DNA from: Psychroflexus gondwanensis ACAM 44
Lineage (GTDB): Bacteria; Bacteroidota; Bacteroidia; Flavobacteriales; Flavobacteriaceae
Assembly: GCF_000355905.1 (NCBI RefSeq)
Contig: NZ_APLF01000012.1
Location: forward strand, 1-64,000
DNA: 64,000 nucleotides
Direction: 5' to 3'
In this document: positions 1 to 64,000 of the stretch, piece by piece
How positions within the stretch are numbered: position 1 is the stretch's first letter
How the letters are laid out: every line of letters begins with the position of its first letter
Notes under the pieces: generated by a model
What the model saw: only the letters and a program-made list of their open reading frames with translations
Databases searched by the model: none
Told to the model about the DNA's origin: nothing
Made by a program: the position numbers and the translations under genes

Positions 1-40
1 GCTAATAGTGCGGCATTTTTTGTGAATTAAAATTTGGAAT

Positions 41-286
41 TAGCGTTCGGATTTAGGTTTTAGCTTCTCTGTCGGAATGACAAAACGCTGCTGTCATTCT
101 GAAAGAGCCTTTTCGGCGACTGAAGAATCTTTTTCTGTCGAAAACACAAAGATTCCTCGTCGAAGCAAAACAGCTTCTCTGTCGGAATGACAAAGAGATT
201 TCTCATCGAAGCAAAAGGGCTTCTCTGTTGGAATGACAAAACGCTGCTGTCATTTGCTTTTTTAGCGTTCGGATTTTGGTTTTAGC
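41..286. repeat. Dispersed repeat cluster flanked by a 24-bp direct repeat
   Basis: This stretch has no gene. Units carrying GCTTCTCTGTCGGAATGACA occur near 63, 173 and 219, two of them next to TCGAAGCAAAA. A 25-base segment starting GGAATGACAAAACG is repeated at 74-98 and 230-254 and contains the inverted pair AATGACA/TGTCATT. The cluster is bounded by a 24-bp direct repeat (41-64 and 263-286, one mismatch). The right copy lies inside the last codons of msrA and includes part of its stop codon. A related cluster in the opposite orientation lies at about 63.6-63.78 kb. It looks like a dispersed intergenic hairpin repeat and no protein is encoded. Bases 1-40 show nothing recognisable. Confidence 0.7.
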
Positions 287-912
287 AACTCCGGAAATCT
301 AACTTTAAACCTAGTGTACCTTGGTACCGATACATTTCGTATGTAAGGATTATTAGGATTTTTTACTTTATAATCTTGATGGTATTCTTCTCCCATCCAA
401 AATTTATCGAAAGCCATAACCTCAGCAGCTAGGGGTTTATTGTATTCCTTGGAAAGTGCTTCCATTTTAGTATCAATAATCGCTTTTTGATCCTCGTTTT
501 GATAGAAAATAATAGAACGGTATTGCGATCCAATGTCAGGGCCCTGTCCGTTTTGTTGTGTGACATTTTGAGATCCAAAATACACATCTATAAGAGTTTT
601 AAAGGATACCACTTTTGGATCGTAAATAACTTCTACAGCCTCAGCATGACCAGTTCTACCTGTATTGCTAGACTCGTAGGTAGGGTTTTTGGTATGCCCA
701 CCAGAATACCCAGAAAACACCTCTTTTACACCGCTTACGCTCTCGTAAATGGTTTCTACACACCAAAAACAACCGCTGGCAAAGTAAGCTCTCTCATACG
801 TGTCATTAGAAAAACTTTCTGAAGTTAGTTTACTGGTTGTTTGGGAATTCTGAGCTTTTCCACAGCTCACAAATAGAATGGAAAGTAGTATTAAACTATA
901 AAATGATTTCAT
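262..912 (-). CDS. msrA: Peptide methionine sulfoxide reductase A, predicted lipoprotein
   Basis: MsrA reduces methionine-S-sulfoxide in oxidised proteins using thioredoxin-type reductants. The 216-residue protein begins with a signal peptide ending in a lipobox (LFVSC, Cys17), so it is probably a lipoprotein in the cell envelope rather than cytosolic. The catalytic motif GCFWC has Cys48 as the nucleophile. The conserved GYSGG and GHAEAVEVIYDP segments follow. The last codons coincide with one copy of the flanking direct repeat at 263-286. A CAAAAATA box at 925-932 (TATTTTTG on the minus strand) may be its -7 element, but no good -33 partner is seen. Family assignment is secure; the envelope location is inferred from the N-terminus. 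Confidence 0.95.
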   Translation of the reverse strand: MKSFYSLILLSILFVSCGKAQNSQTTSKLTSESFSNDTYERAYFASGCFWCVETIYESVSGVKEVFSGYSGGHTKNPTYESSNTGRTGHAEAVEVIYDPKVVSFKTLIDVYFGSQNVTQQNGQGPDIGSQYRSIIFYQNEDQKAIIDTKMEALSKEYNKPLAAEVMAFDKFWMGEEYHQDYKVKNPNNPYIRNVSVPRYTRFKVRFPELLKPKSER

Positions 913-980
913 TCTTTTTTACTTCAAAAATAGGATTTATAACTAGGATTGTTTTTAAGGTCAAGTTAAATTTTGACATA

Positions 981-1010
981 AAAAAAAGCCCAAGATATAC
1001 TTGAGCTTTT
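981..1010 (-). terminator. Rho-independent terminator after the zinc-ribbon-like gene
   Basis: On the minus strand an 11-bp stem (AAAAGCTCAAG pairing with CTTGGGCTTTT) is followed by a T run. It sits just downstream of the stop codon of the coiled-coil gene that ends at 1031. Confidence 0.75.
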
Positions 1011-1030
1011 GATATAAGTTAGGTTAGGAT

Positions 1031-1813
1031 TTACGACAATTTTGTAAACATCTTTTCCATTTTCTCTTCTTCTTCTCTAGCCAATTCTTGATCTACAAGG
1101 ATTCTTCCACTGTGTTCATCGATGATAACTTTACGTCTAGCAGCAATTTCAACTTGAACTTGTGGCGGAATGGTAAAGAAAGAACCACCAGAAGCTCCTC
1201 TTTGTATGGTCACGACGGCCATACCGTTTTTCACATTTTTGCGAATTCTAGTATAAGCTTTCACTAAACGCTCTTCGATATCTTTTTTAAACTTATCAGA
1301 CTTTATTGCAAGAGCATCTTCTTCTTTTTCAGTTTCTTTCAAGATATTGTCTAACTCAGATTTTTTGTGATCTAAGTGATTTTGTCTTTCTGCTAATTTT
1401 TCTTTAGCGTCTTTAATCACGACAGTTTTATGTTCTATTTGAGCATAGAATTCTTTAATGTGTTTTTGAGCTAATTCAATTTCTAATTCTTGAAATTCAA
1501 CTTCTTTAGTCAACGCATCAAATTCTCTGTTGTTTCTAACGTTGTCCTGTTGTCCTTTGTATTTTTTGATCATAGCTTCCGCTTCCACTATGAACAATTT
1601 CTTCTCTTTAATTTTTTCTTCTGTAATCTCAAGATCAGACTCTAGCTTATCAATCCTTTTGGTAAGTCCAGCAACTTCATCTTCCAAATCTTCAACTTCA
1701 AGAGGTAATTCTCCTCGCATATTTCTAATCTCGTCAATACGTGAGTCTATTAACTGTAAATCATATAAAGCTCTCAATTTCTGCTCTACTGTAACCTCTT
1801 TTTTCTTAGCCAT
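1031..1813 (-). CDS. Coiled-coil protein of the C4-type zinc-ribbon family, cysteines lost
   Basis: This 260-residue protein is mostly a long coiled coil (about residues 20-180, rich in E, K and L), followed by the GASGGSFFTIPPQ segment and a GRILVD tail typical of the bacterial zf-RING_7 / DUF164 family. Family members normally carry a CxxC pair just before GRILVD. Here the segment reads VIIDEHSGRILVD and has no cysteine, so zinc binding at this site is unlikely. The ATG at 1813 is preferred to an in-frame TTG at 1819 because it avoids overlap with the Nif3-like gene, whose stop is 1816-1818. The two genes are almost certainly co-transcribed. The family has no firm function; a nucleic-acid role has been proposed for relatives. 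Confidence 0.85.
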   Translation of the reverse strand: MAKKKEVTVEQKLRALYDLQLIDSRIDEIRNMRGELPLEVEDLEDEVAGLTKRIDKLESDLEITEEKIKEKKLFIVEAEAMIKKYKGQQDNVRNNREFDALTKEVEFQELEIELAQKHIKEFYAQIEHKTVVIKDAKEKLAERQNHLDHKKSELDNILKETEKEEDALAIKSDKFKKDIEERLVKAYTRIRKNVKNGMAVVTIQRGASGGSFFTIPPQVQVEIAARRKVIIDEHSGRILVDQELAREEEEKMEKMFTKLS

Positions 1814-1815
1814 AA

Positions 1816-2910
1816 TCAAAAATATTGAATCGGGTTGGTATTATTATTTGATAAAACGAGTGCAAAATTAGCAAATTTTTTCGTAAGATAAGCATGTATT
1901 AAATCTTTTGTATACTGCTCGCTTTCATAATGACCAATATCTGCTAAAATGATGCTATTTTCAGCTCTGTAGAAGTCATGATATTTTAAATCTGCTGTGA
2001 TATAAAGGTCTGCTTTCGCCGCTTTAGCTCGATCAATAGCAAAAGCTCCGCTGCCGCCTAAAACCGCAACGCGCTTTATGTCTTTAGAAATAAACTGGGA
2101 ATGACGTATAGTTTTGGTCTTGAATACAGACTTCACATGCCTAAGAGCTTCTTCAGCAGTTTTAGCTATTTCAAATTCGCCTACCATACCTATTCCTCTC
2201 TGTTGGTCTAGGTTTTCTAAAGTTTCAATTTCATAGGCGACTTCTTCATAAGGGTGACTCTTGAAAAGTGCTTTTATGAGAGAAGATTCAAGATGAGAAG
2301 AAAACGTCATATTAATTTGAACTTCTTCTTCAAACTGAGTAACTCCAGGGGTTCCAATGCTAGGGTTGGAATCTTCATTTCCATTAAAAGTCCCAGTTCC
2401 GTTAATATTAAAACTGCAGTAGTTGTAATTTCCAATATTACCACCGCCAGCTTCAAATAGAGCATGTCTTACGACCTCTGCATTTGCCTTTGGGACATAG
2501 GTGGTGAGCTTTTTAATGGTTTTGGATTTTGGAATTAAGATCGAAGTGTTTAACAATCCAAGTTTTTCACACATCATACCATTTACCCCGTTATAAACAT
2601 TGTCTAAAGCGGTATGCATGGCATATATAGCGATATCGTGTTTTATAGCTTTGTGCACCACACGCTCTACATAGTTTTTCCGGTTCAGCTTCTTTAAGCC
2701 CGAAAAAATAATAGGATGAAAACTAATAATCAAGTTGCACTTTTTTTCAATAGCTTCGTCAACTATAGTTTCAAGCGTGTCTAGAGTAACTAAAACACCA
2801 GTCACCTCTGTAGTGAATTCTCCTATAAGAAGGCCTGTATTATCAAAATCTTCAGCATAGTAAGAAGGGGCCAGTTCTTCTATAGCATCAGTAAAATTTT
2901 TTACAATCAT
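1816..2910 (-). CDS. Nif3-like dinuclear metal centre protein
   Basis: This 364-residue protein belongs to the Nif3/YbgI/YqfO family, hexameric proteins with a two-metal site. Some members are annotated as GTP cyclohydrolase I type 2, but the physiological reaction is not settled. The metal-binding histidine segments are visible: SFHPIIFSG and YAMHTALDN in the N-terminal half, and ADIGHYESE near the C-terminus. The length fits the longer form with a CutA-like middle insert (about residues 130-230), as in Bacillus YqfO. It is the first gene of a two-gene unit with the coiled-coil zinc-ribbon-like gene, a pairing common in Flavobacteria. It is divergent from lpxK with only a few dozen bases between them. 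Confidence 0.92.
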   Translation of the reverse strand: MIVKNFTDAIEELAPSYYAEDFDNTGLLIGEFTTEVTGVLVTLDTLETIVDEAIEKKCNLIISFHPIIFSGLKKLNRKNYVERVVHKAIKHDIAIYAMHTALDNVYNGVNGMMCEKLGLLNTSILIPKSKTIKKLTTYVPKANAEVVRHALFEAGGGNIGNYNYCSFNINGTGTFNGNEDSNPSIGTPGVTQFEEEVQINMTFSSHLESSLIKALFKSHPYEEVAYEIETLENLDQQRGIGMVGEFEIAKTAEEALRHVKSVFKTKTIRHSQFISKDIKRVAVLGGSGAFAIDRAKAAKADLYITADLKYHDFYRAENSIILADIGHYESEQYTKDLIHAYLTKKFANFALVLSNNNTNPIQYF

Positions 2911-2957
2911 GTGAAATTAATTTAATGTCTAAATTTAAAAATTATAATTTCGCAATC

Positions 2958-3968
2958 ATGAAATACTTTAGATATTTCCTTTTTCCATTATCTGTCCTTT
3001 ACGGCTGCATTTTATCTATTCGCAATTTTTTATATAATCATAAATTCTTAAAGTCGAAATCTTATTCGGTTCCAGTGATCTGCGTGGGAAACTTAAATAC
3101 AGGAGGCACAGGAAAAACTCCAATGATAGAGCTCTTGGTGAGGACGTTAGGCGAAGAGTATAACTTAGCAACCTTAAGTCGAGGGTATAAGAGGGCTACT
3201 AAAGGATTTATAGAGGTTAACACCAATCATTCCTCATCGGACGTTGGTGATGAACCCTTACAATTCAAAAATAACTTCCCAGACTTAAAAGTAGCCGTTG
3301 ATGCTAATCGACAGAGGGGAATTTCCAATTTGCTAAGGGCTTATCCAAAACTGGATATGATTCTTTTGGACGACGCCTTTCAACATCGAAAAGTAAAACC
3401 AGACTTTTCTATAGTACTCACGACTTATAAGGATCTTTATGTGAGAGATTTTGTGCTTCCCACAGGAAACTTAAGAGAGTTTAAAACGGGCGCAAAACGA
3501 GCGGACATGATTATAGTCACTAAGTGTCCAAAGGATTTAAGCAGAACAAAGCAAAAAAATATTGCTCTGCAATTGAGGCCCAAGCCTTATCAAAAGTTGT
3601 TATTCTCTACGATTCTCTATTCTGAATTTGTTACAAATACACTTCAAAAAATAGATATCAATAGTTTTAATAATTTCACCCTTGTTACTGGTATTGCTAA
3701 CCCAAGCCCTTTAGTCCATCATTTAAAAGCTTTGGATAAGAAGTTTAGCCATGAAAAATTCCCAGACCATCATGAATTCTCTGCTGCTGAAATACAAAGA
3801 CTTCAAAAGTTACCTTTACTATTGACAACCCAAAAAGACTATATGAGGTTAAAAACTGAATTCTCTACTGAGAAATTATTCTATCTTCCAATTGAATCTC
3901 GTATCTTAAATGATCCAGATTCACTGAAATTAAATATAGAAAAGCAAGTCTTTGACCATTTGGAATAG
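2958..3968 (+). CDS. lpxK: Tetraacyldisaccharide 4'-kinase (lipid A synthesis)
   Basis: LpxK phosphorylates the 4' position of the lipid A disaccharide at the inner membrane. The chosen start at 2958 gives 336 residues and begins MKYFRYFLFP, like other flavobacterial LpxK proteins. An in-frame ATG at 2925 would add 11 residues. A hydrophobic N-terminal helix (about residues 3-20) is followed by the Walker A segment VGNLNTGGTGKTP and by LLDDAFQHR, the conserved DDxxQHR region. It shows that the cell makes a 4'-phosphorylated lipid A precursor. The gene is divergent from the Nif3-like gene and is followed by rpmE2, which has its own promoter. Confidence 0.95.
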   Translation: MKYFRYFLFPLSVLYGCILSIRNFLYNHKFLKSKSYSVPVICVGNLNTGGTGKTPMIELLVRTLGEEYNLATLSRGYKRATKGFIEVNTNHSSSDVGDEPLQFKNNFPDLKVAVDANRQRGISNLLRAYPKLDMILLDDAFQHRKVKPDFSIVLTTYKDLYVRDFVLPTGNLREFKTGAKRADMIIVTKCPKDLSRTKQKNIALQLRPKPYQKLLFSTILYSEFVTNTLQKIDINSFNNFTLVTGIANPSPLVHHLKALDKKFSHEKFPDHHEFSAAEIQRLQKLPLLLTTQKDYMRLKTEFSTEKLFYLPIESRILNDPDSLKLNIEKQVFDHLE

Positions 3969-3995
3969 ATAGTTACAAACATTTCTAATATTTGC

Positions 3996-4025
3996 TTGTA
4001 TAATAGATTCTTTTATTTAAATTTG
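3996..4025 (+). promoter_or_regulatory. Bacteroidota promoter for rpmE2
   Basis: TTG at 3996-3998 and TAAATTTG at 4018-4025 are separated by exactly 19 bases, the TTG-N19-TAnnTTTG arrangement of Bacteroidota housekeeping promoters. The -7 box ends 31 bases before the rpmE2 start codon. Confidence 0.8.
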
Positions 4026-4056
4026 CAACCTGAAATAATTTAGTAAAGACGATACG

Positions 4057-4323
4057 ATGAAAAAAGGAATACATCCAGAAAATTATAGATTAGTAGCGTT
4101 TAAGGATATGTCTAACGATGACGTGTTTTTAACCAAATCTACAGCCCAAACCAAAGAAACTCTTGAAGTTGACGGAGCAGAATATCCTCTTATAAAACTT
4201 GAGATTTCAAGATCATCTCATCCATTCTACACTGGTAAGACTAAACTTGTTGATAGTGCTGGACGTATTGATAAGTTCAAAAGCAAATACAAGAAATTCA
4301 AAAAAGAAGATAAAAAGGCTTAA
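4057..4323 (+). CDS. rpmE2: 50S ribosomal protein L31, type B (zinc-independent)
   Basis: This 88-residue L31 of the large ribosomal subunit begins MKKGIHPENYRLVAFKD and contains ISRSSHPFYTGKTKLVDSAG, the type B signature. It lacks the CxxC pair of zinc-binding L31, so it is the C-minus form that works without zinc. The C-terminus is very lysine-rich, as expected for rRNA contact. It is a single-gene unit with a consensus promoter upstream and a strong hairpin terminator 20 bases downstream. Confidence 0.96.
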   Translation: MKKGIHPENYRLVAFKDMSNDDVFLTKSTAQTKETLEVDGAEYPLIKLEISRSSHPFYTGKTKLVDSAGRIDKFKSKYKKFKKEDKKA

Positions 4324-4342
4324 TTCCTTTTTAGACTATAAC

Positions 4343-4374
4343 AAAAACCTTCAATGCAAATTGAAGGTTTTTTT
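4343..4374 (+). terminator. Terminator of rpmE2
   Basis: A 12-bp perfect stem (AAAAACCTTCAA, loop TGCAAA, TTGAAGGTTTTT) runs into a T tract on the plus strand. Confidence 0.85.
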
Positions 4375-4402
4375 GGTTTTAAATTCTAATGACAATAAAC
4401 TA

Positions 4403-4442
4403 AAAAAAAAGCCTCAAGGATTTATTTCTTGAGGCTTTTTTT
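4403..4442 (-). terminator. Terminator of icd
   Basis: GCCTCAAG (4411-4418) pairs with CTTGAGGC (4428-4435), flanked by A8 on one side and T7 on the other. It can work in both directions, but it lies just past the icd stop codon on the minus strand. Confidence 0.8.
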
Positions 4443-4466
4443 AATGAATTCAAAGTTCCAATTCAG

Positions 4467-6695
4467 TTATTTAATATCAATAATCGAATTTAATGTTGAA
4501 CTTGGTCGCATTTGTTTGGCGACTAAATCTTCATCTGGAAAGTAATAGCCGTTAATGTCGTTCTTATGGCCTTGAGCTTTAAGTAACTCATCGTTGATTT
4601 TAGATTCATTTTCTTCCAAAAAGTTTGCTACTTTTTCAAACTCAGATTTTAAATCTGCATCTTCACTTTGTTCAGCAAGTGCATTTGCCCAGTATAAAGC
4701 TAAATAGAAATGTGTTCCTCTATTGTCAATTTCATTGACTTTTCTAGATGGAGATTTATCATTTTTCAAATATTGACTATTTGCTTTATTCAATGTTTTG
4801 GCGATAACTTTTGCCTTTTCATTGTTGGTTTTTTCTGCAATATCTTCAATTGAGACCGCAAGAGCTAAAAATTCTCCCAGAGAGTCCCATCTTAAATGGC
4901 CTTCTTTTAAAAACTGTTGAACGTGTTTGGGAGCAGATCCACCAGCGCCAGTTTCGTACAAACCGCCACCAGCAAGTAATGGAACAATAGATAGCATCTT
5001 TGCACTTGTGCCCAATTCTAGAATAGGAAAGAGGTCTGTTAGGTAATCTCTAAGGACGTTACCCGTTACAGAGATAGTGTCTTTACCTTCTTTTACTCTT
5101 TCTAGGGTGTATTGCATTGCTTCTTTTGGACTCATGATTTGTACGTCCAAACCAGTTAAATCAAGGTCTTTTAAATACAAATTCACCTTAGTGATAAGAT
5201 TTGCATCGTGAGCTCTATTTTCATCTAACCAAAAAATAGCAGGATTCTCTGTTTTTTTCGCTCTTCTAACTGCCAAGCCTACCCAATCTTTAATAGGTAG
5301 ATCTTTGGTTTGACACATTCTCCAAATATCACCTTCTTTTACATCGTGAGTCGTTAAAGCCTTATTGTTATGGTCTAAAACTTCTACACGACCCTCTTTA
5401 GGGATAATAAACGTTTTGTCATGAGAACCATACTCTTCAGCCTTTTTGGCCATTAATCCTACATTAGAAACATTCCCCATAGTAGTCACGTCAAAAGCTC
5501 CGTGTTTCTGACAAAAATCAATCACTTGTTGATATATTCCAGCATAGCTTCTATCTGGTATAACAGCTTTCATGTCTTGAGTCTTATCATGTTTATTCCA
5601 CATCTTACCTCCAGCTTTTATAGCTGCGGGCATTGAAGCATCAATAATAACATTACTTGGGACATGCAAGTTGGTGATGCCTTTAGAGGAATCTACCATC
5701 GCTAAATCCGCTTTATTAGTGTAAACTTCTTCAAGTTCTTTGATGATGGCTTTAGCCTTTTCTTCAGGAAGTTTAGAGATTTTATTGTAAACATCACCTA
5801 AACCATTGGTGGGATCTACACCAATCTGATCAAATTCTGTTTCGTATTTATCGAAAATCTCTTTAAAATAGACTGTAACAGCGTGACCAAAAATCACAGG
5901 ATCCGAAACTTTCATCATGGTTGCTTTCAAGTGAATGGAAAACAAAACATCCTTTTCTTTGGCATCCTTTATTTCTTCAGCCAAAAATTCACGTAGAGCC
6001 TTCTTACTCATGACAGAGGCATCTATAACTTCTTTATCCTCAAGCTTTGTGCTGTCTTTCAAGACAGTTTGATTGCCGTTAGCATCTGTATGAACAATTT
6101 TCACGTCATCTTCTGAAGTAAGAACAACAGACTTTTCACTTCCATAAAAGTCTCCATCTTTCATTGTAGAAACATGGGTCTTGGACTCTTTACTCCATTC
6201 CTTTAATTTATGTGAATGATCTTGAGCATATTCTTTTACGGGACCAGCAACCCTTCTGTCTGAATTACCTTCTCTTAAAACCGGATTGACAGCACTTCCT
6301 AAGACTTTTTCAAATCTATTTTTTATATCTTCTTCTTTATCGTTTTGTGGATCTCCAGGATAGCTAGGTATTTTATATCCTTTATCTTGTAGTTCTTTAA
6401 TAGCTTCAGTTAGTTGTGGAACAGAAGCACTTATGTTTGGAAGTTTTATGATATTAGCTTCAGGAGACTTGGCTAACTTTCCAAGATAAGCCAAGCTGTC
6501 ATCAACTTTTTGCTCTTCAGTTAAGTAATCACTGAAAGTAGCCAAAATTCTTGCTGCCAAAGAGATATCTTTGGATAGTATATTTATACCGGCACTTTCT
6601 GTAAATCTCCTTACAATTGGTAAAAAAGAGTAGGTGGCCAGAGCTGGTGCTTCATCCGTTTTTGTGTAAATGATTTTTGTGCTATATTCTTCCAT
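4467..6695 (-). CDS. icd: Monomeric NADP-dependent isocitrate dehydrogenase
   Basis: This enzyme converts isocitrate to 2-oxoglutarate with NADP+ in the TCA cycle. At 742 residues it matches the monomeric type (about 740), which is unrelated in length to the dimeric Icd of E. coli. Recognisable family segments include [16 protein letters not shown] at the N-terminus, [39 protein letters not shown] and the C-terminal [13 protein letters not shown] possible -7 box (TATCTTTG on the minus strand) lies at 6730-6737. It is a single-gene unit, closed by the hairpin at 4403-4442. Together with lpdA it represents central carbon metabolism in this window. Confidence 0.97.
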
Positions 6696-6729
6696 GAATT
6701 ATAATTTATTTTAAAAATTGTTTAACCCT

Positions 6730-6737
6730 CAAAGATA
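6730..6737 (-). promoter_or_regulatory. Possible -7 box of the icd promoter
   Basis: TATCTTTG on the minus strand fits TAnnTTTG and ends 34 bases before the icd start codon. No matching TTG is found 19 bases upstream, so this is tentative. Confidence 0.4.
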
Positions 6738-6791
6738 AAGATTTGAAATCTAAAAACCTTGCGGAGTCGGTTATAAGGCTGTTAAAAACTA

Positions 6792-6827
6792 AAAAAACCT
6801 TCTATTGAATTCAATAGAAGGTTTTTT
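6792..6827 (-). terminator. Terminator of rplS
   Basis: A near-perfect 16-17 bp palindrome (AAAAAACCTTCTATTG pairing with CAATAGAAGGTTTTTT) lies just downstream of rplS on the minus strand. Confidence 0.85.
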
Positions 6828-6846
6828 AAAAGATCGAAAAAATAAA

Positions 6847-7197
6847 CTAGTTAGTTCTTTTCTCTTTAATTCTTGCTTTTTTACCAGTAAGGTTTCTGAA
6901 GTAATAAATTCTAGCGCGTCTAACACTACCTTTTTTATTAATTTCAATTTTTTGAATGGCAGGCATGTTAATTGGAAAAATCTTCTCAACTCCTACAGTT
7001 CCACTCATCTTACGAATAGTAAAGGTTTTTGAAGCTCCAGATCCTTTAATCTGAATCACGACTCCTTTATAAAACTGAGTACGTGTTTTTTGACCTTCCT
7101 TTATTTCGTAGTATACTGTAATAGTATCACCAGCAGAAAATTCTGGAAAATCTTTCTTTTCTACAAATTCGTCTTGTACAAATTTTACTAAATCCAT
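6847..7197 (-). CDS. rplS: 50S ribosomal protein L19
   Basis: L19 is a large-subunit protein at the interface between the 30S and 50S subunits. The 116-residue sequence carries the family segments FSAGDTITVYYEIKEG, TFTIRKMSGTVGVEKIFP and KGSVRRARIYYFRNLTGKKARIKE, and the length is normal. It lies downstream of trmD in the same direction, as in many bacteria, but here it has its own consensus promoter in the 100-base gap and its own terminator. Confidence 0.97.
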   Translation of the reverse strand: MDLVKFVQDEFVEKKDFPEFSAGDTITVYYEIKEGQKTRTQFYKGVVIQIKGSGASKTFTIRKMSGTVGVEKIFPINMPAIQKIEINKKGSVRRARIYYFRNLTGKKARIKEKRTN

Positions 7198-7264
7198 TGT
7201 ATTGGGTTTTAATATAACCTAAACCAACATTCACGCATTTCGTCAGAGGTTGAATTAGCGATTG

Positions 7265-7294
7265 CAAAAATACATAAAAATTCGTTTTATGCAA
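7265..7294 (-). promoter_or_regulatory. Bacteroidota promoter for rplS
   Basis: On the minus strand TTG (7292-7294), 19 bases, then TATTTTTG (7265-7272) form an exact TTG-N19-TAnnTTTG promoter. It sits between the trmD stop and the rplS start and leaves a leader of about 60 bases. Confidence 0.8.
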
Positions 7295-7302
7295 ACCTAA
7301 AT

Positions 7303-7983
7303 TTAATCTTCCTTCAATAAGTCCGGCCTGAGCTCTTTGGTTCTTTCTAGGGCTTTTTCATCTCTCCATTCGTCGACTTTTCTTTGGTGTCCGCTCAATA
7401 AGACTTTTGGAACTTCCAATCCTTTGTAGGTTGAAGGTCTTGTATAGATGGGTGGAGATAGCAAATTATCTTGAAAAGCATCGGTAAGGGCAGAGGTTTC
7501 GTTTCCAAGTACGCCAGGGATGAGTCTTATGATGCTATCACACAAGACTGCTGCTGCCAACTCTCCTCCAGAAAGGACATAGTCACCAATAGAAATTTCT
7601 CTTGTGATAAAAAGATCCCTTACGCGTTGGTCTACTCCTTTGTAATGCCCGCAAAGCATAATTAAGTTGCCTTTAAGGGAAAGCGTATTTGCCATAGCTT
7701 GGTTTAAAACTTCTCCATCTGGGGTGAGGTAAATGACTTCATCATAATCTCTTTCACTTTTCAATTTAGAAATACATTTGTCGATAGGCTCTACCATCAT
7801 CACCATTCCTGCTCCGCCACCATATTGGTAATCATCAATCTGTTTATAACTGAGCGTGGTATAATCTCTGAGATTATGAATATGAATTTCAACTAGTTTT
7901 TTTTCAATGGCTCTCTTTAGGATAGAAGCCTCAAATGGGCTCTTTAGCAAATCCGGAACTACAGTAATGATATCTATTCGCAT
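7303..7983 (-). CDS. trmD: tRNA (guanine-N1)-methyltransferase
   Basis: TrmD methylates G37 of tRNAs with S-adenosylmethionine and prevents frameshifting. The 226-residue protein has the SPOUT-family knot segments: [16 protein letters not shown] (about residues 53-68), [12 protein letters not shown], and [15 protein letters not shown], followed by the flexible linker [24 protein letters not shown]-like region (here SGHQ) and a C-terminal helical domain. It starts 3 bases after the MFS gene ends, so the coiled-coil protein, MFS transporter and trmD form one transcription unit. Confidence 0.97.
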
Positions 7984-7986
7984 TTC

Positions 7987-9285
7987 TTAAACTTTTTTGA
8001 GTGTGAAGCTCAATGTTATACAGGCGACCAAGAGTAAGAGGAAAAACCAAAATTGGTAGGCCAGTCCAAAATGTTGTGCAATAAGGCCGAATGAAGCTGC
8101 TACTATGGTAAATAATCCAATTAATGTGTTTGCAACAGAGACATATGTGGGCCTTTCTTTTTCTGGGGCGTAATCTATGATGTACGTTTTTCTACTCAGC
8201 CTTGCTCCAGAATAAGCAACTCCGTTAATGAATAAGACTGGCATAAAATAGTAAAAATTGAGGGTTTCGCTATCAAAATAAACAAAAACCAGCGCATATA
8301 AAATACTTAAGATAGACAAACCCGCTGAAATTCTCATAAGTTGTAAACTAGATCTATCTGCCAATCTTCCCCAAATAGGACTACTTACTATTTGTGCTAG
8401 ACTCCCAATAACAATGATATAACCTAAATAGTTCCAGTTTTCCTTACTTACATCTTTTGCAAGCAGAATAAAAAACGGGTCTAAGAGAGGTATGGCCATC
8501 AATAATGCTCTAGTAATGATGAAATTCCTGTACGATGAATCCTTCTTCAACAAGGAAGCTCCAATTTTTATTTCTTCCAAAGGCGTTCTTCCTCCCTCTG
8601 TAGAACCTGGTTGTTCTTTAATAGCCGAAAATATAAATGAGGCAAAAATCCAAAGTAGGGCAGCGATAGCAAATAGAGCTACGTACAGCCATTTACTATC
8701 CTCTCCTTTTAGGAAAAAGACCAAAGTACCTCCAGCGATAAGAGCTAGACAGCCCCCAAATGTAGATCTATAACTCAACATTTGTCCTCGTTCTCCTTTG
8801 GGGACAGTTTTTCCAGTTACGTCTTTGAAACTTACAGAGCCAACTCCTGAAGCTATACTAAATAGAAGTAACAAGAAGACAATAGCATAACTTATCAAGG
8901 TCTGGTTATCGAGGAAGGCAAGTAAAATTGCCGAAACAAGTAAACAGAAGCCTTGGGTAAATCCAGCAGCAACCCAATACGGTTTTCGTTTCCGTTTCTC
9001 TCTTATTTTTCCGCTAACAAGAAGCTGTGGCAGAAGAGAACCTATGTCTTTTATAGGAACCAACATACCGATAAGAAAAAGTGGTGCTCCAAGAAAGCTC
9101 AATATCCAAGGTAGAGTAAGCCCTGGACTTATTAATTTTTCTGCAAATTTAGTAAGGCTACCATTAAAAACATTTAATATAAAGTTTTTCGGAAGATGTG
9201 TGCATTGATCATCCGGGATGGATTCGCAAATTCTAGCATCAGTATCTTCAGTCAAAAATTCATAAAAACCTTCGGTCTTGGACAT
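7987..9285 (-). CDS. Major facilitator superfamily transporter
   Basis: This 432-residue integral membrane protein has about 12 hydrophobic segments and an MFS-like organisation with basic cytoplasmic loops (KIREKRKRKPYW, GRLADRSSLQLMR). A polar N-terminal stretch of about 40 residues precedes the first membrane segment. The substrate cannot be read from the sequence. The start overlaps the stop of the upstream coiled-coil membrane protein, and trmD follows after 3 bases, so the three genes are co-transcribed. Confidence 0.85.
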   Translation of the reverse strand: MSKTEGFYEFLTEDTDARICESIPDDQCTHLPKNFILNVFNGSLTKFAEKLISPGLTLPWILSFLGAPLFLIGMLVPIKDIGSLLPQLLVSGKIREKRKRKPYWVAAGFTQGFCLLVSAILLAFLDNQTLISYAIVFLLLLFSIASGVGSVSFKDVTGKTVPKGERGQMLSYRSTFGGCLALIAGGTLVFFLKGEDSKWLYVALFAIAALLWIFASFIFSAIKEQPGSTEGGRTPLEEIKIGASLLKKDSSYRNFIITRALLMAIPLLDPFFILLAKDVSKENWNYLGYIIVIGSLAQIVSSPIWGRLADRSSLQLMRISAGLSILSILYALVFVYFDSETLNFYYFMPVLFINGVAYSGARLSRKTYIIDYAPEKERPTYVSVANTLIGLFTIVAASFGLIAQHFGLAYQFWFFLLLLVACITLSFTLKKV

Positions 9286-9896
9286 TATTTTTGATTACCC
9301 TTATTCAATTTTTGAACTTTATTTTTCTCGTCTTGAAGTTCTCTTCCCAGTTTCTGTTGCTTCTCTAAAGAGATCCGTTTATAATTTTCGAAGTCTGCAT
9401 CTAGATTTTTTAAATTCTGCTTAGCTTCTTTGGTAAGAAGGTTGCTCCTGTTGTATTTGAAAATAAATAAGAATAACAAAACAACAAGAACGCCTATGAT
9501 CGACCACGTTATCGTTTTATAACTCGATTTTGTTAAGGACATTCCTAAAAATACAATTTCATCTTTTTCGTTTTGAAGACTAGACAATTCTTTATTCAGG
9601 TCTGATACTTCTGTGTTCAAACTTTGAATTTGTTTGTCTTGAGATTGAATACTGTCTTTTAAATTAGAGATCTCAGTATTCAATAAATCAAAAGCAGTAA
9701 AAACTTTTTTTATCGCAGCATTGATTTCAACTTTTTCTACAACTTTATATTGCTGATAATTATTAGACTCGTCTACTACAGTTTCAAGACTTTCTATTGC
9801 TGAAGGCTGTTGGTCTTGTTCTTTATCCTCTGTGTTTTGAGAAAAAGATAGGCTGGTGCAAAAAAAAGCAATAGCTAAAAGGCGTAATGGTTTCAT
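9285..9896 (-). CDS. Coiled-coil membrane protein of unknown function
   Basis: The 203-residue protein has an N-terminal signal peptide (MKPLRLLAIAFFCTSLSFSQ), a long coiled coil (about residues 50-120, with heptad-like L, I and K/E spacing), one transmembrane helix (about residues 128-148, IIGVLVVLLFLFIFKY) and a second charged helical region to the C-terminus. No catalytic motif is visible. Relatives in Flavobacteria are sometimes labelled tRNA methyltransferase, apparently because of the nearby trmD; nothing in this sequence supports that. A possible -7 box (TACTTTTG on the minus strand) is at 9914-9921. It is the first gene of the unit with the MFS gene and trmD. Confidence 0.8.
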   Translation of the reverse strand: MKPLRLLAIAFFCTSLSFSQNTEDKEQDQQPSAIESLETVVDESNNYQQYKVVEKVEINAAIKKVFTAFDLLNTEISNLKDSIQSQDKQIQSLNTEVSDLNKELSSLQNEKDEIVFLGMSLTKSSYKTITWSIIGVLVVLLFLFIFKYNRSNLLTKEAKQNLKNLDADFENYKRISLEKQQKLGRELQDEKNKVQKLNKGNQK

Positions 9897-9956
9897 ACTA
9901 ATTTGATTTTGAGCAAAAGTATTTAAAATGCAGCTAATAAAAACGAAATCAAAAAT

Positions 9957-9981
9957 AAAAATCCTTGAAATTCAAGGATTT
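9957..9981 (-). terminator. Terminator of the GAPDH gene
   Basis: AAAATCCTTG and CAAGGATTTT form a 10-bp stem with a 5-base loop, followed by T-rich sequence on the minus strand. It lies just after the stop codon of the GAPDH gene. Confidence 0.7.
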
Positions 9982-9990
9982 TTTGGGAGA

Positions 9991-11439
9991 CTAATAATAT
10001 GTAAATCGCCTGACCTCTGAAATGTATTTTGCCAATCGTATTACTTGATGGCTATATCCAAATTCATTGTCATACCAAATATAAAGAACTACGGAGTTGG
10101 TGTTCTCATCTACAATGCTCGCATGACTATCGAAGATAGCGGGAGCAGAAACCCCGACAATGTCTGAAGAGACGAGTTCATTATCTATAGAATATTTGAT
10201 TTGTTCCACTAGTTCACCATTAAGGGCGTATTCCTTAATTTTAGAATTTAGAGCTTCTTTGGTGACTTTGTCCTTTAAATTCAAATTTAATATGGCTAAA
10301 GATCCGTTGGGAACTGGAACTCTTATCGCATTAGATGTAAGCTTACCCTCCAATTGTGGAAGGGCTTTAGCCACTGCTTTTCCTGCTCCGGTCTCTGTGA
10401 TTACCATATTAAGAGCTGCTGCTCGACCTCTTCTGTACTTGCTGTGCATGTTATCCACCAAGTTTTGATCATTGGTGTAAGCGTGAATAGTTTCTAGATG
10501 ACCATGCTCCAAACCAAAACTATCTTCTATGGCTTTCAAGACTGGAGTAATGGCATTTGTCGTACAAGAGGCCGCAGAATAGATAGAATGTTTTTTGGGA
10601 TCATACCCCTTATGGTTGACGCCATGAACGATATTAGGAATGCCTTTACATGGAGCGGTTAATAAAACTTTTGACACTCCTTTGGACGACAAATGTCTTT
10701 CTAAAGCTTCTTTATCTCGAAAAGCGCCAGTGTTGTCAATGACTAAAGCGTCCTGAATACCGTAAGCAGTGTAGTCTATATCTTCCGGTTGCTGAGCAGA
10801 AATTATTTTTACCGTAGTATCATTAATAATAAGGGAAGAATTTTCTAGATCTACTTGAACGGTTCCATTAAAATCGGCATGAATAGAGTCGTTTCTTAAT
10901 AAGGAAGCTCTTTTCTCTAAAACGTCCTGAGTGATTTTTCCTCGGGTGACGATAGCTCTAAGCCTCAATTGGTTTCCTTTACCAGTTTTGGCCATCAGTT
11001 CCCGAGCGACTAGACGTCCTATTCTTCCGAAACCGTAAAGCACAACATCTTTGGGGGTAATCGCATTAAAACTTTGAGAGTCTTTCAGTTTATTGGAAAG
11101 AAAACTCATCACATCCTGATCTTTGTTTTCATTTTGAAGATATTCAAAAGTCAATTTTCCAATATCTAATTTGGATGGAGGTAGATGGAGGTTTTTTATC
11201 CCTTCTGCGATTTCTGTAGAATCGAAAATAGAGATAGGTTTATTGACAAATGCACCTGCGTATTCGTGGAGCTTTAAAATTTCTCCAACATTTTTATTGA
11301 TAAGAGAATTTCTAAATAAAACGAGTTCGATGGATTTTTCATACCATAAGTCGTTAACAATACTAATAAACTTTACTGAAGCGCGTCTTCGGTCTGCTTG
11401 AAAAGAAAGTTCCTTTTCGTATACTTGTGATGGAGTCAT
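9991..11439 (-). CDS. Glyceraldehyde-3-phosphate dehydrogenase, long form
   Basis: The catalytic half interconverts glyceraldehyde-3-phosphate and 1,3-bisphosphoglycerate with NAD(P). The nucleotide-binding GFGRIGR is at residues 136-142, and the active-site SCTTN has Cys292. At 482 residues it is about 140 longer than classical GAPDH. The extra sequence is an N-terminal helical domain (about residues 1-130) with no membrane segment or known motif. Long GAPDHs with such an extension occur in Bacteroidota and some Proteobacteria, and may serve gluconeogenesis or use NADP; this is inference. The gene is monocistronic, with a near-consensus promoter at 11467-11496 and a hairpin terminator downstream. 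Confidence 0.92.
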   Translation of the reverse strand: MTPSQVYEKELSFQADRRRASVKFISIVNDLWYEKSIELVLFRNSLINKNVGEILKLHEYAGAFVNKPISIFDSTEIAEGIKNLHLPPSKLDIGKLTFEYLQNENKDQDVMSFLSNKLKDSQSFNAITPKDVVLYGFGRIGRLVARELMAKTGKGNQLRLRAIVTRGKITQDVLEKRASLLRNDSIHADFNGTVQVDLENSSLIINDTTVKIISAQQPEDIDYTAYGIQDALVIDNTGAFRDKEALERHLSSKGVSKVLLTAPCKGIPNIVHGVNHKGYDPKKHSIYSAASCTTNAITPVLKAIEDSFGLEHGHLETIHAYTNDQNLVDNMHSKYRRGRAAALNMVITETGAGKAVAKALPQLEGKLTSNAIRVPVPNGSLAILNLNLKDKVTKEALNSKIKEYALNGELVEQIKYSIDNELVSSDIVGVSAPAIFDSHASIVDENTNSVVLYIWYDNEFGYSHQVIRLAKYISEVRRFTYY

Positions 11440-11466
11440 TGGAAGAATTGATTTTTAAAATTTCGA

Positions 11467-11496
11467 CAAAAGTATAGATTTCAATCGTTTTCGTAA
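11467..11496 (-). promoter_or_regulatory. Probable promoter of the GAPDH gene
   Basis: On the minus strand TTA (11494-11496), 19 bases, then TACTTTTG (11467-11474) match the Bacteroidota promoter except for TTA in place of TTG. It lies about 28 bases before the start codon. Confidence 0.6.
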
Positions 11497-11600
11497 ACTG
11501 TTTTTTAAGAAAAAAAGCACGTTTTTTAAAGTCTTTATTCAAACTTTTCATTCTTCAAAATTTGAATAAAAAACTTATCTTAAAGTTTAAATTATTCGCA

Positions 11601-11630
11601 TTGCAAATCAGAAAATTCAAAATACTTTTG
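11601..11630 (+). promoter_or_regulatory. Bacteroidota promoter for the MarC-family gene
   Basis: TTG (11601-11603), exactly 19 bases, then TACTTTTG (11623-11630), 33 bases before the start codon at 11664. Confidence 0.8.
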
Positions 11631-11663
11631 CAGGATTTTTAAATTGAACTTAATCCGTTACTA

Positions 11664-12302
11664 ATGACTGAATTGATAGGTTTTGGGATTCTCTCCTTTA
11701 CTACCTTTTTTACCATCATAAACCCTTTGGGTGTGATGCCCATTTTTATGACAATGACTTCTGATTTGGATAAAGAAAGTCGAAAAGCTACAGCCAAAAA
11801 AGCAATCTTAGCCTCTTTTGTTACCGTTATTATATTTGCATTTACGGGTCAAATCCTTTTTAAATTTTTCGGCATATCGGTGAACAGTTTTAGAGTAGTA
11901 GGAGGAATTATCTTTTTCTTGATGGGTATGGATATGCTACAAGCTAGACTTGGTAAAGTGAAAGTTCAAGAGTCGGAGATTAAAACTTATGTCAACGATA
12001 TTTCTATCACTCCCTTAGCCATCCCAATGATATGCGGTCCTGGAGCTATTACCAATGCCATTGTGATGATGGAAGATGCTAAAACGGTAGAAATGCAAGC
12101 CGTGTTAATTGGAGCTATTATTGTGGTTCTTGGTATCACGCTAGCTATCCTTTTGAGTGCTGGCAAAATCATAAAACTATTAGGGCAAACAGGAAATAAT
12201 GTTCTGATGCGTTTAATGGGCCTTATCATTATGGTAATCGCTATAGAATTCTTTTTAAGCGGCTTCAAACCTATCTTTCAAGAAATTATTTCAGGACAGT
12301 AA
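11664..12302 (+). CDS. MarC-family integral membrane protein
   Basis: This 212-residue inner-membrane protein has about six hydrophobic segments. It shows the MarC/UPF0056 family pattern: an early NPLGVMPIFMTM segment and a later TPLAIPMICGPGAITNAIV segment, both inside membrane regions. Despite its name, MarC is not shown to cause drug resistance, and its substrate is unknown. It has its own consensus promoter. The next gene, on the opposite strand, ends 2 bases away without a visible terminator. Confidence 0.93.
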   Translation: MTELIGFGILSFTTFFTIINPLGVMPIFMTMTSDLDKESRKATAKKAILASFVTVIIFAFTGQILFKFFGISVNSFRVVGGIIFFLMGMDMLQARLGKVKVQESEIKTYVNDISITPLAIPMICGPGAITNAIVMMEDAKTVEMQAVLIGAIIVVLGITLAILLSAGKIIKLLGQTGNNVLMRLMGLIIMVIAIEFFLSGFKPIFQEIISGQ

Positions 12303-12303
12303 G

Positions 12304-13005
12304 TTAATAAGCGATTTTTACTGAAATCCCATTAGCATCTGTATGGTTTTCATCTTCTATAAACCTTAGATTGTTTATTTCACTTTTTGAATTTGAGATG
12401 CAAAGAGACATCGCATCCATTATATCGTCTGGTTTTACTTTCGATTTTGGATACGAAGATATAATCGAATGGTAAAGGTCTTCCAGTTCAGGAGCTAAGC
12501 TTATGAGAACTTGAAAACGCTCTTGAAAGCCTTCTTTTGTCGACTTCTTGGAGTTGATCACCTTAGAGTCGTTTAAGTATTTGAAAACAATTTCAGGATG
12601 GCTTTCATATATCTCTAAAGCGTTTGATTTTTCCTGAAAAAACTGATCGATTTCTTTTATTTTTTTAGAAATATTATGGCTTTGGATAGAAATACTCTTT
12701 CCTAAAACCCTTTTGTTGATTTCTCGAGCGGCGTCATAATTTTTGGCATAGACAGCTTCTCGGCAAGCTGGTGTAAAAATGGTAGAGGCTCTTTTTTCTA
12801 ATTGCTTTCGCATAGAGCTTTCCACTGTTCTGTAGAAACCTTCAGAAGATAAACCAATAGGAATGTCTATAAATACACGTCTTAGATCGGGGTGTAAGTC
12901 GACCAATTTTGAAAATTGTGTGACGGCCAAACTAGAAAATCCATTTTGGTCATGCAAAATCACAATCCAGCCCAATGGACAGGAATCTATACCAGCTATT
13001 TTCAT
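12304..13005 (-). CDS. DUF429 family protein
   Basis: The 233-residue protein starts KIAGIDSCPLGWIV and continues with VFIDIPIGL, DAAREIN, YESHPEIVFKYL and PDDIMDAMSLCIS. These conserved acidic and glycine-rich segments are typical of DUF429, which has an RNase H-like or actin-like nuclease/ATPase fold by comparison. The biological function is unknown. It is a single gene, convergent with marC, and preceded by the inverted-repeat element at 13032-13191. Confidence 0.85.
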   Translation of the reverse strand: MKIAGIDSCPLGWIVILHDQNGFSSLAVTQFSKLVDLHPDLRRVFIDIPIGLSSEGFYRTVESSMRKQLEKRASTIFTPACREAVYAKNYDAAREINKRVLGKSISIQSHNISKKIKEIDQFFQEKSNALEIYESHPEIVFKYLNDSKVINSKKSTKEGFQERFQVLISLAPELEDLYHSIISSYPKSKVKPDDIMDAMSLCISNSKSEINNLRFIEDENHTDANGISVKIAY

Positions 13006-13031
13006 TTTTTAAAAAGGCTTCAGATGATTAA

Positions 13032-13191
13032 TACCAAATTAAATTTATAATGTCGTATAAATTAATTGAATTATTTTTTGATTGATTGAAATAAAAAATA
13101 ATTAGCATAGCCTTAGTTACGGTAATTATTTTTGATAAAAATCAGGCGAAAAAGAAACGATTTATTGCGACATTATGGGTTTAATTTGGTA
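13032..13191. mobile_element. MITE-like element with 24-bp terminal inverted repeats
   Basis: The left end (13032-13055, starting TACCAAATTAAA and ending ATAATGTCG) and the reverse complement of the right end (13168-13191) match at 21 of 24 bases. A second, inner inverted repeat (AAAAATAATTA at 13094-13104, TAATTATTTTT at 13123-13133) lets the 160-base element fold into one long hairpin. It has no coding capacity, so it would depend on a transposase elsewhere. It fills much of the 358-base gap between the DUF429 gene and lpdA. No clear target-site duplication is visible. The rest of the gap (13192-13311) shows nothing recognisable. Confidence 0.7.
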
Positions 13192-13311
13192 CAGTATGTT
13201 GAGCAAAGTTACAGCTATTGAAATTAACGTATACTCAGGACGGAGCTTTAAATCAAGGATAACTTGGAGCTTCCTGTCTACAGACTTTAGGTTGACGCTA
13301 ACAAAATCAGC

Positions 13312-13342
13312 AAAAAAAAACCGATATATTTCTATACCGGTT
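13312..13342 (-). terminator. Terminator of lpdA
   Basis: On the minus strand AACCGGTATA, loop GAAA, TATATCGGTT (one G-T pair) is followed by a T tract. Confidence 0.8.
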
Positions 13343-13363
13343 AGTTTAATCCTTATTGAAGTT

Positions 13364-14770
13364 TTAAATGTGTAAAGCTCTATCTCCTGTTGCGGCAAGG
13401 GCTGCTTCTTTTACAGCTTCCGCATAGGTTGGGTGAGCGTGACTCATCCTCGCGATATCCTCTGCACTAGCTCTAAATTCCATGGCGGTCACCGCTTCTG
13501 CGATAAGGTCGGCTACTCTGGCGCCAACCATATGTACTCCCAGAACTTCGTCTGTTTCTTTATCTGAAAAAATCTTTACAAATCCGTCTACATCCCCACT
13601 AGCTCTAGATCTCCCTAGGGCACGCATTGGGAATTTACCAGTATTATACTTGATGTTATCTTCCTTGAGTTGCTCTTCGTTTTTACCTACAGAAGCTACT
13701 TCTGGCCAAGTGTAAACCACATTCGGGATAAGATTATAGTCGATATGTGGCTTTTGTCCCGAAATGACTTCAGCGACGAATGTGCCTTCTTCTTCAGCTT
13801 TATGAGCAAGCATTAGGCCTTCAATGACATCTCCAATGGCATAAATATTATCTGCCGTCGTTTGTAATTTCTCATTCACCTTCACCTTGCCATTTTCTTT
13901 GATTTCAACACCAGCTTTTTCGGCATTTAGACCATCAGTAAAAGGTCGTCTTCCAACAGAGACTAGGCAGTAATCTCCTTTGAATTCTACTTCTTTACCA
14001 TTTTTATCATCAGCTTTCACAGTGATTTCATCTCCGTTGCGTTCCACGGATTTCACTTTATGAGAAAGCATAAATTTTGCTTTTTGTTTTTTCATGGCTT
14101 TCATCAACTCCTTGCTTTGGTCTTTGTCCATGCCAGGTATGATGCGATCCATATATTCCAAGACTGTAACTTCTGCCCCTAATCTTCTATAGACTTGTCC
14201 TAGCTCAAGACCAATCACTCCGCCACCAATCATAATGAGGTGTTTTGGAATTTCTTTTAAAGAAAGCGCTTCGGTAGAGGTGATAATTCTTTCTTTGTCA
14301 ATATCGATAAATGGTAAGCTAGAAGGCTTACTTCCTGTAGCGATAATGGTGTTTTTAGCTTCAATTTCAGTCTCCTTGCCATCAGCATCAGTAATGATAA
14401 TGTGTGTTTTGTCTTTAAAAGATCCAACACCTTGGTAAGACTCTATGTTATTTTTATCCATCAGAAAATCAATTCCTTTGGTGGTTTGATCGACAACACC
14501 AGACTTCCGCTTCATCATATTTTTCAGATTGACCTTGACCTCTCCGGAAATATCTATGCCGTGTTCTTCAAAGTTTTTTATGGCGTCTTCGTAGTGGTGC
14601 GAAGAATCCAACAAAGCTTTAGAGGGGATACAGCCTACATTAAGGCAGGTTCCACCTTTGGTTGCGTATTTTTCAATGATAACGGTTTTCATGCCTAGTT
14701 GTGCACAGCGAATGGCTGCTACATAGCCGCCAGGTCCAGAGCCGATTACGGCTACATCGTATGTATTCAT
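13364..14770 (-). CDS. lpdA: Dihydrolipoyl dehydrogenase
   Basis: This is the E3 flavoprotein of the pyruvate, 2-oxoglutarate and branched-chain dehydrogenase complexes; it reoxidises dihydrolipoamide with NAD+. The 468 residues contain the FAD-binding GSGPGGYVAAI (about 10-20), the redox pair in GGTCLNVGCIPSK (Cys42 and Cys47), the NAD-binding GGGVIGLELGQVYRRLGAEV region and the C-terminal catalytic HAHPTYAEA His-Glu. It is monocistronic here, with a consensus promoter and a terminator, and is not linked to E1/E2 genes. It is probably shared among several complexes. Confidence 0.97.
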   Translation of the reverse strand: MNTYDVAVIGSGPGGYVAAIRCAQLGMKTVIIEKYATKGGTCLNVGCIPSKALLDSSHHYEDAIKNFEEHGIDISGEVKVNLKNMMKRKSGVVDQTTKGIDFLMDKNNIESYQGVGSFKDKTHIIITDADGKETEIEAKNTIIATGSKPSSLPFIDIDKERIITSTEALSLKEIPKHLIMIGGGVIGLELGQVYRRLGAEVTVLEYMDRIIPGMDKDQSKELMKAMKKQKAKFMLSHKVKSVERNGDEITVKADDKNGKEVEFKGDYCLVSVGRRPFTDGLNAEKAGVEIKENGKVKVNEKLQTTADNIYAIGDVIEGLMLAHKAEEEGTFVAEVISGQKPHIDYNLIPNVVYTWPEVASVGKNEEQLKEDNIKYNTGKFPMRALGRSRASGDVDGFVKIFSDKETDEVLGVHMVGARVADLIAEAVTAMEFRASAEDIARMSHAHPTYAEAVKEAALAATGDRALHI

Positions 14771-14802
14771 ATTACGAATTTTAGTTTCAAAATAAAGTAT
14801 TA

Positions 14803-14832
14803 CAAATTTACACCTTCTTCACTAAAGGACAA
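14803..14832 (-). promoter_or_regulatory. Bacteroidota promoter for lpdA
   Basis: On the minus strand TTG (14830-14832), 19 bases, then TAAATTTG (14803-14810) form an exact consensus promoter 32 bases before the start codon. Confidence 0.8.
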
Positions 14833-14994
14833 TTTCTAGGCTAGAAAACCTTGTTAAATTCTTGATAGTGACTTTGTTTTGATAGCTTCACGCAAATTAG
14901 AAGACCTATTAAGAAAATGAGAATGGAAAAAATAAATAACTTCTTGAAAGCAAGGCTATTGATTATCTGATGTGGATAAAACTATAGGTTTGTA

Positions 14995-15012
14995 TTGTGA
15001 AATAAGTCACAA
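14995..15012. promoter_or_regulatory. CRP/FNR-type palindrome upstream of nhaC
   Basis: TTGTGA, six bases, TCACAA is a perfect inverted repeat of the TGTGA-N6-TCACA form bound by CRP/FNR-family regulators in other bacteria. It is 34 bases before the nhaC start. The regulator that might bind is not in this window. Confidence 0.45.
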
Positions 15013-15046
15013 AATTGTAACATTACGTCGATTTTAAATATTTAAC

Positions 15047-16519
15047 ATGAGTGAAGCCTCAAACGATACTGAAGAAATTCAGTCCAATTCCAAGATAAGA
15101 TTAAGTATTTGGCAAGCCCTTATTCCAATTATAGCATTAATAGGTATGCTAGCCTATAATGTATTTATATATGGAGATGATTCCTTAGGAGGTTCTAATC
15201 AGTTTATTTTATTGATGGGTGGAGCTGTTGCAGCTATTGTTGGAGTTGTTAAAGGAGTTAAGTTTGAAGTGATGATTGAGGATGTGGCTAAGAATATTAA
15301 GGCAACTGCCGAGCCTATTCTTATTTTATTGATGGTTGGAGCACTCGCCGGAACTTGGCTGCTGAGTGGTATTATTCCAACAATGATATACTATGGATTA
15401 CAAATTTTGAACCCTACTATATTTTTGGCAGCTACCGTAGTCATTTGCTCCGTGATCTCGATTGCAACAGGGAGTAGTTGGACGACTTCGGCGACCGTTG
15501 GTATCGCCTTAATTGGTATAGCAGAAGCGCTTGGAGTTTCTGTAGCGATGACGGCTGGGGCTGTCCTTTCTGGTGGATATTTTGGCGATAAGCTATCTCC
15601 TATGAGTGACACGACAAATTTGGCTCCTGCCATGGCGGGTACAGATTTGTTTACTCACATTAGGTATATGACTATAACTACAGTTCCTACAATAATAGTT
15701 ACCCTTATTGCTTTCATTATTATAGGTCTTAACTTAGACACCTCTGGACAAACCAATCCTGAAGAAATTCTGGGTTCTATTGACGCCTCTTTTAACATTA
15801 CTCCTTGGTTATTTCTAGTTCCCGTAGTTGTGATTGCGTTAATTATAAAAAAGACACCTCCACTTATTGCATTGCTTTTGGGAACACTTATGGCTGCTGG
15901 AGCTGCACTTATTTTTCAGCCAGATCTCGTTCAAATGATTGGAGGAGGGGAGACCTTGAACTTTGAAACCGCTTATAGAGGAATTATAGACGCAATTACT
16001 GTGGATATTACTATCCCTACAGAGAACAAATCTTTACAAGACTTATTCTCTGCTGGGGGAATGGCTGGTATGCTAGGGACTATTTGGTTGATTATCTGCG
16101 CCATGGTCTTTGGTGGAATTATGGATGCGATTGGAGCTTTGGAAAGAATAAGTGAAGCCCTCTTGAATTTATTTACATCTACTTTTGGGTTATTTTTTAG
16201 TACAGTCTCTAGTTGTTTAGTTTTAAATTTGACCGCCTCAGATCAGTACTTGGCGATTGTTGTCCCTGGGAAAATGTTTGCCAAAGCCTATGAGAAAAAA
16301 GGGTTAGCCCCCGAAAACTTAAGCCGAACTTTAGAAGATTCTGGAACGGTGACATCTGTGCTAATTCCTTGGAATACCTGTGGAGCGTATCACAGTGGCG
16401 TACTTGGAGTGCCTGTAGCAGATTATTTCTTTTATGCGATTTTCAACTATTTGAGCCCATTTGTTACTCTAATTTTTGCAGCTTTCAACATTAAGATTAA
16501 ACAATTGACGAAAAAGTAA
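15047..16519 (+). CDS. nhaC: NhaC-family Na+/H+ antiporter
   Basis: This 490-residue protein has about 12 hydrophobic segments and the NhaC family pattern: ATGSSWTTSATVGIALIGI, GAVLSGGYFGDKLSPMSDTTNLAPA and TLEDSGTVTSVLIPWNTCGAY. It most likely expels Na+ in exchange for protons or, as in some family members, exchanges a substrate (malate/lactate type); the sequence cannot separate these. A CRP-like palindrome lies just upstream. bshB1 follows after 3 bases, so the two are probably co-transcribed and end at the hairpin at 17264-17297. Confidence 0.92.
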   Translation: MSEASNDTEEIQSNSKIRLSIWQALIPIIALIGMLAYNVFIYGDDSLGGSNQFILLMGGAVAAIVGVVKGVKFEVMIEDVAKNIKATAEPILILLMVGALAGTWLLSGIIPTMIYYGLQILNPTIFLAATVVICSVISIATGSSWTTSATVGIALIGIAEALGVSVAMTAGAVLSGGYFGDKLSPMSDTTNLAPAMAGTDLFTHIRYMTITTVPTIIVTLIAFIIIGLNLDTSGQTNPEEILGSIDASFNITPWLFLVPVVVIALIIKKTPPLIALLLGTLMAAGAALIFQPDLVQMIGGGETLNFETAYRGIIDAITVDITIPTENKSLQDLFSAGGMAGMLGTIWLIICAMVFGGIMDAIGALERISEALLNLFTSTFGLFFSTVSSCLVLNLTASDQYLAIVVPGKMFAKAYEKKGLAPENLSRTLEDSGTVTSVLIPWNTCGAYHSGVLGVPVADYFFYAIFNYLSPFVTLIFAAFNIKIKQLTKK

Positions 16520-16522
16520 ATT

Positions 16523-17239
16523 ATGAAATTAGATATATTAGCGATAGGAGCACACCCAGATGATGTAGAATTGAGCTGCTCTGGAACCTTAGCCAAAGAA
16601 GTTGACAAAGGGAAAAAAGTTGGGATATTAGACCTTACTCGCGGCGAGCTTGGAACACGTGGGACTGCAGAAACGCGGGACCAAGAAGCTAAAAATGCTG
16701 CTGAAATTCTTGGAGTAAGAGTAAGGAAAAATCTAGAATTCAGTGATGGTTTTTTTTCAAATAATACGGCTCACCAATTAGAAATCATCAAAATCTTACG
16801 CAAGTACAGACCTGACGTAGTCCTGTGTAATGCAATACACGATAGACATATAGATCATGGAAAAGGAAGTAGGCTTGTGAGTGATGCCTGTTTTTTAAGT
16901 GGCTTAAAAAAGATTGAAACGATTTATGAAGGTAATTCTCAAAAGGAATGGAGGCCAAAACATATTTATCACTACATACAGTGGTACGATATAGAACCAG
17001 ATTTTGTTGTAGATATTTCTGGTTTTATGGAGAAGAAGTTAGAGAGTGTAAAAGCTTATAAAACCCAATTTTTTGATCAAGGGAGTAAGGAGCCAAACAC
17101 TCCAATTTCAAGCTCCAATTTTATTGACAGTGTTACTTACAGAGCTAGGAATTTAGGTCGAATTATAGGGACTGAACATGGCGAAGGCTTCACTGTTGAA
17201 CGCTATCCAGCAGTTGATTCAATTTTAGATCTTATTTAG
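16523..17239 (+). CDS. bshB1: Bacillithiol biosynthesis deacetylase BshB1
   Basis: BshB1 removes the acetyl group from N-acetylglucosaminyl-malate in the synthesis of bacillithiol, the low-molecular-weight thiol of Firmicutes and many Bacteroidota. The 238-residue LmbE-like zinc hydrolase has the metal motif AHPDD (His11, Asp13, Asp14), the BshB1 segment LDLTRGELGTRGT and the later HIDHGKGS motif carrying the third zinc ligand. It lies 3 bases after nhaC. The other bacillithiol genes are not in this window. Confidence 0.93.
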   Translation: MKLDILAIGAHPDDVELSCSGTLAKEVDKGKKVGILDLTRGELGTRGTAETRDQEAKNAAEILGVRVRKNLEFSDGFFSNNTAHQLEIIKILRKYRPDVVLCNAIHDRHIDHGKGSRLVSDACFLSGLKKIETIYEGNSQKEWRPKHIYHYIQWYDIEPDFVVDISGFMEKKLESVKAYKTQFFDQGSKEPNTPISSSNFIDSVTYRARNLGRIIGTEHGEGFTVERYPAVDSILDLI

Positions 17240-17263
17240 AAATTTTAAACCAAAAACGTATCA

Positions 17264-17297
17264 CCCAAAAGTCGATAAATTGACTTTTGGGTTTTTT
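17264..17297 (+). terminator. Terminator of the nhaC-bshB1 unit
   Basis: CCCAAAAGTC (17264-17273), an 8-base loop, GACTTTTGGG (17282-17291), then T6. A strong Rho-independent terminator that separates bshB1 from the carboxylate locus. Confidence 0.88.
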
Positions 17298-17360
17298 ATT
17301 TATGGTCAATTTCATTAAAATATATTGCTAATTTGATATATTTATGCAAAATTAATATAT

Positions 17361-17774
17361 ATGAATTTTTGTCCTCAATGTCAATCTGATAGAATAGTGA
17401 AAAGTGGTATCGTGAACGACCGTCAGCGTTATAAATGTAAATCATGTAATTACTTTTTCACTGTTAATAAATTGGGAAAAAAAATTGATCAGTATTATGT
17501 TACTAAAGCGCTTCAGCTATATTTAGAAGGGCTCACTTATCGTGAAATTGAACGTATTTTAGGAATTTCTCATGTGAGTGTGATGAATTGGGTAAAGAAG
17601 TATAATATTCAAAAAGTTCAAAATTTAGATTTTCATCCCACCTACAAAATTTTAAGTCAAAACGAACTTGGAAATTACTTTTCTCTACCAGAGAACACAA
17701 AAGGATCTGGTATGATTGTCACAGAACTTGGAGATAAATTCATGGTTATTAAATGGGAACGATTTAAAGAATAG
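17361..17774 (+). CDS. Transposase-derived Zn-ribbon/HTH protein, possible regulator
   Basis: The 137-residue protein has an N-terminal four-cysteine zinc ribbon (Cys4, Cys7, Cys26, Cys29) like the N-terminus of IS1 InsA. A helix-turn-helix follows at about residues 58-81 (LTYREIERILGISHVSVMNW), then a unique C-terminal segment of about 45 residues. No catalytic transposase domain, second IS1 frame or terminal inverted repeats are found, and the reading frame is intact. This suggests a domesticated DNA-binding protein rather than a mobile element. It lies 113 bases upstream of the porin gene of the carboxylate locus in the same direction, behind a strong terminator, so it may regulate that locus. 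The regulatory role is inference. Confidence 0.75.
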   Translation: MNFCPQCQSDRIVKSGIVNDRQRYKCKSCNYFFTVNKLGKKIDQYYVTKALQLYLEGLTYREIERILGISHVSVMNWVKKYNIQKVQNLDFHPTYKILSQNELGNYFSLPENTKGSGMIVTELGDKFMVIKWERFKE

Positions 17775-17826
17775 CTATACCAGTTACCAAAAATATATAT
17801 TTAATTTTAATTAACAGATTTATTAT

Positions 17827-17884
17827 TTCAAGTTCGTGTCAAGTTATTAGCAATAAAAAGTTTAAAAAATTAAAAACTTGACAC
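17827..17884. promoter_or_regulatory. Inverted repeat (possible operator or leader hairpin) before the porin gene
   Basis: GTGTCAAGTT (17836-17845) and AACTTGACAC (17875-17884) are perfect 10-base inverted repeats 29 bases apart, ending 3 bases before the porin start codon. A further TCAAGTT (17828-17834) makes a third half site as a direct repeat. It could be an operator for a local regulator or an mRNA hairpin that hides the start site. Confidence 0.55.
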
Positions 17885-17887
17885 ATA

Positions 17888-19105
17888 ATGAGATATTATA
17901 TTACACTCTTTGTATTGTTTGCACTTGTTTTTAGTAAGAGTGGGTTTTCTCAAGGGTCACCTTATTATAAGGGAGGATTCAAAATTAAGTTTGACGATAG
18001 CGATGATAAGTACGTTAGAATTTTAACTTGGGTTCAAACGCAAGCTAACTTTTCAGACTCTCGTTCAGACGACCAAGCCGATGTTTCTTTTCAATTAAGA
18101 CGTGCACGATTACTTGTTTATGGTCAAATAACAAAAGACTTCCTAATTCTAACTCATATTGGTATTAATAGCCTGAATGCTTCAAATATGGATCCTTTGG
18201 GAGCCGATGGCGCTCCTCAAGTCTTTATGCATGATGCTTGGGCACAATACGATGTTTCAGATCAGATCGTAGTTGGTGGGGGACTTCATTATTGGAATGG
18301 TTTGTCGAGATTGAATTCTCAAGGAACTTTAAATTTGATGACATTAGATAATAATAGATCGTCTTGGGCTACTTTAGGACTTGTTGACCAGTTTGCCAGG
18401 CATGTTGGTGTATTTGCTAAAGGTAATTTTGGAAAACTTCAATATAACGTAGCAATTAATGAAGCAATTGTGAATGGTCTAGACACCAATCCTTTATCTA
18501 ATACTAATGCGGTCTACCGAGGTGCCAATATTCTGGGAACTGCTGAAGCTGGAAAAACGTACACAGGTTATTTTGCATATAATTTCCTTAATCTGGAATC
18601 CAACTTCCTTCCATATAAAGTAGGGACTTACTTAGGTACTGAGCGAATCTTTAATGTAGGTGCTGGGTTTTACCATCATCCAAATGGAGCGGTCATAATT
18701 AAAGAAAATCAAGCTGTTGGTGAGAATGTGAATCTTTTTGCTGCAGATTTATTTTATGATGCTCCAATAGGAGAACAAGGGGCTTCTTTAACAAGTTACG
18801 CCGTTTTTCAATCTAATGATTATGGGACAAATTATTTATTAGGACCCTATTCTTCTGGTGAGATGCTTTACGGACACTTTGGGTATCTTCTTTCAAGTAC
18901 AAATTCTACAACTCGTTTTCAACCCTACGTTTCCTATAACTATACTTTTATAGATGCTTCAGATCAGGATAGAACTATTTTAGGATTGGGGATAAACGCC
19001 TTTCTGAATGGTCATAATTCAAAATTAACTTTAGAGTACAAATCAGAGTCATTCGGAAATATAAACCAGAACACCCTTAGCCTTCAGGCTATGATATACT
19101 TATAA
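17888..19105 (+). CDS. Outer-membrane porin of the carboxylate locus
   Basis: The 405-residue protein has a signal peptide ending near residue 22 (SGFSQG) and a beta-barrel pattern. Alternating hydrophobic and aromatic strands follow, and the C-terminus ends in an aromatic/hydrophobic strand (LSLQAMIYL). The start GGFKIKFDDSDDKYVRILTWVQTQANF resembles phosphate-selective or OprP-like porin families of Bacteroidota. It is the first gene before DUF4212 (3 bases between) and the SSS symporter, so it probably lets the same substrate cross the outer membrane. Selectivity cannot be read from the sequence. Confidence 0.8.
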   Translation: MRYYITLFVLFALVFSKSGFSQGSPYYKGGFKIKFDDSDDKYVRILTWVQTQANFSDSRSDDQADVSFQLRRARLLVYGQITKDFLILTHIGINSLNASNMDPLGADGAPQVFMHDAWAQYDVSDQIVVGGGLHYWNGLSRLNSQGTLNLMTLDNNRSSWATLGLVDQFARHVGVFAKGNFGKLQYNVAINEAIVNGLDTNPLSNTNAVYRGANILGTAEAGKTYTGYFAYNFLNLESNFLPYKVGTYLGTERIFNVGAGFYHHPNGAVIIKENQAVGENVNLFAADLFYDAPIGEQGASLTSYAVFQSNDYGTNYLLGPYSSGEMLYGHFGYLLSSTNSTTRFQPYVSYNYTFIDASDQDRTILGLGINAFLNGHNSKLTLEYKSESFGNINQNTLSLQAMIYL

Positions 19106-19107
19106 CT

Positions 19108-19380
19108 ATGGATAAACAAACTGACAACAAACAGAAACACGCCTCCGCTTATTGGAAAGAAAACCTCAAATATCTTGCTATACTACTCCCCATTTGGTTT
19201 TTAGTATCCTATGGAGCAGGTATAATTTTTAAAGACTGGCTAGACCAATTTCAGATAGGAGGCTTCAATGTTGGCTTTTGGTTCGCACAACAAGGTTCTA
19301 TCTACGTATTCATCATATTAATTTTTGTATACGTGAGGTTAATGAACAAATTAGATAAAAAATACGGATACGATAAATAA
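19108..19380 (+). CDS. DUF4212 small subunit of a sodium/solute symporter
   Basis: This 90-residue protein has two transmembrane helices (about residues 24-42 and 66-82) and the DUF4212 hallmark GFWFAQQGSIYVFIILIFVY. DUF4212 proteins are encoded immediately before SSS-family symporters of the acetate-permease-like type and are thought to act as a partner subunit. It lies 3 bases after the porin and 7 bases before the symporter gene, in one operon. The short charged N-terminus (about 18 residues) and basic C-terminus are probably cytoplasmic. Confidence 0.92.
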   Translation: MDKQTDNKQKHASAYWKENLKYLAILLPIWFLVSYGAGIIFKDWLDQFQIGGFNVGFWFAQQGSIYVFIILIFVYVRLMNKLDKKYGYDK

Positions 19381-19387
19381 ATAAACT

Positions 19388-21175
19388 ATGGATTCTCAAT
19401 CACTTACTTATATTTTTGTTGGCGTTTCATTTGCTCTATACATTGGAATTGCGATTTGGAGCAGAGCTGGTTCAACTAAAGAGTTTTATGTTGCCGGCGG
19501 AGGTGTTTCGCCATTAGCAAATGGCATGGCTACTGCTGCAGATTGGATGTCTGCGGCATCTTTCATATCGATGGCTGGTATTATCTCATTCATGGGGTAC
19601 GATGGATCAGTATTTTTGATGGGCTGGACCGGTGGCTTTGTTTTATTAGCACTATTGCTAGCTCCTTACTTGAGAAAATTTGGAAAATTCACAGTTCCCG
19701 ATTTTATAGGAGATCGTTACTATTCAAAAACAGCTCGATCTGTTGCTGTTATTTGTGCACTAATTGTTTCTTTTACCTATATCGCTGGTCAAATGCGAGG
19801 GGTAGGGGTTGTCTTTTCAAGATTTTTGGAAGTAGAAATTGAAACAGGAGTTATCATTGGGATGATTATAGTCCTTTTTTATGCGGTATTAGGTGGGATG
19901 AAAGGTATTACTTACACCCAAGTTGCTCAATATTGTGTTTTAATTTTTGCTTTTTTGGTTCCTGCAATTTTCATATCCTTTCAAGCGACAGGAAACCCTA
20001 TTCCAATGTTTGGGATGGGAGATACGCTTGCTAGTCAACCAGACACTTACATGCTAGACAAGCTAGATGGCTTAAGTCAGGAGCTTGGTTTTAGCGCTTA
20101 TACTGAAGGTTCTAAAGATTTAATAGATGTTTTTGCGATTACTCTTGCCTTAATGGTAGGTACTGCTGGTTTACCACATGTTATCGTAAGGTTCTTCACG
20201 GTTAAACGGGTTAAAGATGCAAGAAAATCTGCAGGATATGCATTGCTGTTTATTGGTATTTTATACATTACAGCCCCTGCTGTTTCTTCTTTTGGAAAAC
20301 TCAATCTACTAGAAACAGTAAACGAAAAAGAGTATGCCGAAATGCCAAAATGGTTTACGACTTGGGAAAATTTGGGTTTACTCGCTTGGATAGATAAGGA
20401 TTCCGATGGTAAAATTCAATATTTAGGGGCTGCTAAAGAGGGTGGTGAAGCCTTAACGGGAATTCCGATATTTTCAGAAAACGAAAGGGGCAAAAGTGGA
20501 GAACGTTTAGTTGAAAATCCTTCAGAAAACAAAAATGAGCTTTATGTAGATCGTGATATAATGGTTTTAGCTAATCCGGAAATAGCGGATTTACCTAACT
20601 GGGTTATTGCTCTAGTTGCTGCTGGTTGTTTGGCTGCTGCATTATCTACTGCTGCTGGACTTCTACTGGTTATCTCCTCTTCTGTTTCTCATGATCTCAT
20701 CAAGAAAATGATTAAACCAGACATTTCTGATAAAGGAGAATTAGTTGCTGCACGTTTAGCAGCGGTAGCGGCTGTGGTTGTGGCAGGTTACTTTGGCATA
20801 AATCCACCCGGGTTCGTGGCAGCGGTTGTTGCTCTGGCCTTTGGTTTGGCAGCAGCCTCTTTTTTTCCAGCGATAATTTTGGGTATATTTTATAAGCGAA
20901 TGAATAAAGAGGGTGCAATAGCAGGTATGGTAGTAGGGATATGCCTGATGTTATTTTATATGTTGAAATTCAAATTTGACTTTTTTGGAGGAGGTACCCC
21001 AGAAGATTGGTGGTTTGGTATTTCTCCAGAGGGCTTTGGATCTGTTGCTATGTTCGTTAACTTCTTTGTTTCGATAGTGATAAGTAAGTTTACACCAGAA
21101 CCTCCACTTGAAGTTCAAGAAATGGTTGAAAGTGTAAGAATACCAAGTGGAGTAGGAGAAGCTTCAGATCATTAG
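19388..21175 (+). CDS. Sodium/solute symporter (SSS family), likely acetate or propionate
   Basis: This 595-residue SSS-family protein resembles ActP-like permeases associated with DUF4212. It has about 13 membrane segments, an early KEFYVAGGGVSPLANGMATAADWMSA-type region and a Na+-site-like segment GLPHVIVRFFTV. A long polar insert (about residues 310-400) separates two membrane segments and contains DKDSDGKIQYLG (residues 336-347), which resembles an EF-hand calcium loop. Substrate assignment rests on context: the same locus encodes a double acetyl/propionyl-CoA synthetase. It is followed by a hairpin at 21186-21234 that may limit transcription into the sensor genes. Confidence 0.88.
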   Translation: MDSQSLTYIFVGVSFALYIGIAIWSRAGSTKEFYVAGGGVSPLANGMATAADWMSAASFISMAGIISFMGYDGSVFLMGWTGGFVLLALLLAPYLRKFGKFTVPDFIGDRYYSKTARSVAVICALIVSFTYIAGQMRGVGVVFSRFLEVEIETGVIIGMIIVLFYAVLGGMKGITYTQVAQYCVLIFAFLVPAIFISFQATGNPIPMFGMGDTLASQPDTYMLDKLDGLSQELGFSAYTEGSKDLIDVFAITLALMVGTAGLPHVIVRFFTVKRVKDARKSAGYALLFIGILYITAPAVSSFGKLNLLETVNEKEYAEMPKWFTTWENLGLLAWIDKDSDGKIQYLGAAKEGGEALTGIPIFSENERGKSGERLVENPSENKNELYVDRDIMVLANPEIADLPNWVIALVAAGCLAAALSTAAGLLLVISSSVSHDLIKKMIKPDISDKGELVAARLAAVAAVVVAGYFGINPPGFVAAVVALAFGLAAASFFPAIILGIFYKRMNKEGAIAGMVVGICLMLFYMLKFKFDFFGGGTPEDWWFGISPEGFGSVAMFVNFFVSIVISKFTPEPPLEVQEMVESVRIPSGVGEASDH

Positions 21176-21185
21176 GTTTTAGATT

Positions 21186-21234
21186 AATTCTCAAGAGAAA
21201 GTTAATACAAGCTCATTCTCTTGAGAATTTTATT
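21186..21234 (+). terminator. Hairpin between symporter and sensor genes (terminator or attenuator)
   Basis: AATTCTCAAGAGAA (21186-21199) pairs perfectly over 14 bases with TTCTCTTGAGAATT (21216-21229), followed by a short T-rich stretch. It sits 10 bases after the symporter stop and could give partial termination inside the operon. Confidence 0.6.
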
Positions 21235-21259
21235 TAAATTAAGTCGCAATTCAGAGTTA

Positions 21260-21454
21260 ATGAAAAAGAGACATCAACAAAAACTTATTTTTTTAAGCTT
21301 GAGTTTAATCTTGCTTATTAATATACCGTTTGTCTTCGCTTACAATTCTGATGTTTCGGTTTTGGGATTTCCCTTATTCTACTTTTTCATTTTTGTAATT
21401 TGGTTGATAAGTGTTGTCATCTCATTTTCAATCCTTAAAAAATATTCAGATTAA
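21260..21454 (+). CDS. Small two-helix membrane protein
   Basis: From the ATG at 21260 this is a 64-residue protein with a basic N-terminus (MKKRHQQK), two hydrophobic helices (about residues 9-27 and 33-57) and a basic tail. A start at 21221 would overlap the hairpin at 21186-21234 and is less likely. Its stop overlaps the start codon of the SSS-histidine kinase (TAATG), which implies translational coupling. It resembles small partner subunits of symporters and may assist the sensor kinase membrane domain, but I do not recognise a named family with certainty. Confidence 0.7.
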   Translation: MKKRHQQKLIFLSLSLILLINIPFVFAYNSDVSVLGFPLFYFFIFVIWLISVVISFSILKKYSD

Positions 21455-24150
21455 TGAGTAAAACTGCACTCATAGCTCTCATATTTGTTTATTTGGGAAT
21501 TTTGTTTCTCATTGCTTTTTTTGCTGAAAAAAATAAAGGGTCAAAATTAGTTTCACATCCAGCTATTTACGGACTTTCACTTGCGGTTTATTGTTCTGCT
21601 TGGACTTATTATGGTAGCGTTGGGATGGCTGCAACGTCTGGAATAGAATTTCTTACCATATACCTTGGTCCAGTGATAGCCGCCCCATTATGGGTTATAG
21701 TACTCAAGAAAATTATTTTACTATCCAAAGCTTATAATATCTCTAGTATTGCAGATTTTATATCTCTAAGATATGGAAATAGCCGGTCACTGGGTGCTCT
21801 GGTGACTTTAGTTTGTCTTGCTAGCATCATTCCTTATATTTCTTTACAGCTCAAAGCAATTTCTGAAACTTTTGAAATTGTTTCTACCTCGACGATAGGA
21901 ATTGAAGGGACCTCTGTTATCACAGATTCCACTTTTTATATCGCTCTCATTTTAGCAGTTTTTGCTTCATTTTTTGGGACTTTATCTCTAGATGCTTCCA
22001 AAAACCGAACAGGAGTCATGTTTTCTGTCGCTGCTGAATCTATTTTGAAACTTACATTTTTCGTAATCGTTGGTGTTTATGTCACTTTCTATGTTTTTGA
22101 TGGGACGACAGACCTTTATGAACAAGCTAATTTGGATTTAAACTTGAATAAGCTTAGCACCATAAATGGTTTAAACGGAGGTATAAACTGGTACTTTAGT
22201 ATCGCACTTTCCTTTTTAGCAATTTTTCTATTGCCAAGACAGTTTCAGACTTCAGTGGTAGAATTCAACAACCGCAAGCAACTTAAAACGGCCATTTGGT
22301 TGTTTCCTTTATACTTATTGCTTTTCAATGTTTTTGTTATTTTTATAGCTTGGGGTGGTTTGTTGATTCTAGGAAATGAATCTAATGCAGATTATTTTAC
22401 GCTTCTTATTCCCTTGCATTTTGGCGATAAATGGCTTGCTGTTTTAGTCTTCTTAGGGGGTCTTTCTGCAGTCATATCAATGGTAGTGGTTTCTACAGTT
22501 GCTTTGTCTACGATGTTGAGTAATAACCTCATTATACCCTATGGTTTTTTAAAAAAGCTAACCAATAATAAGTCCTTGAACAATGAGAAAACCATAAAAA
22601 ACATAAGACGGCTTTGTATTTTTAGCTCAATAATTCTTGCTTATTTACTCTATTCAATGTTCAATCCACAGGTTTCTTTATTTTCGATTGGGCTCATTTC
22701 ATTTTTAACTATAGCCCAGCTAGCTCCAAGTTTTTTTATAGGAATGTTTTGGAATAGGGGCTCTGCTTTAGGGTCCAAAGTTGGAATCTTACTTGGAATG
22801 AGTGTCATAGTTTTTACCTATTTGCTGCCTTTTTTTACTGAAAATGTTTTGAATAATAATAAATTTGTAGAAGAGGGATTGTTCGGTATAGGAGTTTTAA
22901 AGCCTTACGCTCTTTTCGAAATCGAATTACTGAATCCTGTAAATCACGCTTTATACTGGAGTTTACTTCTGAATACTGGAGCTTATCTAGTGTTGTCCGT
23001 CATTAGAAAAGGTAATTATAGAGAACGCAATTACGGAGAGATGTTCGTAAATAGTGAAAAAGTCATTCAACTTAAAGAGAATGCTTTTGTTTGGAAAGGG
23101 GAAGCCTACGTGGAGGATATTCAGAATATTTTAATTCGCTTTCTTGGGCAAGAAAAAGCTGATAAGGCCTTAAAGGTTTTTAGAAAGAGATACCAGGTAA
23201 ATCCAGAAGAAAAGTTGGCAGATGCAAGATTTATAAACTTTTCAGAACGTCTACTCACCGGAGCAGTAGGTAGTGCTTCAGCGAAAATATTGATTTCTAA
23301 TGTGGCAAAAGAAAAGCCAGTCTCTTTGGTCGAAGTGCTTAAAATACTTGAAGAAAATAGAGAAACCATTTCTGTAAATAAATCTCTGGAAGAACAATCT
23401 CAAAAATTGATAAAGCTAACTTCAGATTTAAAATTGGCCAATGAAGAACTTAAAATTCAAGATCAATTGAAGGATGACTTTTTAGATACGGTTGCACATG
23501 AGCTTAAAACACCAATTACGTCTATAAAAGCCAGCTCAGAAGTTCTATCAGAAGACGATGACATGCCGCTGGAGCTTCAGCAAAGATTTTTGGGTAATAT
23601 CATTCAAGATACAGAGCGTTTAAATGTGCTGATTAATGATATTTTAGATTTAGAAAAAATGGCTTCAGGTAGAGATATGTTAACCTTAAAATCCCATCGT
23701 CTCGACGAATGCGTTCAAGAGGCTATACATGGAATAAGTAGTATTGCTCAAAAGGAGAATATCGATGTCAGATTTCAACCTGTTTCAAATGTAGTATTGG
23801 AATTCGACTACAGTAAAATTTTGCAAGTCTTTACTAATTTGCTTTCTAATGCTTTAAAATTTGTCCCTGATAAGAAGGGACTTATTGAAGTTTTTCTAGA
23901 GCACAATTCAGAAGAAATAGTGTGTACAATAAAAGACAATGGGAAAGGAATTCCAGAAGAGGATATACACTTAATTTTTAAGAAGTTTTATCAGTCTAAG
24001 AATCAAACTTTCAAAAAGCCAACAGGAAGTGGTTTTGGACTAGCCATATGCCAGCAAATTGTGGAGATGCATGGAGGAGAGATTTATGCAAATCCAAAAC
24101 TAAAAATCGGTGCGGAAATTATAATAAAATTGCCAAAATTCAAGTCATGA
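21454..24150 (+). CDS. SSS-STAC-histidine kinase (CbrA-like sensor)
   Basis: This 898-residue sensor joins a transporter-like membrane domain to a kinase. Residues 1-530 hold about 13 membrane segments of the SSS family. Residues 545-625 resemble the STAC linker (core RLLTGAVGSASAKILI near residue 600). A coiled coil (about 635-670) and a HisKA domain follow, with the phosphorylated His682 in DTVAHELKTPI. The HATPase domain shows LTNLLSNALKF, IKDNGKGIPEEDI and GSGFGLAICQQ. Such CbrA-type proteins sense or transport nutrients and control carbon use. The stop overlaps the start of the response regulator (ATGA), so kinase and receiver are cognate partners. Context points to a carboxylate signal. 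Confidence 0.9.
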   Translation: MSKTALIALIFVYLGILFLIAFFAEKNKGSKLVSHPAIYGLSLAVYCSAWTYYGSVGMAATSGIEFLTIYLGPVIAAPLWVIVLKKIILLSKAYNISSIADFISLRYGNSRSLGALVTLVCLASIIPYISLQLKAISETFEIVSTSTIGIEGTSVITDSTFYIALILAVFASFFGTLSLDASKNRTGVMFSVAAESILKLTFFVIVGVYVTFYVFDGTTDLYEQANLDLNLNKLSTINGLNGGINWYFSIALSFLAIFLLPRQFQTSVVEFNNRKQLKTAIWLFPLYLLLFNVFVIFIAWGGLLILGNESNADYFTLLIPLHFGDKWLAVLVFLGGLSAVISMVVVSTVALSTMLSNNLIIPYGFLKKLTNNKSLNNEKTIKNIRRLCIFSSIILAYLLYSMFNPQVSLFSIGLISFLTIAQLAPSFFIGMFWNRGSALGSKVGILLGMSVIVFTYLLPFFTENVLNNNKFVEEGLFGIGVLKPYALFEIELLNPVNHALYWSLLLNTGAYLVLSVIRKGNYRERNYGEMFVNSEKVIQLKENAFVWKGEAYVEDIQNILIRFLGQEKADKALKVFRKRYQVNPEEKLADARFINFSERLLTGAVGSASAKILISNVAKEKPVSLVEVLKILEENRETISVNKSLEEQSQKLIKLTSDLKLANEELKIQDQLKDDFLDTVAHELKTPITSIKASSEVLSEDDDMPLELQQRFLGNIIQDTERLNVLINDILDLEKMASGRDMLTLKSHRLDECVQEAIHGISSIAQKENIDVRFQPVSNVVLEFDYSKILQVFTNLLSNALKFVPDKKGLIEVFLEHNSEEIVCTIKDNGKGIPEEDIHLIFKKFYQSKNQTFKKPTGSGFGLAICQQIVEMHGGEIYANPKLKIGAEIIIKLPKFKS

Positions 24151-24521
24151 AAAAGATACTACTAGTAGATGACGAACCCAACATCATTATGGCGTTGGAG
24201 TATACTTTGAGAAAGAATAACTATGATATCTTCATCGCAAGAGATGGAGAAGAAGCCATTGTGCTTTCAGAGAAGCTACAACCCGACCTGGTTATTCTGG
24301 ATATCATGATGCCAAAGGTGGATGGTTATGAAGTTTTAGATTATTTGAGAGAACACGAAACACTAAGACATACAACTCAAACTATTATTATAAGTGCTAA
24401 ACAAAAAGAAAGCGATGTCCAGAAGGCTTTAAGTCTTGGAGCAAAAGAATATATCAAAAAGCCATTTTCAATGAAAAAGCTTTTGAGTACTGTAACTGAT
24501 TTATTAACACCAAACCATTAA
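24147..24521 (+). CDS. Single-domain response regulator (receiver only)
   Basis: The 124-residue protein is one CheY-like receiver: acidic pocket Asp8/Asp9, phospho-acceptor Asp52 in VILDIMMPK, a conserved Ser/Thr region (IIISAKQ) and Lys-Pro in YIKKPFS. There is no DNA-binding or enzyme output domain. The ATG at 24147 overlaps the kinase stop codon and gives the canonical N-terminus MKKILLVDDEPN; an earlier in-frame start inside the kinase gene was rejected. It is followed 11 bases later by the double acyl-CoA synthetase. Because it has no output domain it must act through a protein partner or a phosphorelay. Confidence 0.92.
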   Translation: MKKILLVDDEPNIIMALEYTLRKNNYDIFIARDGEEAIVLSEKLQPDLVILDIMMPKVDGYEVLDYLREHETLRHTTQTIIISAKQKESDVQKALSLGAKEYIKKPFSMKKLLSTVTDLLTPNH

Positions 24522-24532
24522 AATATAGCATT

Positions 24533-27500
24533 ATGACTTATAAAGAAGTATATCTAAAAAGCATTGAACATCCAGAAGAATTTTGGTTGGAAGAGTCCAA
24601 AAAAATAAAGTGGTTCAAAGCTCCAACTAAAGCTCTTGAGCAGACTTCAGAAGGGATTTACAATTGGTTTCCAGATGGAGAGACCAACCTGAGTTATTTG
24701 TGTCTAGACCAGCACGTTCAAGATGGATTTGGTGATGAGATCGCTCTTATATACGATTCTGCTGTAAGGCAAAAGCAAGTCAAGCATACCTACAATGAAG
24801 TTTTAGAAAAAGTATCTAAACTTGCCGGTGGACTAAGAGAATTGGGAGTAGAAAAGGGAGACCGGGTCATCATTTATATGCCTATGATTTCTCACTCATT
24901 ATTCAGTATGCTCGCATGTGCTAGGATAGGCGCTATACACTCCGTAGTTTTCGGAGGTTTTGCTCCAGATGAATTGGCGATGAGAATAGATGATGCAAAA
25001 CCTAAACTTATTATTACAGCCACTTCAGGTATAGAAGTCGATAGACTTATTGCCTACAAGCCTATGGTAGATGAGGCAATTGAAAAGGCAAAGCACAAAG
25101 TTGAAAAAGTAATCGTCTTCAATAGGAAACTTGGAGTAGAATTTGAGGAAAAATCTTATGATATAGATTACTTAGAATTAATGGAAAAGGCTAAACCAGT
25201 AAAGGCTGTAGCTTTAAAGTCTCAAGATCCATCCTATATTCTATATACATCTGGAACGACTGGTTCACCAAAAGGAGTGGTAAGAGACACTGGTGGCTAT
25301 GCTGTTGGCCTTAAATTTTCAATGGAAAATATTTATGGCACCAAACCAGGTGATACCTTCTGGGCCGCTTCGGATGTAGGTTGGGTAGTAGGGCATAGTT
25401 ATATAGTCTACGCTCCAATGATTCATAGAAATACGACTATAATTTATGAGGGTAAACCGGTTAAAACTCCAGATGCTGGCGCTTTTTGGAGAGTGATAGA
25501 AGATCACAAAGTGAATGTAATGTTTACAGCACCTACTGCGTTTAGAGCTATTAAAAAGGAAGATCCAAAGGGTGAATTTATAAAAAAATATGATATCTCT
25601 TCTCTGAAATATCAATTTTTGGCAGGAGAGCGATGTGATGAAACCACTTTGAAATGGGCACAGAATCATCTAAAAGTTCCTGTAATTGACCATTGGTGGC
25701 AAACAGAGTCGGGATGGCCTATTGTTGCCAATCTTATGGGATTAGATGCTTTACCAATTAAGCCAGGTTCTACAGGGAAGCCTGTTCCAGGATATGATCT
25801 TGAAATACTTTCTGAAGAAGGCGAGGTCTTACCAGCTAATACGGAAGGTTACATTTGTTCTAAACTACCGCTGCCTCCTGGGTTTATGCAAACGCTTTGG
25901 AATAACCATGAGCGTTTTAAAAATGGATACTTGAGTAAGTTTCCTGGTTATTATTTTTCTGGGGACGGTGGTTTCATAGACGAAGAAGGTTACGTATTTA
26001 TAACCGGAAGAATTGATGATGTTATCAATGTTTCTGGTCATCGTTTTTCTACTGCGGCTCTAGAGGAAGTGGTATCCCAACACCCCTCTGTTGCTGAATG
26101 TGCCGTAGTTGGACTACAAGATGCGCTCAAAGGTGAAATCCCTTTAGCTATTGTCGTTCCAAGACTGGGTGAGGAGAATTATGAATCCTATAAGATGCAA
26201 ACTGAAATCATTCAACTGGTAAGGGATAAAATCGGCCCTATTGCGGCATTAAAAAATGTAGTTATCGTTAAACGACTTCCCAAAACAAGAAGTGGTAAAA
26301 CTTTAAGAAGGACGCTTAAAAAACTAGTGGCTGGAGATCCCTACAACCTGCCATCTACTATTGAAGACCCGATGGTAATAAGTGAGATCATAGAGATTTT
26401 TGATCAACAAAAAATTGGTGCATTTAGTTCTAATAAAAATCAAGTCACACAATCTCTAAAAGCACTTACCAAAAGTTATTATACTATTGATTCTTTAGCA
26501 AAATACATTGATGTCTATAGGATTTCTCAAAATGATCCAGAGAATTTTTGGAATACCATTGCAGAAAGAAACTTTGTATGGAGAAAAAAATGGGATTCTG
26601 TCTTAAAATGGAATCCTGAAAAAGCGGAGGTAAGTTGGTTTGAAGGAGCTCAACTCAATATTACTGAAAATGCTATCGATAGACATTTAAAAACTAGGGG
26701 AAACAAAACGGCGATCATTTGGGAACCCAACAATCCAGACGAAGAAGCACTGCACATCACTTATAATGAGCTGTCTAAGCGCGTCAATAAAATGGCGAAT
26801 GTGTTGAAAAGAAATGGTGTCCAAAAAGGAGATCGCGTTTGTATTTATTTACCCATGATTCCTGAGTTGGCTATTTCAACCCTGGCCTGTGCTAGGATAG
26901 GAGCAGTTCACTCTGTCGTATTTGCAGGATTTTCAGCATCTGCACTCTCTTCAAGAATTAACGATTCAGATTGTAAGATGGTCATCACTTCCGATGGGTC
27001 ATACCGCGGTTCTAAAACTATTGATTTAAAAGGTATTGTAAATGAAGCTTTGGAAAGCACGCCTTCTGTAGAATGTGTTTTGGTCGCTAAGCGTACATTT
27101 TCCAAAATCGAGATGAAAGAAAATCGAGACGTCTGGCTTCATGAAGAATTGAAAAAAGTAGATGATAAATGTGAAGCAGAAGTGATGGATGCTGAAGATA
27201 TGCTTTTCATACTTTATACCTCTGGTTCTACAGGAACTCCAAAAGGGATGGTCCATACGACAGCTGGATATATGGTATATACTGCGTTTTCATTTAAAAA
27301 TGTTTTCCAATACAAAGAAAATGATGTGTACTGGTGTACGGCAGATATAGGGTGGATTACTGGCCATTCTTATATTGTTTATGGTCCACTTCTCAATGGA
27401 GCAACAACCTTAATGTTTGAAGGTGTTCCTTCTTATCCAGATTACGGAAGATTCTGGGATATTGTAGATAAATATAAGGTTAACCAATTTTACACGGCTC

Positions 27501-28393
27501 CTACAGCAATAAGAGCATTGGCTAAACAGGACATTAAGTTTGTTAATCAATACGATTTATCATCCCTTAAAGTTTTAGGAAGTGTAGGAGAGCCTATTAA
27601 TGAAGAAGCTTGGAATTGGTACAATGAAAATATTGGCAAAAAGAAATGCCCCATTGTAGATACGTGGTGGCAAACTGAAACAGGAGGTATCATGATCTCT
27701 CCAATTCCTTTTGTAACTCCCACCAAGCCTACTTATGCCACACTTCCTCTACCAGGTATACAGCCCTCTTTAATGGATGAAAAAGGAAATGAAATTGAAG
27801 GTAATAGCATATCTGGAAGACTATGCATTAAGCATCCTTGGCCAAGTATGGCAAGAACTGTTTATGGAAATCATCAACGCTATATCGACACTTATTATTC
27901 AGCTTATGAAAATATTTATTTCACTGGAGATGGGGCCCTTAGAGATGAGGTGGGTTACTACCGTATAACAGGTAGAGTAGACGATGTTATCATTGTGTCT
28001 GGTCATAATTTGGGAACTGCACCAATAGAAGATGCTATCAATGAGCATCCAGCAGTTGCAGAGTCTGCCATTGTAGGATTTCCTCACCAAGTGAAAGGAA
28101 ATGCTTTAGCTGGATTTATCATTTTGAAAAATGATGGAGAATCTAGAAATAGGGAAAATTTAAGTAAAGAAATTAATCAATTAATTTCAAGCAAAATAGG
28201 TCCTATAGCCAAGTTGGATCGTGTTCATTTTGTCTCTGGTTTACCTAAAACTCGAAGTGGAAAGATCATGAGAAGAATTATGAGAAAGGTATCTTCCAAC
28301 GAAGCAGATCAAATAGGAGACGTTTCAACTTTGCTCGATCCTACCATTGTTGATGAAATAAAAGAAAAGGTAGCCCCTTTTTTAAATGAATAA
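24533..28393 (+). CDS. Fused propionyl-CoA synthetase-like and acetyl-CoA synthetase-like protein
   Basis: One uninterrupted 1286-residue frame encodes two complete AMP-forming acyl-CoA synthetases. Module 1 (about residues 1-610) is PrpE/ACSS3-like: AMP-binding YTSGTTGSPKG (238-248), FTAPTAFRAIKKEDP, LAGERCD, HWWQTESGW and the catalytic PKTRSGKTLRR (Lys589). Module 2 (about 655-1286) is Acs-like: YTSGSTGTPKG (895-905), FYTAPTAIRALAK, TWWQTETGG and PKTRSGKIMRR (Lys1244). Each has its own N-terminal ACAS_N-like region. Both catalytic lysines are present, so both modules could be active, and both lie in a context that is the usual target of lysine acetylation control. Normal family length is about 630-650. 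The gene closes the locus of porin, symporter and sensor genes. Confidence 0.9.
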   Translation: MTYKEVYLKSIEHPEEFWLEESKKIKWFKAPTKALEQTSEGIYNWFPDGETNLSYLCLDQHVQDGFGDEIALIYDSAVRQKQVKHTYNEVLEKVSKLAGGLRELGVEKGDRVIIYMPMISHSLFSMLACARIGAIHSVVFGGFAPDELAMRIDDAKPKLIITATSGIEVDRLIAYKPMVDEAIEKAKHKVEKVIVFNRKLGVEFEEKSYDIDYLELMEKAKPVKAVALKSQDPSYILYTSGTTGSPKGVVRDTGGYAVGLKFSMENIYGTKPGDTFWAASDVGWVVGHSYIVYAPMIHRNTTIIYEGKPVKTPDAGAFWRVIEDHKVNVMFTAPTAFRAIKKEDPKGEFIKKYDISSLKYQFLAGERCDETTLKWAQNHLKVPVIDHWWQTESGWPIVANLMGLDALPIKPGSTGKPVPGYDLEILSEEGEVLPANTEGYICSKLPLPPGFMQTLWNNHERFKNGYLSKFPGYYFSGDGGFIDEEGYVFITGRIDDVINVSGHRFSTAALEEVVSQHPSVAECAVVGLQDALKGEIPLAIVVPRLGEENYESYKMQTEIIQLVRDKIGPIAALKNVVIVKRLPKTRSGKTLRRTLKKLVAGDPYNLPSTIEDPMVISEIIEIFDQQKIGAFSSNKNQVTQSLKALTKSYYTIDSLAKYIDVYRISQNDPENFWNTIAERNFVWRKKWDSVLKWNPEKAEVSWFEGAQLNITENAIDRHLKTRGNKTAIIWEPNNPDEEALHITYNELSKRVNKMANVLKRNGVQKGDRVCIYLPMIPELAISTLACARIGAVHSVVFAGFSASALSSRINDSDCKMVITSDGSYRGSKTIDLKGIVNEALESTPSVECVLVAKRTFSKIEMKENRDVWLHEELKKVDDKCEAEVMDAEDMLFILYTSGSTGTPKGMVHTTAGYMVYTAFSFKNVFQYKENDVYWCTADIGWITGHSYIVYGPLLNGATTLMFEGVPSYPDYGRFWDIVDKYKVNQFYTAPTAIRALAKQDIKFVNQYDLSSLKVLGSVGEPINEEAWNWYNENIGKKKCPIVDTWWQTETGGIMISPIPFVTPTKPTYATLPLPGIQPSLMDEKGNEIEGNSISGRLCIKHPWPSMARTVYGNHQRYIDTYYSAYENIYFTGDGALRDEVGYYRITGRVDDVIIVSGHNLGTAPIEDAINEHPAVAESAIVGFPHQVKGNALAGFIILKNDGESRNRENLSKEINQLISSKIGPIAKLDRVHFVSGLPKTRSGKIMRRIMRKVSSNEADQIGDVSTLLDPTIVDEIKEKVAPFLNE

Positions 28394-28510
28394 TGTGTTG
28401 AAATTTGGTTTAAGTTGATTTATTGAAATTTATAACCTATTCATTTAAAGGGAATTGATTTGGTGATAAACTTCATTTTTTTTATTTTTCTTGTTATTTA
28501 TTGAAATCCT

Positions 28511-28540
28511 TTTGTAGAATGCAATATTATATTAAATTTG
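28511..28540 (+). promoter_or_regulatory. Promoter of the tRNA-His gene
   Basis: TTG (28512-28514), 18 bases, then TAAATTTG (28533-28540), 20 bases before the first base of the tRNA. Close to the Bacteroidota consensus, with spacing one base short. Confidence 0.65.
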
Positions 28541-28560
28541 CAATGTCTTAAAAGACAACT

Positions 28561-28635
28561 GGTGGATGTAGCTCAGTTGGTTAGAGCACTGGTTTGTGGT
28601 ATCAGGGGTCGTGGGTTCGAGCCCCATCTTCCACC
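28561..28635 (+). tRNA. tRNA-His (GTG anticodon)
   Basis: The cloverleaf is clear: acceptor stem GTGGATG with CTTCCAC (one T-T mismatch), D arm GCTCAGTTGGTTAGAGC, anticodon arm CTGGT-TTGTGGT-ATCAG with anticodon GTG, and T arm GTGGG-TTCGAGC-CCCAT. The extra G at position -1 (28561) faces C73 (28635), the identity element of tRNA-His. The 3' CCA is not encoded and must be added. It is a single gene with its own promoter and terminator. Confidence 0.95.
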
Positions 28636-28637
28636 CA

Positions 28638-28671
28638 AAAAAGTCCTATCGTTTTTGATAGGACTTTTTTA
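28638..28671 (+). terminator. Terminator of the tRNA-His gene
   Basis: AAAGTCCTATC, a short loop, GATAGGACTTT and a T tract follow directly after the tRNA. The hairpin is near-symmetric and may also serve the M28 peptidase gene on the other strand. Confidence 0.85.
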
Positions 28672-28699
28672 TTTTAGACATTTTTATCTTTTTTTGTAG

Positions 28700-30037
28700 T
28701 TATCTCAGGATTTTTGAAGGAAAGACGACTACGCTTTCATGACCGTTTTTTCCAACCGCTGCTACTCCAAAGTAAAAATTATCGATAATAATTCCTTCTA
28801 GAGTCACTTCATTTACATTCTCGACATATCTAAAATGATCCCACGTTGGAGAAGTCGTGGATCTCCAGTAAATCTTATAGCCTTTAATATCTTTAGCCCC
28901 TTCTTGTTTCCATGCAAGTTTTACAGAAGGTTCTACAATACCACCAATCTCTACCTCTGTTGGGGCAGGAGGAGCCCATGCTAAACTAGCCATGGATATA
29001 GCGTTTACTGCCGTTAATTTTTTATGATAATCAAAATTGACATAGTCGATCACATCGCCGTATTCAATACCATCTTCTGTTCTGATATCTTGATGCTGAC
29101 GATTATAATTTTCATGAGCTTCCATAATACGTATCCCGGGGAAGCCTAAATCATTAAAAGGTTTATGATGGCCTCCACGACCAAAACGGTCTAGCCTGTA
29201 TACCATCATAGGATTCATTTCTGGCATATAGGTTTGCGTTGTTTTATGAACATACCTGGCCAGTTGTCTAGAACTCCCATCTACTTCTCCGCCATAAAAA
29301 CGCTTCATTTGTCGCTCCCTATCTGTTTCAGTTGGATTGTAAGCTTCACTAAAGATCCTAAACGTACGGTTGTCGATAACTCCATCCAAACCTTCAATAT
29401 TTCCTATCATATCGTTATTGAGAACTCCAATGATGTTCCACTGGTTTTCCTTAGCATATTTAGCCAAAAACTGCCCGCCATACAAACCTTGTTCTTCTCC
29501 ACTCAAACCTACGTAAACAATACTATGGTCAAACTCATATTGACTAAGAACACGGGCAGCTTCCATAGCCCCGGCAATTCCTGTAGCATTATCGTTGGCT
29601 CCGGGAGCGTCTGTTTTAAAATCCTGAGTGTCTGAGGCTCTAGAATCTATATCACCACTCATAATAACGTATGAATTTGGATATTTCTTTCCTTTTTGAA
29701 CAGCCACAACATTAACCACTTCTGCCGTTTTAGGAACTCGATTTCCCATTTCTGGCGTAACGGTTTCACTTTGATAAAAAACATTCAGGCAATCACCACA
29801 GTTTTTTGAAATACTTTCGAACTCGCCTTTGATCCATCGTCTAGCTGCGCCAATACCACGAGTATCGCTTTCTGTTTCACTAAAGGTATTTCGCGTTCCG
29901 AAATCAACTAGATTTTGAACCTTATATTCAAGTTTTTCAGCGGATAATTCATCCACAATGTCGTAAATCCTAGTATCTATCTGGCCGTAAAACAGACTTG
30001 TAAATCCTAGAAGGGCAATCGCTATAATTTTTTTCAT
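28700..30037 (-). CDS. Secreted M28-family metallopeptidase with C-terminal Fn3-like domain
   Basis: This predicted exported aminopeptidase has 445 residues from the start at 30037, which begins the signal peptide MKKIIAIALLGFTSLFYG; a start at 30058 would add seven residues. The M28 domain shows the metal-site segments SGDIDSR, PGANDNATG, GLSGEEQGLYG and NDMIG. The usual first ligand segment is GHxDS; here it reads GDIDS, with Asp in the histidine position. A C-terminal region (about residues 345-445, EPSVKLAWKQEG, IKGYKIYWRS) resembles a fibronectin type III domain. Its likely role is release of N-terminal residues from peptides outside the cytoplasm. Confidence 0.85.
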   Translation of the reverse strand: MKKIIAIALLGFTSLFYGQIDTRIYDIVDELSAEKLEYKVQNLVDFGTRNTFSETESDTRGIGAARRWIKGEFESISKNCGDCLNVFYQSETVTPEMGNRVPKTAEVVNVVAVQKGKKYPNSYVIMSGDIDSRASDTQDFKTDAPGANDNATGIAGAMEAARVLSQYEFDHSIVYVGLSGEEQGLYGGQFLAKYAKENQWNIIGVLNNDMIGNIEGLDGVIDNRTFRIFSEAYNPTETDRERQMKRFYGGEVDGSSRQLARYVHKTTQTYMPEMNPMMVYRLDRFGRGGHHKPFNDLGFPGIRIMEAHENYNRQHQDIRTEDGIEYGDVIDYVNFDYHKKLTAVNAISMASLAWAPPAPTEVEIGGIVEPSVKLAWKQEGAKDIKGYKIYWRSTTSPTWDHFRYVENVNEVTLEGIIIDNFYFGVAAVGKNGHESVVVFPSKILR

Positions 30038-30108
30038 AGTGTTTATTTTGAGGCTCAATTTACTATAATTTTAGAGGAATAAAAATTTTAAGAGCTACGG
30101 CGGTTTGT

Positions 30109-30116
30109 TATCTTTG
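30109..30116 (+). promoter_or_regulatory. Possible -7 box of pheT
   Basis: TATCTTTG matches TAnnTTTG and lies 20 bases before the pheT start. No TTG is present 19 bases upstream. Confidence 0.45.
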
Positions 30117-30136
30117 TGCCTTTATAGATATAAAGT

Positions 30137-32563
30137 ATGAAGATTTCTTACAATTGGTTAAAACAATTCATCAATACAAAATGGTCTGCAGAAGAGACTG
30201 AAGTTTTACTTACAGATTTAGGTCTTGAAGTAGAAGGCATTGAAGCTTTCGAATCTGTAAAAGGTGGACTAGAAGGTATCCTTGTAGGTCGTGTAGACTC
30301 TTGTGAACCCCATCCAAATGCCGACCGGCTGAAGTTAACTAAAGTCAATATTGGCACAGATAGCTTGCTCACTATTGTTTGTGGAGCTCCCAATGTTGCT
30401 GAAGGTCAATTAGTTCCTGTTGCAACCATTGGTACAACCTTATATGATGATAAAGGACAACCTTGGACTATCAAGAAAGGCAAGATAAGAGGAGAGGTGA
30501 GTGAAGGTATGATTTGTGCCGAGGACGAAATAGGTCTAGGTGGAAGTCACGATGGAATAATGGTTTTGGAAGATGCATTAGTACCTGGAACACCCTTAAA
30601 TGAAATATTTTCAGTGGAAATCGATCAGGTTTTTGAAATTGGCTTAACACCCAATAGAGCAGACGCTATGTCTCACTGGGGAGTAGCAAGAGATTTAAGA
30701 GCTGGATTAATTCAAAATGAAATCAACCTACCAATCGATACCCCTTCTGTGAGTAGTTTTCATGTGGAAAACAGAAGTCACAGGGTATCTATAGAAGTGA
30801 AAAAACCCAAATTGGCCCCTAGATACTGTGGCGTTACCATTTCTGGTATTGAGGTAAAGGAATCACCAGACTGGTTAAAAAATAAACTAAAAGCGATAGG
30901 AATAAATCCAAAAAATACTATTGTGGATGCCACAAATTATGTGATGTATGAGCTAGGGCAACCTCTACATGCTTTTGATTTAGACAAAATTAAAGATCGT
31001 AAAATCCAAGTCAAAACTTTAAAGAGCGGGACCAAGTTTACCACTTTAGATGGAATAGAAAGAGAACTCCATGAAGACGATTTAATGATTTGTGATTCAC
31101 AAAAACCACTTTGTATTGCTGGAGTTTTCGGAGGTTTAGAATCTGGAGTTACAAAAAATACGTCTAGCATATTTATAGAAAGTGCCTATTTTAATTCTGT
31201 AAGCATTCGTAAAACTGCCAAACGGCATGGTCTCAATACAGACGCTTCTTTTAGATACGAAAGAGGTATAGACCCTAATATTACAGAATTTGCTCTAAAA
31301 AGAGCGGTGTTGCTAATTCAAGAAATCTCAGGAGGTCTTGTGACTAGTGATGTAGATGATTTTTATCCTAAGAAGATTGAAGATTTTCAAGTGTTTCTCA
31401 CTTTCGATAAAATAAATCATTTGATAGGACAGGAAATTGATTCTGGAGTCATTAAGACCATTCTCACTTCTTTGGACATCAAAATAAACAATGTTTCGGA
31501 AAGTGGATTGGGACTTACTATCCCAGCTTATAGAGTAGATGTACAAAGGGAAGTGGATGTTATTGAGGAGATTTTGAGAGTATATGGGTATAATAATATT
31601 GAATCCGATAGTAAGTTCAATGTTTCTGTTGCCAACTCATCTCCTTACGATGACTATAAAGTTCAAAATAAAATAGCAGATCAACTTGTGTCTCAAGGTT
31701 TCTATGAAACGATGGCAAATTCTTTGACGACCAAATCCTACGTAGATTTAATCGACGACCTAGAGGAGGAACACAATGTAGATATTCTTAACGCTTTGAG
31801 TACCGACCTTGGCGTTATGAGGCAAACTATGCTGTGTTCTGGTTTGGAATCTTTAAGCTACAATATCAATAGGAAAAGCACCGATTTAAAATTCTTTGAA
31901 TTTGGTAAAACCTATCACAAATTCAATTTAGATTACGAGGAGCTTAAGCACTTGTCTTTATTTCTAACTGGTTTTAAATCTTCTAAGTCTTGGACCAGAC
32001 CCCAAGAAACCAGTGGCTTTTTTGAACTCAAAGCAATTTTAGCAAGCATTTTTGAAAAACTTGGAATTACAGATCTTTCCTATCATTCAGTAAAATCTTC
32101 ATTATTTTCAGAAGGTCTTATGGGTAAAATCAATACTAAAACCATTGTTGAATTTGGAAGAGTAAAACCTCATATTTTAAAGTCATTTGATATTGAACAA
32201 GAAGTTTTATATGCAGACGTTCACTGGGATGCTGTCTTAGAGGTAATTCAAAAGCATCAATTAAAAATAAAAGACATACCCAAGTATCCATCTACTCAAA
32301 GAGACTTTGCATTACTCTTAGATAAATCGATAAAATTTGATGATCTTAAAACATTGGCCTTTAAAACGGATAAGAATATTCTAAAGGATGTAGATTTATT
32401 TGATGTCTATGAAGGAGACAAGTTACCTGAAGAAAAAAAGAGCTACGCACTTAGGTTCAAATTTCTAGATGAAAAGAAAACACTCACCGACAAGCAGGTA
32501 GATAAAGTTATGAGTAAACTCCAAAATCGATTTGAAACTGAATTTGGTGCTAGTTTAAGGTAA
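30137..32563 (+). CDS. pheT: Phenylalanine--tRNA ligase beta subunit
   Basis: PheT forms an alpha2-beta2 synthetase with PheS and charges tRNA-Phe; the beta chain also edits tyrosine misacylation. The 808 residues show an N-terminal tRNA-binding OB fold (about 39-150; CEPHPNADRLKLTKVNIG), B3/B4 editing and B5 domains in the middle (ESAYFNSVSIRKTAKRHGL is near their border), a catalytic-like core and the C-terminal ferredoxin-like anticodon-binding domain (KYPSTQRDFALLLDKS). The length is normal. pheS is not in this window, so the two subunit genes are separate, as is common in Bacteroidota. Confidence 0.97.
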   Translation: MKISYNWLKQFINTKWSAEETEVLLTDLGLEVEGIEAFESVKGGLEGILVGRVDSCEPHPNADRLKLTKVNIGTDSLLTIVCGAPNVAEGQLVPVATIGTTLYDDKGQPWTIKKGKIRGEVSEGMICAEDEIGLGGSHDGIMVLEDALVPGTPLNEIFSVEIDQVFEIGLTPNRADAMSHWGVARDLRAGLIQNEINLPIDTPSVSSFHVENRSHRVSIEVKKPKLAPRYCGVTISGIEVKESPDWLKNKLKAIGINPKNTIVDATNYVMYELGQPLHAFDLDKIKDRKIQVKTLKSGTKFTTLDGIERELHEDDLMICDSQKPLCIAGVFGGLESGVTKNTSSIFIESAYFNSVSIRKTAKRHGLNTDASFRYERGIDPNITEFALKRAVLLIQEISGGLVTSDVDDFYPKKIEDFQVFLTFDKINHLIGQEIDSGVIKTILTSLDIKINNVSESGLGLTIPAYRVDVQREVDVIEEILRVYGYNNIESDSKFNVSVANSSPYDDYKVQNKIADQLVSQGFYETMANSLTTKSYVDLIDDLEEEHNVDILNALSTDLGVMRQTMLCSGLESLSYNINRKSTDLKFFEFGKTYHKFNLDYEELKHLSLFLTGFKSSKSWTRPQETSGFFELKAILASIFEKLGITDLSYHSVKSSLFSEGLMGKINTKTIVEFGRVKPHILKSFDIEQEVLYADVHWDAVLEVIQKHQLKIKDIPKYPSTQRDFALLLDKSIKFDDLKTLAFKTDKNILKDVDLFDVYEGDKLPEEKKSYALRFKFLDEKKTLTDKQVDKVMSKLQNRFETEFGASLR

Positions 32564-32641
32564 TTTGATTTTAAATGATATTCAAAATCCTTAATAGTCT
32601 TACATCGAGGCATTATTATTTTTAATGTAAATTAAATTGAA

Positions 32642-33078
32642 ATGGATTTACAAGATGACTTTGTAGAGCGAATGATTGAAGAATTTGTCCTAATTCATAA
32701 ATTCTTAGGTCTACAATTGTTGGAGATCAAGAAAGATGACGTCAAAGTAAGAGTTCCTTTTAGAGCTGAAGTGGTTGGAGACATAAGATCCAATCGGTGG
32801 TATGGAGGAATTATTACCACAATTATGGATTCAGTTGGAGGAGTGTAGGAAGAACTCATCTAAGCTCTTTAAAGGATAAGATGGCCACTATAGACATAAA
32901 AGTTGATTTTTTAAATCCTGCTCATGGCAAAGCTATAATAATAGAAGGAAAGACTTTAAGATTAAGATCTAGAATTTTTTTTGCTAACATGAAATGTTGG
33001 CTAGAAGAAGATCCTAATAAGGAGGTTTTAGCAGTGGGAAGAGGGGTCTATAATTTCATACGCTTACAACAAAGCTAA
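32642..33078 (+). pseudogene. Hotdog-fold thioesterase, frameshifted
   Basis: Two adjacent frames together encode one PaaI-type hotdog protein. The first (32642-32848) ends GGIITTIMDSVGGV, the conserved start of the central hotdog helix, then meets TAG. The second frame continues at once with GRTHLSSLKDKMATIDIKVDFLNPA and runs to 33078, ending in GVYNFIR. Joining them requires one missing base between about 32843 and 32848. The full product would be about 145 residues, the normal family length. It is either a recent pseudogene or a sequencing error; no slippery sequence for programmed frameshifting is seen. Such enzymes hydrolyse acyl-CoA thioesters. Confidence 0.8.
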
Positions 33079-33179
33079 TTCTTGATTGAATATATACTTA
33101 ATACGTGTTAAAATTTAAAGATGCTATTGTTTGAACTTAACTTAGTTACTACTTTTATCATCAACGATGAAAATGATAT

Positions 33180-33902
33180 ATGATGTTTCCAAGAACAAAT
33201 CTTAAAGATCAACTCGATAGAGTAAAATTCAAAAAGACTTCCAATGAAGATATTCTAAAGGAAGTTGAATTTATTTTCAGCAATGTTGATGCTGAAAATG
33301 ATACTATTTTGAATAAAATCGCCTCTGGTGACGATATGAATTTCAATGATTTTAATATCGATAAGTTAGAGTCAAGCAAAATTTACCATATCAAGCAGAT
33401 TGAACAAATATGTATCAATTATAGATTGAGGTTTTTGGATTCTAAATATTTCAAAGGCAAATTACCATACGAAGCCATCTCAAAAATTAAAACTTTAGAA
33501 GAAGAGCATGAGACAGACTTAAGGGGTTTTAAAATTATGGCACCTTCCAAATTGTTCAAACTCGAAAATGCAGATGATCCTTTATTATTTGCGCCTATTG
33601 GAAATGATTATTATTACCTAATCCATAAATGGGGAAACGACTTGAGTCCTTTTCGCCGTATTATGATGTGGCCATTCAAAACTTTCGAAAACTTTGTATT
33701 TTTTATTTTGTTTTCAGCTTTAATCGGTACATTCTTAGTCCCTAGTGGATTTTTTATGAATGAAGATAATTATACAACTGAGTTTATATTGCTCTACTTA
33801 TTTATGTTTAAATGGATAGGTGGAATCTCTATTTATTACGGTTTTGCAAAAGGCAAAAATTTTAACACCGCAATTTGGAGAAGTAAATATTATAATGCTT
33901 AA
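33180..33902 (+). CDS. Hypothetical membrane protein
   Basis: The 240-residue protein has a soluble N-terminal part of about 160 residues (charged and helical, with LKDQLDRVKFKK at the start and a HKWGNDLSPFRR segment before the membrane part). Two hydrophobic helices follow (about residues 171-190 and 201-222), ending in a short basic tail. I do not recognise a named family. The WGND/PFRR region followed by two helices resembles membrane-anchored cytosolic proteins seen in other Flavobacteria. A hairpin at 33947-33974 closes the transcription unit. No functional partner is apparent. Confidence 0.7.
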   Translation: MMFPRTNLKDQLDRVKFKKTSNEDILKEVEFIFSNVDAENDTILNKIASGDDMNFNDFNIDKLESSKIYHIKQIEQICINYRLRFLDSKYFKGKLPYEAISKIKTLEEEHETDLRGFKIMAPSKLFKLENADDPLLFAPIGNDYYYLIHKWGNDLSPFRRIMMWPFKTFENFVFFILFSALIGTFLVPSGFFMNEDNYTTEFILLYLFMFKWIGGISIYYGFAKGKNFNTAIWRSKYYNA

Positions 33903-33946
33903 AATTGCAACATGATAATTTTTCAATTTATAAAATATCAATTATC

Positions 33947-33974
33947 ACCCGCTATGTTTTGCGGGTTCCTTTTT
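33947..33974 (+). terminator. Terminator after the hypothetical membrane protein
   Basis: ACCCGC (33947-33952), an 8-base loop, GCGGGT (33961-33966), then a pyrimidine/T-rich run. A short but GC-rich stem. Confidence 0.6.
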
Positions 33975-34167
33975 AAGTCCTACAAAAAGCGACTTAAAAC
34001 AGTATTACTTTCCAAAAAATCACAACGAAAACACTGCAAGATTTCAAAGAAATGTGCTTTGAAGTCCAAGATAGCAGCGTAATTTCAATTCAACTTATGT
34101 CTACTATCAAGACCCGATTAAATTAACTTTAACCGCAAAACCCTTATATATTTAAATTTTAGAACTA

Positions 34168-35373
34168 ATGACACACGAAAATCTTCTAGAAGTCACCCAA
34201 CAGTTTGGGAGCCCCGTTTACGTTTATGATTCAGAAACTATAATAAATCAATATAAACGTCTTACGGAAGCCTTCAAGAAAGTAAAACATTTGCGTCTAC
34301 ATTATGCAGTTAAAGCCCTTTCAAATTTGAGTATTCTCCGTTTGTTCAATCAGCTGGGAAGTGGTTTAGATACGGTTTCTATACAAGAAGTTAGACTTGG
34401 TATAGCCGCTGGGGTTGATCCTGAAAAAATTATTTTTACTCCCAATGGTGTTTCCATGGAAGAGTTGGAAGAAGCTGTAGGTTTGGGAGTTCAAATTAAC
34501 ATAGATAATTTGCTTATTCTAGAACAATTTGGAGCAAAACATCCCAAAGTTCCTGTTTGTATTAGAATAAACCCACACGTTATGGCTGGCGGAAACACCA
34601 ATATTTCTGTAGGTCATATCGATTCAAAATTTGGTATTTCTATTCATCAAATGCCTCATGTATTACGTATTGTTGAAAATACAGGGATGACTATTAACGG
34701 TATCCACATGCATACCGGTAGTGATATTTTGGATATCGGAGTTTTCCTTCACGCAGCTGAGATTTTATTTGATGTGGCAGCTAAATTTCAAAATCTTGAA
34801 TTCTTAGATTTCGGAAGTGGATTTAAAGTCCCTTACCACGAGGGAGATATCGAAACGGACGTTGAAGAATTAGGTACAAAATTAACAAAGCGTTTCAATG
34901 AATTTTGTAAATCCTACGGTAAAGATTTAACCTTAGCCTTCGAGCCAGGTAAATTTTTGGTAAGTGATGCTGGTTTCTTTTTGGCTAAAGTTAATGTTGT
35001 CAAGCAAACAACTTCTACAGTGTTTGCTCAGATTGATTCTGGTTTCAATCATTTAGTTAGGCCTATGTTTTATGGTTCTAAGCATGATATTATAAATATA
35101 TCTCACCCAAAGCGCAACAAAAGATTTTATTCAGTTGTTGGTTATATTTGCGAAACCGACACTTTTGCCAATAACAAAATGATTACTGAAATAAGCGAAG
35201 GCGATATTCTAGCTTTTAAAAATGCTGGTGCCTATTGTTACTCTATGGCGAGTAACTATAATTCTAGATTTAGACCTCCAGAGGTCTTATGGCATAAAGG
35301 CAAGGCTCACCTGATTAGGCAACGAGAAACCTTCGATGATATCGTAAGAAACCAATTGGAAGTAGCACTTTAA
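34168..35373 (+). CDS. lysA: Diaminopimelate decarboxylase
   Basis: LysA makes L-lysine from meso-diaminopimelate with pyridoxal phosphate. The 401 residues carry the PLP lysine in LHYAVKALSN, the glycine-rich SVGHIDSKFGI and GIHMHTGSDI segments, GSGFKVPY, and the C-terminal ESP-like and AGAYCYSMASNYNSRFRPPE region, with the substrate-binding Cys and Tyr. The length is typical. The gene is monocistronic, follows a 265-base gap, and ends at the bidirectional hairpin shared with dsbD. Confidence 0.95.
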   Translation: MTHENLLEVTQQFGSPVYVYDSETIINQYKRLTEAFKKVKHLRLHYAVKALSNLSILRLFNQLGSGLDTVSIQEVRLGIAAGVDPEKIIFTPNGVSMEELEEAVGLGVQINIDNLLILEQFGAKHPKVPVCIRINPHVMAGGNTNISVGHIDSKFGISIHQMPHVLRIVENTGMTINGIHMHTGSDILDIGVFLHAAEILFDVAAKFQNLEFLDFGSGFKVPYHEGDIETDVEELGTKLTKRFNEFCKSYGKDLTLAFEPGKFLVSDAGFFLAKVNVVKQTTSTVFAQIDSGFNHLVRPMFYGSKHDIINISHPKRNKRFYSVVGYICETDTFANNKMITEISEGDILAFKNAGAYCYSMASNYNSRFRPPEVLWHKGKAHLIRQRETFDDIVRNQLEVAL

Positions 35374-35400
35374 AGAAACTTCATTTTATTAACACAGGAG

Positions 35401-35431
35401 AAAAAGGTAGAGATTTACACTCTACCTTTTT
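35401..35431. terminator. Bidirectional terminator between lysA and dsbD
   Basis: AAAAAGGTAGAG (35401-35412), a 7-base loop, CTCTACCTTTTT (35420-35431) form a 12-bp stem with A and T runs on both sides. It overlaps the dsbD stop codon and can terminate both convergent genes. Confidence 0.85.
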
Positions 35432-37440
35432 TTATTTTCGAAATTTTCTAAACCTTGCATCAACCAGCTAAGGTAAGCCTTAGACGAAGGTTCGTAAGCA
35501 ATCGTTTCATTTAAAACCTCTAGTTTTGGAGATAATAAAACATAATAAGGTTGAGAGTTGTTCTTAAAATTCAGGGTCTGAAAGGTAGCCCATTTATCTC
35601 CTATGGTTCTTATTTTTTTAACGGTGCCATTTGATCTCTCAAAATTGAATTGGTCATTATCGCTGAGTTTAGCCTTGTCGTCTACGTAAAGGGAAATCAG
35701 AATATAGTCGTTTTTGATTGTTTTGTAAACTTCGGGAACACTCCAGACTTGTTCTTCCATCTTCCTGCAATTCACACAGGCCCAACCTGTGAAATCGAGC
35801 AAAATGGGTTTGTTTTGTTGTTGAGCAACTTTTAAGCCTTCATCAAAATCTTTATAGGCTTTCAACCCTAATGGTCCTTCGGTATCTTTTTCATAGACGC
35901 TATAAAAGAGTGGAGGAGGGAAGCCGCTAAGCAATTTCAAATTGGCAGAAGGAGAATTGGTTAAGCCCGGAATCAGATAAATGACAAAGGCTAAAGTGAT
36001 GACGCCAAAAAATAACCTGCCTTTACTTAGCATTTGTTTAGGACCATCGTGTGGAAATCTTAGTTTTCCGAACAAATACAACACCAAGCCAATACCTATA
36101 AGAATCCATATCCCTATAAAAACTTCTCTTTTTAAAATTCCCCAATGTTGTACGAGGTCTGCATTGGATAAAAACTTGAAAGCGAGTCCTAATTCTAGAA
36201 AGCCAAGAACAACTTTTACAGTATTCAGCCAGCCACCGCTCTTTGGTAACGAATTAAGCCAATTGGGAAATAAGGCGAATAGAGCAAAAGGAAGAGCTAG
36301 CGCCAAGCCAAAACCTCCCATGCCAAACGTGAGCATAGTAGCTCCGCCATCTGAAGATAGAGAACCTCCTAACAAGGATCCTAAAATAGGGCCCGTACAC
36401 GAAAAGGAAACTAAAGCTAAAGTAAGTGCCATAAAGAATATACCTACAACACCTCCAACGCTGGTTGCTTTCTGGTCTAGGCGACTACTCCAAGAATTGG
36501 GTAGTGTGATCTCATAATAACCAAAAAAGGAAAATGCAAAAATCATAAAAATGACAAAAAATGTCACATTCAAGTAGGGGTTGGTTGAAATATTATTTAA
36601 AATTTCGGGATTTACAGAGTCGAGAAGATGAAAAGGAATACTCAATAGTATATAAATCAAAAAGATAAAAGCTCCGTACAATATGGCATTGATCAATCCT
36701 AGCTTTTTGGTTTTTGCCCCCTTAGTAAAAAAGGAAACAGTGAGCGGAATCATAGGAAATACACAAGGGGTGAGCAAAGCTATAAGTCCACCAACAAAGC
36801 CTAGAAGAAAAATGGTAAGATTGGAATCATCGGGTTCATCCGTATTCAGTCTATAATCGCTTTTGCCTATAAGGTTCAACTTTAGGGCTTCAGTATTAAC
36901 TTTATCCTTGCTTTCAATCTCTATGGCTTTGGTCTCAGCGAGTTGTAAAACACTATTTTGAACCTCAAAATTAAAACGTTGCTGATCTTGCGGCAGGCAC
37001 ATTTCATCGTTACAGATCATAAAAAGGATCTCCAGATCTAGAGTTGCATTTTCAGCTTTAATTTTGAAATCTTGTTCAAAAACAGCCTTATCTTGAAAAT
37101 AGGTGAGATTGGTTTCAAAGATTTCATCAAATTTTGTAATGCCTTGGGGTTCTTGAGTAGATCCTAATTTTTCAAGTGTATTGGGATCATATTCAAAATT
37201 AAACTCGGTAGGGATGGGGCCATTTTCATCTTCCCCGAGTTCTTTTTGAGAGGGCAAATGCCAAGTGGCGTCGATGGTCGCTACTACCGAAACGGTATAA
37301 ACACTATCTGAAGTTTTTTTAACAGAAGCCTTCCACTCTGAAGGATTCTCTGTGGCCATTTCCGACGATAAACCAAATTGAGCCCATGTGGTTGAGCTGA
37401 TGAACAAAGCCAAGGCTAAATACGAAATCTTTTTAATCAT
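35422..37440 (-). CDS. dsbD: Thiol:disulfide interchange protein DsbD
   Basis: DsbD carries electrons from cytoplasmic thioredoxin across the inner membrane to periplasmic oxidoreductases. The 672 residues comprise a signal peptide (to about residue 20), an N-terminal alpha domain (about 25-180, with EMCLPQ containing a cysteine), a membrane domain of about eight helices with the redox cysteines in TPCVFPMIPLTV and SFSCTGPILG, and a C-terminal thioredoxin domain with WACVNC (Cys555 and Cys558). All three redox modules are present. The gene overlaps tilS by 4 bases and belongs to the tilS-pabB-reductase operon. Confidence 0.95.
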   Translation of the reverse strand: MIKKISYLALALFISSTTWAQFGLSSEMATENPSEWKASVKKTSDSVYTVSVVATIDATWHLPSQKELGEDENGPIPTEFNFEYDPNTLEKLGSTQEPQGITKFDEIFETNLTYFQDKAVFEQDFKIKAENATLDLEILFMICNDEMCLPQDQQRFNFEVQNSVLQLAETKAIEIESKDKVNTEALKLNLIGKSDYRLNTDEPDDSNLTIFLLGFVGGLIALLTPCVFPMIPLTVSFFTKGAKTKKLGLINAILYGAFIFLIYILLSIPFHLLDSVNPEILNNISTNPYLNVTFFVIFMIFAFSFFGYYEITLPNSWSSRLDQKATSVGGVVGIFFMALTLALVSFSCTGPILGSLLGGSLSSDGGATMLTFGMGGFGLALALPFALFALFPNWLNSLPKSGGWLNTVKVVLGFLELGLAFKFLSNADLVQHWGILKREVFIGIWILIGIGLVLYLFGKLRFPHDGPKQMLSKGRLFFGVITLAFVIYLIPGLTNSPSANLKLLSGFPPPLFYSVYEKDTEGPLGLKAYKDFDEGLKVAQQQNKPILLDFTGWACVNCRKMEEQVWSVPEVYKTIKNDYILISLYVDDKAKLSDNDQFNFERSNGTVKKIRTIGDKWATFQTLNFKNNSQPYYVLLSPKLEVLNETIAYEPSSKAYLSWLMQGLENFENKKR

Positions 37441-38750
37441 TCTTTAAGTTCGATTTTAAGGATGTTTTGAGTATTTTTTTCTACTTTATACCTGTGATCT
37501 GTTCGCAAATTTAATACCCAAATAATATCACCATTATAATTACAAAGGACAAGTTGAGAAGGTTTATCTACAGGACTTATTTTTTCATCTTTAAGAAAAT
37601 CACTCAGTTTTTTCTTCCCTTTCATTCCAAACGGATAAAAATAGTCTCCATTTTGGATTGGTCTTAGACTTAAGGGAAACTTAAGTTTTGACTTGTCAAA
37701 ATAAGCAAATTGTTTCTTCGTTTCTTCTATCTTTTGGCGGTCTTGAAACTCTAGTTGAGAGTTGTTTATATGCACAACTTTGTCGTTTTCTTCAATAATA
37801 ATTGGGTCAATTTCTTCTGTAGATAATGGTGCTACTGTCAATTTATTTCTGTCTTTCACAAGTTGATGTGATGAAGACTTTAAGATTTTTCCAGTTTGTG
37901 CGTCCAGTAAATGATAGACATCTTCCCATTGTGTAAATCCAAAACCTTCTAACAACTGATATAAAATCGCTTGTGGATTGGGATACGTTTTTAGTTTTTC
38001 TATATCAATATTAAAGCGGTTAACTTCTTCGCTAACCAAGCTTTGATGAAGTGAAGCCGTGTAGTCTTCAATTAAGAGTTCGGTTTGTTTTAATTTTTCG
38101 AGAGTAGATTCAAAATTCTCAAGGAATTGAGAGTTTAATTTCACTAATGAGGGAACAATTTTATGTCTTATTTCGTTTCTAAGGTATTTTGTAGAGGCAT
38201 TACTCTGGTCTTCTCTCCAGTTGATGTTATGCTTTATGGCATACTCTTTTAGCTCAGCTTTAGAGAATTTTAAAAGTGGTCTTCGGATATAAGCATTTCG
38301 TTGTGGAATACCTGTTAGCCCTTTTAAACCAGTACTTCTACTTAGATTGATGAGAAACGTCTCCAGATTATCATTCAAATGGTGTGCGGTAAGAAGGTAG
38401 TTATAGGAAGTAGTTTCAATCAATTCTTGAAACCAATCGTATCTTAGTTTTCTAGCGGTAAGTTGAATAGAGGATTTTCTTTTTTCGGCAATGCTTTCTG
38501 TTTGAAAAGTCTTAATGAAAAAATCACATCCTAAGCTAATCGATAGATCCTTTACAAATTCTGCGTCCTTAGCACTTTCTAATCCTCTAAGTTGAAAATT
38601 ACAGTGTACTAAACTAAAATTTAAAGGTAAGGAGTTACACAAATGGGCCAGAACTACACTGTCTACTCCACCGCTTATCGCAATGAGAAAAGGAGTAGTG
38701 AGAAGTTCTGGAAATTCAGATTGAATATAGGATTGAAATCGATCTTGCAT
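37437..38750 (-). CDS. tilS: tRNA(Ile)-lysidine synthetase
   Basis: TilS attaches lysine to C34 of the minor tRNA-Ile (CAU), changing it to read AUA; it is essential in most bacteria. The 437 residues carry the PP-loop ATPase motif SGGVDS (residues 26-31), then AHHLNDNLET and IPQRNAYIRRPLL of the N-terminal domain, and the C-terminal tRNA-binding region (RPIQNGDYFYPFGMKGKKKLSDFLKDE). Length is normal. It overlaps dsbD by 4 bases and follows pabB after 33 bases on the minus strand. Confidence 0.96.
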   Translation of the reverse strand: MQDRFQSYIQSEFPELLTTPFLIAISGGVDSVVLAHLCNSLPLNFSLVHCNFQLRGLESAKDAEFVKDLSISLGCDFFIKTFQTESIAEKRKSSIQLTARKLRYDWFQELIETTSYNYLLTAHHLNDNLETFLINLSRSTGLKGLTGIPQRNAYIRRPLLKFSKAELKEYAIKHNINWREDQSNASTKYLRNEIRHKIVPSLVKLNSQFLENFESTLEKLKQTELLIEDYTASLHQSLVSEEVNRFNIDIEKLKTYPNPQAILYQLLEGFGFTQWEDVYHLLDAQTGKILKSSSHQLVKDRNKLTVAPLSTEEIDPIIIEENDKVVHINNSQLEFQDRQKIEETKKQFAYFDKSKLKFPLSLRPIQNGDYFYPFGMKGKKKLSDFLKDEKISPVDKPSQLVLCNYNGDIIWVLNLRTDHRYKVEKNTQNILKIELKE

Positions 38751-38783
38751 GACGTAAAAACTTCAAAATTAAGCTTTATTAGT

Positions 38784-40091
38784 CTACTTTTCGGAAACAG
38801 CGGAGGTATTAACAGCATATTGTAATGCTTTGCCTTTTACCAAACACTCTTCGTATTCTTGTTCTGGATTAGCTAGGCTTGTAATGGCGCTGCCTACCAT
38901 ATAAGAAAGGTATTTCTTTTCAGAATTATAGAGTAAAGTTCTTATAACGACATTAAAATCGAAGTTACCATTGGGAGTGATATAACCAATGGCACCACTA
39001 TAGAGCCCTCGTTTGGTAGATTCATTCTGCTCTGCTATTTTCATAGCAGATAGTTTTGGTGCTCCTGTCATACTTCCCATTGGAAATAAAGATTTTAAGA
39101 TTTCTGCTGTAGAAAATTCTGATTTTACTCGGGAACTTATTGTAGACACCATTTGGTGGACTTGCTCAAAAGAGTAAATTTTACACAATTCTTCAACCTT
39201 CACTGAAGCTTTTTGAGCTGTTTTGGATAAGTCATTTCTGACTAAGTCAACAATCATCACGTTTTCTGAAATCTCTTTGGGATCGATTTCAAGTTGAGCT
39301 TTTAACTCTGCATCTTCTTCTCGTGTCTTCCCTCTTCGGGCCGTTCCTTTGATAGGTTGCGAAATCAATTGTTGGTTTTCTTTCATCAAAAAACGCTCAG
39401 GACTAGCTCCCATCGCATAGTAATTTTCCAATTTAAGATAGCTAGAAAACGGGGCTTTAGAAATAGAATTTAAACTTTGAAAAGTCTTTGCAGGATCAAT
39501 ATTTGAGTTTTCAGCATAGAATTCTTGACAAAAATTTACCTCATAAATATCTCCTCTTTGAATATGTTTCAAAATGGATTGAGCCTTTTCAATATATTGT
39601 TCTTTGTTCCATCTAGGCGTAAACACAATAGGGTCTGAATAATTCTCCTCACCAGAGTTAAAATTTAAAATAGATTGTAAATCTGATTCTATCTCATCAT
39701 CCACAAGTTTGAGATAATGAGCTTCTATAGTTTCCCCTTTTAAAATCCATATTTTTTTAGGCTGAATGAAATACAATTCTGGAAAGCTGAGTTGATCTTG
39801 ATTCTGAGAAGTGAGGTGTTCAGTATCGTTTTTCAAATCATAACTCATGTAACCAAATAGCCAATCTTGTGTAGTGTGTTGGTATTCGTCTAGCCTTAAG
39901 AAGGCTTCCTTGTGGTCAGATTTTATGGCAGTGAAGGCTTCAATTGCCAATAAAGCCTCAAAATTTTGATGCACTTGTTGATTTTGATTGGAGTCTAGAT
40001 AAATAGCCTCTTCAAACTGATTTCCCCAAAGCATCAATTTGCTTTTAAAATCTTGCGGAATTGATATATGAAAGGTCTTTAGTGTTCTCAA
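38784..40091 (-). CDS. pabB: Aminodeoxychorismate synthase component I
   Basis: The enzyme makes 4-amino-4-deoxychorismate from chorismate and ammonia for folate synthesis. The 435-residue chorismate-binding protein shows SPERFLMKE, the PIKGTARRG motif, VMIVDLVRNDLSK, the VSTISS segment and FPMGSMTGAPKLSAM. It is closer to PabB than to TrpE or isochorismate synthase: it lacks the TrpE N-terminal pattern, and the family length (about 430) fits. It overlaps the flavin-reductase gene by 4 bases and is followed by tilS. The glutaminase PabA and lyase PabC are not adjacent. Confidence 0.88.
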   Translation of the reverse strand: MRTLKTFHISIPQDFKSKLMLWGNQFEEAIYLDSNQNQQVHQNFEALLAIEAFTAIKSDHKEAFLRLDEYQHTTQDWLFGYMSYDLKNDTEHLTSQNQDQLSFPELYFIQPKKIWILKGETIEAHYLKLVDDEIESDLQSILNFNSGEENYSDPIVFTPRWNKEQYIEKAQSILKHIQRGDIYEVNFCQEFYAENSNIDPAKTFQSLNSISKAPFSSYLKLENYYAMGASPERFLMKENQQLISQPIKGTARRGKTREEDAELKAQLEIDPKEISENVMIVDLVRNDLSKTAQKASVKVEELCKIYSFEQVHQMVSTISSRVKSEFSTAEILKSLFPMGSMTGAPKLSAMKIAEQNESTKRGLYSGAIGYITPNGNFDFNVVIRTLLYNSEKKYLSYMVGSAITSLANPEQEYEECLVKGKALQYAVNTSAVSEK

Positions 40092-40624
40092 GCTGGGTTT
40101 AAATCGTTTTCAAAGTTAGAAACAGAATCCTTTAAGCCCTGAGCGTAATCATCACTTAAACCAGATTTACTAAAATTATTTTGAAAGGAAGGTAGACTAA
40201 AATGATCCACAATAGTACCGCCGAATTTTTCAAAGTTGCCTATTGTATAGTCCAAGCAGAATTTAGCACCACCTTCTCCAGGGGATGTAGCCAATAATAA
40301 TATCTTTTTGTCTTGGAGATACTTAGGGTCTGTTCTCGATAACCAATCGGTAATGTTTTTGAAAAAAGCAGACATTGCTCCGTTGTGTTCGTTAACAGCC
40401 ACAATAAGAGCAGAGGCGACATCAATTTTAGCTTTTAAAGATTTTATATCATCAGGGATACCTGAAGATTTTTCGATGTCTTCGGAAAAAATGGGAATAG
40501 ACAGCGTTTTTAAATCGATATAATCGACACTCGCTTTCACCAAAGAATTTAGCGTGTATTGAAGCAATTGATCGTTAATAGAGGTGGACGAATTTGAGCC
40601 TGTAAAAGCTATAATTTTACTCAT
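40088..40624 (-). CDS. NADPH-dependent FMN reductase family protein
   Basis: The 178-residue flavodoxin-fold protein has an FMN phosphate-binding start (IAFTGSNSSTSIN) and a VAVNEHNGAMSAFFKNITDWLSR segment with ATSPGEGGA after it, typical of the NADPH-dependent FMN reductase/ChrR-like family. The substrate may be flavin, quinone or azo compounds; the sequence does not decide. It is the first gene of the unit that continues with pabB, tilS and dsbD. Confidence 0.88.
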   Translation of the reverse strand: MSKIIAFTGSNSSTSINDQLLQYTLNSLVKASVDYIDLKTLSIPIFSEDIEKSSGIPDDIKSLKAKIDVASALIVAVNEHNGAMSAFFKNITDWLSRTDPKYLQDKKILLLATSPGEGGAKFCLDYTIGNFEKFGGTIVDHFSLPSFQNNFSKSGLSDDYAQGLKDSVSNFENDLNPA

Positions 40625-40657
40625 ATTGATTTTTTGTAAAAGTACGTATAAAAGAAA

Positions 40658-40690
40658 AATCCACTATTTGATTTTCAAAAATAGTGGATT
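40658..40690 (-). terminator. Terminator after the small protein gene at 40.7 kb
   Basis: AATCCACTATTT and AAATAGTGGATT form a perfect 12-bp stem with an 8-9 base loop, followed by T-rich sequence on the minus strand, between the small gene and the FMN-reductase operon. Confidence 0.75.
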
Positions 40691-40710
40691 CTATAAGTTT
40701 TGTTTAAAAG

Positions 40711-40893
40711 TTAATTAAGATAAATCAAGCATCGTCTCAAAGAGGGATTCTGATGCATCAAACTCAAAATAAAATCTCTAAGTTCTTCAAGTTCATAAGG
40801 CAATAAGCGTTCTGTCGCCTTTTTAAGTTCTTTGCAAAATAAATTTACATCAAAACTCACTTTTTTTAAGACCTCTTTAGTGTATTCAAACAT
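40711..40893 (-). CDS. Small conserved flavobacterial protein, function unknown
   Basis: From the ATG at 40893 the 60-residue protein reads MFEYTKEVLKKVSFDVNLFC, then a helical ELKKATERLLPYELEELRDF stretch; an upstream ATG at 40905 would add four residues. The pattern of an N-terminal FEYTK..LxKVSFD segment and a helical C-terminus resembles a small protein widespread in Flavobacteriia, remembered from comparison rather than searched. No signal peptide or membrane helix is present. It is monocistronic, with a strong terminator. Confidence 0.7.
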   Translation of the reverse strand: MFEYTKEVLKKVSFDVNLFCKELKKATERLLPYELEELRDFILSLMHQNPSLRRCLIYLN

Positions 40894-41027
40894 GGCTCTT
40901 GGCATGGTAATATGTTTAAAAGTTAAGTAGATTTATGGCATATAATTTTTATTTACCTAAATATAATAATTTTTAAAATAACGTTTCTTAAAATTTTTAA
41001 GCGGATATGTTATTTAAAATATAAATT

Positions 41028-41480
41028 TTATTTTTTTCGAAGTGTCCATAGAAATTTGAATTCAGAAACCATATCTCCATTTTCATTTCTAGCGATAGAG
41101 GTCATCCAAAATTTTTGGCCCTCCGGTTCAGTTGCACATTTCTTTACACTTGTTTTTACTAACTCACCATCTAAACAGGTGAACTTTATTCTTCCAGTTG
41201 CTTTTTTATGAAAAGCTGATGTATTCTCAGCCACCAACATGGAAATTTTAAGATTACTCTCATTAATTGCTTTCATAACAATAGCACCCGTACTTAATTC
41301 TGCTGCCATAGCTTGTACCGCAAAATACATACTTCTAAAGGGATTTTGATTAATCCATTTGTGAGTTGCGGTTGTTACACAAGAGGTATCATCGATATGT
41401 TTTAACCGCACACCGCAAAGCCAAGCAGATGGTAATTTGGTGAGTAAAAATAAATTGATTTTAGAAGGAGTAAGCTTCAT
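41028..41480 (-). CDS. DUF4442 hotdog-fold protein
   Basis: The 150-residue protein shows the DUF4442/YiiD C-terminal-like hotdog pattern: PSAWLCGVRLKHIDD, THKWINQNPFRSMYFAVQAMAAELSTGAI and a beta-rich C-terminal half with FTCLDGELVKTSVKKCA. Hotdog proteins of this group are thioesterase-like, but no catalytic residue can be assigned safely. It is a single gene, divergent from the PadR operon across a 261-base AT-rich region. Confidence 0.85.
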   Translation of the reverse strand: MKLTPSKINLFLLTKLPSAWLCGVRLKHIDDTSCVTTATHKWINQNPFRSMYFAVQAMAAELSTGAIVMKAINESNLKISMLVAENTSAFHKKATGRIKFTCLDGELVKTSVKKCATEPEGQKFWMTSIARNENGDMVSEFKFLWTLRKK

Positions 41481-41706
41481 TTTATAAGTTTTTCACCTTA
41501 CAATTTACCTAAATTAATTTCCTTATCATGATTTATTACCTTTTTATTTCTGACTTTGATATAATTTTTTGTAATCTTTTAAAGTGCTTAAAATCATAGT
41601 ATTAAGTTAAGTATTTCAAATCTTATTTTACTATTGGGCTTCTCTTAAAAGTTAAAATAAAGTTAATATATATTACTTTGCATAGCATAGTAGTGTTTTA
41701 AAAATA

Positions 41707-41714
41707 TATCTTTG
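41707..41714 (+). promoter_or_regulatory. Possible -7 box of the padR operon
   Basis: TATCTTTG fits TAnnTTTG, 27 bases before the start codon. Upstream, CATAGCATAG (41681-41690) is a short direct repeat that could be a regulator site. No TTG at the right spacing. Confidence 0.45.
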
Positions 41715-41741
41715 TCGTGTACTTATTTATTTTAGGATCAC

Positions 41742-42086
41742 ATGAAGATAGAAAACACAAAAGCTCAAATGCGAAAAGGAGTTTTGGAATATTGCATCTT
41801 ATCGGTGTTGAGTCATAACGATGCGTACGTTGCAGAAATTCTAGACACATTAAAGTCAGCAAAATTGTTAGTAGTTGAGGGAACGATCTATCCACTATTA
41901 ACTCGATTAAAAAATGCCAATTTATTGTCTTATAGATGGGAAGAATCCACCGGTGGACCACCAAGAAAATATTATGGATTAACAAAGGATGGAAAGGAAT
42001 TTTTAGACGAACTCTCAACCACATGGAATGAACTTAACTACGCAGTGACCACAATTACTTCTAAAAAAAATACGAACAATGAATAA
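41742..42086 (+). CDS. PadR-family transcriptional regulator
   Basis: The 114-residue protein is a winged-helix PadR regulator: KGVLEYCILSVLSHNDAYVAEI at the start, VVEGTIYPLLTRLKNANLLSYRWEES in the recognition helix and wing, and GGPPRKYYGLTKDGKEFL, the PadR hallmark. Its C-terminal dimer helix is short, as in subfamily 2. The stop overlaps the PspC gene by 8 bases, so the regulator is co-transcribed with the PspC and DUF2807 genes and probably controls them and itself. Confidence 0.92.
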   Translation: MKIENTKAQMRKGVLEYCILSVLSHNDAYVAEILDTLKSAKLLVVEGTIYPLLTRLKNANLLSYRWEESTGGPPRKYYGLTKDGKEFLDELSTTWNELNYAVTTITSKKNTNNE

Positions 42087-43650
42087 AACAATAAACATCA
42101 ACCTAGCAAATGTGTTTTTTCATATCGATGAAGATGCTTTTATAAAACTCGATAGCTATCTTAAAGCAATTGAACGCTATTTATCTAAAGAGCAGAGTAA
42201 GGATGAAATTTTACAAGATATAGAAGCTCGTATTGCAGAGTTGTTTACAGAGTCCATGGCTCAGGCTAATCAGGTGATTATCATGTCTCAAGTAAATGAT
42301 ATGATTGCTATAATGGGAGAACCTGAAGCTTATAGGATGGAAGATGAAGAAGAGCCTTCATCTACGTCTTCAAAATTTAAAGCGTCTAGAAAACTTTATA
42401 GAGATATTGAAAACAATTATCTTGGAGGAGTTTCTGCTGGTCTCAACCATTATTTAGGAATCAATTTGCTTTTAATTAGACTTTTTTGGGTGATTTCTGC
42501 TTTCTTTTCTTTTGGAGGTACAGTCGCTATTTATGTGATTATTTGGATACTAATTCCAGCGGCTAGAACTACGGCACAAAAGCTAGATATGCAAGGGGAA
42601 CCTGTGAATTTATCCAATATAGAGCGTAAGGTGAAAGAAGGCTATTCCAAATTTGCTGATAAAATGGGAGATATCGATTACGAGAAATATGGCCAACAGA
42701 CCAAATCTGGGGTGACTAAATTTTTAGATGGCTTAGGCGAAGTTTTGAGAGCTTTAGGGATCATTCTGTTTAAATTTTTGGGAATCATTCTTCTGCTCGT
42801 CTCAGGGCCTGTTCTTATTGGTTTGTTGATTTTTTTATTCAGTTTTGGAACCCTATCCGTGTTTGAATTGGGAGATTTCTCTCAAATAGAATTCTTTGTT
42901 CTTGGCATTCCCAATTGGATTCAAATTGTTTTGTACTTCCTAGTAGCTTCCATTCCTTTTTTCTATTTGCTTATTCTAAGTTTGAAATTGATTTTTTCTA
43001 ATCTAAAATCAATTGGTAAAGTAGCTCATATTACCTTAATTGGTATTTGGGTCTTATCTGTAATGGTCATCACAACATTAAGTGTGAAAAAGCAACTAGA
43101 TGTGAGTTATGATGCAGAAGTTATAGAAGTTATTAATTTAGACATCTCATCTGGTGATACCTTGCAAATAAGAATGAATCCTAATCTTATGTTTTCTGAA
43201 ACTTTAAATCAAAGTAAAAAATCTAAGATTGTCAAAGATGAATTTGATAATGAGCGCTTATATAATTCAAATATTCACGTTAATTTTAAATCGACTTCCG
43301 ATGATGAATTAAAACTAAGGTTAACCAAAAAAAGTTATGCGTCAAGCAAAGCTAGAGCTAGAGAAAGAGCCTCTTTAATTGATTATAAATACAAGCTAGA
43401 GGATAATGTTCTGAAACTTGATAGTTATTTGTTGTCCAATTCTGAACCTACGGACCGTAGCGCAAAAGTAGAAGTAACTATCTATATTCCAGAAAATCAC
43501 GTGATTTATCTGGATGAAAATTTAAATAATTTTAATAACCGTAGAAACCTCAATCGATCCAAGTACAATCATTATTTAAACTATAAAAATAATGATTGGA
43601 AATGTTTAGACTGTAGGACTACACTAGATACTCTTTCAACTCAAAACTAA
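42079..43650 (+). CDS. PspC-domain membrane protein
   Basis: The 523-residue protein starts with a region of about 100 residues (INLANVFFHIDEDAFIKLDSYL), found in flavobacterial PspC proteins. A PspC domain follows (about 112-160, YLGGVSAGLNHYLGIN ... IWILIPAARTT) with one or two membrane helices. Three or four more helices occur at about 215-335, and then a largely extracytoplasmic C-terminal domain rich in Asn, Lys and Ser. In other bacteria PspC takes part in the envelope-stress response. With PadR upstream and a DUF2807 lipoprotein downstream it forms a three-gene unit common in Bacteroidota. Confidence 0.88.
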   Translation: MNKTININLANVFFHIDEDAFIKLDSYLKAIERYLSKEQSKDEILQDIEARIAELFTESMAQANQVIIMSQVNDMIAIMGEPEAYRMEDEEEPSSTSSKFKASRKLYRDIENNYLGGVSAGLNHYLGINLLLIRLFWVISAFFSFGGTVAIYVIIWILIPAARTTAQKLDMQGEPVNLSNIERKVKEGYSKFADKMGDIDYEKYGQQTKSGVTKFLDGLGEVLRALGIILFKFLGIILLLVSGPVLIGLLIFLFSFGTLSVFELGDFSQIEFFVLGIPNWIQIVLYFLVASIPFFYLLILSLKLIFSNLKSIGKVAHITLIGIWVLSVMVITTLSVKKQLDVSYDAEVIEVINLDISSGDTLQIRMNPNLMFSETLNQSKKSKIVKDEFDNERLYNSNIHVNFKSTSDDELKLRLTKKSYASSKARARERASLIDYKYKLEDNVLKLDSYLLSNSEPTDRSAKVEVTIYIPENHVIYLDENLNNFNNRRNLNRSKYNHYLNYKNNDWKCLDCRTTLDTLSTQN

Positions 43651-43656
43651 ATCACT

Positions 43657-44505
43657 ATGAAAACTATTTCCATTTTATTTTTGGCTGTTTCTTGCTTATG
43701 CATGACGAGCTGCAAATTCAACATTAATTACCCAGGCGAAATTGAAGGCGAAGGGGAGGTGATCTCAGAACGCTTCGACCTGGAAAGCTTCAACAATCTT
43801 GAATTAGAGCGCGGTTGGGAAGTTACCATCATCCCTTCTTCAACTAATTATATGCTAGTTGAAGCTAATGAAAATCTTTTTGAGGCTCTTGAGTTTGAGA
43901 CCGTTTCTGGAACACTTAAGATAGGAGCTTCCGAGTCTATTGGGAAAGCAGATGTTAAAATCATCACACTTTATTTTTCTGAAAATTTAGAACGTTTGGA
44001 AGTCTCCAGCGGAGTTAAGTTGACATCTACAGAGGACTTAAGATTTGAGAATTTAATAATGGAGTTATCCAGCGGATCCAACGTCGAATTGTCTCTAGAA
44101 TTGGAGAGTTTAAACTTGCAAACATCAAGTGGGTCTAGTGCATCTCTCAACTTAAACTTAGAGGACTTATCGGTACAAAGCTCAAGTGGTTCTTTGGTTT
44201 CCATAGACGCTATTTCTATAACCACAACAGCGAGTGCTTCCTCTGGTTCTTCGATAACCTTAAGAGGTGAGACCAACCAATTGGATGTAAATTCATCCAG
44301 CGGATCTAGTATAAATTCCAAAAATTTTGAAGCAAATAGTATCGTAGCCAAGGCAAGTTCAGGTTCTAGCATTTCCATTTATCCTCTAGAACGATTGGAG
44401 GCGAATAGCAGCAGTGGAGGGTCTATTTCTTATTATAACACACCTTCTGAAAATCTTATTGTCAACGAATCTAATTCAGGAGGGAGTATAAAATTAAAGC
44501 GATAA
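43657..44505 (+). CDS. DUF2807 (putative auto-transporter adhesin head) lipoprotein
   Basis: The 282-residue protein has a lipobox signal peptide (CLCMTSC, lipidated Cys near residue 19), then a short FDLESFNNLELERGWEVTI segment typical of DUF2807. A repeated region from about residue 105 to the end follows. It holds eight or nine units of about 17-20 residues, each marked by SSGS or SSGG, which predicts a right-handed beta-helix. It lies 6 bases after the PspC gene. Its likely location is the outer face of the membrane, and the function is unknown. Confidence 0.9.
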   Translation: MKTISILFLAVSCLCMTSCKFNINYPGEIEGEGEVISERFDLESFNNLELERGWEVTIIPSSTNYMLVEANENLFEALEFETVSGTLKIGASESIGKADVKIITLYFSENLERLEVSSGVKLTSTEDLRFENLIMELSSGSNVELSLELESLNLQTSSGSSASLNLNLEDLSVQSSSGSLVSIDAISITTTASASSGSSITLRGETNQLDVNSSSGSSINSKNFEANSIVAKASSGSSISIYPLERLEANSSSGGSISYYNTPSENLIVNESNSGGSIKLKR

Positions 44506-44585
44506 ATATTCATTAAAACACCACATCATATGGTAACCATTTTAAAAATTATTATAATTGTTGTCCTAAATTACCTAGATTATAT

Positions 44586-45776
44586 TTAATCCTTCTCGTA
44601 GTTTTCGTTAAAGGCTGAAGGTAGTAATTGAGGGATGAATTTAATAATGATCGGTAATAAAACACCACCACCTGGAAGAGCGAAAATAGCTAAAGACGGG
44701 ATGCTTTTGAAGATATCATAAAGCTGAGCCTTAACTTTTGCTTTTTCTTCAGCGTTGAGTTCTCTCTTTGTTGATTGTGAGATTAAATAAACCAGCTCTT
44801 TACTTTGCATGATTTCTTTGGATAATCGATTCTTGTTGCGAGAAAGTAACAACTTGACCGCTTTTTGATTCTTATTGTAGAAATGAGTTAAGGGATTGCT
44901 GAAATGGAAATAAGCAATATTTTTTTTGTGGATGAACACAAATTTAAAGAGAAACTCTACCGCAGTCTCTATATGATGGTCTTTTAAATTTAATTGAGGC
45001 CCAAGTTTTGATAGAAAACTCAATTCATCAACTTCAACTTTTTCATCACTATAGATAGCCATACAAGTTAGATCAAGTAAATATAAACTTCCAGTATAAT
45101 CTAATATTTCACTGTAGTGGATGTCCTCAATTTGCTTTATGTCTTTTTCAGTTTGGAAATTATACCTTAAGGAACTTTGTAATAGTTTCAGGATAAGAGT
45201 ATCGTATGAGGTCTGAGAGGTTTTTTGACCCAAAGCTAGGTAAACCGTTGACATAATAAGATACTCTAAAGATTTGGTATACTCACTTGGGGGTGTAGAA
45301 CTAATTAAGGTTTTGTTATAGGTTAGCACATCAGTAAATAGCAAAGCGTTGGTTATAATATGACTGAAATTTTTCTGAATTAACCCCTCGTTGGTTTGAA
45401 CTCTTTTGTGGATAAGTTGTTCCAATTTTTGTTCAGGTTTAGACTTTAACTTGAAAATAGATTTCAAATAATTTCTTTCCGAATAGATGGATTCATAAAA
45501 CCCCGTTATTCTTGTGATAATTTCAATTGAGGGTTGATCATCAAAAGCCTTATGGTCAATGTATACCAGCGCCACAAAAAGATTAATTTTAGCAAGTTCT
45601 TGCTGAGTATACTTGAGCTTACTATTTAAAGGGATTAAAGCAGCCTGGCTAGAGCCATAAATAAATCCAGAACTTCTTAGAGTTTCATAAAAACGTTCTG
45701 GTTTGAGCGAAAGTAAATCGCTCTCCACAATGCTATGTAAGCATTTAGTAAGCCAACCTGATGCAGAAGGATTCAT
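44586..45776 (-). CDS. LETM1-like / TerB-like protein of unknown function
   Basis: This 396-residue protein has a mostly helical soluble body and a C-terminal hydrophobic segment. The segment KAQLYDIFKSIPSLAIFALPGGGVLLPIIIKFIPQLLPSAF resembles the membrane part of LETM1-type proteins and is seen in many Bacteroidota homologues. The middle part (residues about 215-260, DEKVEVDELSFLSKLG) looks like a TerB-type acidic helical motif. No enzymatic motif is visible. It is convergent with the DUF2807 gene, with 80 bases between them and no strong terminator. Confidence 0.75.
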   Translation of the reverse strand: MNPSASGWLTKCLHSIVESDLLSLKPERFYETLRSSGFIYGSSQAALIPLNSKLKYTQQELAKINLFVALVYIDHKAFDDQPSIEIITRITGFYESIYSERNYLKSIFKLKSKPEQKLEQLIHKRVQTNEGLIQKNFSHIITNALLFTDVLTYNKTLISSTPPSEYTKSLEYLIMSTVYLALGQKTSQTSYDTLILKLLQSSLRYNFQTEKDIKQIEDIHYSEILDYTGSLYLLDLTCMAIYSDEKVEVDELSFLSKLGPQLNLKDHHIETAVEFLFKFVFIHKKNIAYFHFSNPLTHFYNKNQKAVKLLLSRNKNRLSKEIMQSKELVYLISQSTKRELNAEEKAKVKAQLYDIFKSIPSLAIFALPGGGVLLPIIIKFIPQLLPSAFNENYEKD

Positions 45777-45822
45777 ATAACAAAGGAACTATAAATTGGT
45801 ATTTAATCGTAAACTTTAAGTG

Positions 45823-45847
45823 AAAAAGAGTCCAATTGGACTCTTTT
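45823..45847 (-). terminator. Terminator of the acyl-CoA ligase gene
   Basis: AAAAGAGTCC, loop AATT, GGACTCTTTT: a 10-bp palindrome directly downstream of the ligase gene on the minus strand. Confidence 0.8.
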
Positions 45848-45875
45848 AGATGAATTAATACGTTGTGGTGTTGGT

Positions 45876-47651
45876 TTAATTGGAATAAATCTTATTATAA
45901 AGATCGATATATCTTTCTTTTATAACTCTTCTTTTCAATTTCATAGTAGGAGTAAGTTGTTCTTCTTCGATGCTCCAAACGTCTGGCGTAAGTTCAAATC
46001 TTTTGATCTTCTCCCAGTTTCCAAATTTTTGATTGTAAAAGTCAATTTCTTCCTGAACTCTGTCAATTAATTCTTGGTGTGTTACCATTTCAGACAATGT
46101 ACTGCCAAGATGAAGGTTTTTACGTTCTCCCCATTCTTTTACAAATTCTTCATTCAATTGTATAAGAGCGGCAGGCATTTTTTGACCTTCTCCAACGACC
46201 ATAACTTGTTCAATAAATCGAGATTGTTTCATCACATTTTCGATAACCTGTGGCGCAATATATTTACCACCAGAGGTCTTGAACATTTCCTTCTTACGAT
46301 CGGTGATTTTCAAGAATCCTTCTTTATCTATTTCTCCGATATCTCCAGTATGAAAAAAGCCATTGTTTAAGACTTCGTCTGTTTTCTCTTTGTCTTTATA
46401 ATAGCCCATCATGACTTGAGGACCTTTAACTAGAATTTCACCATCTTTTGCAATTTTAACTTCAGTTTCCGGTAAGGGATGACCTACTGTACCAATTTTG
46501 AAACCCCCATCTCTCATATCGTTGACAGCAACAACGGGTGAAGTTTCAGTTAATCCATAGCCCTCCATTACAGCCATTCCAGCGGCATTGAAGACTCGGG
46601 CTAGTCGAGGTTGTAGGGCTGCACTCCCAGAAGCAATAACTCTTAGGTTTCCACCTAAGGCTTCTTGCCATTTAACAAAAATTAATTTTCTTGCTAGTTT
46701 AAGGCGCGTTTCGTACCACCAGCCATTTGCACCATAAGGCTCATATTGTAAGCCTAGTTCAACGGCCCAGAAAAAAAGCATTTTCTTTATTCCCGTAAGG
46801 TCGGTTCCTTTAGCGATAATCTTATCGTAAACTTTCTCCAAAAGTCTTGGTACAGCAGACATTACCTCTGGTTTAACTTCTTTTAAATTGTCACTTATAG
46901 TTTCAATAGATTCAGCAAAGTAAACACTCACCCCACTAAATTGATACATATACTGAAGCATTCTCTCGTAAATATGGCAAACTGGTAGAAAACTTAATGC
47001 TTTTGCATTTCCTTGGTCCAAGGGCAGGCGGGTTGAACTATTAATGGCATTGCTAGCAATATTTTTGTGAGAAAGCATTACGCCTTTTGGCCGACCTGTG
47101 GTTCCCGATGTATATATTAAGGTGGCTAAATCGTTTTCGGTCACTTTGTCCATAAGAGATTGAACCTCAGATTGATTGCTCTCATCTGTTCCAAGCTCCA
47201 AAACTTCAGACCAATTTTTAGCGCCTTCAACGTCATCAAAAGTATAAACTTCTTTTAAAGAGTCTACTTGTCCTTTTATGGCCATGACTTTATCATACAC
47301 CTCTTTATCGGAGACAAAGCAAAATTTAGACTCACTATGGTTTAAAACATAAGCATAGTCTTCTTCAGAAATAGTAGGATATATCGGTACATCTTGCGCG
47401 CCAAGTTGCATAATTCCAATATCCATGATATTCCACTCTGTTCTATTGTTGGTAGAAATAAGAGCTATTTTATCGTTGGGTTGCACACCAAGCCTTAGTA
47501 AACCTCGGCTTATTTTATTGAGTTGTGCAACATATTCTTTTGAAGAGGTAGATTTCCATTGGCCATTGTATTTTGTAACAAGAGCATCTTCTAGATTAAA
47601 TTTTTCTAATTGATAGTATGGAAAATCAAATAAACGTTTAAGTGATGACAT
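45876..47651 (-). CDS. Long-chain fatty acid--CoA ligase (AMP-forming)
   Basis: The 591-residue enzyme activates fatty acids to acyl-CoA with ATP through an acyl-AMP. It shows the AMP-binding YTSGTTGRPKGVMLSHKN (about residues 185-202), EGYGLTETSPVV, HTGDIGEIDKEGFLKITDRKKEMFKTSGGKYIAPQ and the C-terminal lysine region TPTMKLKRRVI. It resembles the FadD15/FAA1 type that lacks a signal peptide. It is monocistronic, closed by a strong hairpin, and is separate from beta-oxidation genes. Confidence 0.93.
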   Translation of the reverse strand: MSSLKRLFDFPYYQLEKFNLEDALVTKYNGQWKSTSSKEYVAQLNKISRGLLRLGVQPNDKIALISTNNRTEWNIMDIGIMQLGAQDVPIYPTISEEDYAYVLNHSESKFCFVSDKEVYDKVMAIKGQVDSLKEVYTFDDVEGAKNWSEVLELGTDESNQSEVQSLMDKVTENDLATLIYTSGTTGRPKGVMLSHKNIASNAINSSTRLPLDQGNAKALSFLPVCHIYERMLQYMYQFSGVSVYFAESIETISDNLKEVKPEVMSAVPRLLEKVYDKIIAKGTDLTGIKKMLFFWAVELGLQYEPYGANGWWYETRLKLARKLIFVKWQEALGGNLRVIASGSAALQPRLARVFNAAGMAVMEGYGLTETSPVVAVNDMRDGGFKIGTVGHPLPETEVKIAKDGEILVKGPQVMMGYYKDKEKTDEVLNNGFFHTGDIGEIDKEGFLKITDRKKEMFKTSGGKYIAPQVIENVMKQSRFIEQVMVVGEGQKMPAALIQLNEEFVKEWGERKNLHLGSTLSEMVTHQELIDRVQEEIDFYNQKFGNWEKIKRFELTPDVWSIEEEQLTPTMKLKRRVIKERYIDLYNKIYSN

Positions 47652-47807
47652 AGGTTTATGTTTTATAACAATGCAAAATATAAATTTTTTGAATCAAATT
47701 CTATAAAATTATCTTTTTAAACCAACTAAAATTTAGAATTCTCTAATAAAAGATCTAATGAATTGATAATGAGTGAGTTTTAAATTTTCGTTTAAATCAT
47801 TCTTACA

Positions 47808-49529
47808 TTAGAAGCCTAGAGCTTTATCATCTCCCCTATAATCGGCGCCACCTTCTAAACGACCATCTGGAAGCCTTAAGATAGCATCTACTTTCCCCAG
47901 AATCTTCGACTGCTGTTGAATTGGTGTGTAGCCTTTTAGCCTTAAAGAGTCCAATAAACTCGACTCAAAGCCTTTGGTTTCAAAAACGATCTCGTCTGGT
48001 AACCATTGGTGATGAAACCTTGGCGCATTGACCGCCTCTTGCATAGTCATGTCAAATTCATGAACATTTAAGATGGTTTGCAGCACCGAGGTAATAATGG
48101 TGGATCCTCCAGGAGTCCCTACACTCATCCAAAATTCATCGTTTTTCTCAACGATAGTAGGGGTCATAGAACTCAACATTCGTTTGCCAGGTTCAATAGA
48201 GTTGGCTTCCGCACCAATTAATCCAAACATGTTTGGGACTCCCGGTTTTGCACTAAAATCGTCCATTTCGTTATTAAGGAAAAAGCCTAGGTCATCGCTA
48301 AAAAGTTTGGAACCATAAGCCCCATTAAGAGTAGTTGTTGCAGAAATAGAATTTCCAAATTGATCTACTATAGAATAATGCGTAGTTTCTTCACTTTCAT
48401 AGCCGATAATTTTGCCGTGCTCAATCTCTTTTGAAGGCGTGGCAGACTCAAAACTGAATGTCGACATTCTCCCTTGGAGATAGTCATCACTCAACAAGCT
48501 ATCTACAGGAATATCTACAAAATCTGGATCTCCAAGATAAAAACTTCTATCGGCATAAGCTCTTCGCTCCGCTTCTGTAAGGATTTGAATATACGTTGTA
48601 GAATTATGTCCTAAAGCTCCTAAATCATAATCTTCTATCATCTTCAGAATTTGTCCCAGAACAATACCTCCACTAGAAGGAGGTGACATTGAAATAAGGG
48701 TTAAATCTTTATACTCCACTTGAATGGGTTTTCGCCAAACCGCTTCATAGGTTTTTAGATCCTCTAAGCTTAAAATGCCTCCATAGTGGGCTATAAATTC
48801 AACTAACTTTTGTCCAGTTTGACCTCTGTAAAATTCAGCTTTTCCATTTTTTAATATTCTTTCTAGGGTCTTAGCTAAAGCTAAATTCTTGAGAGTATCT
48901 CCTTGTTTGAAGTTTTTTGAAAAGAGTATAGAATCTTTGTTGATATCGAGAAAATCTTTTTGAAAGTGATTAAGCATTTCCGATTGATTTTCGGTCACTG
49001 CAAAGCCTTTTTTAGCCAATTCTATACTCGGTTTCAATAAAGCTGACATTGGTAAACTCCCAAATTTCTTATGAACTTCAAACATTCCAGCAATAGTTCC
49101 AGGCACCCCAATAGCTAAACTTCCTCTTCTGCTTAATGCTGGATTGGGATGACCATACTTATCTAAAAACATAGTTTTGGTGGAGGCTAAAGGCGCTTTC
49201 TCTCGATAATCTAAAGCTCCAGTTTCTCCATTAGCTTTTCTGTAAACCATAAAGCCACCACCTCCAAGATTTCCGGCAAACGGATAGCAAACGGCAAGAG
49301 CCATTTCTGTAGCTACCATAGCATCGAAGGCATTTCCTCCATCTTTTAGAACTTGAAGACCAATTTTGGAGGCTTCCTCTCGAGCAGAAACCACCATTGC
49401 AGAATCTGCCTGGTTTGTTGGCTTCTCAAGCTTAGGTCCCTGAGTAGTTGAAGTTTGGCAAGCTATGGAAAGGTTTAAAACATATAAGCAGCTTAAGAAG
49501 CTAAATGATTTTGCTAGGGATGTATTCAT
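47808..49529 (-). CDS. ggt: Gamma-glutamyltransferase, predicted lipoprotein
   Basis: GGT splits gamma-glutamyl compounds such as glutathione and transfers the group to water or amino acids. It is made as a pro-enzyme that cleaves itself. The 573 residues begin with a lipobox signal peptide (LSIAC, Cys24). The self-cleavage nucleophile is Thr382 in ETTHYSIVDQFGNSISAT. Other family segments include GGNAFDAMVATEMALAV, GNLGGGGFMVYR and MSVGTPGGSTIITSVLQ. It lies 6 bases after the UspA gene, as the last gene of the porin-BCCT-Usp-GGT unit. This suggests salvage of an external amino compound. Confidence 0.93.
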   Translation of the reverse strand: MNTSLAKSFSFLSCLYVLNLSIACQTSTTQGPKLEKPTNQADSAMVVSAREEASKIGLQVLKDGGNAFDAMVATEMALAVCYPFAGNLGGGGFMVYRKANGETGALDYREKAPLASTKTMFLDKYGHPNPALSRRGSLAIGVPGTIAGMFEVHKKFGSLPMSALLKPSIELAKKGFAVTENQSEMLNHFQKDFLDINKDSILFSKNFKQGDTLKNLALAKTLERILKNGKAEFYRGQTGQKLVEFIAHYGGILSLEDLKTYEAVWRKPIQVEYKDLTLISMSPPSSGGIVLGQILKMIEDYDLGALGHNSTTYIQILTEAERRAYADRSFYLGDPDFVDIPVDSLLSDDYLQGRMSTFSFESATPSKEIEHGKIIGYESEETTHYSIVDQFGNSISATTTLNGAYGSKLFSDDLGFFLNNEMDDFSAKPGVPNMFGLIGAEANSIEPGKRMLSSMTPTIVEKNDEFWMSVGTPGGSTIITSVLQTILNVHEFDMTMQEAVNAPRFHHQWLPDEIVFETKGFESSLLDSLRLKGYTPIQQQSKILGKVDAILRLPDGRLEGGADYRGDDKALGF

Positions 49530-49535
49530 TATTTT

Positions 49536-50408
49536 TTAATTGCCAATATAATCTTTTACAATAAGTAAAGGAATTTTAAGATCTCTATTGAATAAATCTT
49601 CCGTAACGGTACCTAAGGTGAGCTTAGAAAAAGTATTGGAGCCTTTGTCGGCGACCATCAACAAATCAACATCATTTTTATAAGCTTCATTTTTTAATTT
49701 GGAAGCAATATTGGCTTCTCGCCCCAATATTTTATATTGTTTGACTTCCCCAGAGTAATTCATTTTATTGAGAAATTGATCGAACTTTTTGTCTACGTAG
49801 CGACTCAGTTTAGGCTCTATTTTAGAGTTTGAGACGTAGGGAGAAAAATGAATAGGCAAACTATATACATGGACGGCCTCCAAATTAAAATTCTGTTTGG
49901 ATTGAATATACTCAGCAAATGAAAAGCATTTTTTTGAAGCACCAGAAAAATCAGTACCAATCCACACTTTTTCCAATTTTGTTTTCATAGTGGAGGGAAC
50001 CCATAAAAATTGACATTTTATGGTTCTTAGTAGTTTAAACCCGAGACTGCCGGAGCCGTTTTGATTGTTTTTATTGCCTAAAATAAGCAAGTCGATACTG
50101 TATTTATTCACGATATAACTCATTAAGGATTCTGTGTAGGGATCATCAGAAATCAATACTTCCCACTCTACTTTTGCAGTAAAGTTTGCTTGTATCATGT
50201 CCTTAAGCTCATCGGTAATAATGCTTTCTAGATCTACATTTTCGATTTCTTTTTCAAGGACTTCAGATATTTCGTATCGCTTAATATTATGAACAAAATA
50301 AACTTTTTTGACGTCGGTTAATTCAGTAAAAAAAGAACTGTAGGTGATTAATTGTTGATCAATATCGGATAAGTCTAAACCGACTAACACTTTATTTAAT
50401 GTTCTCAT
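49536..50408 (-). CDS. Universal stress protein with two Usp domains
   Basis: The 290-residue protein has two tandem Usp domains (about 1-145 and 150-290). The first shows KVLVGLDLSDIDQQL and LLILGNKNNQNGSGSLGFKLL. The second starts KVWIGTDFSGASKKCF and ends DLLMVADKGSNTFSKLTLGTVTEDLFN, a near-canonical ATP-binding G-2x-G-9x-G(S/T) region. Usp proteins bind ATP or respond to stress. It overlaps the BCCT gene by 4 bases and is followed by ggt. In many bacteria Usp proteins next to transporters tune their activity, and the overlap supports such a link here. Confidence 0.9.
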   Translation of the reverse strand: MRTLNKVLVGLDLSDIDQQLITYSSFFTELTDVKKVYFVHNIKRYEISEVLEKEIENVDLESIITDELKDMIQANFTAKVEWEVLISDDPYTESLMSYIVNKYSIDLLILGNKNNQNGSGSLGFKLLRTIKCQFLWVPSTMKTKLEKVWIGTDFSGASKKCFSFAEYIQSKQNFNLEAVHVYSLPIHFSPYVSNSKIEPKLSRYVDKKFDQFLNKMNYSGEVKQYKILGREANIASKLKNEAYKNDVDLLMVADKGSNTFSKLTLGTVTEDLFNRDLKIPLLIVKDYIGN

Positions 50409-52021
50409 GATGATTCATTTTTATTGCGTTTTTTGATAATCTTTCTTACAATTTCTTCGTAATCTTCTTTCTGAACATCCTCTTTGTAGCGTTCGTGTTT
50501 TTTGACCTCATCCTTCAATCCCTTGTACAAGGAATAGCACATGACAAGGAGGATGATGGCAAAAGGCAAACCAGAAGCAATTGCTGCAGTTTGAAGTGCT
50601 CCAAGTCCACCACCTATAAGTAGGACCGCTGCAACAGCTCCTTCGGTAATCGCCCAAAAGATTCGTTGTCCCACAGGAGCGTCAATTTTACCACCAGTGG
50701 TAAGACTATCTATAACTAGAGATCCTGAATCTGAAGAGGTTATGAAAAAGCCAATAATCAAAAGAATGGCAACTACATTAAGAGCTATGGTAAAGGGGAA
50801 GTCCTCAAAAAAGACGAATAAGGCAGTGGCTACATCGTTGTCAACCGCTGTGGAAATTGCATCGTTACCATTCATAATTATATCTAATGCAGAATTTCCA
50901 AAAGCTGTAATCCAAAAAAATGTAATTAAGCTAGGAACTATCAAAACTCCAAGGATAAATTCTTTAATCGTTCTCCCTTTGGAAATTCTGGCAATAAAGG
51001 TTCCAACAAAAGGAGACCATGATATCCACCAACCCCAATAAAAAATTGTCCAATTATTTTGCCAATCTCCTCCCGTAAAACTTTCATTCCAAAGTGAGAT
51101 TTCAACTACACTGCTAAAATAATTTCCTAAATTTTCTAAATAACTTTCAAAAATAAAAAGGGTAGGGCCTAAGATCAAAACTAAAGCCAACAGTAAAACG
51201 GCTATCCTGATGTTCCACTCACTTAACACCTTTACCCCTTTGTCGACTCCAAGAACCACCGAAATTGTTGCTACTAAGGTAATACCTGCAATAAGCAATA
51301 CTTGGGTAGTAGTTCCACTACTTAATCCGAAGACCTGTTCTAAGCCTGCAGCTACTTGTTGTACTCCAAACCCAAGTGAAGTCGCCAGACCAAATAAAGT
51401 GGCTAAAACTGCAAAAATATCAATAATATCTCCTATAACTCCATAGATTTTATCGCCCAAAAAAGGATAAAAAACACTTCTTATCGTTAGTGGTAAACCT
51501 CTAGAATAGGTGAAAAAAGCTAAGGCTAAACCTACTAAAGCATAAATAGCCCAGGGGTGAAAACCCCAGTGTAGAAAAGTAAAATTCATGGCTTGCTTGG
51601 CTGCTGCAATCGTGTCTGCATCAGCATTAGGAGGTGCGCCAAAATGGGTTACAGGTTCGGCAACACTCCAAAATAAAAGGCCTATTCCCATACCAGCGCT
51701 AAACAGCATTGAGAACCAAGATATGGTCTTAAACTCTGGCTCAGCGTCCTTTCCTCCAAGTCTTATTTTACCAAACTTGCTAAAGGCTAGGTAAACAACA
51801 AAGATTAAGAAAAAATTTACGCTAAATACAAATAACCAGCCACCATACTCTGCCACTTGGTTTTGGACAGTGCTAAAAAACTCTTCAGCTGATTCCTTAT
51901 AAATTAGAGTTAGAGCAATTCCTATGGTGATCAAAATTATGGAAGAAAAAAAGACGGGACCGTTGACCTCGAGTCCAAAGATGGATTTCTTTTCATCACT
52001 TCTAGTAACTTTTTCTGACAT
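50405..52021 (-). CDS. BCCT-family betaine/carnitine/choline transporter
   Basis: The 538-residue protein is a Na+- or H+-coupled importer of quaternary ammonium osmolytes or precursors. It has 12 membrane segments and the BCCT signature region GWWISWSPFVGTFIARISKG (near residue 335). Early segments WFSMLFSAGMGIGLLFW and FLHWGFHPWAIYALVGL are typical. A charged C-terminal tail of about 45 residues (KDEVKKHERYKEDVQKE) could sense osmotic state, as in BetP. The exact substrate cannot be read. It overlaps the Usp gene, is preceded by a 119-base structured gap, and has a porin upstream. Confidence 0.94.
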   Translation of the reverse strand: MSEKVTRSDEKKSIFGLEVNGPVFFSSIILITIGIALTLIYKESAEEFFSTVQNQVAEYGGWLFVFSVNFFLIFVVYLAFSKFGKIRLGGKDAEPEFKTISWFSMLFSAGMGIGLLFWSVAEPVTHFGAPPNADADTIAAAKQAMNFTFLHWGFHPWAIYALVGLALAFFTYSRGLPLTIRSVFYPFLGDKIYGVIGDIIDIFAVLATLFGLATSLGFGVQQVAAGLEQVFGLSSGTTTQVLLIAGITLVATISVVLGVDKGVKVLSEWNIRIAVLLLALVLILGPTLFIFESYLENLGNYFSSVVEISLWNESFTGGDWQNNWTIFYWGWWISWSPFVGTFIARISKGRTIKEFILGVLIVPSLITFFWITAFGNSALDIIMNGNDAISTAVDNDVATALFVFFEDFPFTIALNVVAILLIIGFFITSSDSGSLVIDSLTTGGKIDAPVGQRIFWAITEGAVAAVLLIGGGLGALQTAAIASGLPFAIILLVMCYSLYKGLKDEVKKHERYKEDVQKEDYEEIVRKIIKKRNKNESS

Positions 52022-52140
52022 AAATTTTATTTTAATCCCTTTTGAGGGTTTAATTATTCGAAGGCTTTCCTCGAATTTTTAAAATGGTTTTCCTAATTCA
52101 AACCTCATCAGCTTGCCCTGGAGGTTCCTTATTTTATAAA
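52022..52140 (-). ncRNA. Structured intergenic region between porin and BCCT genes
   Basis: On the minus strand this gap contains three potential hairpins in order: AACCTC/GAGGTT with a 14-base loop (about 52094-52119), a stem of ATTCGAGG with CCTTCGAAT (one bulge, about 52052-52076), and AACCC/GGGTT-like arms near 52036-52052. It is the longest gap in an otherwise overlapping operon. It may be a regulatory leader, an attenuator or an unrecognised structured RNA. No known riboswitch class could be matched by eye. Confidence 0.3.
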
Positions 52141-53274
52141 TTATCTAGATTTGGTATCCGTTAAAAAGTAATAACCAAAATTTATATTGAATCTGGCTTC
52201 CCAGCCTAAGTTTGGTTTTCCTTGTCCCAATTCGTTTGTAAAATCACCACCAAACCAAGAATGGTTATATCCTGCAGCATAATCTATATAAATATACACA
52301 TCTCCAGCGGTTATGAGCATGCCAGTGACATTCATAGCTGAGTTTTTGAAACCTTGAGCACGCTTATCCATGTACCCAAAGTCGTTGTAAAATTTAAGGT
52401 GACTTATGGGGCCAATATCCACGGGGAGGTCATAAGAAATGGCAGCGGTATACATTTCAAAATCTGAAGCTATATCATAAGGAAATCCATAAGCCCCCAT
52501 GCGAACAATGTCTCTACTTTGTCCATCAGCATTGATGGGATTGTGACGTACTGTAAGTAACTCGGTCTTTAAATTCCAGCGTTTGTAAAATAGCTCATGG
52601 TGGAGCCCTAGAGCATGATGGTCTCCAGTTTTTTTAGTATCGATGTTATACAAACCACCATATTGAGCAGAAAGGCCAATGCGATGCTTGAACTCCTCAC
52701 CAGTCTTGTAAATAAACTTTCCGTTAAATTGATTGATCTCCTTATTTTTACCTACAATATCGTACGCATATCGATTGGGGCTTACTTCATTGGAGCCCCC
52801 CAAATCGAACAACTCAGAGTTTTTGAAAAAAGCTAGCTGATATTCAAATTTATCTCCTTTATTCATATATTTAATTCCCATATCATGGTCGTCTTCTAGA
52901 CCTACATAATAGGTCAAATTAAAAAACCAATTATTAGAGTTATAAGTCTGAATCCCAAAGGGAACTTGAGTTAAGCCAATTTGAATATCTTCTTGTTCGC
53001 TTAGCGTATATCCCATCCAACCTCGTTTCAAAAAACCTCCCCCAAAGGCAGTAGAATATTCTCGGTACTCAACATTGAGATACACACCTTTGTACCTTGC
53101 TTCAGCATTCACTCGAAAAATATCATAGACAAAGTCACCTCCAATATCTTTTTGGTCAGAATTCCAGGAACTGAACAAATAATTATAACGTAAAGCTCCG
53201 CCTATATCTACAATAGGTTTGTCTTGACTATAATTTAAAAATGGAATCCAAATGAGGAGCAATATTTTTTTCAT
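52141..53274 (-). CDS. Outer-membrane beta-barrel porin next to the BCCT transporter
   Basis: The 377-residue protein has a short signal peptide (MKKILLLIWIPFLNYSQ) and a beta-barrel pattern of alternating strands with many Tyr, Trp and Gly residues. It ends in the strand ARFNINFGYYFLTDTKSR. The sequence DIGGALRYNYLFSSWNSDQKDIGG resembles phosphate-selective or alginate-type porin families of Bacteroidota. It lies upstream of the BCCT, Usp and GGT genes on the same strand, so it probably supplies the same substrate across the outer membrane. Confidence 0.78.
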   Translation of the reverse strand: MKKILLLIWIPFLNYSQDKPIVDIGGALRYNYLFSSWNSDQKDIGGDFVYDIFRVNAEARYKGVYLNVEYREYSTAFGGGFLKRGWMGYTLSEQEDIQIGLTQVPFGIQTYNSNNWFFNLTYYVGLEDDHDMGIKYMNKGDKFEYQLAFFKNSELFDLGGSNEVSPNRYAYDIVGKNKEINQFNGKFIYKTGEEFKHRIGLSAQYGGLYNIDTKKTGDHHALGLHHELFYKRWNLKTELLTVRHNPINADGQSRDIVRMGAYGFPYDIASDFEMYTAAISYDLPVDIGPISHLKFYNDFGYMDKRAQGFKNSAMNVTGMLITAGDVYIYIDYAAGYNHSWFGGDFTNELGQGKPNLGWEARFNINFGYYFLTDTKSR

Positions 53275-53298
53275 ATTTGGGTTTCTATTTGTGAAAAG

Positions 53299-53330
53299 AT
53301 AAAATCCAAAAATGTAATTCTGGATTTTAT
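53299..53330 (-). terminator. Terminator of the 45-residue protein gene
   Basis: ATAAAATCCA and TGGATTTTAT form a 10-bp stem with a 12-base loop, just past the stop codon on the minus strand. Confidence 0.6.
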
Positions 53331-53467
53331 TAAGCTTCTTTTTTTACATCTTCAATGATTTCATCTGCCAAGAAAGGATTTAAACGCGAAGAAAAAGCAA
53401 CAAATTGATCATATTTATAAGTCGATATTTTTCTGAAAATTCGATTCATAATTTTATCAATTCTCAT
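53330..53467 (-). CDS. Small 45-residue protein, unknown
   Basis: An ATG at 53467 opens a 45-codon frame reading MRIDKIMNRIFRKISTYKYD and ending in an acidic IIEDVKKEA tail, with no membrane helix. A hairpin with T-rich flanks follows directly at 53299-53330. It lies between the cupin/zinc-finger pair and the porin, on the same strand. I do not recognise a family; the hydrophobic and basic N-terminal helix is amphipathic. Support comes from the frame, its start and stop, and the terminator. Confidence 0.45.
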   Translation of the reverse strand: MRIDKIMNRIFRKISTYKYDQFVAFSSRLNPFLADEIIEDVKKEA

Positions 53468-53599
53468 TTTTGTTAACCTGTTTCAAAGTGAAAAAGATCC
53501 AGTTGTATCATGATTTTTATTAAATTGAACGATTAAAGTACAAATTAAAAAACTGAAAGGCTTTAGCTGTTACAGAATTATTTTAAAATTTAGAATACG

Positions 53600-53767
53600 C
53601 TAGTGTCTTTTGCCTTTCCAAGTCCCTCCGTATTTATACTGCGGTTCTTTTTGATATTTTTCAACACATGTTTTACAAGCGAATACCCATGCTTTTCCTT
53701 TTTTGATTTGAATTCTATACAAGATTTCAAAGTCGTTATTACAAATAGCACAAGTCTTTGTTTTCAA
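53600..53767 (-). CDS. Small zinc-finger protein with TTG start
   Basis: This 55-residue frame has two CxxC pairs: TCAICN near the start and FACKTCVEKY in the middle. They are separated by a beta-type segment (FEILYRIQIKKGKAWV), and the tail is KYGGTWKGKRH. No ATG is available in frame; the TTG at 53767 gives MKTKTCAIC, which fits the start of similar small flavobacterial proteins. It lies 13 bases after the cupin gene on the same strand, so it is probably co-transcribed. The function is unknown. The four cysteines suggest a treble-clef or zinc-ribbon fold. Confidence 0.7.
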   Translation of the reverse strand: MKTKTCAICNNDFEILYRIQIKKGKAWVFACKTCVEKYQKEPQYKYGGTWKGKRH

Positions 53768-53780
53768 ATCAATGTAAAAA

Positions 53781-54281
53781 TTATCGGGTGAGCCTTTGAA
53801 TGATCTCTTTGTGTTGAGGGAATATCTGCTGAAGTTCTTTGGGTTCTGCTAGTTCGAAGTCATCAAAATCAAATCCAGGAGCCACTGTACAACCTACTAA
53901 AGCAAAGCTATCTTCAGTTTTTATTTCTGCTGCAAACCAATGCTGAGCGGGAACTACAAACTGAGGAGTTTCATTTTGACCAAAGTCGTTTCCGATGCTC
54001 ACTTGAGAATATTCACCTTCAGGTGAAATCATATGGAGTGTGATGGTTTCCCCTAAATAAAAATGCCAAGCTTCATCTTGATTTACTTTATGAAACGCAG
54101 AAAATTCATCTGAGGTAAGCATAAAATGGATGCACGTACTTGCGTTTCTACTGGAAGTAAATTCAGAAGGTAAAACAGATTTTGGAAGTAGGATTTCACT
54201 TCTATAGGTTTCCTTAAAATAGCCTCCTTCAGGATGTTTTTCGAGCTGAAGTTTCTCAATCAGTTCTTCTTTTCTAAGCAT
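53781..54281 (-). CDS. Cupin family protein (DUF985)
   Basis: The 166-residue cupin has the DUF985 pattern: LQLEKHPEGGYFKETYRS at the start, then CIHFMLTSDEFSAFHKVNQDEAWHFYLGE, with the metal-binding His and Glu of the cupin barrel, and a C-terminal WFAAEI and GCTVAPGFDFDDFEL. DUF985 proteins have no proven reaction; a role in sugar or small-acid binding is possible. It lies 3 bases after purL and is followed by the small zinc-finger gene, so the three are likely co-transcribed. Confidence 0.92.
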   Translation of the reverse strand: MLRKEELIEKLQLEKHPEGGYFKETYRSEILLPKSVLPSEFTSSRNASTCIHFMLTSDEFSAFHKVNQDEAWHFYLGETITLHMISPEGEYSQVSIGNDFGQNETPQFVVPAQHWFAAEIKTEDSFALVGCTVAPGFDFDDFELAEPKELQQIFPQHKEIIQRLTR

Positions 54282-54284
54282 GTT

Positions 54285-57200
54285 TTAGTGTTTATCTAAC
54301 CAGTGTTTTGCATTTTGAAAAGCTTCTATCCAAGGCGAAACTTCATCTTTTCTATCTTTTGGGTAATGAGCCCAGTTCCATGAAAAGGTGGAACGTTCCA
54401 GATGAGGCATCATTACAAGGTGTCGCCCTGAATCATCACACAACATAGCAGCATTATAATCTGAACCATTCGGGTTACAAGGAAACTCTTCTCTGAAGTA
54501 TTTTGCAGGAATGGAATACTTAGATTCTTCTAAGGGTAAGTGAAATTTGCCTTCACCGTGTGCTGCCCAAATTCCTAAAGTAGAACCTTCAAGGCTTTTT
54601 AGAATGATGCTATTGCTTTCTGCAATATCGACCGCGGTGAATCTACATTCAAATTTGCCAGAGTCATTATGAAGCATTTTAGGTTTGTCTTCATGGTGAG
54701 GAGTAATGAGTCCTAGCTCTATGAACAGTTGGCAACCATTACACACGCCTAAAGATAAGGTGTCTTCCCTATCAAAGAAATTACGTAGAGCCAAATTAGC
54801 ATTTTCATTGTATTTGAAAGTACCAGCCCAACCTTTAGCGCTGCCTAAAACATCAGAATTGGAAAAACCGCCTACTGCTGCTATAAACTGAACATCTTCA
54901 AGGGTTTCTTCTCCAGACATTAAATCTGTCATGTGAATGTCTTTCACATCGAATCCAGCTAAATGCATGGCTCTAGCCATTTCTCGTTCACTGTTAGATC
55001 CTTTTTCTCTGATAATAGCTGCTTTAATTCGCTTACCTTTTACAGGTTTAAGTTTTCCATCAAAATGCCCTGGAAAGTTAAATTTTAAAGCATTGTATTT
55101 AAAATTATCGTGACGTTCCTTGGCTTTTTTCTCACCACTTTGGTGCTTGTCGAATTCATAAGAAGTTTGCATCCAATGAGTTCTATACGTATTGATATTA
55201 AATTCTAAATTTTGATCTTTATGAGAAATCTTGAGTGACCCAGAGGCATTAACTTCTCCTAAATATAAAGGCTCAATACCAAGTTCTTTAAACTCATTTG
55301 TGATCTCGTCATTCACTTGAAAGACAATACCAGAATTTTCTGAGAATAGAATTTTAAAAATATCTTGTTCTTTAAACTTTGAAAGCTGGATATCAGCTCC
55401 AAGGTTATTGTCTGCAAAACACAATTCCAGCAGCGTTGTTATCAAACCACCAGAAGAAATATCATGTCCACTTGCTATTTTATGATGTTTAATTAAAGTT
55501 TGAACAGCATTAAACTTCTTTTTAAACTCTTCATCTTTATGAATTCCCGGTGCTTTACTTCCTACTTTACTTAAGATTTGAGCAAAAGCAGAACCCCCTA
55601 ATTCCAAACTATGCTGAGATAAATCTAAATAGTAAATGGATCCACTATCTTTCTGAAACATGGGTTCTACAACATTTGTAATGTCATTACAATTTGCTGC
55701 GGCGGATATAATAACAGTTCCTGGAGAAAGCACATCTTTGTCTTTATAACGTTGCTTCATTGACAAGGAATCTTTCCCAGTAGGGACATTGATGCCTAAA
55801 TTAATGGCAAATTCTGAAACGGCCTGCACAGCATCATACAATCTTGCATCTTCTCCAGGATTATTACACGGCCACATCCAGTTGGCAGATAATGATACGG
55901 AAGTTAAATTGTCTTTTAGGGGAGCCCAAATAATGTTGGTGAGGGCTTCAGCAATAGAATTTTTGGCACCAGCAACAGGGTCGATAAGTCCAGAAATAGG
56001 GGAGTGACCAATAGAACTGGCAACACCTTCTTTCCCGTTGTAATCTAAAGCCACCACTCCACAGTTGTTGAGAGGAACTTGAAGTGGGCCCAGGGTTTGC
56101 TGTACAGCAACTCTTCCAGTGACACAACGATCTACTTTATTGACTAGCCAGTCTTTACAAGCTATAGATTCCAGCTGAAGCAGTTGTTCCACGTAGCTGT
56201 AAATGTGGTCTGGATTATACTTTATGTCACTATACTCTCTATGTATTCTCTGGTCTTTCATGAAGGTCTTTGGAGAACTTCCAAACATATCTTCAAGTTT
56301 AAGATCCAGAGGTTTTTCTTGAGTTTTAGAATTCTTAAAAACAAATTGATGATCGTTAGTGACCTTTCCAACTCTGTACATTGGCGAACGTTCACGTAGA
56401 GCAACTTTTTCTAAAAATTTAGAATCTTTTTCACTGATGACAAGTCCCATGCGTTCTTGAGATTCGTTACCAATAATCTCTTTAGCGGAAAGCGTTGTGT
56501 CTCCCACAGGAAGCTTGTTGATATCAATATGGCCTCCGGTGTCTTCTACCAGTTCACTTAAGCAGTTCAAATGTCCGCCAGCGCCATGATCGTGGATGGA
56601 ACGAATAGGATTATGATCCAATTCCACCATGGCTCTAATAGCATTGGCTGCTCTTTTTTGCATTTCAGGGTTAGACCGCTGTACAGCATTTAATTCAATA
56701 CCGCTATCGAATTTTCCGGTGTCCGAAGAAGATACTGCAGCACCTCCCATACCAATTCTATAATTGTCTCCTCCAAGGATGACAATATCGTCATTTTCTT
56801 GAGGTAGTTCTTTTTTAGCTTGATCAGCTTTACCGTATCCAACACCTCCAGCTTGCATAACGACTTTATCGTAAGCTAAAAGTCTATCGTGTTCTTCATG
56901 TTCAAAAGTGAAAAGAGAACCATTGATGAGAGGTTGTCCAAACTTATTACCAAAATCTGAAGCCCCATTGGAGGCTTTAATCAAAATATCTAACGGACTT
57001 TGGTACAGCCAGTCTCTTTTAGCAATGGCTTTTTCCCAAGGTTTGTCATCTTTTAATCTTGGATAAGCAGTCATATACACTGCAGATCCAGATAAAGGTA
57101 AAGATCCTTTTCCCCCAGCTAGCCTGTCTCGAATTTCACCCCCGCTTCCCGTTGCTGCACCATTAAAAGGTTCTACAGTAGTTGGAAAATTATGAGTTTC

Positions 57201-57938
57201 TGCTTTTAAGGAAATAACAGAGTTGAACCTAGAATTTTTATATTCTGAAGCTATATCTGGTCTTTGAGGAGCGAATTGCTCAACTTCAGGTCCTTTAATA
57301 AAAGCGACATTGTCTTTGTAGGCAGAAACGATTGTATTGGGATGCGTTTCAGAGGTTTTTCTAATCAGTTTAAAGAGGGACTCTTTTTGCTCTTCTCCAT
57401 CAATAATAAAAGTGCCATTGAAAATTTTATGGCGACAATGCTCCGAGTTGACCTGAGAAAAACCGAAAACCTCAGCATCGGTAAGGTGGCGGTTCAGTTT
57501 TTTGGATAAGTCCTTTAGATAATTGACCTCCTCGCCATTAAGCGCTAAACCTTCTTTTTGATTGTAAGCGGCGATGTCATCTACCCCTAAAACCGGTTCC
57601 GGTTCTATCTCGATGGTAAACAGGTCTTGATCCAGTTCATTATACTTTTGGAAAAGCATTTTATCAAAATGCGTTTCTTCAGAAGTAACTTCATGAAATT
57701 CTTCAATCCTAGAAATTCCTTCAATTCCCATGTTTTGAGTAATTTCTACTGCATTGGTACTCCATGGAGTGACCATAACTTGTCTAGGCCCAATAAAGTG
57801 ACCCTTCAAATGTTTTTCATCTACAAATTGGGCATCGCCAAAGACCCATTTTAGTTTTTTGATGGTTTCGTAATCCGGTCGTTTATCTATGGAAATAGCA
57901 AAATAATGCGTCGATTCAGCCTTGAAGAAGATTATCAT
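54285..57938 (-). CDS. purL: Phosphoribosylformylglycinamidine synthase
   Basis: PurL converts FGAR to FGAM with glutamine and ATP in de novo purine synthesis. From the start at 57938 (MIIFFKAEST, preferred to a start 12 codons earlier) it has about 1217 residues, the large single-chain form. It shows the N-terminal PurS-like region, SLKAETHNFPTTVEPFNGAATGSGG, the metal-binding IHDHGAGG, a second AIRS-like half with SGHDISSGGL, and a C-terminal class I glutamine amidotransferase with the catalytic Cys in GVCNGCQLF and the AHGEGKF and HLERS segments. All parts are present. It is followed closely by the cupin gene. Confidence 0.96.
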   Translation of the reverse strand: MIIFFKAESTHYFAISIDKRPDYETIKKLKWVFGDAQFVDEKHLKGHFIGPRQVMVTPWSTNAVEITQNMGIEGISRIEEFHEVTSEETHFDKMLFQKYNELDQDLFTIEIEPEPVLGVDDIAAYNQKEGLALNGEEVNYLKDLSKKLNRHLTDAEVFGFSQVNSEHCRHKIFNGTFIIDGEEQKESLFKLIRKTSETHPNTIVSAYKDNVAFIKGPEVEQFAPQRPDIASEYKNSRFNSVISLKAETHNFPTTVEPFNGAATGSGGEIRDRLAGGKGSLPLSGSAVYMTAYPRLKDDKPWEKAIAKRDWLYQSPLDILIKASNGASDFGNKFGQPLINGSLFTFEHEEHDRLLAYDKVVMQAGGVGYGKADQAKKELPQENDDIVILGGDNYRIGMGGAAVSSSDTGKFDSGIELNAVQRSNPEMQKRAANAIRAMVELDHNPIRSIHDHGAGGHLNCLSELVEDTGGHIDINKLPVGDTTLSAKEIIGNESQERMGLVISEKDSKFLEKVALRERSPMYRVGKVTNDHQFVFKNSKTQEKPLDLKLEDMFGSSPKTFMKDQRIHREYSDIKYNPDHIYSYVEQLLQLESIACKDWLVNKVDRCVTGRVAVQQTLGPLQVPLNNCGVVALDYNGKEGVASSIGHSPISGLIDPVAGAKNSIAEALTNIIWAPLKDNLTSVSLSANWMWPCNNPGEDARLYDAVQAVSEFAINLGINVPTGKDSLSMKQRYKDKDVLSPGTVIISAAANCNDITNVVEPMFQKDSGSIYYLDLSQHSLELGGSAFAQILSKVGSKAPGIHKDEEFKKKFNAVQTLIKHHKIASGHDISSGGLITTLLELCFADNNLGADIQLSKFKEQDIFKILFSENSGIVFQVNDEITNEFKELGIEPLYLGEVNASGSLKISHKDQNLEFNINTYRTHWMQTSYEFDKHQSGEKKAKERHDNFKYNALKFNFPGHFDGKLKPVKGKRIKAAIIREKGSNSEREMARAMHLAGFDVKDIHMTDLMSGEETLEDVQFIAAVGGFSNSDVLGSAKGWAGTFKYNENANLALRNFFDREDTLSLGVCNGCQLFIELGLITPHHEDKPKMLHNDSGKFECRFTAVDIAESNSIILKSLEGSTLGIWAAHGEGKFHLPLEESKYSIPAKYFREEFPCNPNGSDYNAAMLCDDSGRHLVMMPHLERSTFSWNWAHYPKDRKDEVSPWIEAFQNAKHWLDKH

Positions 57939-58033
57939 TTCTTGATGAATTAAAGTGTGTTTTGACGCCTTCAAAATTACGATAAATATGTGAGTATTTT
58001 TAGAAATTGGTTAAGTTTGACCTGAGAGAAGAA

Positions 58034-59146
58034 ATGCAGATTTCTAGATTGCTAAAAATTAATTTCAAAATTGAATTCTTGAGAAACACCAACCTAAAGT
58101 TACTGGCCATTTTTTTTCCAATTCAATTGCTTTTTATTTTCATTCTTAAGCGATGTCCTGATTTGGTAGAAACCTATTATAGCCAGTCGTTGTTTCTTTA
58201 CATCTCTCAATTTCAACATTTTTTAACGTCATGGATTCCTTTTTCTATCGGCGACCTTTTTTATTCAGCTTTGGTATTAATTATTCTGGGATGGCTTATT
58301 AAGCTCATACGAAGAAAAACTAAAAGTCTAAAGACGATGCTGCTAGAAGCTTTTGCATTTGTCTCCTTAATCTATTTTTTATTTCATGTATTCTGGGGAT
58401 TTAATTATTACAGGCTTCCGCTTCATGAATCTTTAGGAATTTCTACGGAATATAGCAAAGCAGACTTATTGGATTACACTTGCCATCTCATTCAGCAAAC
58501 CAATACTCTACATTCTCAATTGGTGACTGAGGACAGTTTAAAGGTTGACTATGATTTTACACAAAAGGAAGTTCAAAATTTGGTGTTTCAAGCTTATCAA
58601 AACACTAGCAATACCGATTTGAAGATTACTTACCGGATAGAAAACTTAAAGCCCTCTTTGTTTTCGCTCCCACTTTCCTACGCAGGATTTAGTGGTTATG
58701 TGAACCCCTTTACGAACGAAGCTCAGTATAATTACAAAATACCAACTTATAAATTTCCTACAACGATGGCTCACGAGATCGGACATCAGTTGGGCTTTTC
58801 TAAGGAAAACGAAGCTAATTTTATAGCCTCTATCATCACGATGGAAGATGAAAATAAATTTTTACGTTACTCAGGTTTAACTTTTGCTTTAAAGTACAGT
58901 CTCAATGATATGTATAAAAAAGACCCCATCCTATCAGAGGTTTTGATATCTGATCTTCATCCTGGAGTTCTTAAAAACTACCAAGAAGTGCAAAACTTTT
59001 GGGAAACCTACACAGGTCCAGTGGAGTTGATTATGGAAAAAGTATACGGCAATTACCTAAAAGTCAACAACCAGCCCCAAGGCATAGAAAGTTATAGCTA
59101 TGTAGTGGCCTTGCTGGTCAATTACTATCAACAACAATTACATTAA
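58034..59146 (+). CDS. DUF3810 membrane protein with zinc-peptidase motif
   Basis: From the ATG at 58034 the protein has about 370 residues; a TTG at 58007 would add nine. Two or three hydrophobic helices occur near the N-terminus (about residues 25-45, 70-90 and 105-120). The HExxH motif HEIGH is at about residues 247-251, in the soluble C-terminal part that follows NPFTNEAQYNYKIP. It has the DUF3810 hallmark of a zinc-dependent metallopeptidase fold. It is divergent from purL. Its stop is 18 bases before the amidohydrolase gene, so the two may be one unit. Substrate unknown. Confidence 0.88.
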   Translation: MQISRLLKINFKIEFLRNTNLKLLAIFFPIQLLFIFILKRCPDLVETYYSQSLFLYISQFQHFLTSWIPFSIGDLFYSALVLIILGWLIKLIRRKTKSLKTMLLEAFAFVSLIYFLFHVFWGFNYYRLPLHESLGISTEYSKADLLDYTCHLIQQTNTLHSQLVTEDSLKVDYDFTQKEVQNLVFQAYQNTSNTDLKITYRIENLKPSLFSLPLSYAGFSGYVNPFTNEAQYNYKIPTYKFPTTMAHEIGHQLGFSKENEANFIASIITMEDENKFLRYSGLTFALKYSLNDMYKKDPILSEVLISDLHPGVLKNYQEVQNFWETYTGPVELIMEKVYGNYLKVNNQPQGIESYSYVVALLVNYYQQQLH

Positions 59147-59164
59147 TCACTAAATTTAATCTCA

Positions 59165-62152
59165 ATGAAACAAAATGTCTTCTTATTATTTTGCTTATTT
59201 AGTTTAAGTCTTTTTGCTCAGGATTATTTTCCTGAAAACAAGGCTGTAAAAACTAAATCCAGCAATTATATCGCTTTGGAATCTGCGATTATTCATATTT
59301 CTCCATCAGAGACTGTTGAAAATGCTACTCTTTTGATTAAGGATGGAAAAATCGTAGACGCCGGTAAAAATGTCAAACTACCAGAGAATACAGTTAAAAT
59401 TGACGCCAAGGGAAAACATATCTATCCGTCCTTTGTTGAGGTCTATTCAGACTTCGGAATAAAGGATATCAAAACAGCGCCAAGTTCTTCACAGCCTCAG
59501 TACGAGCCTAACCGAAAAGGCTACTATTGGAATGATCATGTAAGACCAGAGCAATCTGCAACATCTCATTTCAAATTTGATGAAAAAACTGCAGCAAGCC
59601 TGCGTAAAGCTGGTTTTGGAGCTGTAAACACTCATATGACTGATGGATTTATACGAGGAAACGGTGCTTTAATGGCGCTAGTGGAAGGGGATAACTTCAA
59701 CAGTAACCTGCTGAATGAGAATTCTGGTATGTATTATGAATTTAGCAAAAGCAAACAATCGAGACAAGCTTACCCAAGTTCTATAATGGGATACACCGCT
59801 TTGTTAAGGCAATTTTATCACGATAGCAAAGCTTATCAAAACAATATTATAGAAGAGAAAGATCTCGCTATTGAATCTTATTTAGCTAAGAAAAGTTTGC
59901 CTCAATTATTTTCTGTAGACGATTATCTAGACGCTTTACGTGCCGATAAGATCGGAGATAAGTTTGGAGTACAATACACCATTATTGGATCTGGAGATGA
60001 ATATAAACGAGTAGAAACAATAAAAGCGACCAACGCTCACTTTGTGTTGCCTTTAAAATTTCCAGACGCCTACAATGTTGAAGATCCTTTTTTAAGAGAA
60101 TACCTCTCTTTAGGAGATATGAAACACTGGCAGTATGCTCCAGTAAATGCTAAAATCCTTTCAGAAAATGGTATAGACATATCATTTACAACCAAGGGTT
60201 TAAAATCTCCAGACGATTTACTCAAAAATCTTAAGAAGTCAGTTGACTTAGGTTTGGATAAAACCACAGCTTTTGCAGCTTTAACTACTCAGCCTGCCAA
60301 GGTTATAGGTGCTTCAGACCTTTTAGGAACGTTGGAGAAGGGTAAAATTGCCAACTTTATTATCACGTCTCACGAATTGTTTGAAGACGAATTCAAAATT
60401 CATGAAAATTGGGTTCAAGGTCACCGTCATAGTTATGAGCCTTTGGATGTTGTGGATATATCAGGAAACTATGATTTGGTTCTTAATGGTGAAACTTTCG
60501 ATATGGACATCAAAAACAAATCTGGAAAATTCTCTGTTGAAGTTAAAAAGGATACTTTAAAATTAGGAACTAAACTTAGTTATGAAGAGGACTGGATGAC
60601 CCTAATTTTGAGTGATGCTGACAAGTCCAAAGAAGAGTATGCTATTTTATCTTCAAAAATAGAGCCTTTTCAATCAAACTTCAGTGGTAAAGCTATTTTA
60701 GCAAATGGGGATACCGCAAGTTTTAAGGCTACTCGACAAACAGAGGAATCTTCAGAAACTTCAGAAGAAGAAAAGGAGGAAGAAGAAGAAAGTATGGAAA
60801 TGCTGTCGATGTCTTATCCTAATTTGGCTTATGGAAGGGATGAAGCCTCTACGGAACCACAGCGTTTGTTGATTAAAAACGCTACAGTGATTACTGGAGA
60901 ATCTGAAGGAACGCTAGAAAATACAGACGTTTTATTAAAGGATGGGAAAATCGATAAAATCGGTAAAGATTTGAGCGATAGAGGTGCAAAAGTAGTTGAC
61001 GGAAGTGGTAAGTTTTTAACGGCAGGAATTATAGATGAACATTCTCATATCGCGGGAACTTCCATCAATGAAGGAGGGCACAATTCCTCTGCAGAAGTCA
61101 CTATGGAAGATGCGGTAGATCCAGATGATGTAAGTATTTATAGAGCAATTGCAGGTGGAGTGACTAGTATACAGTTATTACACGGATCTGCAAATCCAAT
61201 TGGTGGACGTTCTGCTATTTTAAAATTGAAATGGGGAGAGAACGCAGAAGACCTTATTTATGACAATTCACCAAAATATATAAAATTTGCCCTTGGGGAA
61301 AATGTAAAACAATCCAACTGGGGTGGGAACTCAAGATTCCCGCAATCTAGAATGGGTGTGGAGCAAGTGTTTAGAGATTACTTCTCTAGAGCTAAAGCTT
61401 ATGGTGAGAAAAAAGCCACAGGAGAGCCTTACCGATACGATGACGAAATGGAAACTCTACTTGAAATTATCAATGGAGAGCGATTTATCAGTTGCCATTC
61501 TTATGTTCAAAGTGAAATCAATATGCTGATGAAAGTAGCCGAAGAATTCGATTTTAAAGTCAACACGTTTACGCATATTTTGGAAGGCTATAAAGTTGCG
61601 GATATCATGAAAGAACACGGCGCTGGAGCTTCTACCTTTAGTGATTGGTGGGCTTACAAATACGAAGTGAAAGATGCGATCCCTTTCAATGCATCTATCA
61701 TGCACAACCAAGGAGTTACTGTTGCCATAAATAGTGATGATGGCGAAATGATAAGACGCTTAAATCAAGAAGCCGCTAAAAGTATGAAATATGGTGGAGT
61801 TTCAGCAGAAGACGCTTGGAAATTTGTCACGCTTAATCCTGCAAAACTTCTTCATCTAGACGATAGAGTGGGAAGTATAAAAGAAGGAAAAGACGCGGAT
61901 GTAGTTCTTTGGAATGCAGATCCTCTCTCCATTTACGCGAAACCTGAAAAAACGATTATAGAAGGGGTTGTGTATTTTGATATCGAAAAAGATAAAGCTA
62001 TGCGCGATCAAATTCAGAAGGAAAGACAATTCTTAATCCATAAAATGATGAAGGCTAAAAACAAAGGTTTAGAAACTCAGCCTATTCAAAAGAAAGAGAA
62101 AGCCTTTCTACACTGCGATAGTTTAGATGATATTAACCATATACACGAATAA
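59165..62152 (+). CDS. Two-domain amidohydrolase, N-terminal half probably inactive
   Basis: The 995-residue exported protein (signal peptide to about residue 19, SLSLFAQ) contains two amidohydrolase-like halves. The first half (about 30-420) has the framing strands (IHISPSETVENATLLIKDGKIV, AKGKHIYPSFVEVYSDFG) but lacks the HxH metal motif. The second half (about 565-960) has it: GIIDEHSHIAG (His626, His628), FISCHSYVQ, FTHILEGY and VAINSDDGE. An acidic linker (EEEKEEEEESMEM) joins the halves. The second half could be an active periplasmic amidohydrolase or peptidase; the substrate is unknown. A gene for a related, apparently metal-less protein follows directly. Confidence 0.85.
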   Translation: MKQNVFLLFCLFSLSLFAQDYFPENKAVKTKSSNYIALESAIIHISPSETVENATLLIKDGKIVDAGKNVKLPENTVKIDAKGKHIYPSFVEVYSDFGIKDIKTAPSSSQPQYEPNRKGYYWNDHVRPEQSATSHFKFDEKTAASLRKAGFGAVNTHMTDGFIRGNGALMALVEGDNFNSNLLNENSGMYYEFSKSKQSRQAYPSSIMGYTALLRQFYHDSKAYQNNIIEEKDLAIESYLAKKSLPQLFSVDDYLDALRADKIGDKFGVQYTIIGSGDEYKRVETIKATNAHFVLPLKFPDAYNVEDPFLREYLSLGDMKHWQYAPVNAKILSENGIDISFTTKGLKSPDDLLKNLKKSVDLGLDKTTAFAALTTQPAKVIGASDLLGTLEKGKIANFIITSHELFEDEFKIHENWVQGHRHSYEPLDVVDISGNYDLVLNGETFDMDIKNKSGKFSVEVKKDTLKLGTKLSYEEDWMTLILSDADKSKEEYAILSSKIEPFQSNFSGKAILANGDTASFKATRQTEESSETSEEEKEEEEESMEMLSMSYPNLAYGRDEASTEPQRLLIKNATVITGESEGTLENTDVLLKDGKIDKIGKDLSDRGAKVVDGSGKFLTAGIIDEHSHIAGTSINEGGHNSSAEVTMEDAVDPDDVSIYRAIAGGVTSIQLLHGSANPIGGRSAILKLKWGENAEDLIYDNSPKYIKFALGENVKQSNWGGNSRFPQSRMGVEQVFRDYFSRAKAYGEKKATGEPYRYDDEMETLLEIINGERFISCHSYVQSEINMLMKVAEEFDFKVNTFTHILEGYKVADIMKEHGAGASTFSDWWAYKYEVKDAIPFNASIMHNQGVTVAINSDDGEMIRRLNQEAAKSMKYGGVSAEDAWKFVTLNPAKLLHLDDRVGSIKEGKDADVVLWNADPLSIYAKPEKTIIEGVVYFDIEKDKAMRDQIQKERQFLIHKMMKAKNKGLETQPIQKKEKAFLHCDSLDDINHIHE

Positions 62153-62153
62153 G

Positions 62154-63446
62154 ATGAAATATATACATATACTATTAAGCTGTGTCGTTGCGTTGGCCTC
62201 TACACAATTTATAAATGCTCAACAAACCCCAGCAGCTCCGCAATCTGAAGCTATTTCGATAGTAGGAGCGACCGCTCATATTGGTAATACCGATGTCGTT
62301 GAAAATGCTGTAGTGGTTTTTGAAGATGGAAAAATCACTTATGTGGGCACAGATACCTCTCAAGCAAAAGGAAAAACCATTGATGCTAAAGGAAAACATG
62401 TTTATCCTGGTTTTATAGCTCCCAATGCTACTTTAGGCCTTGTAGAGATTGATGCTGTTGCCGCTACGGACGATGAAGATGAAATGGGTAAAATGTTACC
62501 TCACGTTAGAAGTTTAATCGCTTACAATGCAGAAAGTCAAGTGGTTGAAAGTATGCGTCCCAACGGTGTGTTAATGGGTCAGATTACACCTCAAGGTGGA
62601 CGTATTTCTGGAACTTCTTCCGTTGTTCAATTTGACGCCTGGAATTGGGAAGACGCTGTTATTAAGGAAAATGATGCCATTCACTTGAACTGGCCCACTG
62701 GGTTTAGCCGAAGTGGTACCTGGTATGATACGGATAGAGTTTGGGAGAAAAATAAAGAGTACACCCAAGAAATAGATGAACTAGTGGCTTATTTTAAAAA
62801 TGCTGAAGCCTATGTTCCTGGCTCTAAAGAAAAAGACTTGGAATTTGAGGCTATGGATGGACTATTTGACGGTTCAAAAGGTTTATTTATCCACGTGGAT
62901 GGTGAAAAGGAAATCAAAGATGCCATTAGCTTTAAAAGAAAAATGAATCTGGACAGAGTCACTATTGTTGGTGGATACCATGCTTATAAAGTAGCTGCCG
63001 ATTTAAAAGCTAATGATATTTCTGTATTGGTACAACGGACACATCTCAATCCAAATTTTGAAGATGATGATTATGATTTACCCTATAAATTGCCAAAATT
63101 ATTAAGTGATGCAGGTGTTTTAGTAGCCTTGGAAGGTAGTGGACGTATGGAACGCATGAACTCAAGAAACCTACCATTCTATGCAGGAACTGCTGCTGCA
63201 TTTGGAGTGGATAAGGAATTGGCATTACAGATGATCACCCTTAACACAGCAAAAATCCTCGGGATGGAAGATCAAATTGGTTCCCTTGAAGTGGGTAAAG
63301 ACGCTACTCTTTTTATAAGTGAGGGCGATGCTCTCGATATGCGAGGAAACATCTTGACCAAAGCTTTTATACAAGGCAGGGATATAAGTTTAGAGTCCCA
63401 TCAAACCGAATTGTACAAAAGGTATTCAAATAAGTACCAGGACTAG
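62154..63446 (+). CDS. Amidohydrolase-family protein lacking metal ligands
   Basis: From the ATG at 62154 this is a 430-residue exported protein (signal peptide MKYIHILLSCVVALASTQF, cleaved near residue 22). It has the amidohydrolase frame (VENAVVVFEDGKITYVG, DAKGKHVYPGFIAPNATLGL, LNTAKILGMEDQIGSLEVGKDA). The HxH segment after the first strand is replaced by FIAPNATLG, and the later metal His and Asp segments are not seen, so metal catalysis is unlikely. It overlaps or abuts the preceding two-domain amidohydrolase gene and resembles that protein's N-terminal half. It may act as a binding partner. Confidence 0.85.
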   Translation: MKYIHILLSCVVALASTQFINAQQTPAAPQSEAISIVGATAHIGNTDVVENAVVVFEDGKITYVGTDTSQAKGKTIDAKGKHVYPGFIAPNATLGLVEIDAVAATDDEDEMGKMLPHVRSLIAYNAESQVVESMRPNGVLMGQITPQGGRISGTSSVVQFDAWNWEDAVIKENDAIHLNWPTGFSRSGTWYDTDRVWEKNKEYTQEIDELVAYFKNAEAYVPGSKEKDLEFEAMDGLFDGSKGLFIHVDGEKEIKDAISFKRKMNLDRVTIVGGYHAYKVAADLKANDISVLVQRTHLNPNFEDDDYDLPYKLPKLLSDAGVLVALEGSGRMERMNSRNLPFYAGTAAAFGVDKELALQMITLNTAKILGMEDQIGSLEVGKDATLFISEGDALDMRGNILTKAFIQGRDISLESHQTELYKRYSNKYQD

Positions 63447-63599
63447 TTTTTAAAAGAATTCAAACAAAAACTTCATTCCGTGCAAGGCGGTAGCCGCGAT
63501 GCGGAATCTTTATAGGTGATGTTCTGAATGTTAAAAGATCTATCTCAACCTGGCTTCGATACACCCCGCTACAAAAAAGCGGGTCACTCAGCCACCAAC

Positions 63600-63780
63600 T
63601 CACCATTGTCATTCCGACAGAGAAGCGCTTTTTGCTTCGACGAGGAATCTCAACGTCATTCCGATAGAGAAGTTTTTTTGCTTCGACGAGGAATCTTTTT
63701 GTTTTCGAAAGGGATAGATTCTTCAGTCGCCTATCGGCTCCTTCAGAATGACACTTGCGAAATGTCATTCCGGCAGAGAA
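63600..63780. repeat. Dispersed hairpin repeat cluster, inverted relative to the left end
   Basis: This cluster lies in the 386-base gap between the amidohydrolase and recG genes. Two near-identical units (63608-63650 and 63655-63696) each join GTCATTCCGAYAGAGAAG to GCTTCGACGAGGAATCT. A third, partial unit (GTCATTCCGGCAGAGAAG) lies near 63765. Between them, TCTTCAGTCGCC and CAGAATGACA match the reverse complement of the cluster at 63-260. The rest of the gap (63447-63599) contains GATGCGGAATC-type text and nothing recognisable. Confidence 0.75.
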
Positions 63781-63832
63781 GGTTTTTTATCCATGAAATT
63801 CAATTTTTAGCAAAATATATTACATTCGTGTT

Positions 63833-64000
63833 ATGGATGCAAAAACCCTACAAACACCTATCGAATACTTAAAGGGTGTTGGTCCCAATAGAGCAGATTT
63901 ATTGAAAACAGAACTGCAAATCCATAATTTCCAAGATTTACTTCAGTTTTTCCCATTTAGATACATCGATAAGTCTCGTTTTTATAAAATATCTGAGCTG
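63833..64000 (+). CDS. recG: RecG DNA helicase, N-terminal fragment cut by the window end
   Basis: The frame starts MDAKTLQTPIEYLKGVGPN and runs out of the window after 56 residues. PIEYLKGVGPNRADLL followed by DLLQFFPFRYIDKS is the characteristic start of RecG, the helicase that reverses stalled replication forks. Only the beginning of the wedge domain is present, so nothing can be said about the helicase motifs. A TACATTCG box just upstream weakly resembles a -7 element. Confidence 0.9.
   Translation, partial: MDAKTLQTPIEYLKGVGPNRADLLKTELQIHNFQDLLQFFPFRYIDKSRFYKISEL

Follow-up and report, generated by a model that had tools for sequence, protein, structure and literature searches.

Fermentation commonly releases acetate and propionate, and bacteria import both acids. 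In the window, the 64,000-nucleotide stretch analyzed here of contig NZ_APLF01000012.1 from the marine bacterium Psychroflexus gondwanensis ACAM 44, a single gene encodes two acyl-CoA synthetases, which raises the questions of what this gene makes, how it arose, and whether the joining matters to its host. An earlier note, made from the sequence alone, had described a single frame of 1286 residues with two complete synthetases, and ORF calling and Pfam bore this out: the frame starts with ATG, contains no internal stop codon, and carries ACAS_N, AMP-binding, and AMP-binding_C domains in two stretches each. The two ATP-binding motifs and the two catalytic lysines were located where they had been reported (Table 1), as were LAGERCD (residues 363–369) and TAFRAIKKEDP (residues 335–345) in the PrpE half. 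The linker between the halves, approximately 30 residues long, is variable and stop-free, and methionine is absent where the old Acs start stood. We consider the best overall explanation, which we hold with good though not full confidence, to be that the operon neighbors prpE and acs were translationally fused into a bifunctional enzyme, with the substrates and role proposed below. Loss of the stop codon between the two genes would have given one polypeptide, in which each half would act as a complete AMP-forming synthetase in two steps, the formation of an acyl-adenylate and subsequent thioester formation with CoA.

Table 1. Positions of the fused gene, its parts, and its upstream neighbors in the window
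Feature	Position	Strand	Basis or remark
Zinc-ribbon/HTH protein like N half of IS1 transposase	17361..17774	+	First gene of conserved cluster
Porin-like protein	17888..19105	+	66.9 bits against ExtI porin model (weak; cut-off 150)
Symporter small subunit (DUF4212), 90 aa	19108..19380	+	
Sodium/solute symporter, VC_2705 family, 595 aa	19388..21175	+	Model match
Small protein, 64 aa	21260..21454	+	Often precedes kinase
Histidine kinase, 898 aa, symporter-like N-terminal membrane part (CrbS-like)	21454..24150	+	Pfam, profile matches
Receiver-only response regulator, 124 aa	24147..24521	+	ATG overlaps kinase stop; ends 11 bases before fusion
Fused PrpE-Acs gene	24533..28393	+	1286 aa; ORF calling and Pfam
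PrpE-type half, residues 1-623	24533..26401	+	Model scores, tree; aligned 1-623 with PDB 5gxd
ATP-binding motif, PrpE half (238-248), YTSGTTGSPKG	25244..25276	+	
Catalytic Lys589 codon, PrpE half (PKTRSGK)	26297..26299	+	
Linker, about residues 624-652	26402..26488	+	Sequence comparison of fused proteins
Acs-type half, about residues 653-1286	26489..28390	+	Above Ac_CoA_lig_AcsA cut-off; tree
ATP-binding motif, Acs half (895-905), YTSGSTGTPKG	27215..27247	+	
Catalytic Lys1244 codon, Acs half (PKTRSGK)	28262..28264	+	

Nothing suggested that the linker reflects an error of sequencing or assembly, and independent genomes of Psychroflexus and Lutibacter refuted this reading, whose chance is negligible. 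The same full-length, stop-free frame was present in 16 of 27 Psychroflexus genomes and was called as a single ORF in 15 of these 16 (all but G889); four more genomes gave a partial stop-free match that spanned both halves and apparently ended at contig ends, so that 20 of the 27 retain the fusion. In the genus Lutibacter it was found in 30 of 38 genomes (28 stop-free and full-length, two partial). A check for stop codons was needed because full-length matches without it would inflate the fusion count. Apparent fusions in G028, G063, G015, G517, G419, G487, G492, G483, G311, G527, and G545 were pairs of neighboring genes that share a frame and are separated by stop codons, and Acs matches with open frames of 1200–1500 in G102, G189, G598, G703, G469, G352, G394, G464, and G869 were not fusions by ORF calling. 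Among the two best candidates per genome, the fusion was the sole match at an E value of 1e-100 in 9/9 fused genomes; all candidates were scored for this sole-Acs-match question only in G000, G174, G521, and G269. The order and phylum samples overlap each other and the family sample, their counts refer to matches listed for the two best candidates per genome, and a fusion reported as two separate matches could escape them; of the genomes in other families that gave two matches, a minority was inspected individually.

We next consider the family of each half. The two halves share their domain order and are 39.1% identical, as would be expected if one acs gene had simply been duplicated in tandem, but this origin is hardly credible: it was rejected by the anchored tree (28 rows, namely 26 chosen ones and E. 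coli PrpE and Acs as anchors, of which PrpE was flagged as a long branch), in which each half joined its E. coli namesake with support of 100/100, and prpE and acs occur elsewhere as separate neighbors. The tree placed the halves in separate families, and together with the motifs it supports a true fusion in which one enzyme is of PrpE type, the other of Acs type, and both active sites are intact. The Acs-like nature of the second half was confirmed, since its score against the acetate--CoA ligase model AcsA (TIGR02188), 957.2 bits, exceeded the curated cut-off of 724.95, in addition to its place beside E. coli Acs. It is 49.9% identical to E. coli Acs, and Lys609, Asp500, Arg515, Trp414, Thr311, and Val386 (Salmonella numbering) are all present at the aligned positions. 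The pocket of E. coli and Salmonella Acs (Ile310, Thr311, Val386, and Trp414) is shared, whereas the PrpE half and linker precede this half at its N-terminus.

A catalytically dead N half that merely regulates Acs, for which no evidence was found, was likewise rejected and is very improbable, because the ATP-binding motif and the equivalents of Lys609, Asp500, Arg515, and Trp414 are intact in 31/31 fused PrpE rows, and dN/dS of the PrpE half (0.018–0.102 in 12 comparisons) is about as low as that of the Acs half (0.018–0.116 in 11 computable comparisons), most dS values being near saturation. Both halves evolve under purifying selection.

The resemblance of the first half to PrpE held for the best model, the tree, and the pocket residues and failed at the curated cut-offs. 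Its top-scoring model was propionate--CoA ligase, yet the scores were 690.9 bits against a cut-off of 827.4 for TIGR02316 and 748.8 against 955 for NF007815, while the half cleared the cut-off (657 bits) of a broad model for an acetate--CoA ligase subfamily. The half shares domains, motifs, and the pocket residues Val311, Ala386, and Trp414 (Salmonella Acs numbering) with E. coli PrpE; it differs in being only 45.3% identical to it, in lying under the NCBIfam cut-offs, and in being joined to Acs. The nearest solved chain is 5gxd. The low scores, shared by nine further PrpE pieces from related Bacteroidota loci (six unfused, three fused) that also fell under the PrpE cut-offs, and the distance to an E. 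coli PrpE that itself sits on a long branch, would suit an N half whose substrate is not propionate but a different short acid, such as acrylate, 3-hydroxypropionate, or butyrate. We regard this as unlikely, given that PrpE was still the best model for this half and for 9/9 of those pieces, and that positions 311 and 386 match E. coli PrpE. The corresponding residues of the C half, Thr311 and Val386, are those of E. coli Acs. Ala386 was found in 78/78 PrpE rows and Val386 in 99/99 Acs rows, a few rows being identical copies; 38 loci had been dropped before the pocket-residue alignments and the anchored tree. The available sections of PMC8383264, PMC5436829, PMC11255334, PMC6298115, PMC7918813, and PMC5715377 contained no experimental support for position 386. 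Judged from these comparisons, propionate is the most likely substrate of the N half and acetate that of the C half.

How did the two genes become one? As to whether homologues are always two genes, a point raised in the earlier note, the homologue search gave a divided answer: some are two genes and some are fused, neither arrangement being universal. Separate neighboring prpE and acs are widespread in Bacteroidota, more so than the fusion. Of 71 further loci, all chosen for holding PrpE or a full-length match, 66 had both genes on one strand with prpE upstream. These pairs agree with the fused gene in families, order, and strand and mostly in the surrounding cluster (porin, symporter, kinase, and receiver), whereas the gene described here encodes one polypeptide and has lost the stop codon as well as the start codon of Acs. 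The comparison indicates that the fusion is a derived, recurrent state that was reduced again in two Psychroflexus species (G878 and G877), where the PrpE half is lost and Acs is kept with a linker remnant. A single origin of all fusions was rejected (AU p = 1.8e-31), which points to at least two joinings, one in Pontibacter and one in Flavobacteriales. Perhaps there were three, with separate events in Psychroflexus and the Lutibacter group: the combined tree, for which a further five fused rows, truncated or duplicates of others, had been dropped before the AU test, needed three changes, and its starred branches forced three. One Flavobacteriales fusion clade was not rejected on the combined tree (AU p = 0.152). 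In trees without Pontibacter, built after 33 loci (near-duplicates and long branches) were dropped, placing the fused rows together gave p = 0.211 for the Acs half and, for the PrpE half, a tree slightly better, by 2.16 log units, than the freely found one (p = 0.546).

The earlier note had supposed that the fusion would make acetate and propionate activation stoichiometric and might allow cross-regulation. The chief effect of joining the genes would be a fixed 1:1 supply of both enzymes; at most it fixes the amounts of the two halves, not the fluxes through them. We infer a benefit of the 1:1 ratio and co-regulation of the cluster, and cross-regulation, for instance by lysine acylation that would couple the two sites, and channeling between the halves are conceivable. 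The fusion may be neutral, a stop codon lost between co-translated genes whose products stay independent, and for this we see a probability slightly short of even. Full-length domains and active sites are kept in both halves, the linker varies, Acs stands alone again in two species, and unfused pairs are the more widespread form. Moreover, all 12 measured Psychroflexus fused proteins have an in-frame methionine at residue 614–615, before the linker, at which internal initiation could yield a separate Acs. Against neutrality stand the retention of the fusion in most genomes of Psychroflexus and Lutibacter, its repeated origin, and the loss of the old Acs start methionine, with no methionine from the end of PrpE to the Acs domain in 20/20 distinct fused proteins of the Lutibacter group. 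That the fusion is functional, having been selected at least twice because fixed 1:1 activation of acetate and propionate balances fuel against replenishment of the TCA cycle, seems to us rather unlikely. If it were so, both lysine switches would sit in one molecule, and acetyl-CoA would serve as fuel and propionyl-CoA, through succinyl-CoA, as replenishment in hosts mostly without the glyoxylate shunt.

In the proposed bifunctional enzyme, acetyl-CoA would enter the TCA cycle and propionyl-CoA would reach succinyl-CoA via methylmalonyl-CoA mutase. The mutase is present in the P. gondwanensis genome, in which isocitrate lyase was not found. Because the mutase occurred in 79 of 80 genomes, with and without prpE, it does not discriminate, and no link of its presence to prpE or to the fusion held up. 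Isocitrate lyase was found in 7/26 fused, 17/23 two-gene, and 4/29 acs-only genomes and in 0/2 genomes that had lost the PrpE half; these counts are a lead toward a functional role and not a test, because two genera supply most of the fused genomes. A simple replacement of the glyoxylate shunt by prpE is opposed by the enzyme being commonest in two-gene genomes.

Titles and abstract openings of the open-access literature yielded no description of a PrpE-Acs fusion. A double synthetase born at least twice and pared to Acs in two species offers a natural experiment on the conditions under which the fusion of operon neighbors is advantageous, and one annotation label for the fused gene may hide its second activity.

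The neighboring genes recall the CrbS/CrbR switch with actP of Vibrio and Pseudomonas, in which, according to the available sections of PMC5715377 and PMC5436829, CrbR activates acs and actP. Both systems have a symporter-like sensor kinase and a receiver near acs and a symporter; here, in contrast, prpE is included, Pfam found no receiver domain in the kinase, and the response regulator carries a receiver domain and no DNA-binding output domain. Because it encodes a porin-like protein, a sodium/solute symporter, and a CrbS-like kinase with its receiver, the cluster probably serves as a unit that takes up and activates short-chain acids and whose genes are switched on together. Pfam SSF gave no match on the kinase; its residues 310–455 matched the symporter in a profile comparison (hhalign 93.6%, E = 2.2e-7), and its profile positions 3–462 matched the solved chain 10ed_A, named 'histidine kinase' (E = 2e-84). 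Most of the 99 receivers counted at other loci, where only proteins shorter than 175 aa were kept, are 118–127 aa long.

ORF calling reproduced exactly the frame that the earlier note had proposed for the fused gene, an uninterrupted 1286 residues, and the protein contains two stretches each of the Pfam domains ACAS_N, AMP-binding, and AMP-binding_C. The ATP-binding motifs, the catalytic lysines (Lys589 and Lys1244), and the LAGERCD and TAFRAIKKEDP segments were all found as that note describes them. Its description of the halves as PrpE-like and Acs-like agreed with the best-scoring models, but the N half remained below the curated PrpE cut-offs. Residues 1-619 matched two propionate--CoA ligase models best (748.8 and 690.9 bits, against cut-offs of 955 and 827.4), while acetate models scored lower (661.5 and 658.1) and the 657-bit cut-off of NF001208, a broader acetate subfamily model, was cleared. 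The C half exceeded the AcsA cut-off (957.2 vs 724.95 bits). Nine more PrpE sequences, taken from six unfused and three fused loci related to this one, also matched propionate models best and all fell under the cut-offs, so that the Bacteroidota branch, rather than the fusion, seems to account for the low score. Among solved structures, residues 1-623 are closest to 5gxd and residues 657-1279 to Salmonella-type Acs chains; between themselves, the two halves share 39.1% identity. In a tree of a chosen subset of rows anchored with E. coli PrpE (marked as a long branch by the tree program) and E. coli Acs, 12 PrpE-type rows grouped with PrpE and 14 Acs-type rows with Acs (100/100); the separate placement of each half that the earlier note had proposed to check thus assigned them to different enzyme families.

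Pocket and catalytic residues were compared in Salmonella Acs numbering. At the pocket positions, the N half carries Val310, Val311, Ala386, and Trp414 and the C half Ile310, Thr311, Val386, and Trp414. Ala386 was present in all PrpE rows (31/31 fused, 47/47 unfused) and Val386 in all Acs rows (31/31 fused, 68/68 other), counts that include identical copies (the 78 PrpE rows hold 74 different sequences and the 99 Acs rows hold 95). The catalytic lysine was found in every row counted except one fused Acs row, L285, a gene truncated at the end of its contig. Within Psychroflexus, dN/dS was 0.018-0.102 for the PrpE half (12 comparisons) and 0.018-0.116 for the Acs half (11 values), with dS near saturation in most comparisons.

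Features of the fused gene and its upstream cluster in the window
Feature	Position	Strand	Description
Zinc-ribbon/HTH protein	17361-17774	+	137 aa; IS1/IS1595-type zinc ribbon, HTH, conserved C-terminal tail
Inverted repeat	within 17775-17887		GTGTCAAGTT...AACTTGACAC; directly ahead of porin start
Porin-like protein		+	
DUF4212 small subunit		+	
Sodium/solute symporter		+	VC_2705-type
64-aa protein		+	
Histidine kinase		+	symporter-like N-terminal part
Receiver		+	124 aa
Fused PrpE-Acs gene	24533-28393	+	ORF calling: ATG start, 1286 residues, 0 internal stops

The search for homologues of similar length that the earlier note had advised yielded 36 distinct fused proteins, and its alternative that homologues are always two genes failed: some homologues are fused and others are two-gene pairs. 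Among 299 Flavobacteriaceae genomes, nine had full-length matches, comprising six real single ORFs and three in-frame neighbour pairs. A sample of 246 genomes from the order added three real fusions (G521, G310, and G314) and a phylum sample of 395 genomes none among its full-length rows; the three samples overlap, and fusions split into two separate matches could escape. The gene is fused in 20 of 27 Psychroflexus genomes (16 full length, 4 partial); of the other seven, two encode Acs preceded by a remnant of the linker, two hold a two-gene pair (prpE of G895 being cut by a contig end), and three have acs only. In Lutibacter, stop-free matches indicated fusion in 30 of 38 genomes (28 full length, 13 of them confirmed as single ORFs by ORF calling, and 2 partial), and the remaining eight comprised six with acs only, one interrupted, and one without a match. 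At L286, a locus of this genus (G915), both halves are readable as fragments only, reflecting either a broken gene or an assembly fault. One fused protein of 1283 aa occurs in Pontibacter litorisediminis (Hymenobacteraceae). The fusion was the sole match at E <=1e-100 in each of the nine fused genomes of these samples (two candidates scored per genome). A search of the window's genome found no further gene of either family, the remaining matches being weak and short.

Fusion of operon neighbours is a known evolutionary route. The AU test rejected a single clade of all fused rows (p 1.8e-31), since the Pontibacter fusion clusters with two-gene pairs, including those of Hymenobacter. The combined tree needs three changes, three being forced by starred branches, and a joint origin in Flavobacteriales was not rejected (AU p 0.152). 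The Pontibacter linker keeps Met652, apparently the old Acs start, and the same place has no Met in the Psychroflexus and Lutibacter groups, a pattern that fits the expectation of stop loss first and start loss later. Another Met lies at 614-615 in 12/12 measured Psychroflexus proteins, with three further proteins outside the pattern, and none of 20 Lutibacter-group proteins has a Met between the end of the PrpE part and the Acs domain. Since fused rows of the Lutibacter group cover three families, movement of the fused gene between families is possible. Two Psychroflexus loci, L273 (G878) and L274 (G877), encode Acs alone with a linker remnant at its N-terminus and nest within the fused clade; their PrpE half was lost secondarily. 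The same genes flank the locus in G878, but the whole stretch that begins with the zinc-ribbon gene and ends with the PrpE half is absent between them.

Judging from sequence, the likeliest role of the fused gene is joint scavenging of acetate and propionate: the protein would activate both together, and its bifunctional form would hold the two activities in a fixed ratio. Methylmalonyl-CoA mutase genes are present in the window's genome and isocitrate lyase had no match there, so acetate could be burnt with propionate replenishing the TCA cycle. In a set of 80 genomes picked out of 125 listed, matches to isocitrate lyase occurred in 7/26 fused (a fragment only in G204), 17/23 paired, 4/29 acs-only (a label from the family, Psychroflexus, and Lutibacter searches), and 0/2 half-lost genomes, groups that are phylogenetically non-independent; the mutase was found in 79/80. 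The PrpE family, the Acs family, and the CrbS-like context are each already known, and no description of a PrpE-Acs fusion was found in the open-access literature searched.

The cluster upstream resembles an acetate switch described in Vibrio and Pseudomonas, CrbS/CrbR-actP-acs (PMC5715377, PMC5436829, PMC7918813), and this analogy suggests the same role; unlike that system, the receiver here has no output domain. In 66 of 71 further loci, chosen for holding PrpE or a full-length match, prpE lies 5' of acs on the same strand (gaps between -68 and 614 bases). Kinase and receiver precede prpE in the majority of the 66, together with a VC_2705-type or different transporter. Many Flavobacteriaceae have symporter-acs only or acs alone. 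The entire cluster with acs and no adjoining prpE occurs in one Nonlabens MAG and three Aquimarina loci (L205, L212, L238, and L256), and in family f5 (L149, L150, and others like them) proteins of ~526 and ~75 aa take the place of the DUF4212/VC_2705 pair. Three fused genes (L281 in G879, L295 in G926, and L296 in G925) have no adjoining transporter, kinase, or receiver.

The first cluster gene encodes the 137-aa protein, which aligns only to positions 1-107 of an IS1 transposase model 199 positions long, under the model cut-off. Since the receiver lacks an output domain, this protein may be the cluster regulator, a domesticated DNA-binding half of a transposase. It was found, as a single match per genome, in 23/26 fused, 23/23 paired, 0/29 acs-only, and 0/2 half-lost genomes; in the three fused genomes without it (G879, G925, and G926), kinase and receiver are also absent beside the fused gene. 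In L090, a congener's locus, both arms of the inverted repeat are changed with pairing kept (GTAACAAGTT...AACTTGTTAC), and the window's arm pair (<=1 mismatch per arm) was present in 2/58 equivalent intergenic regions, where shuffles expect 0.0.
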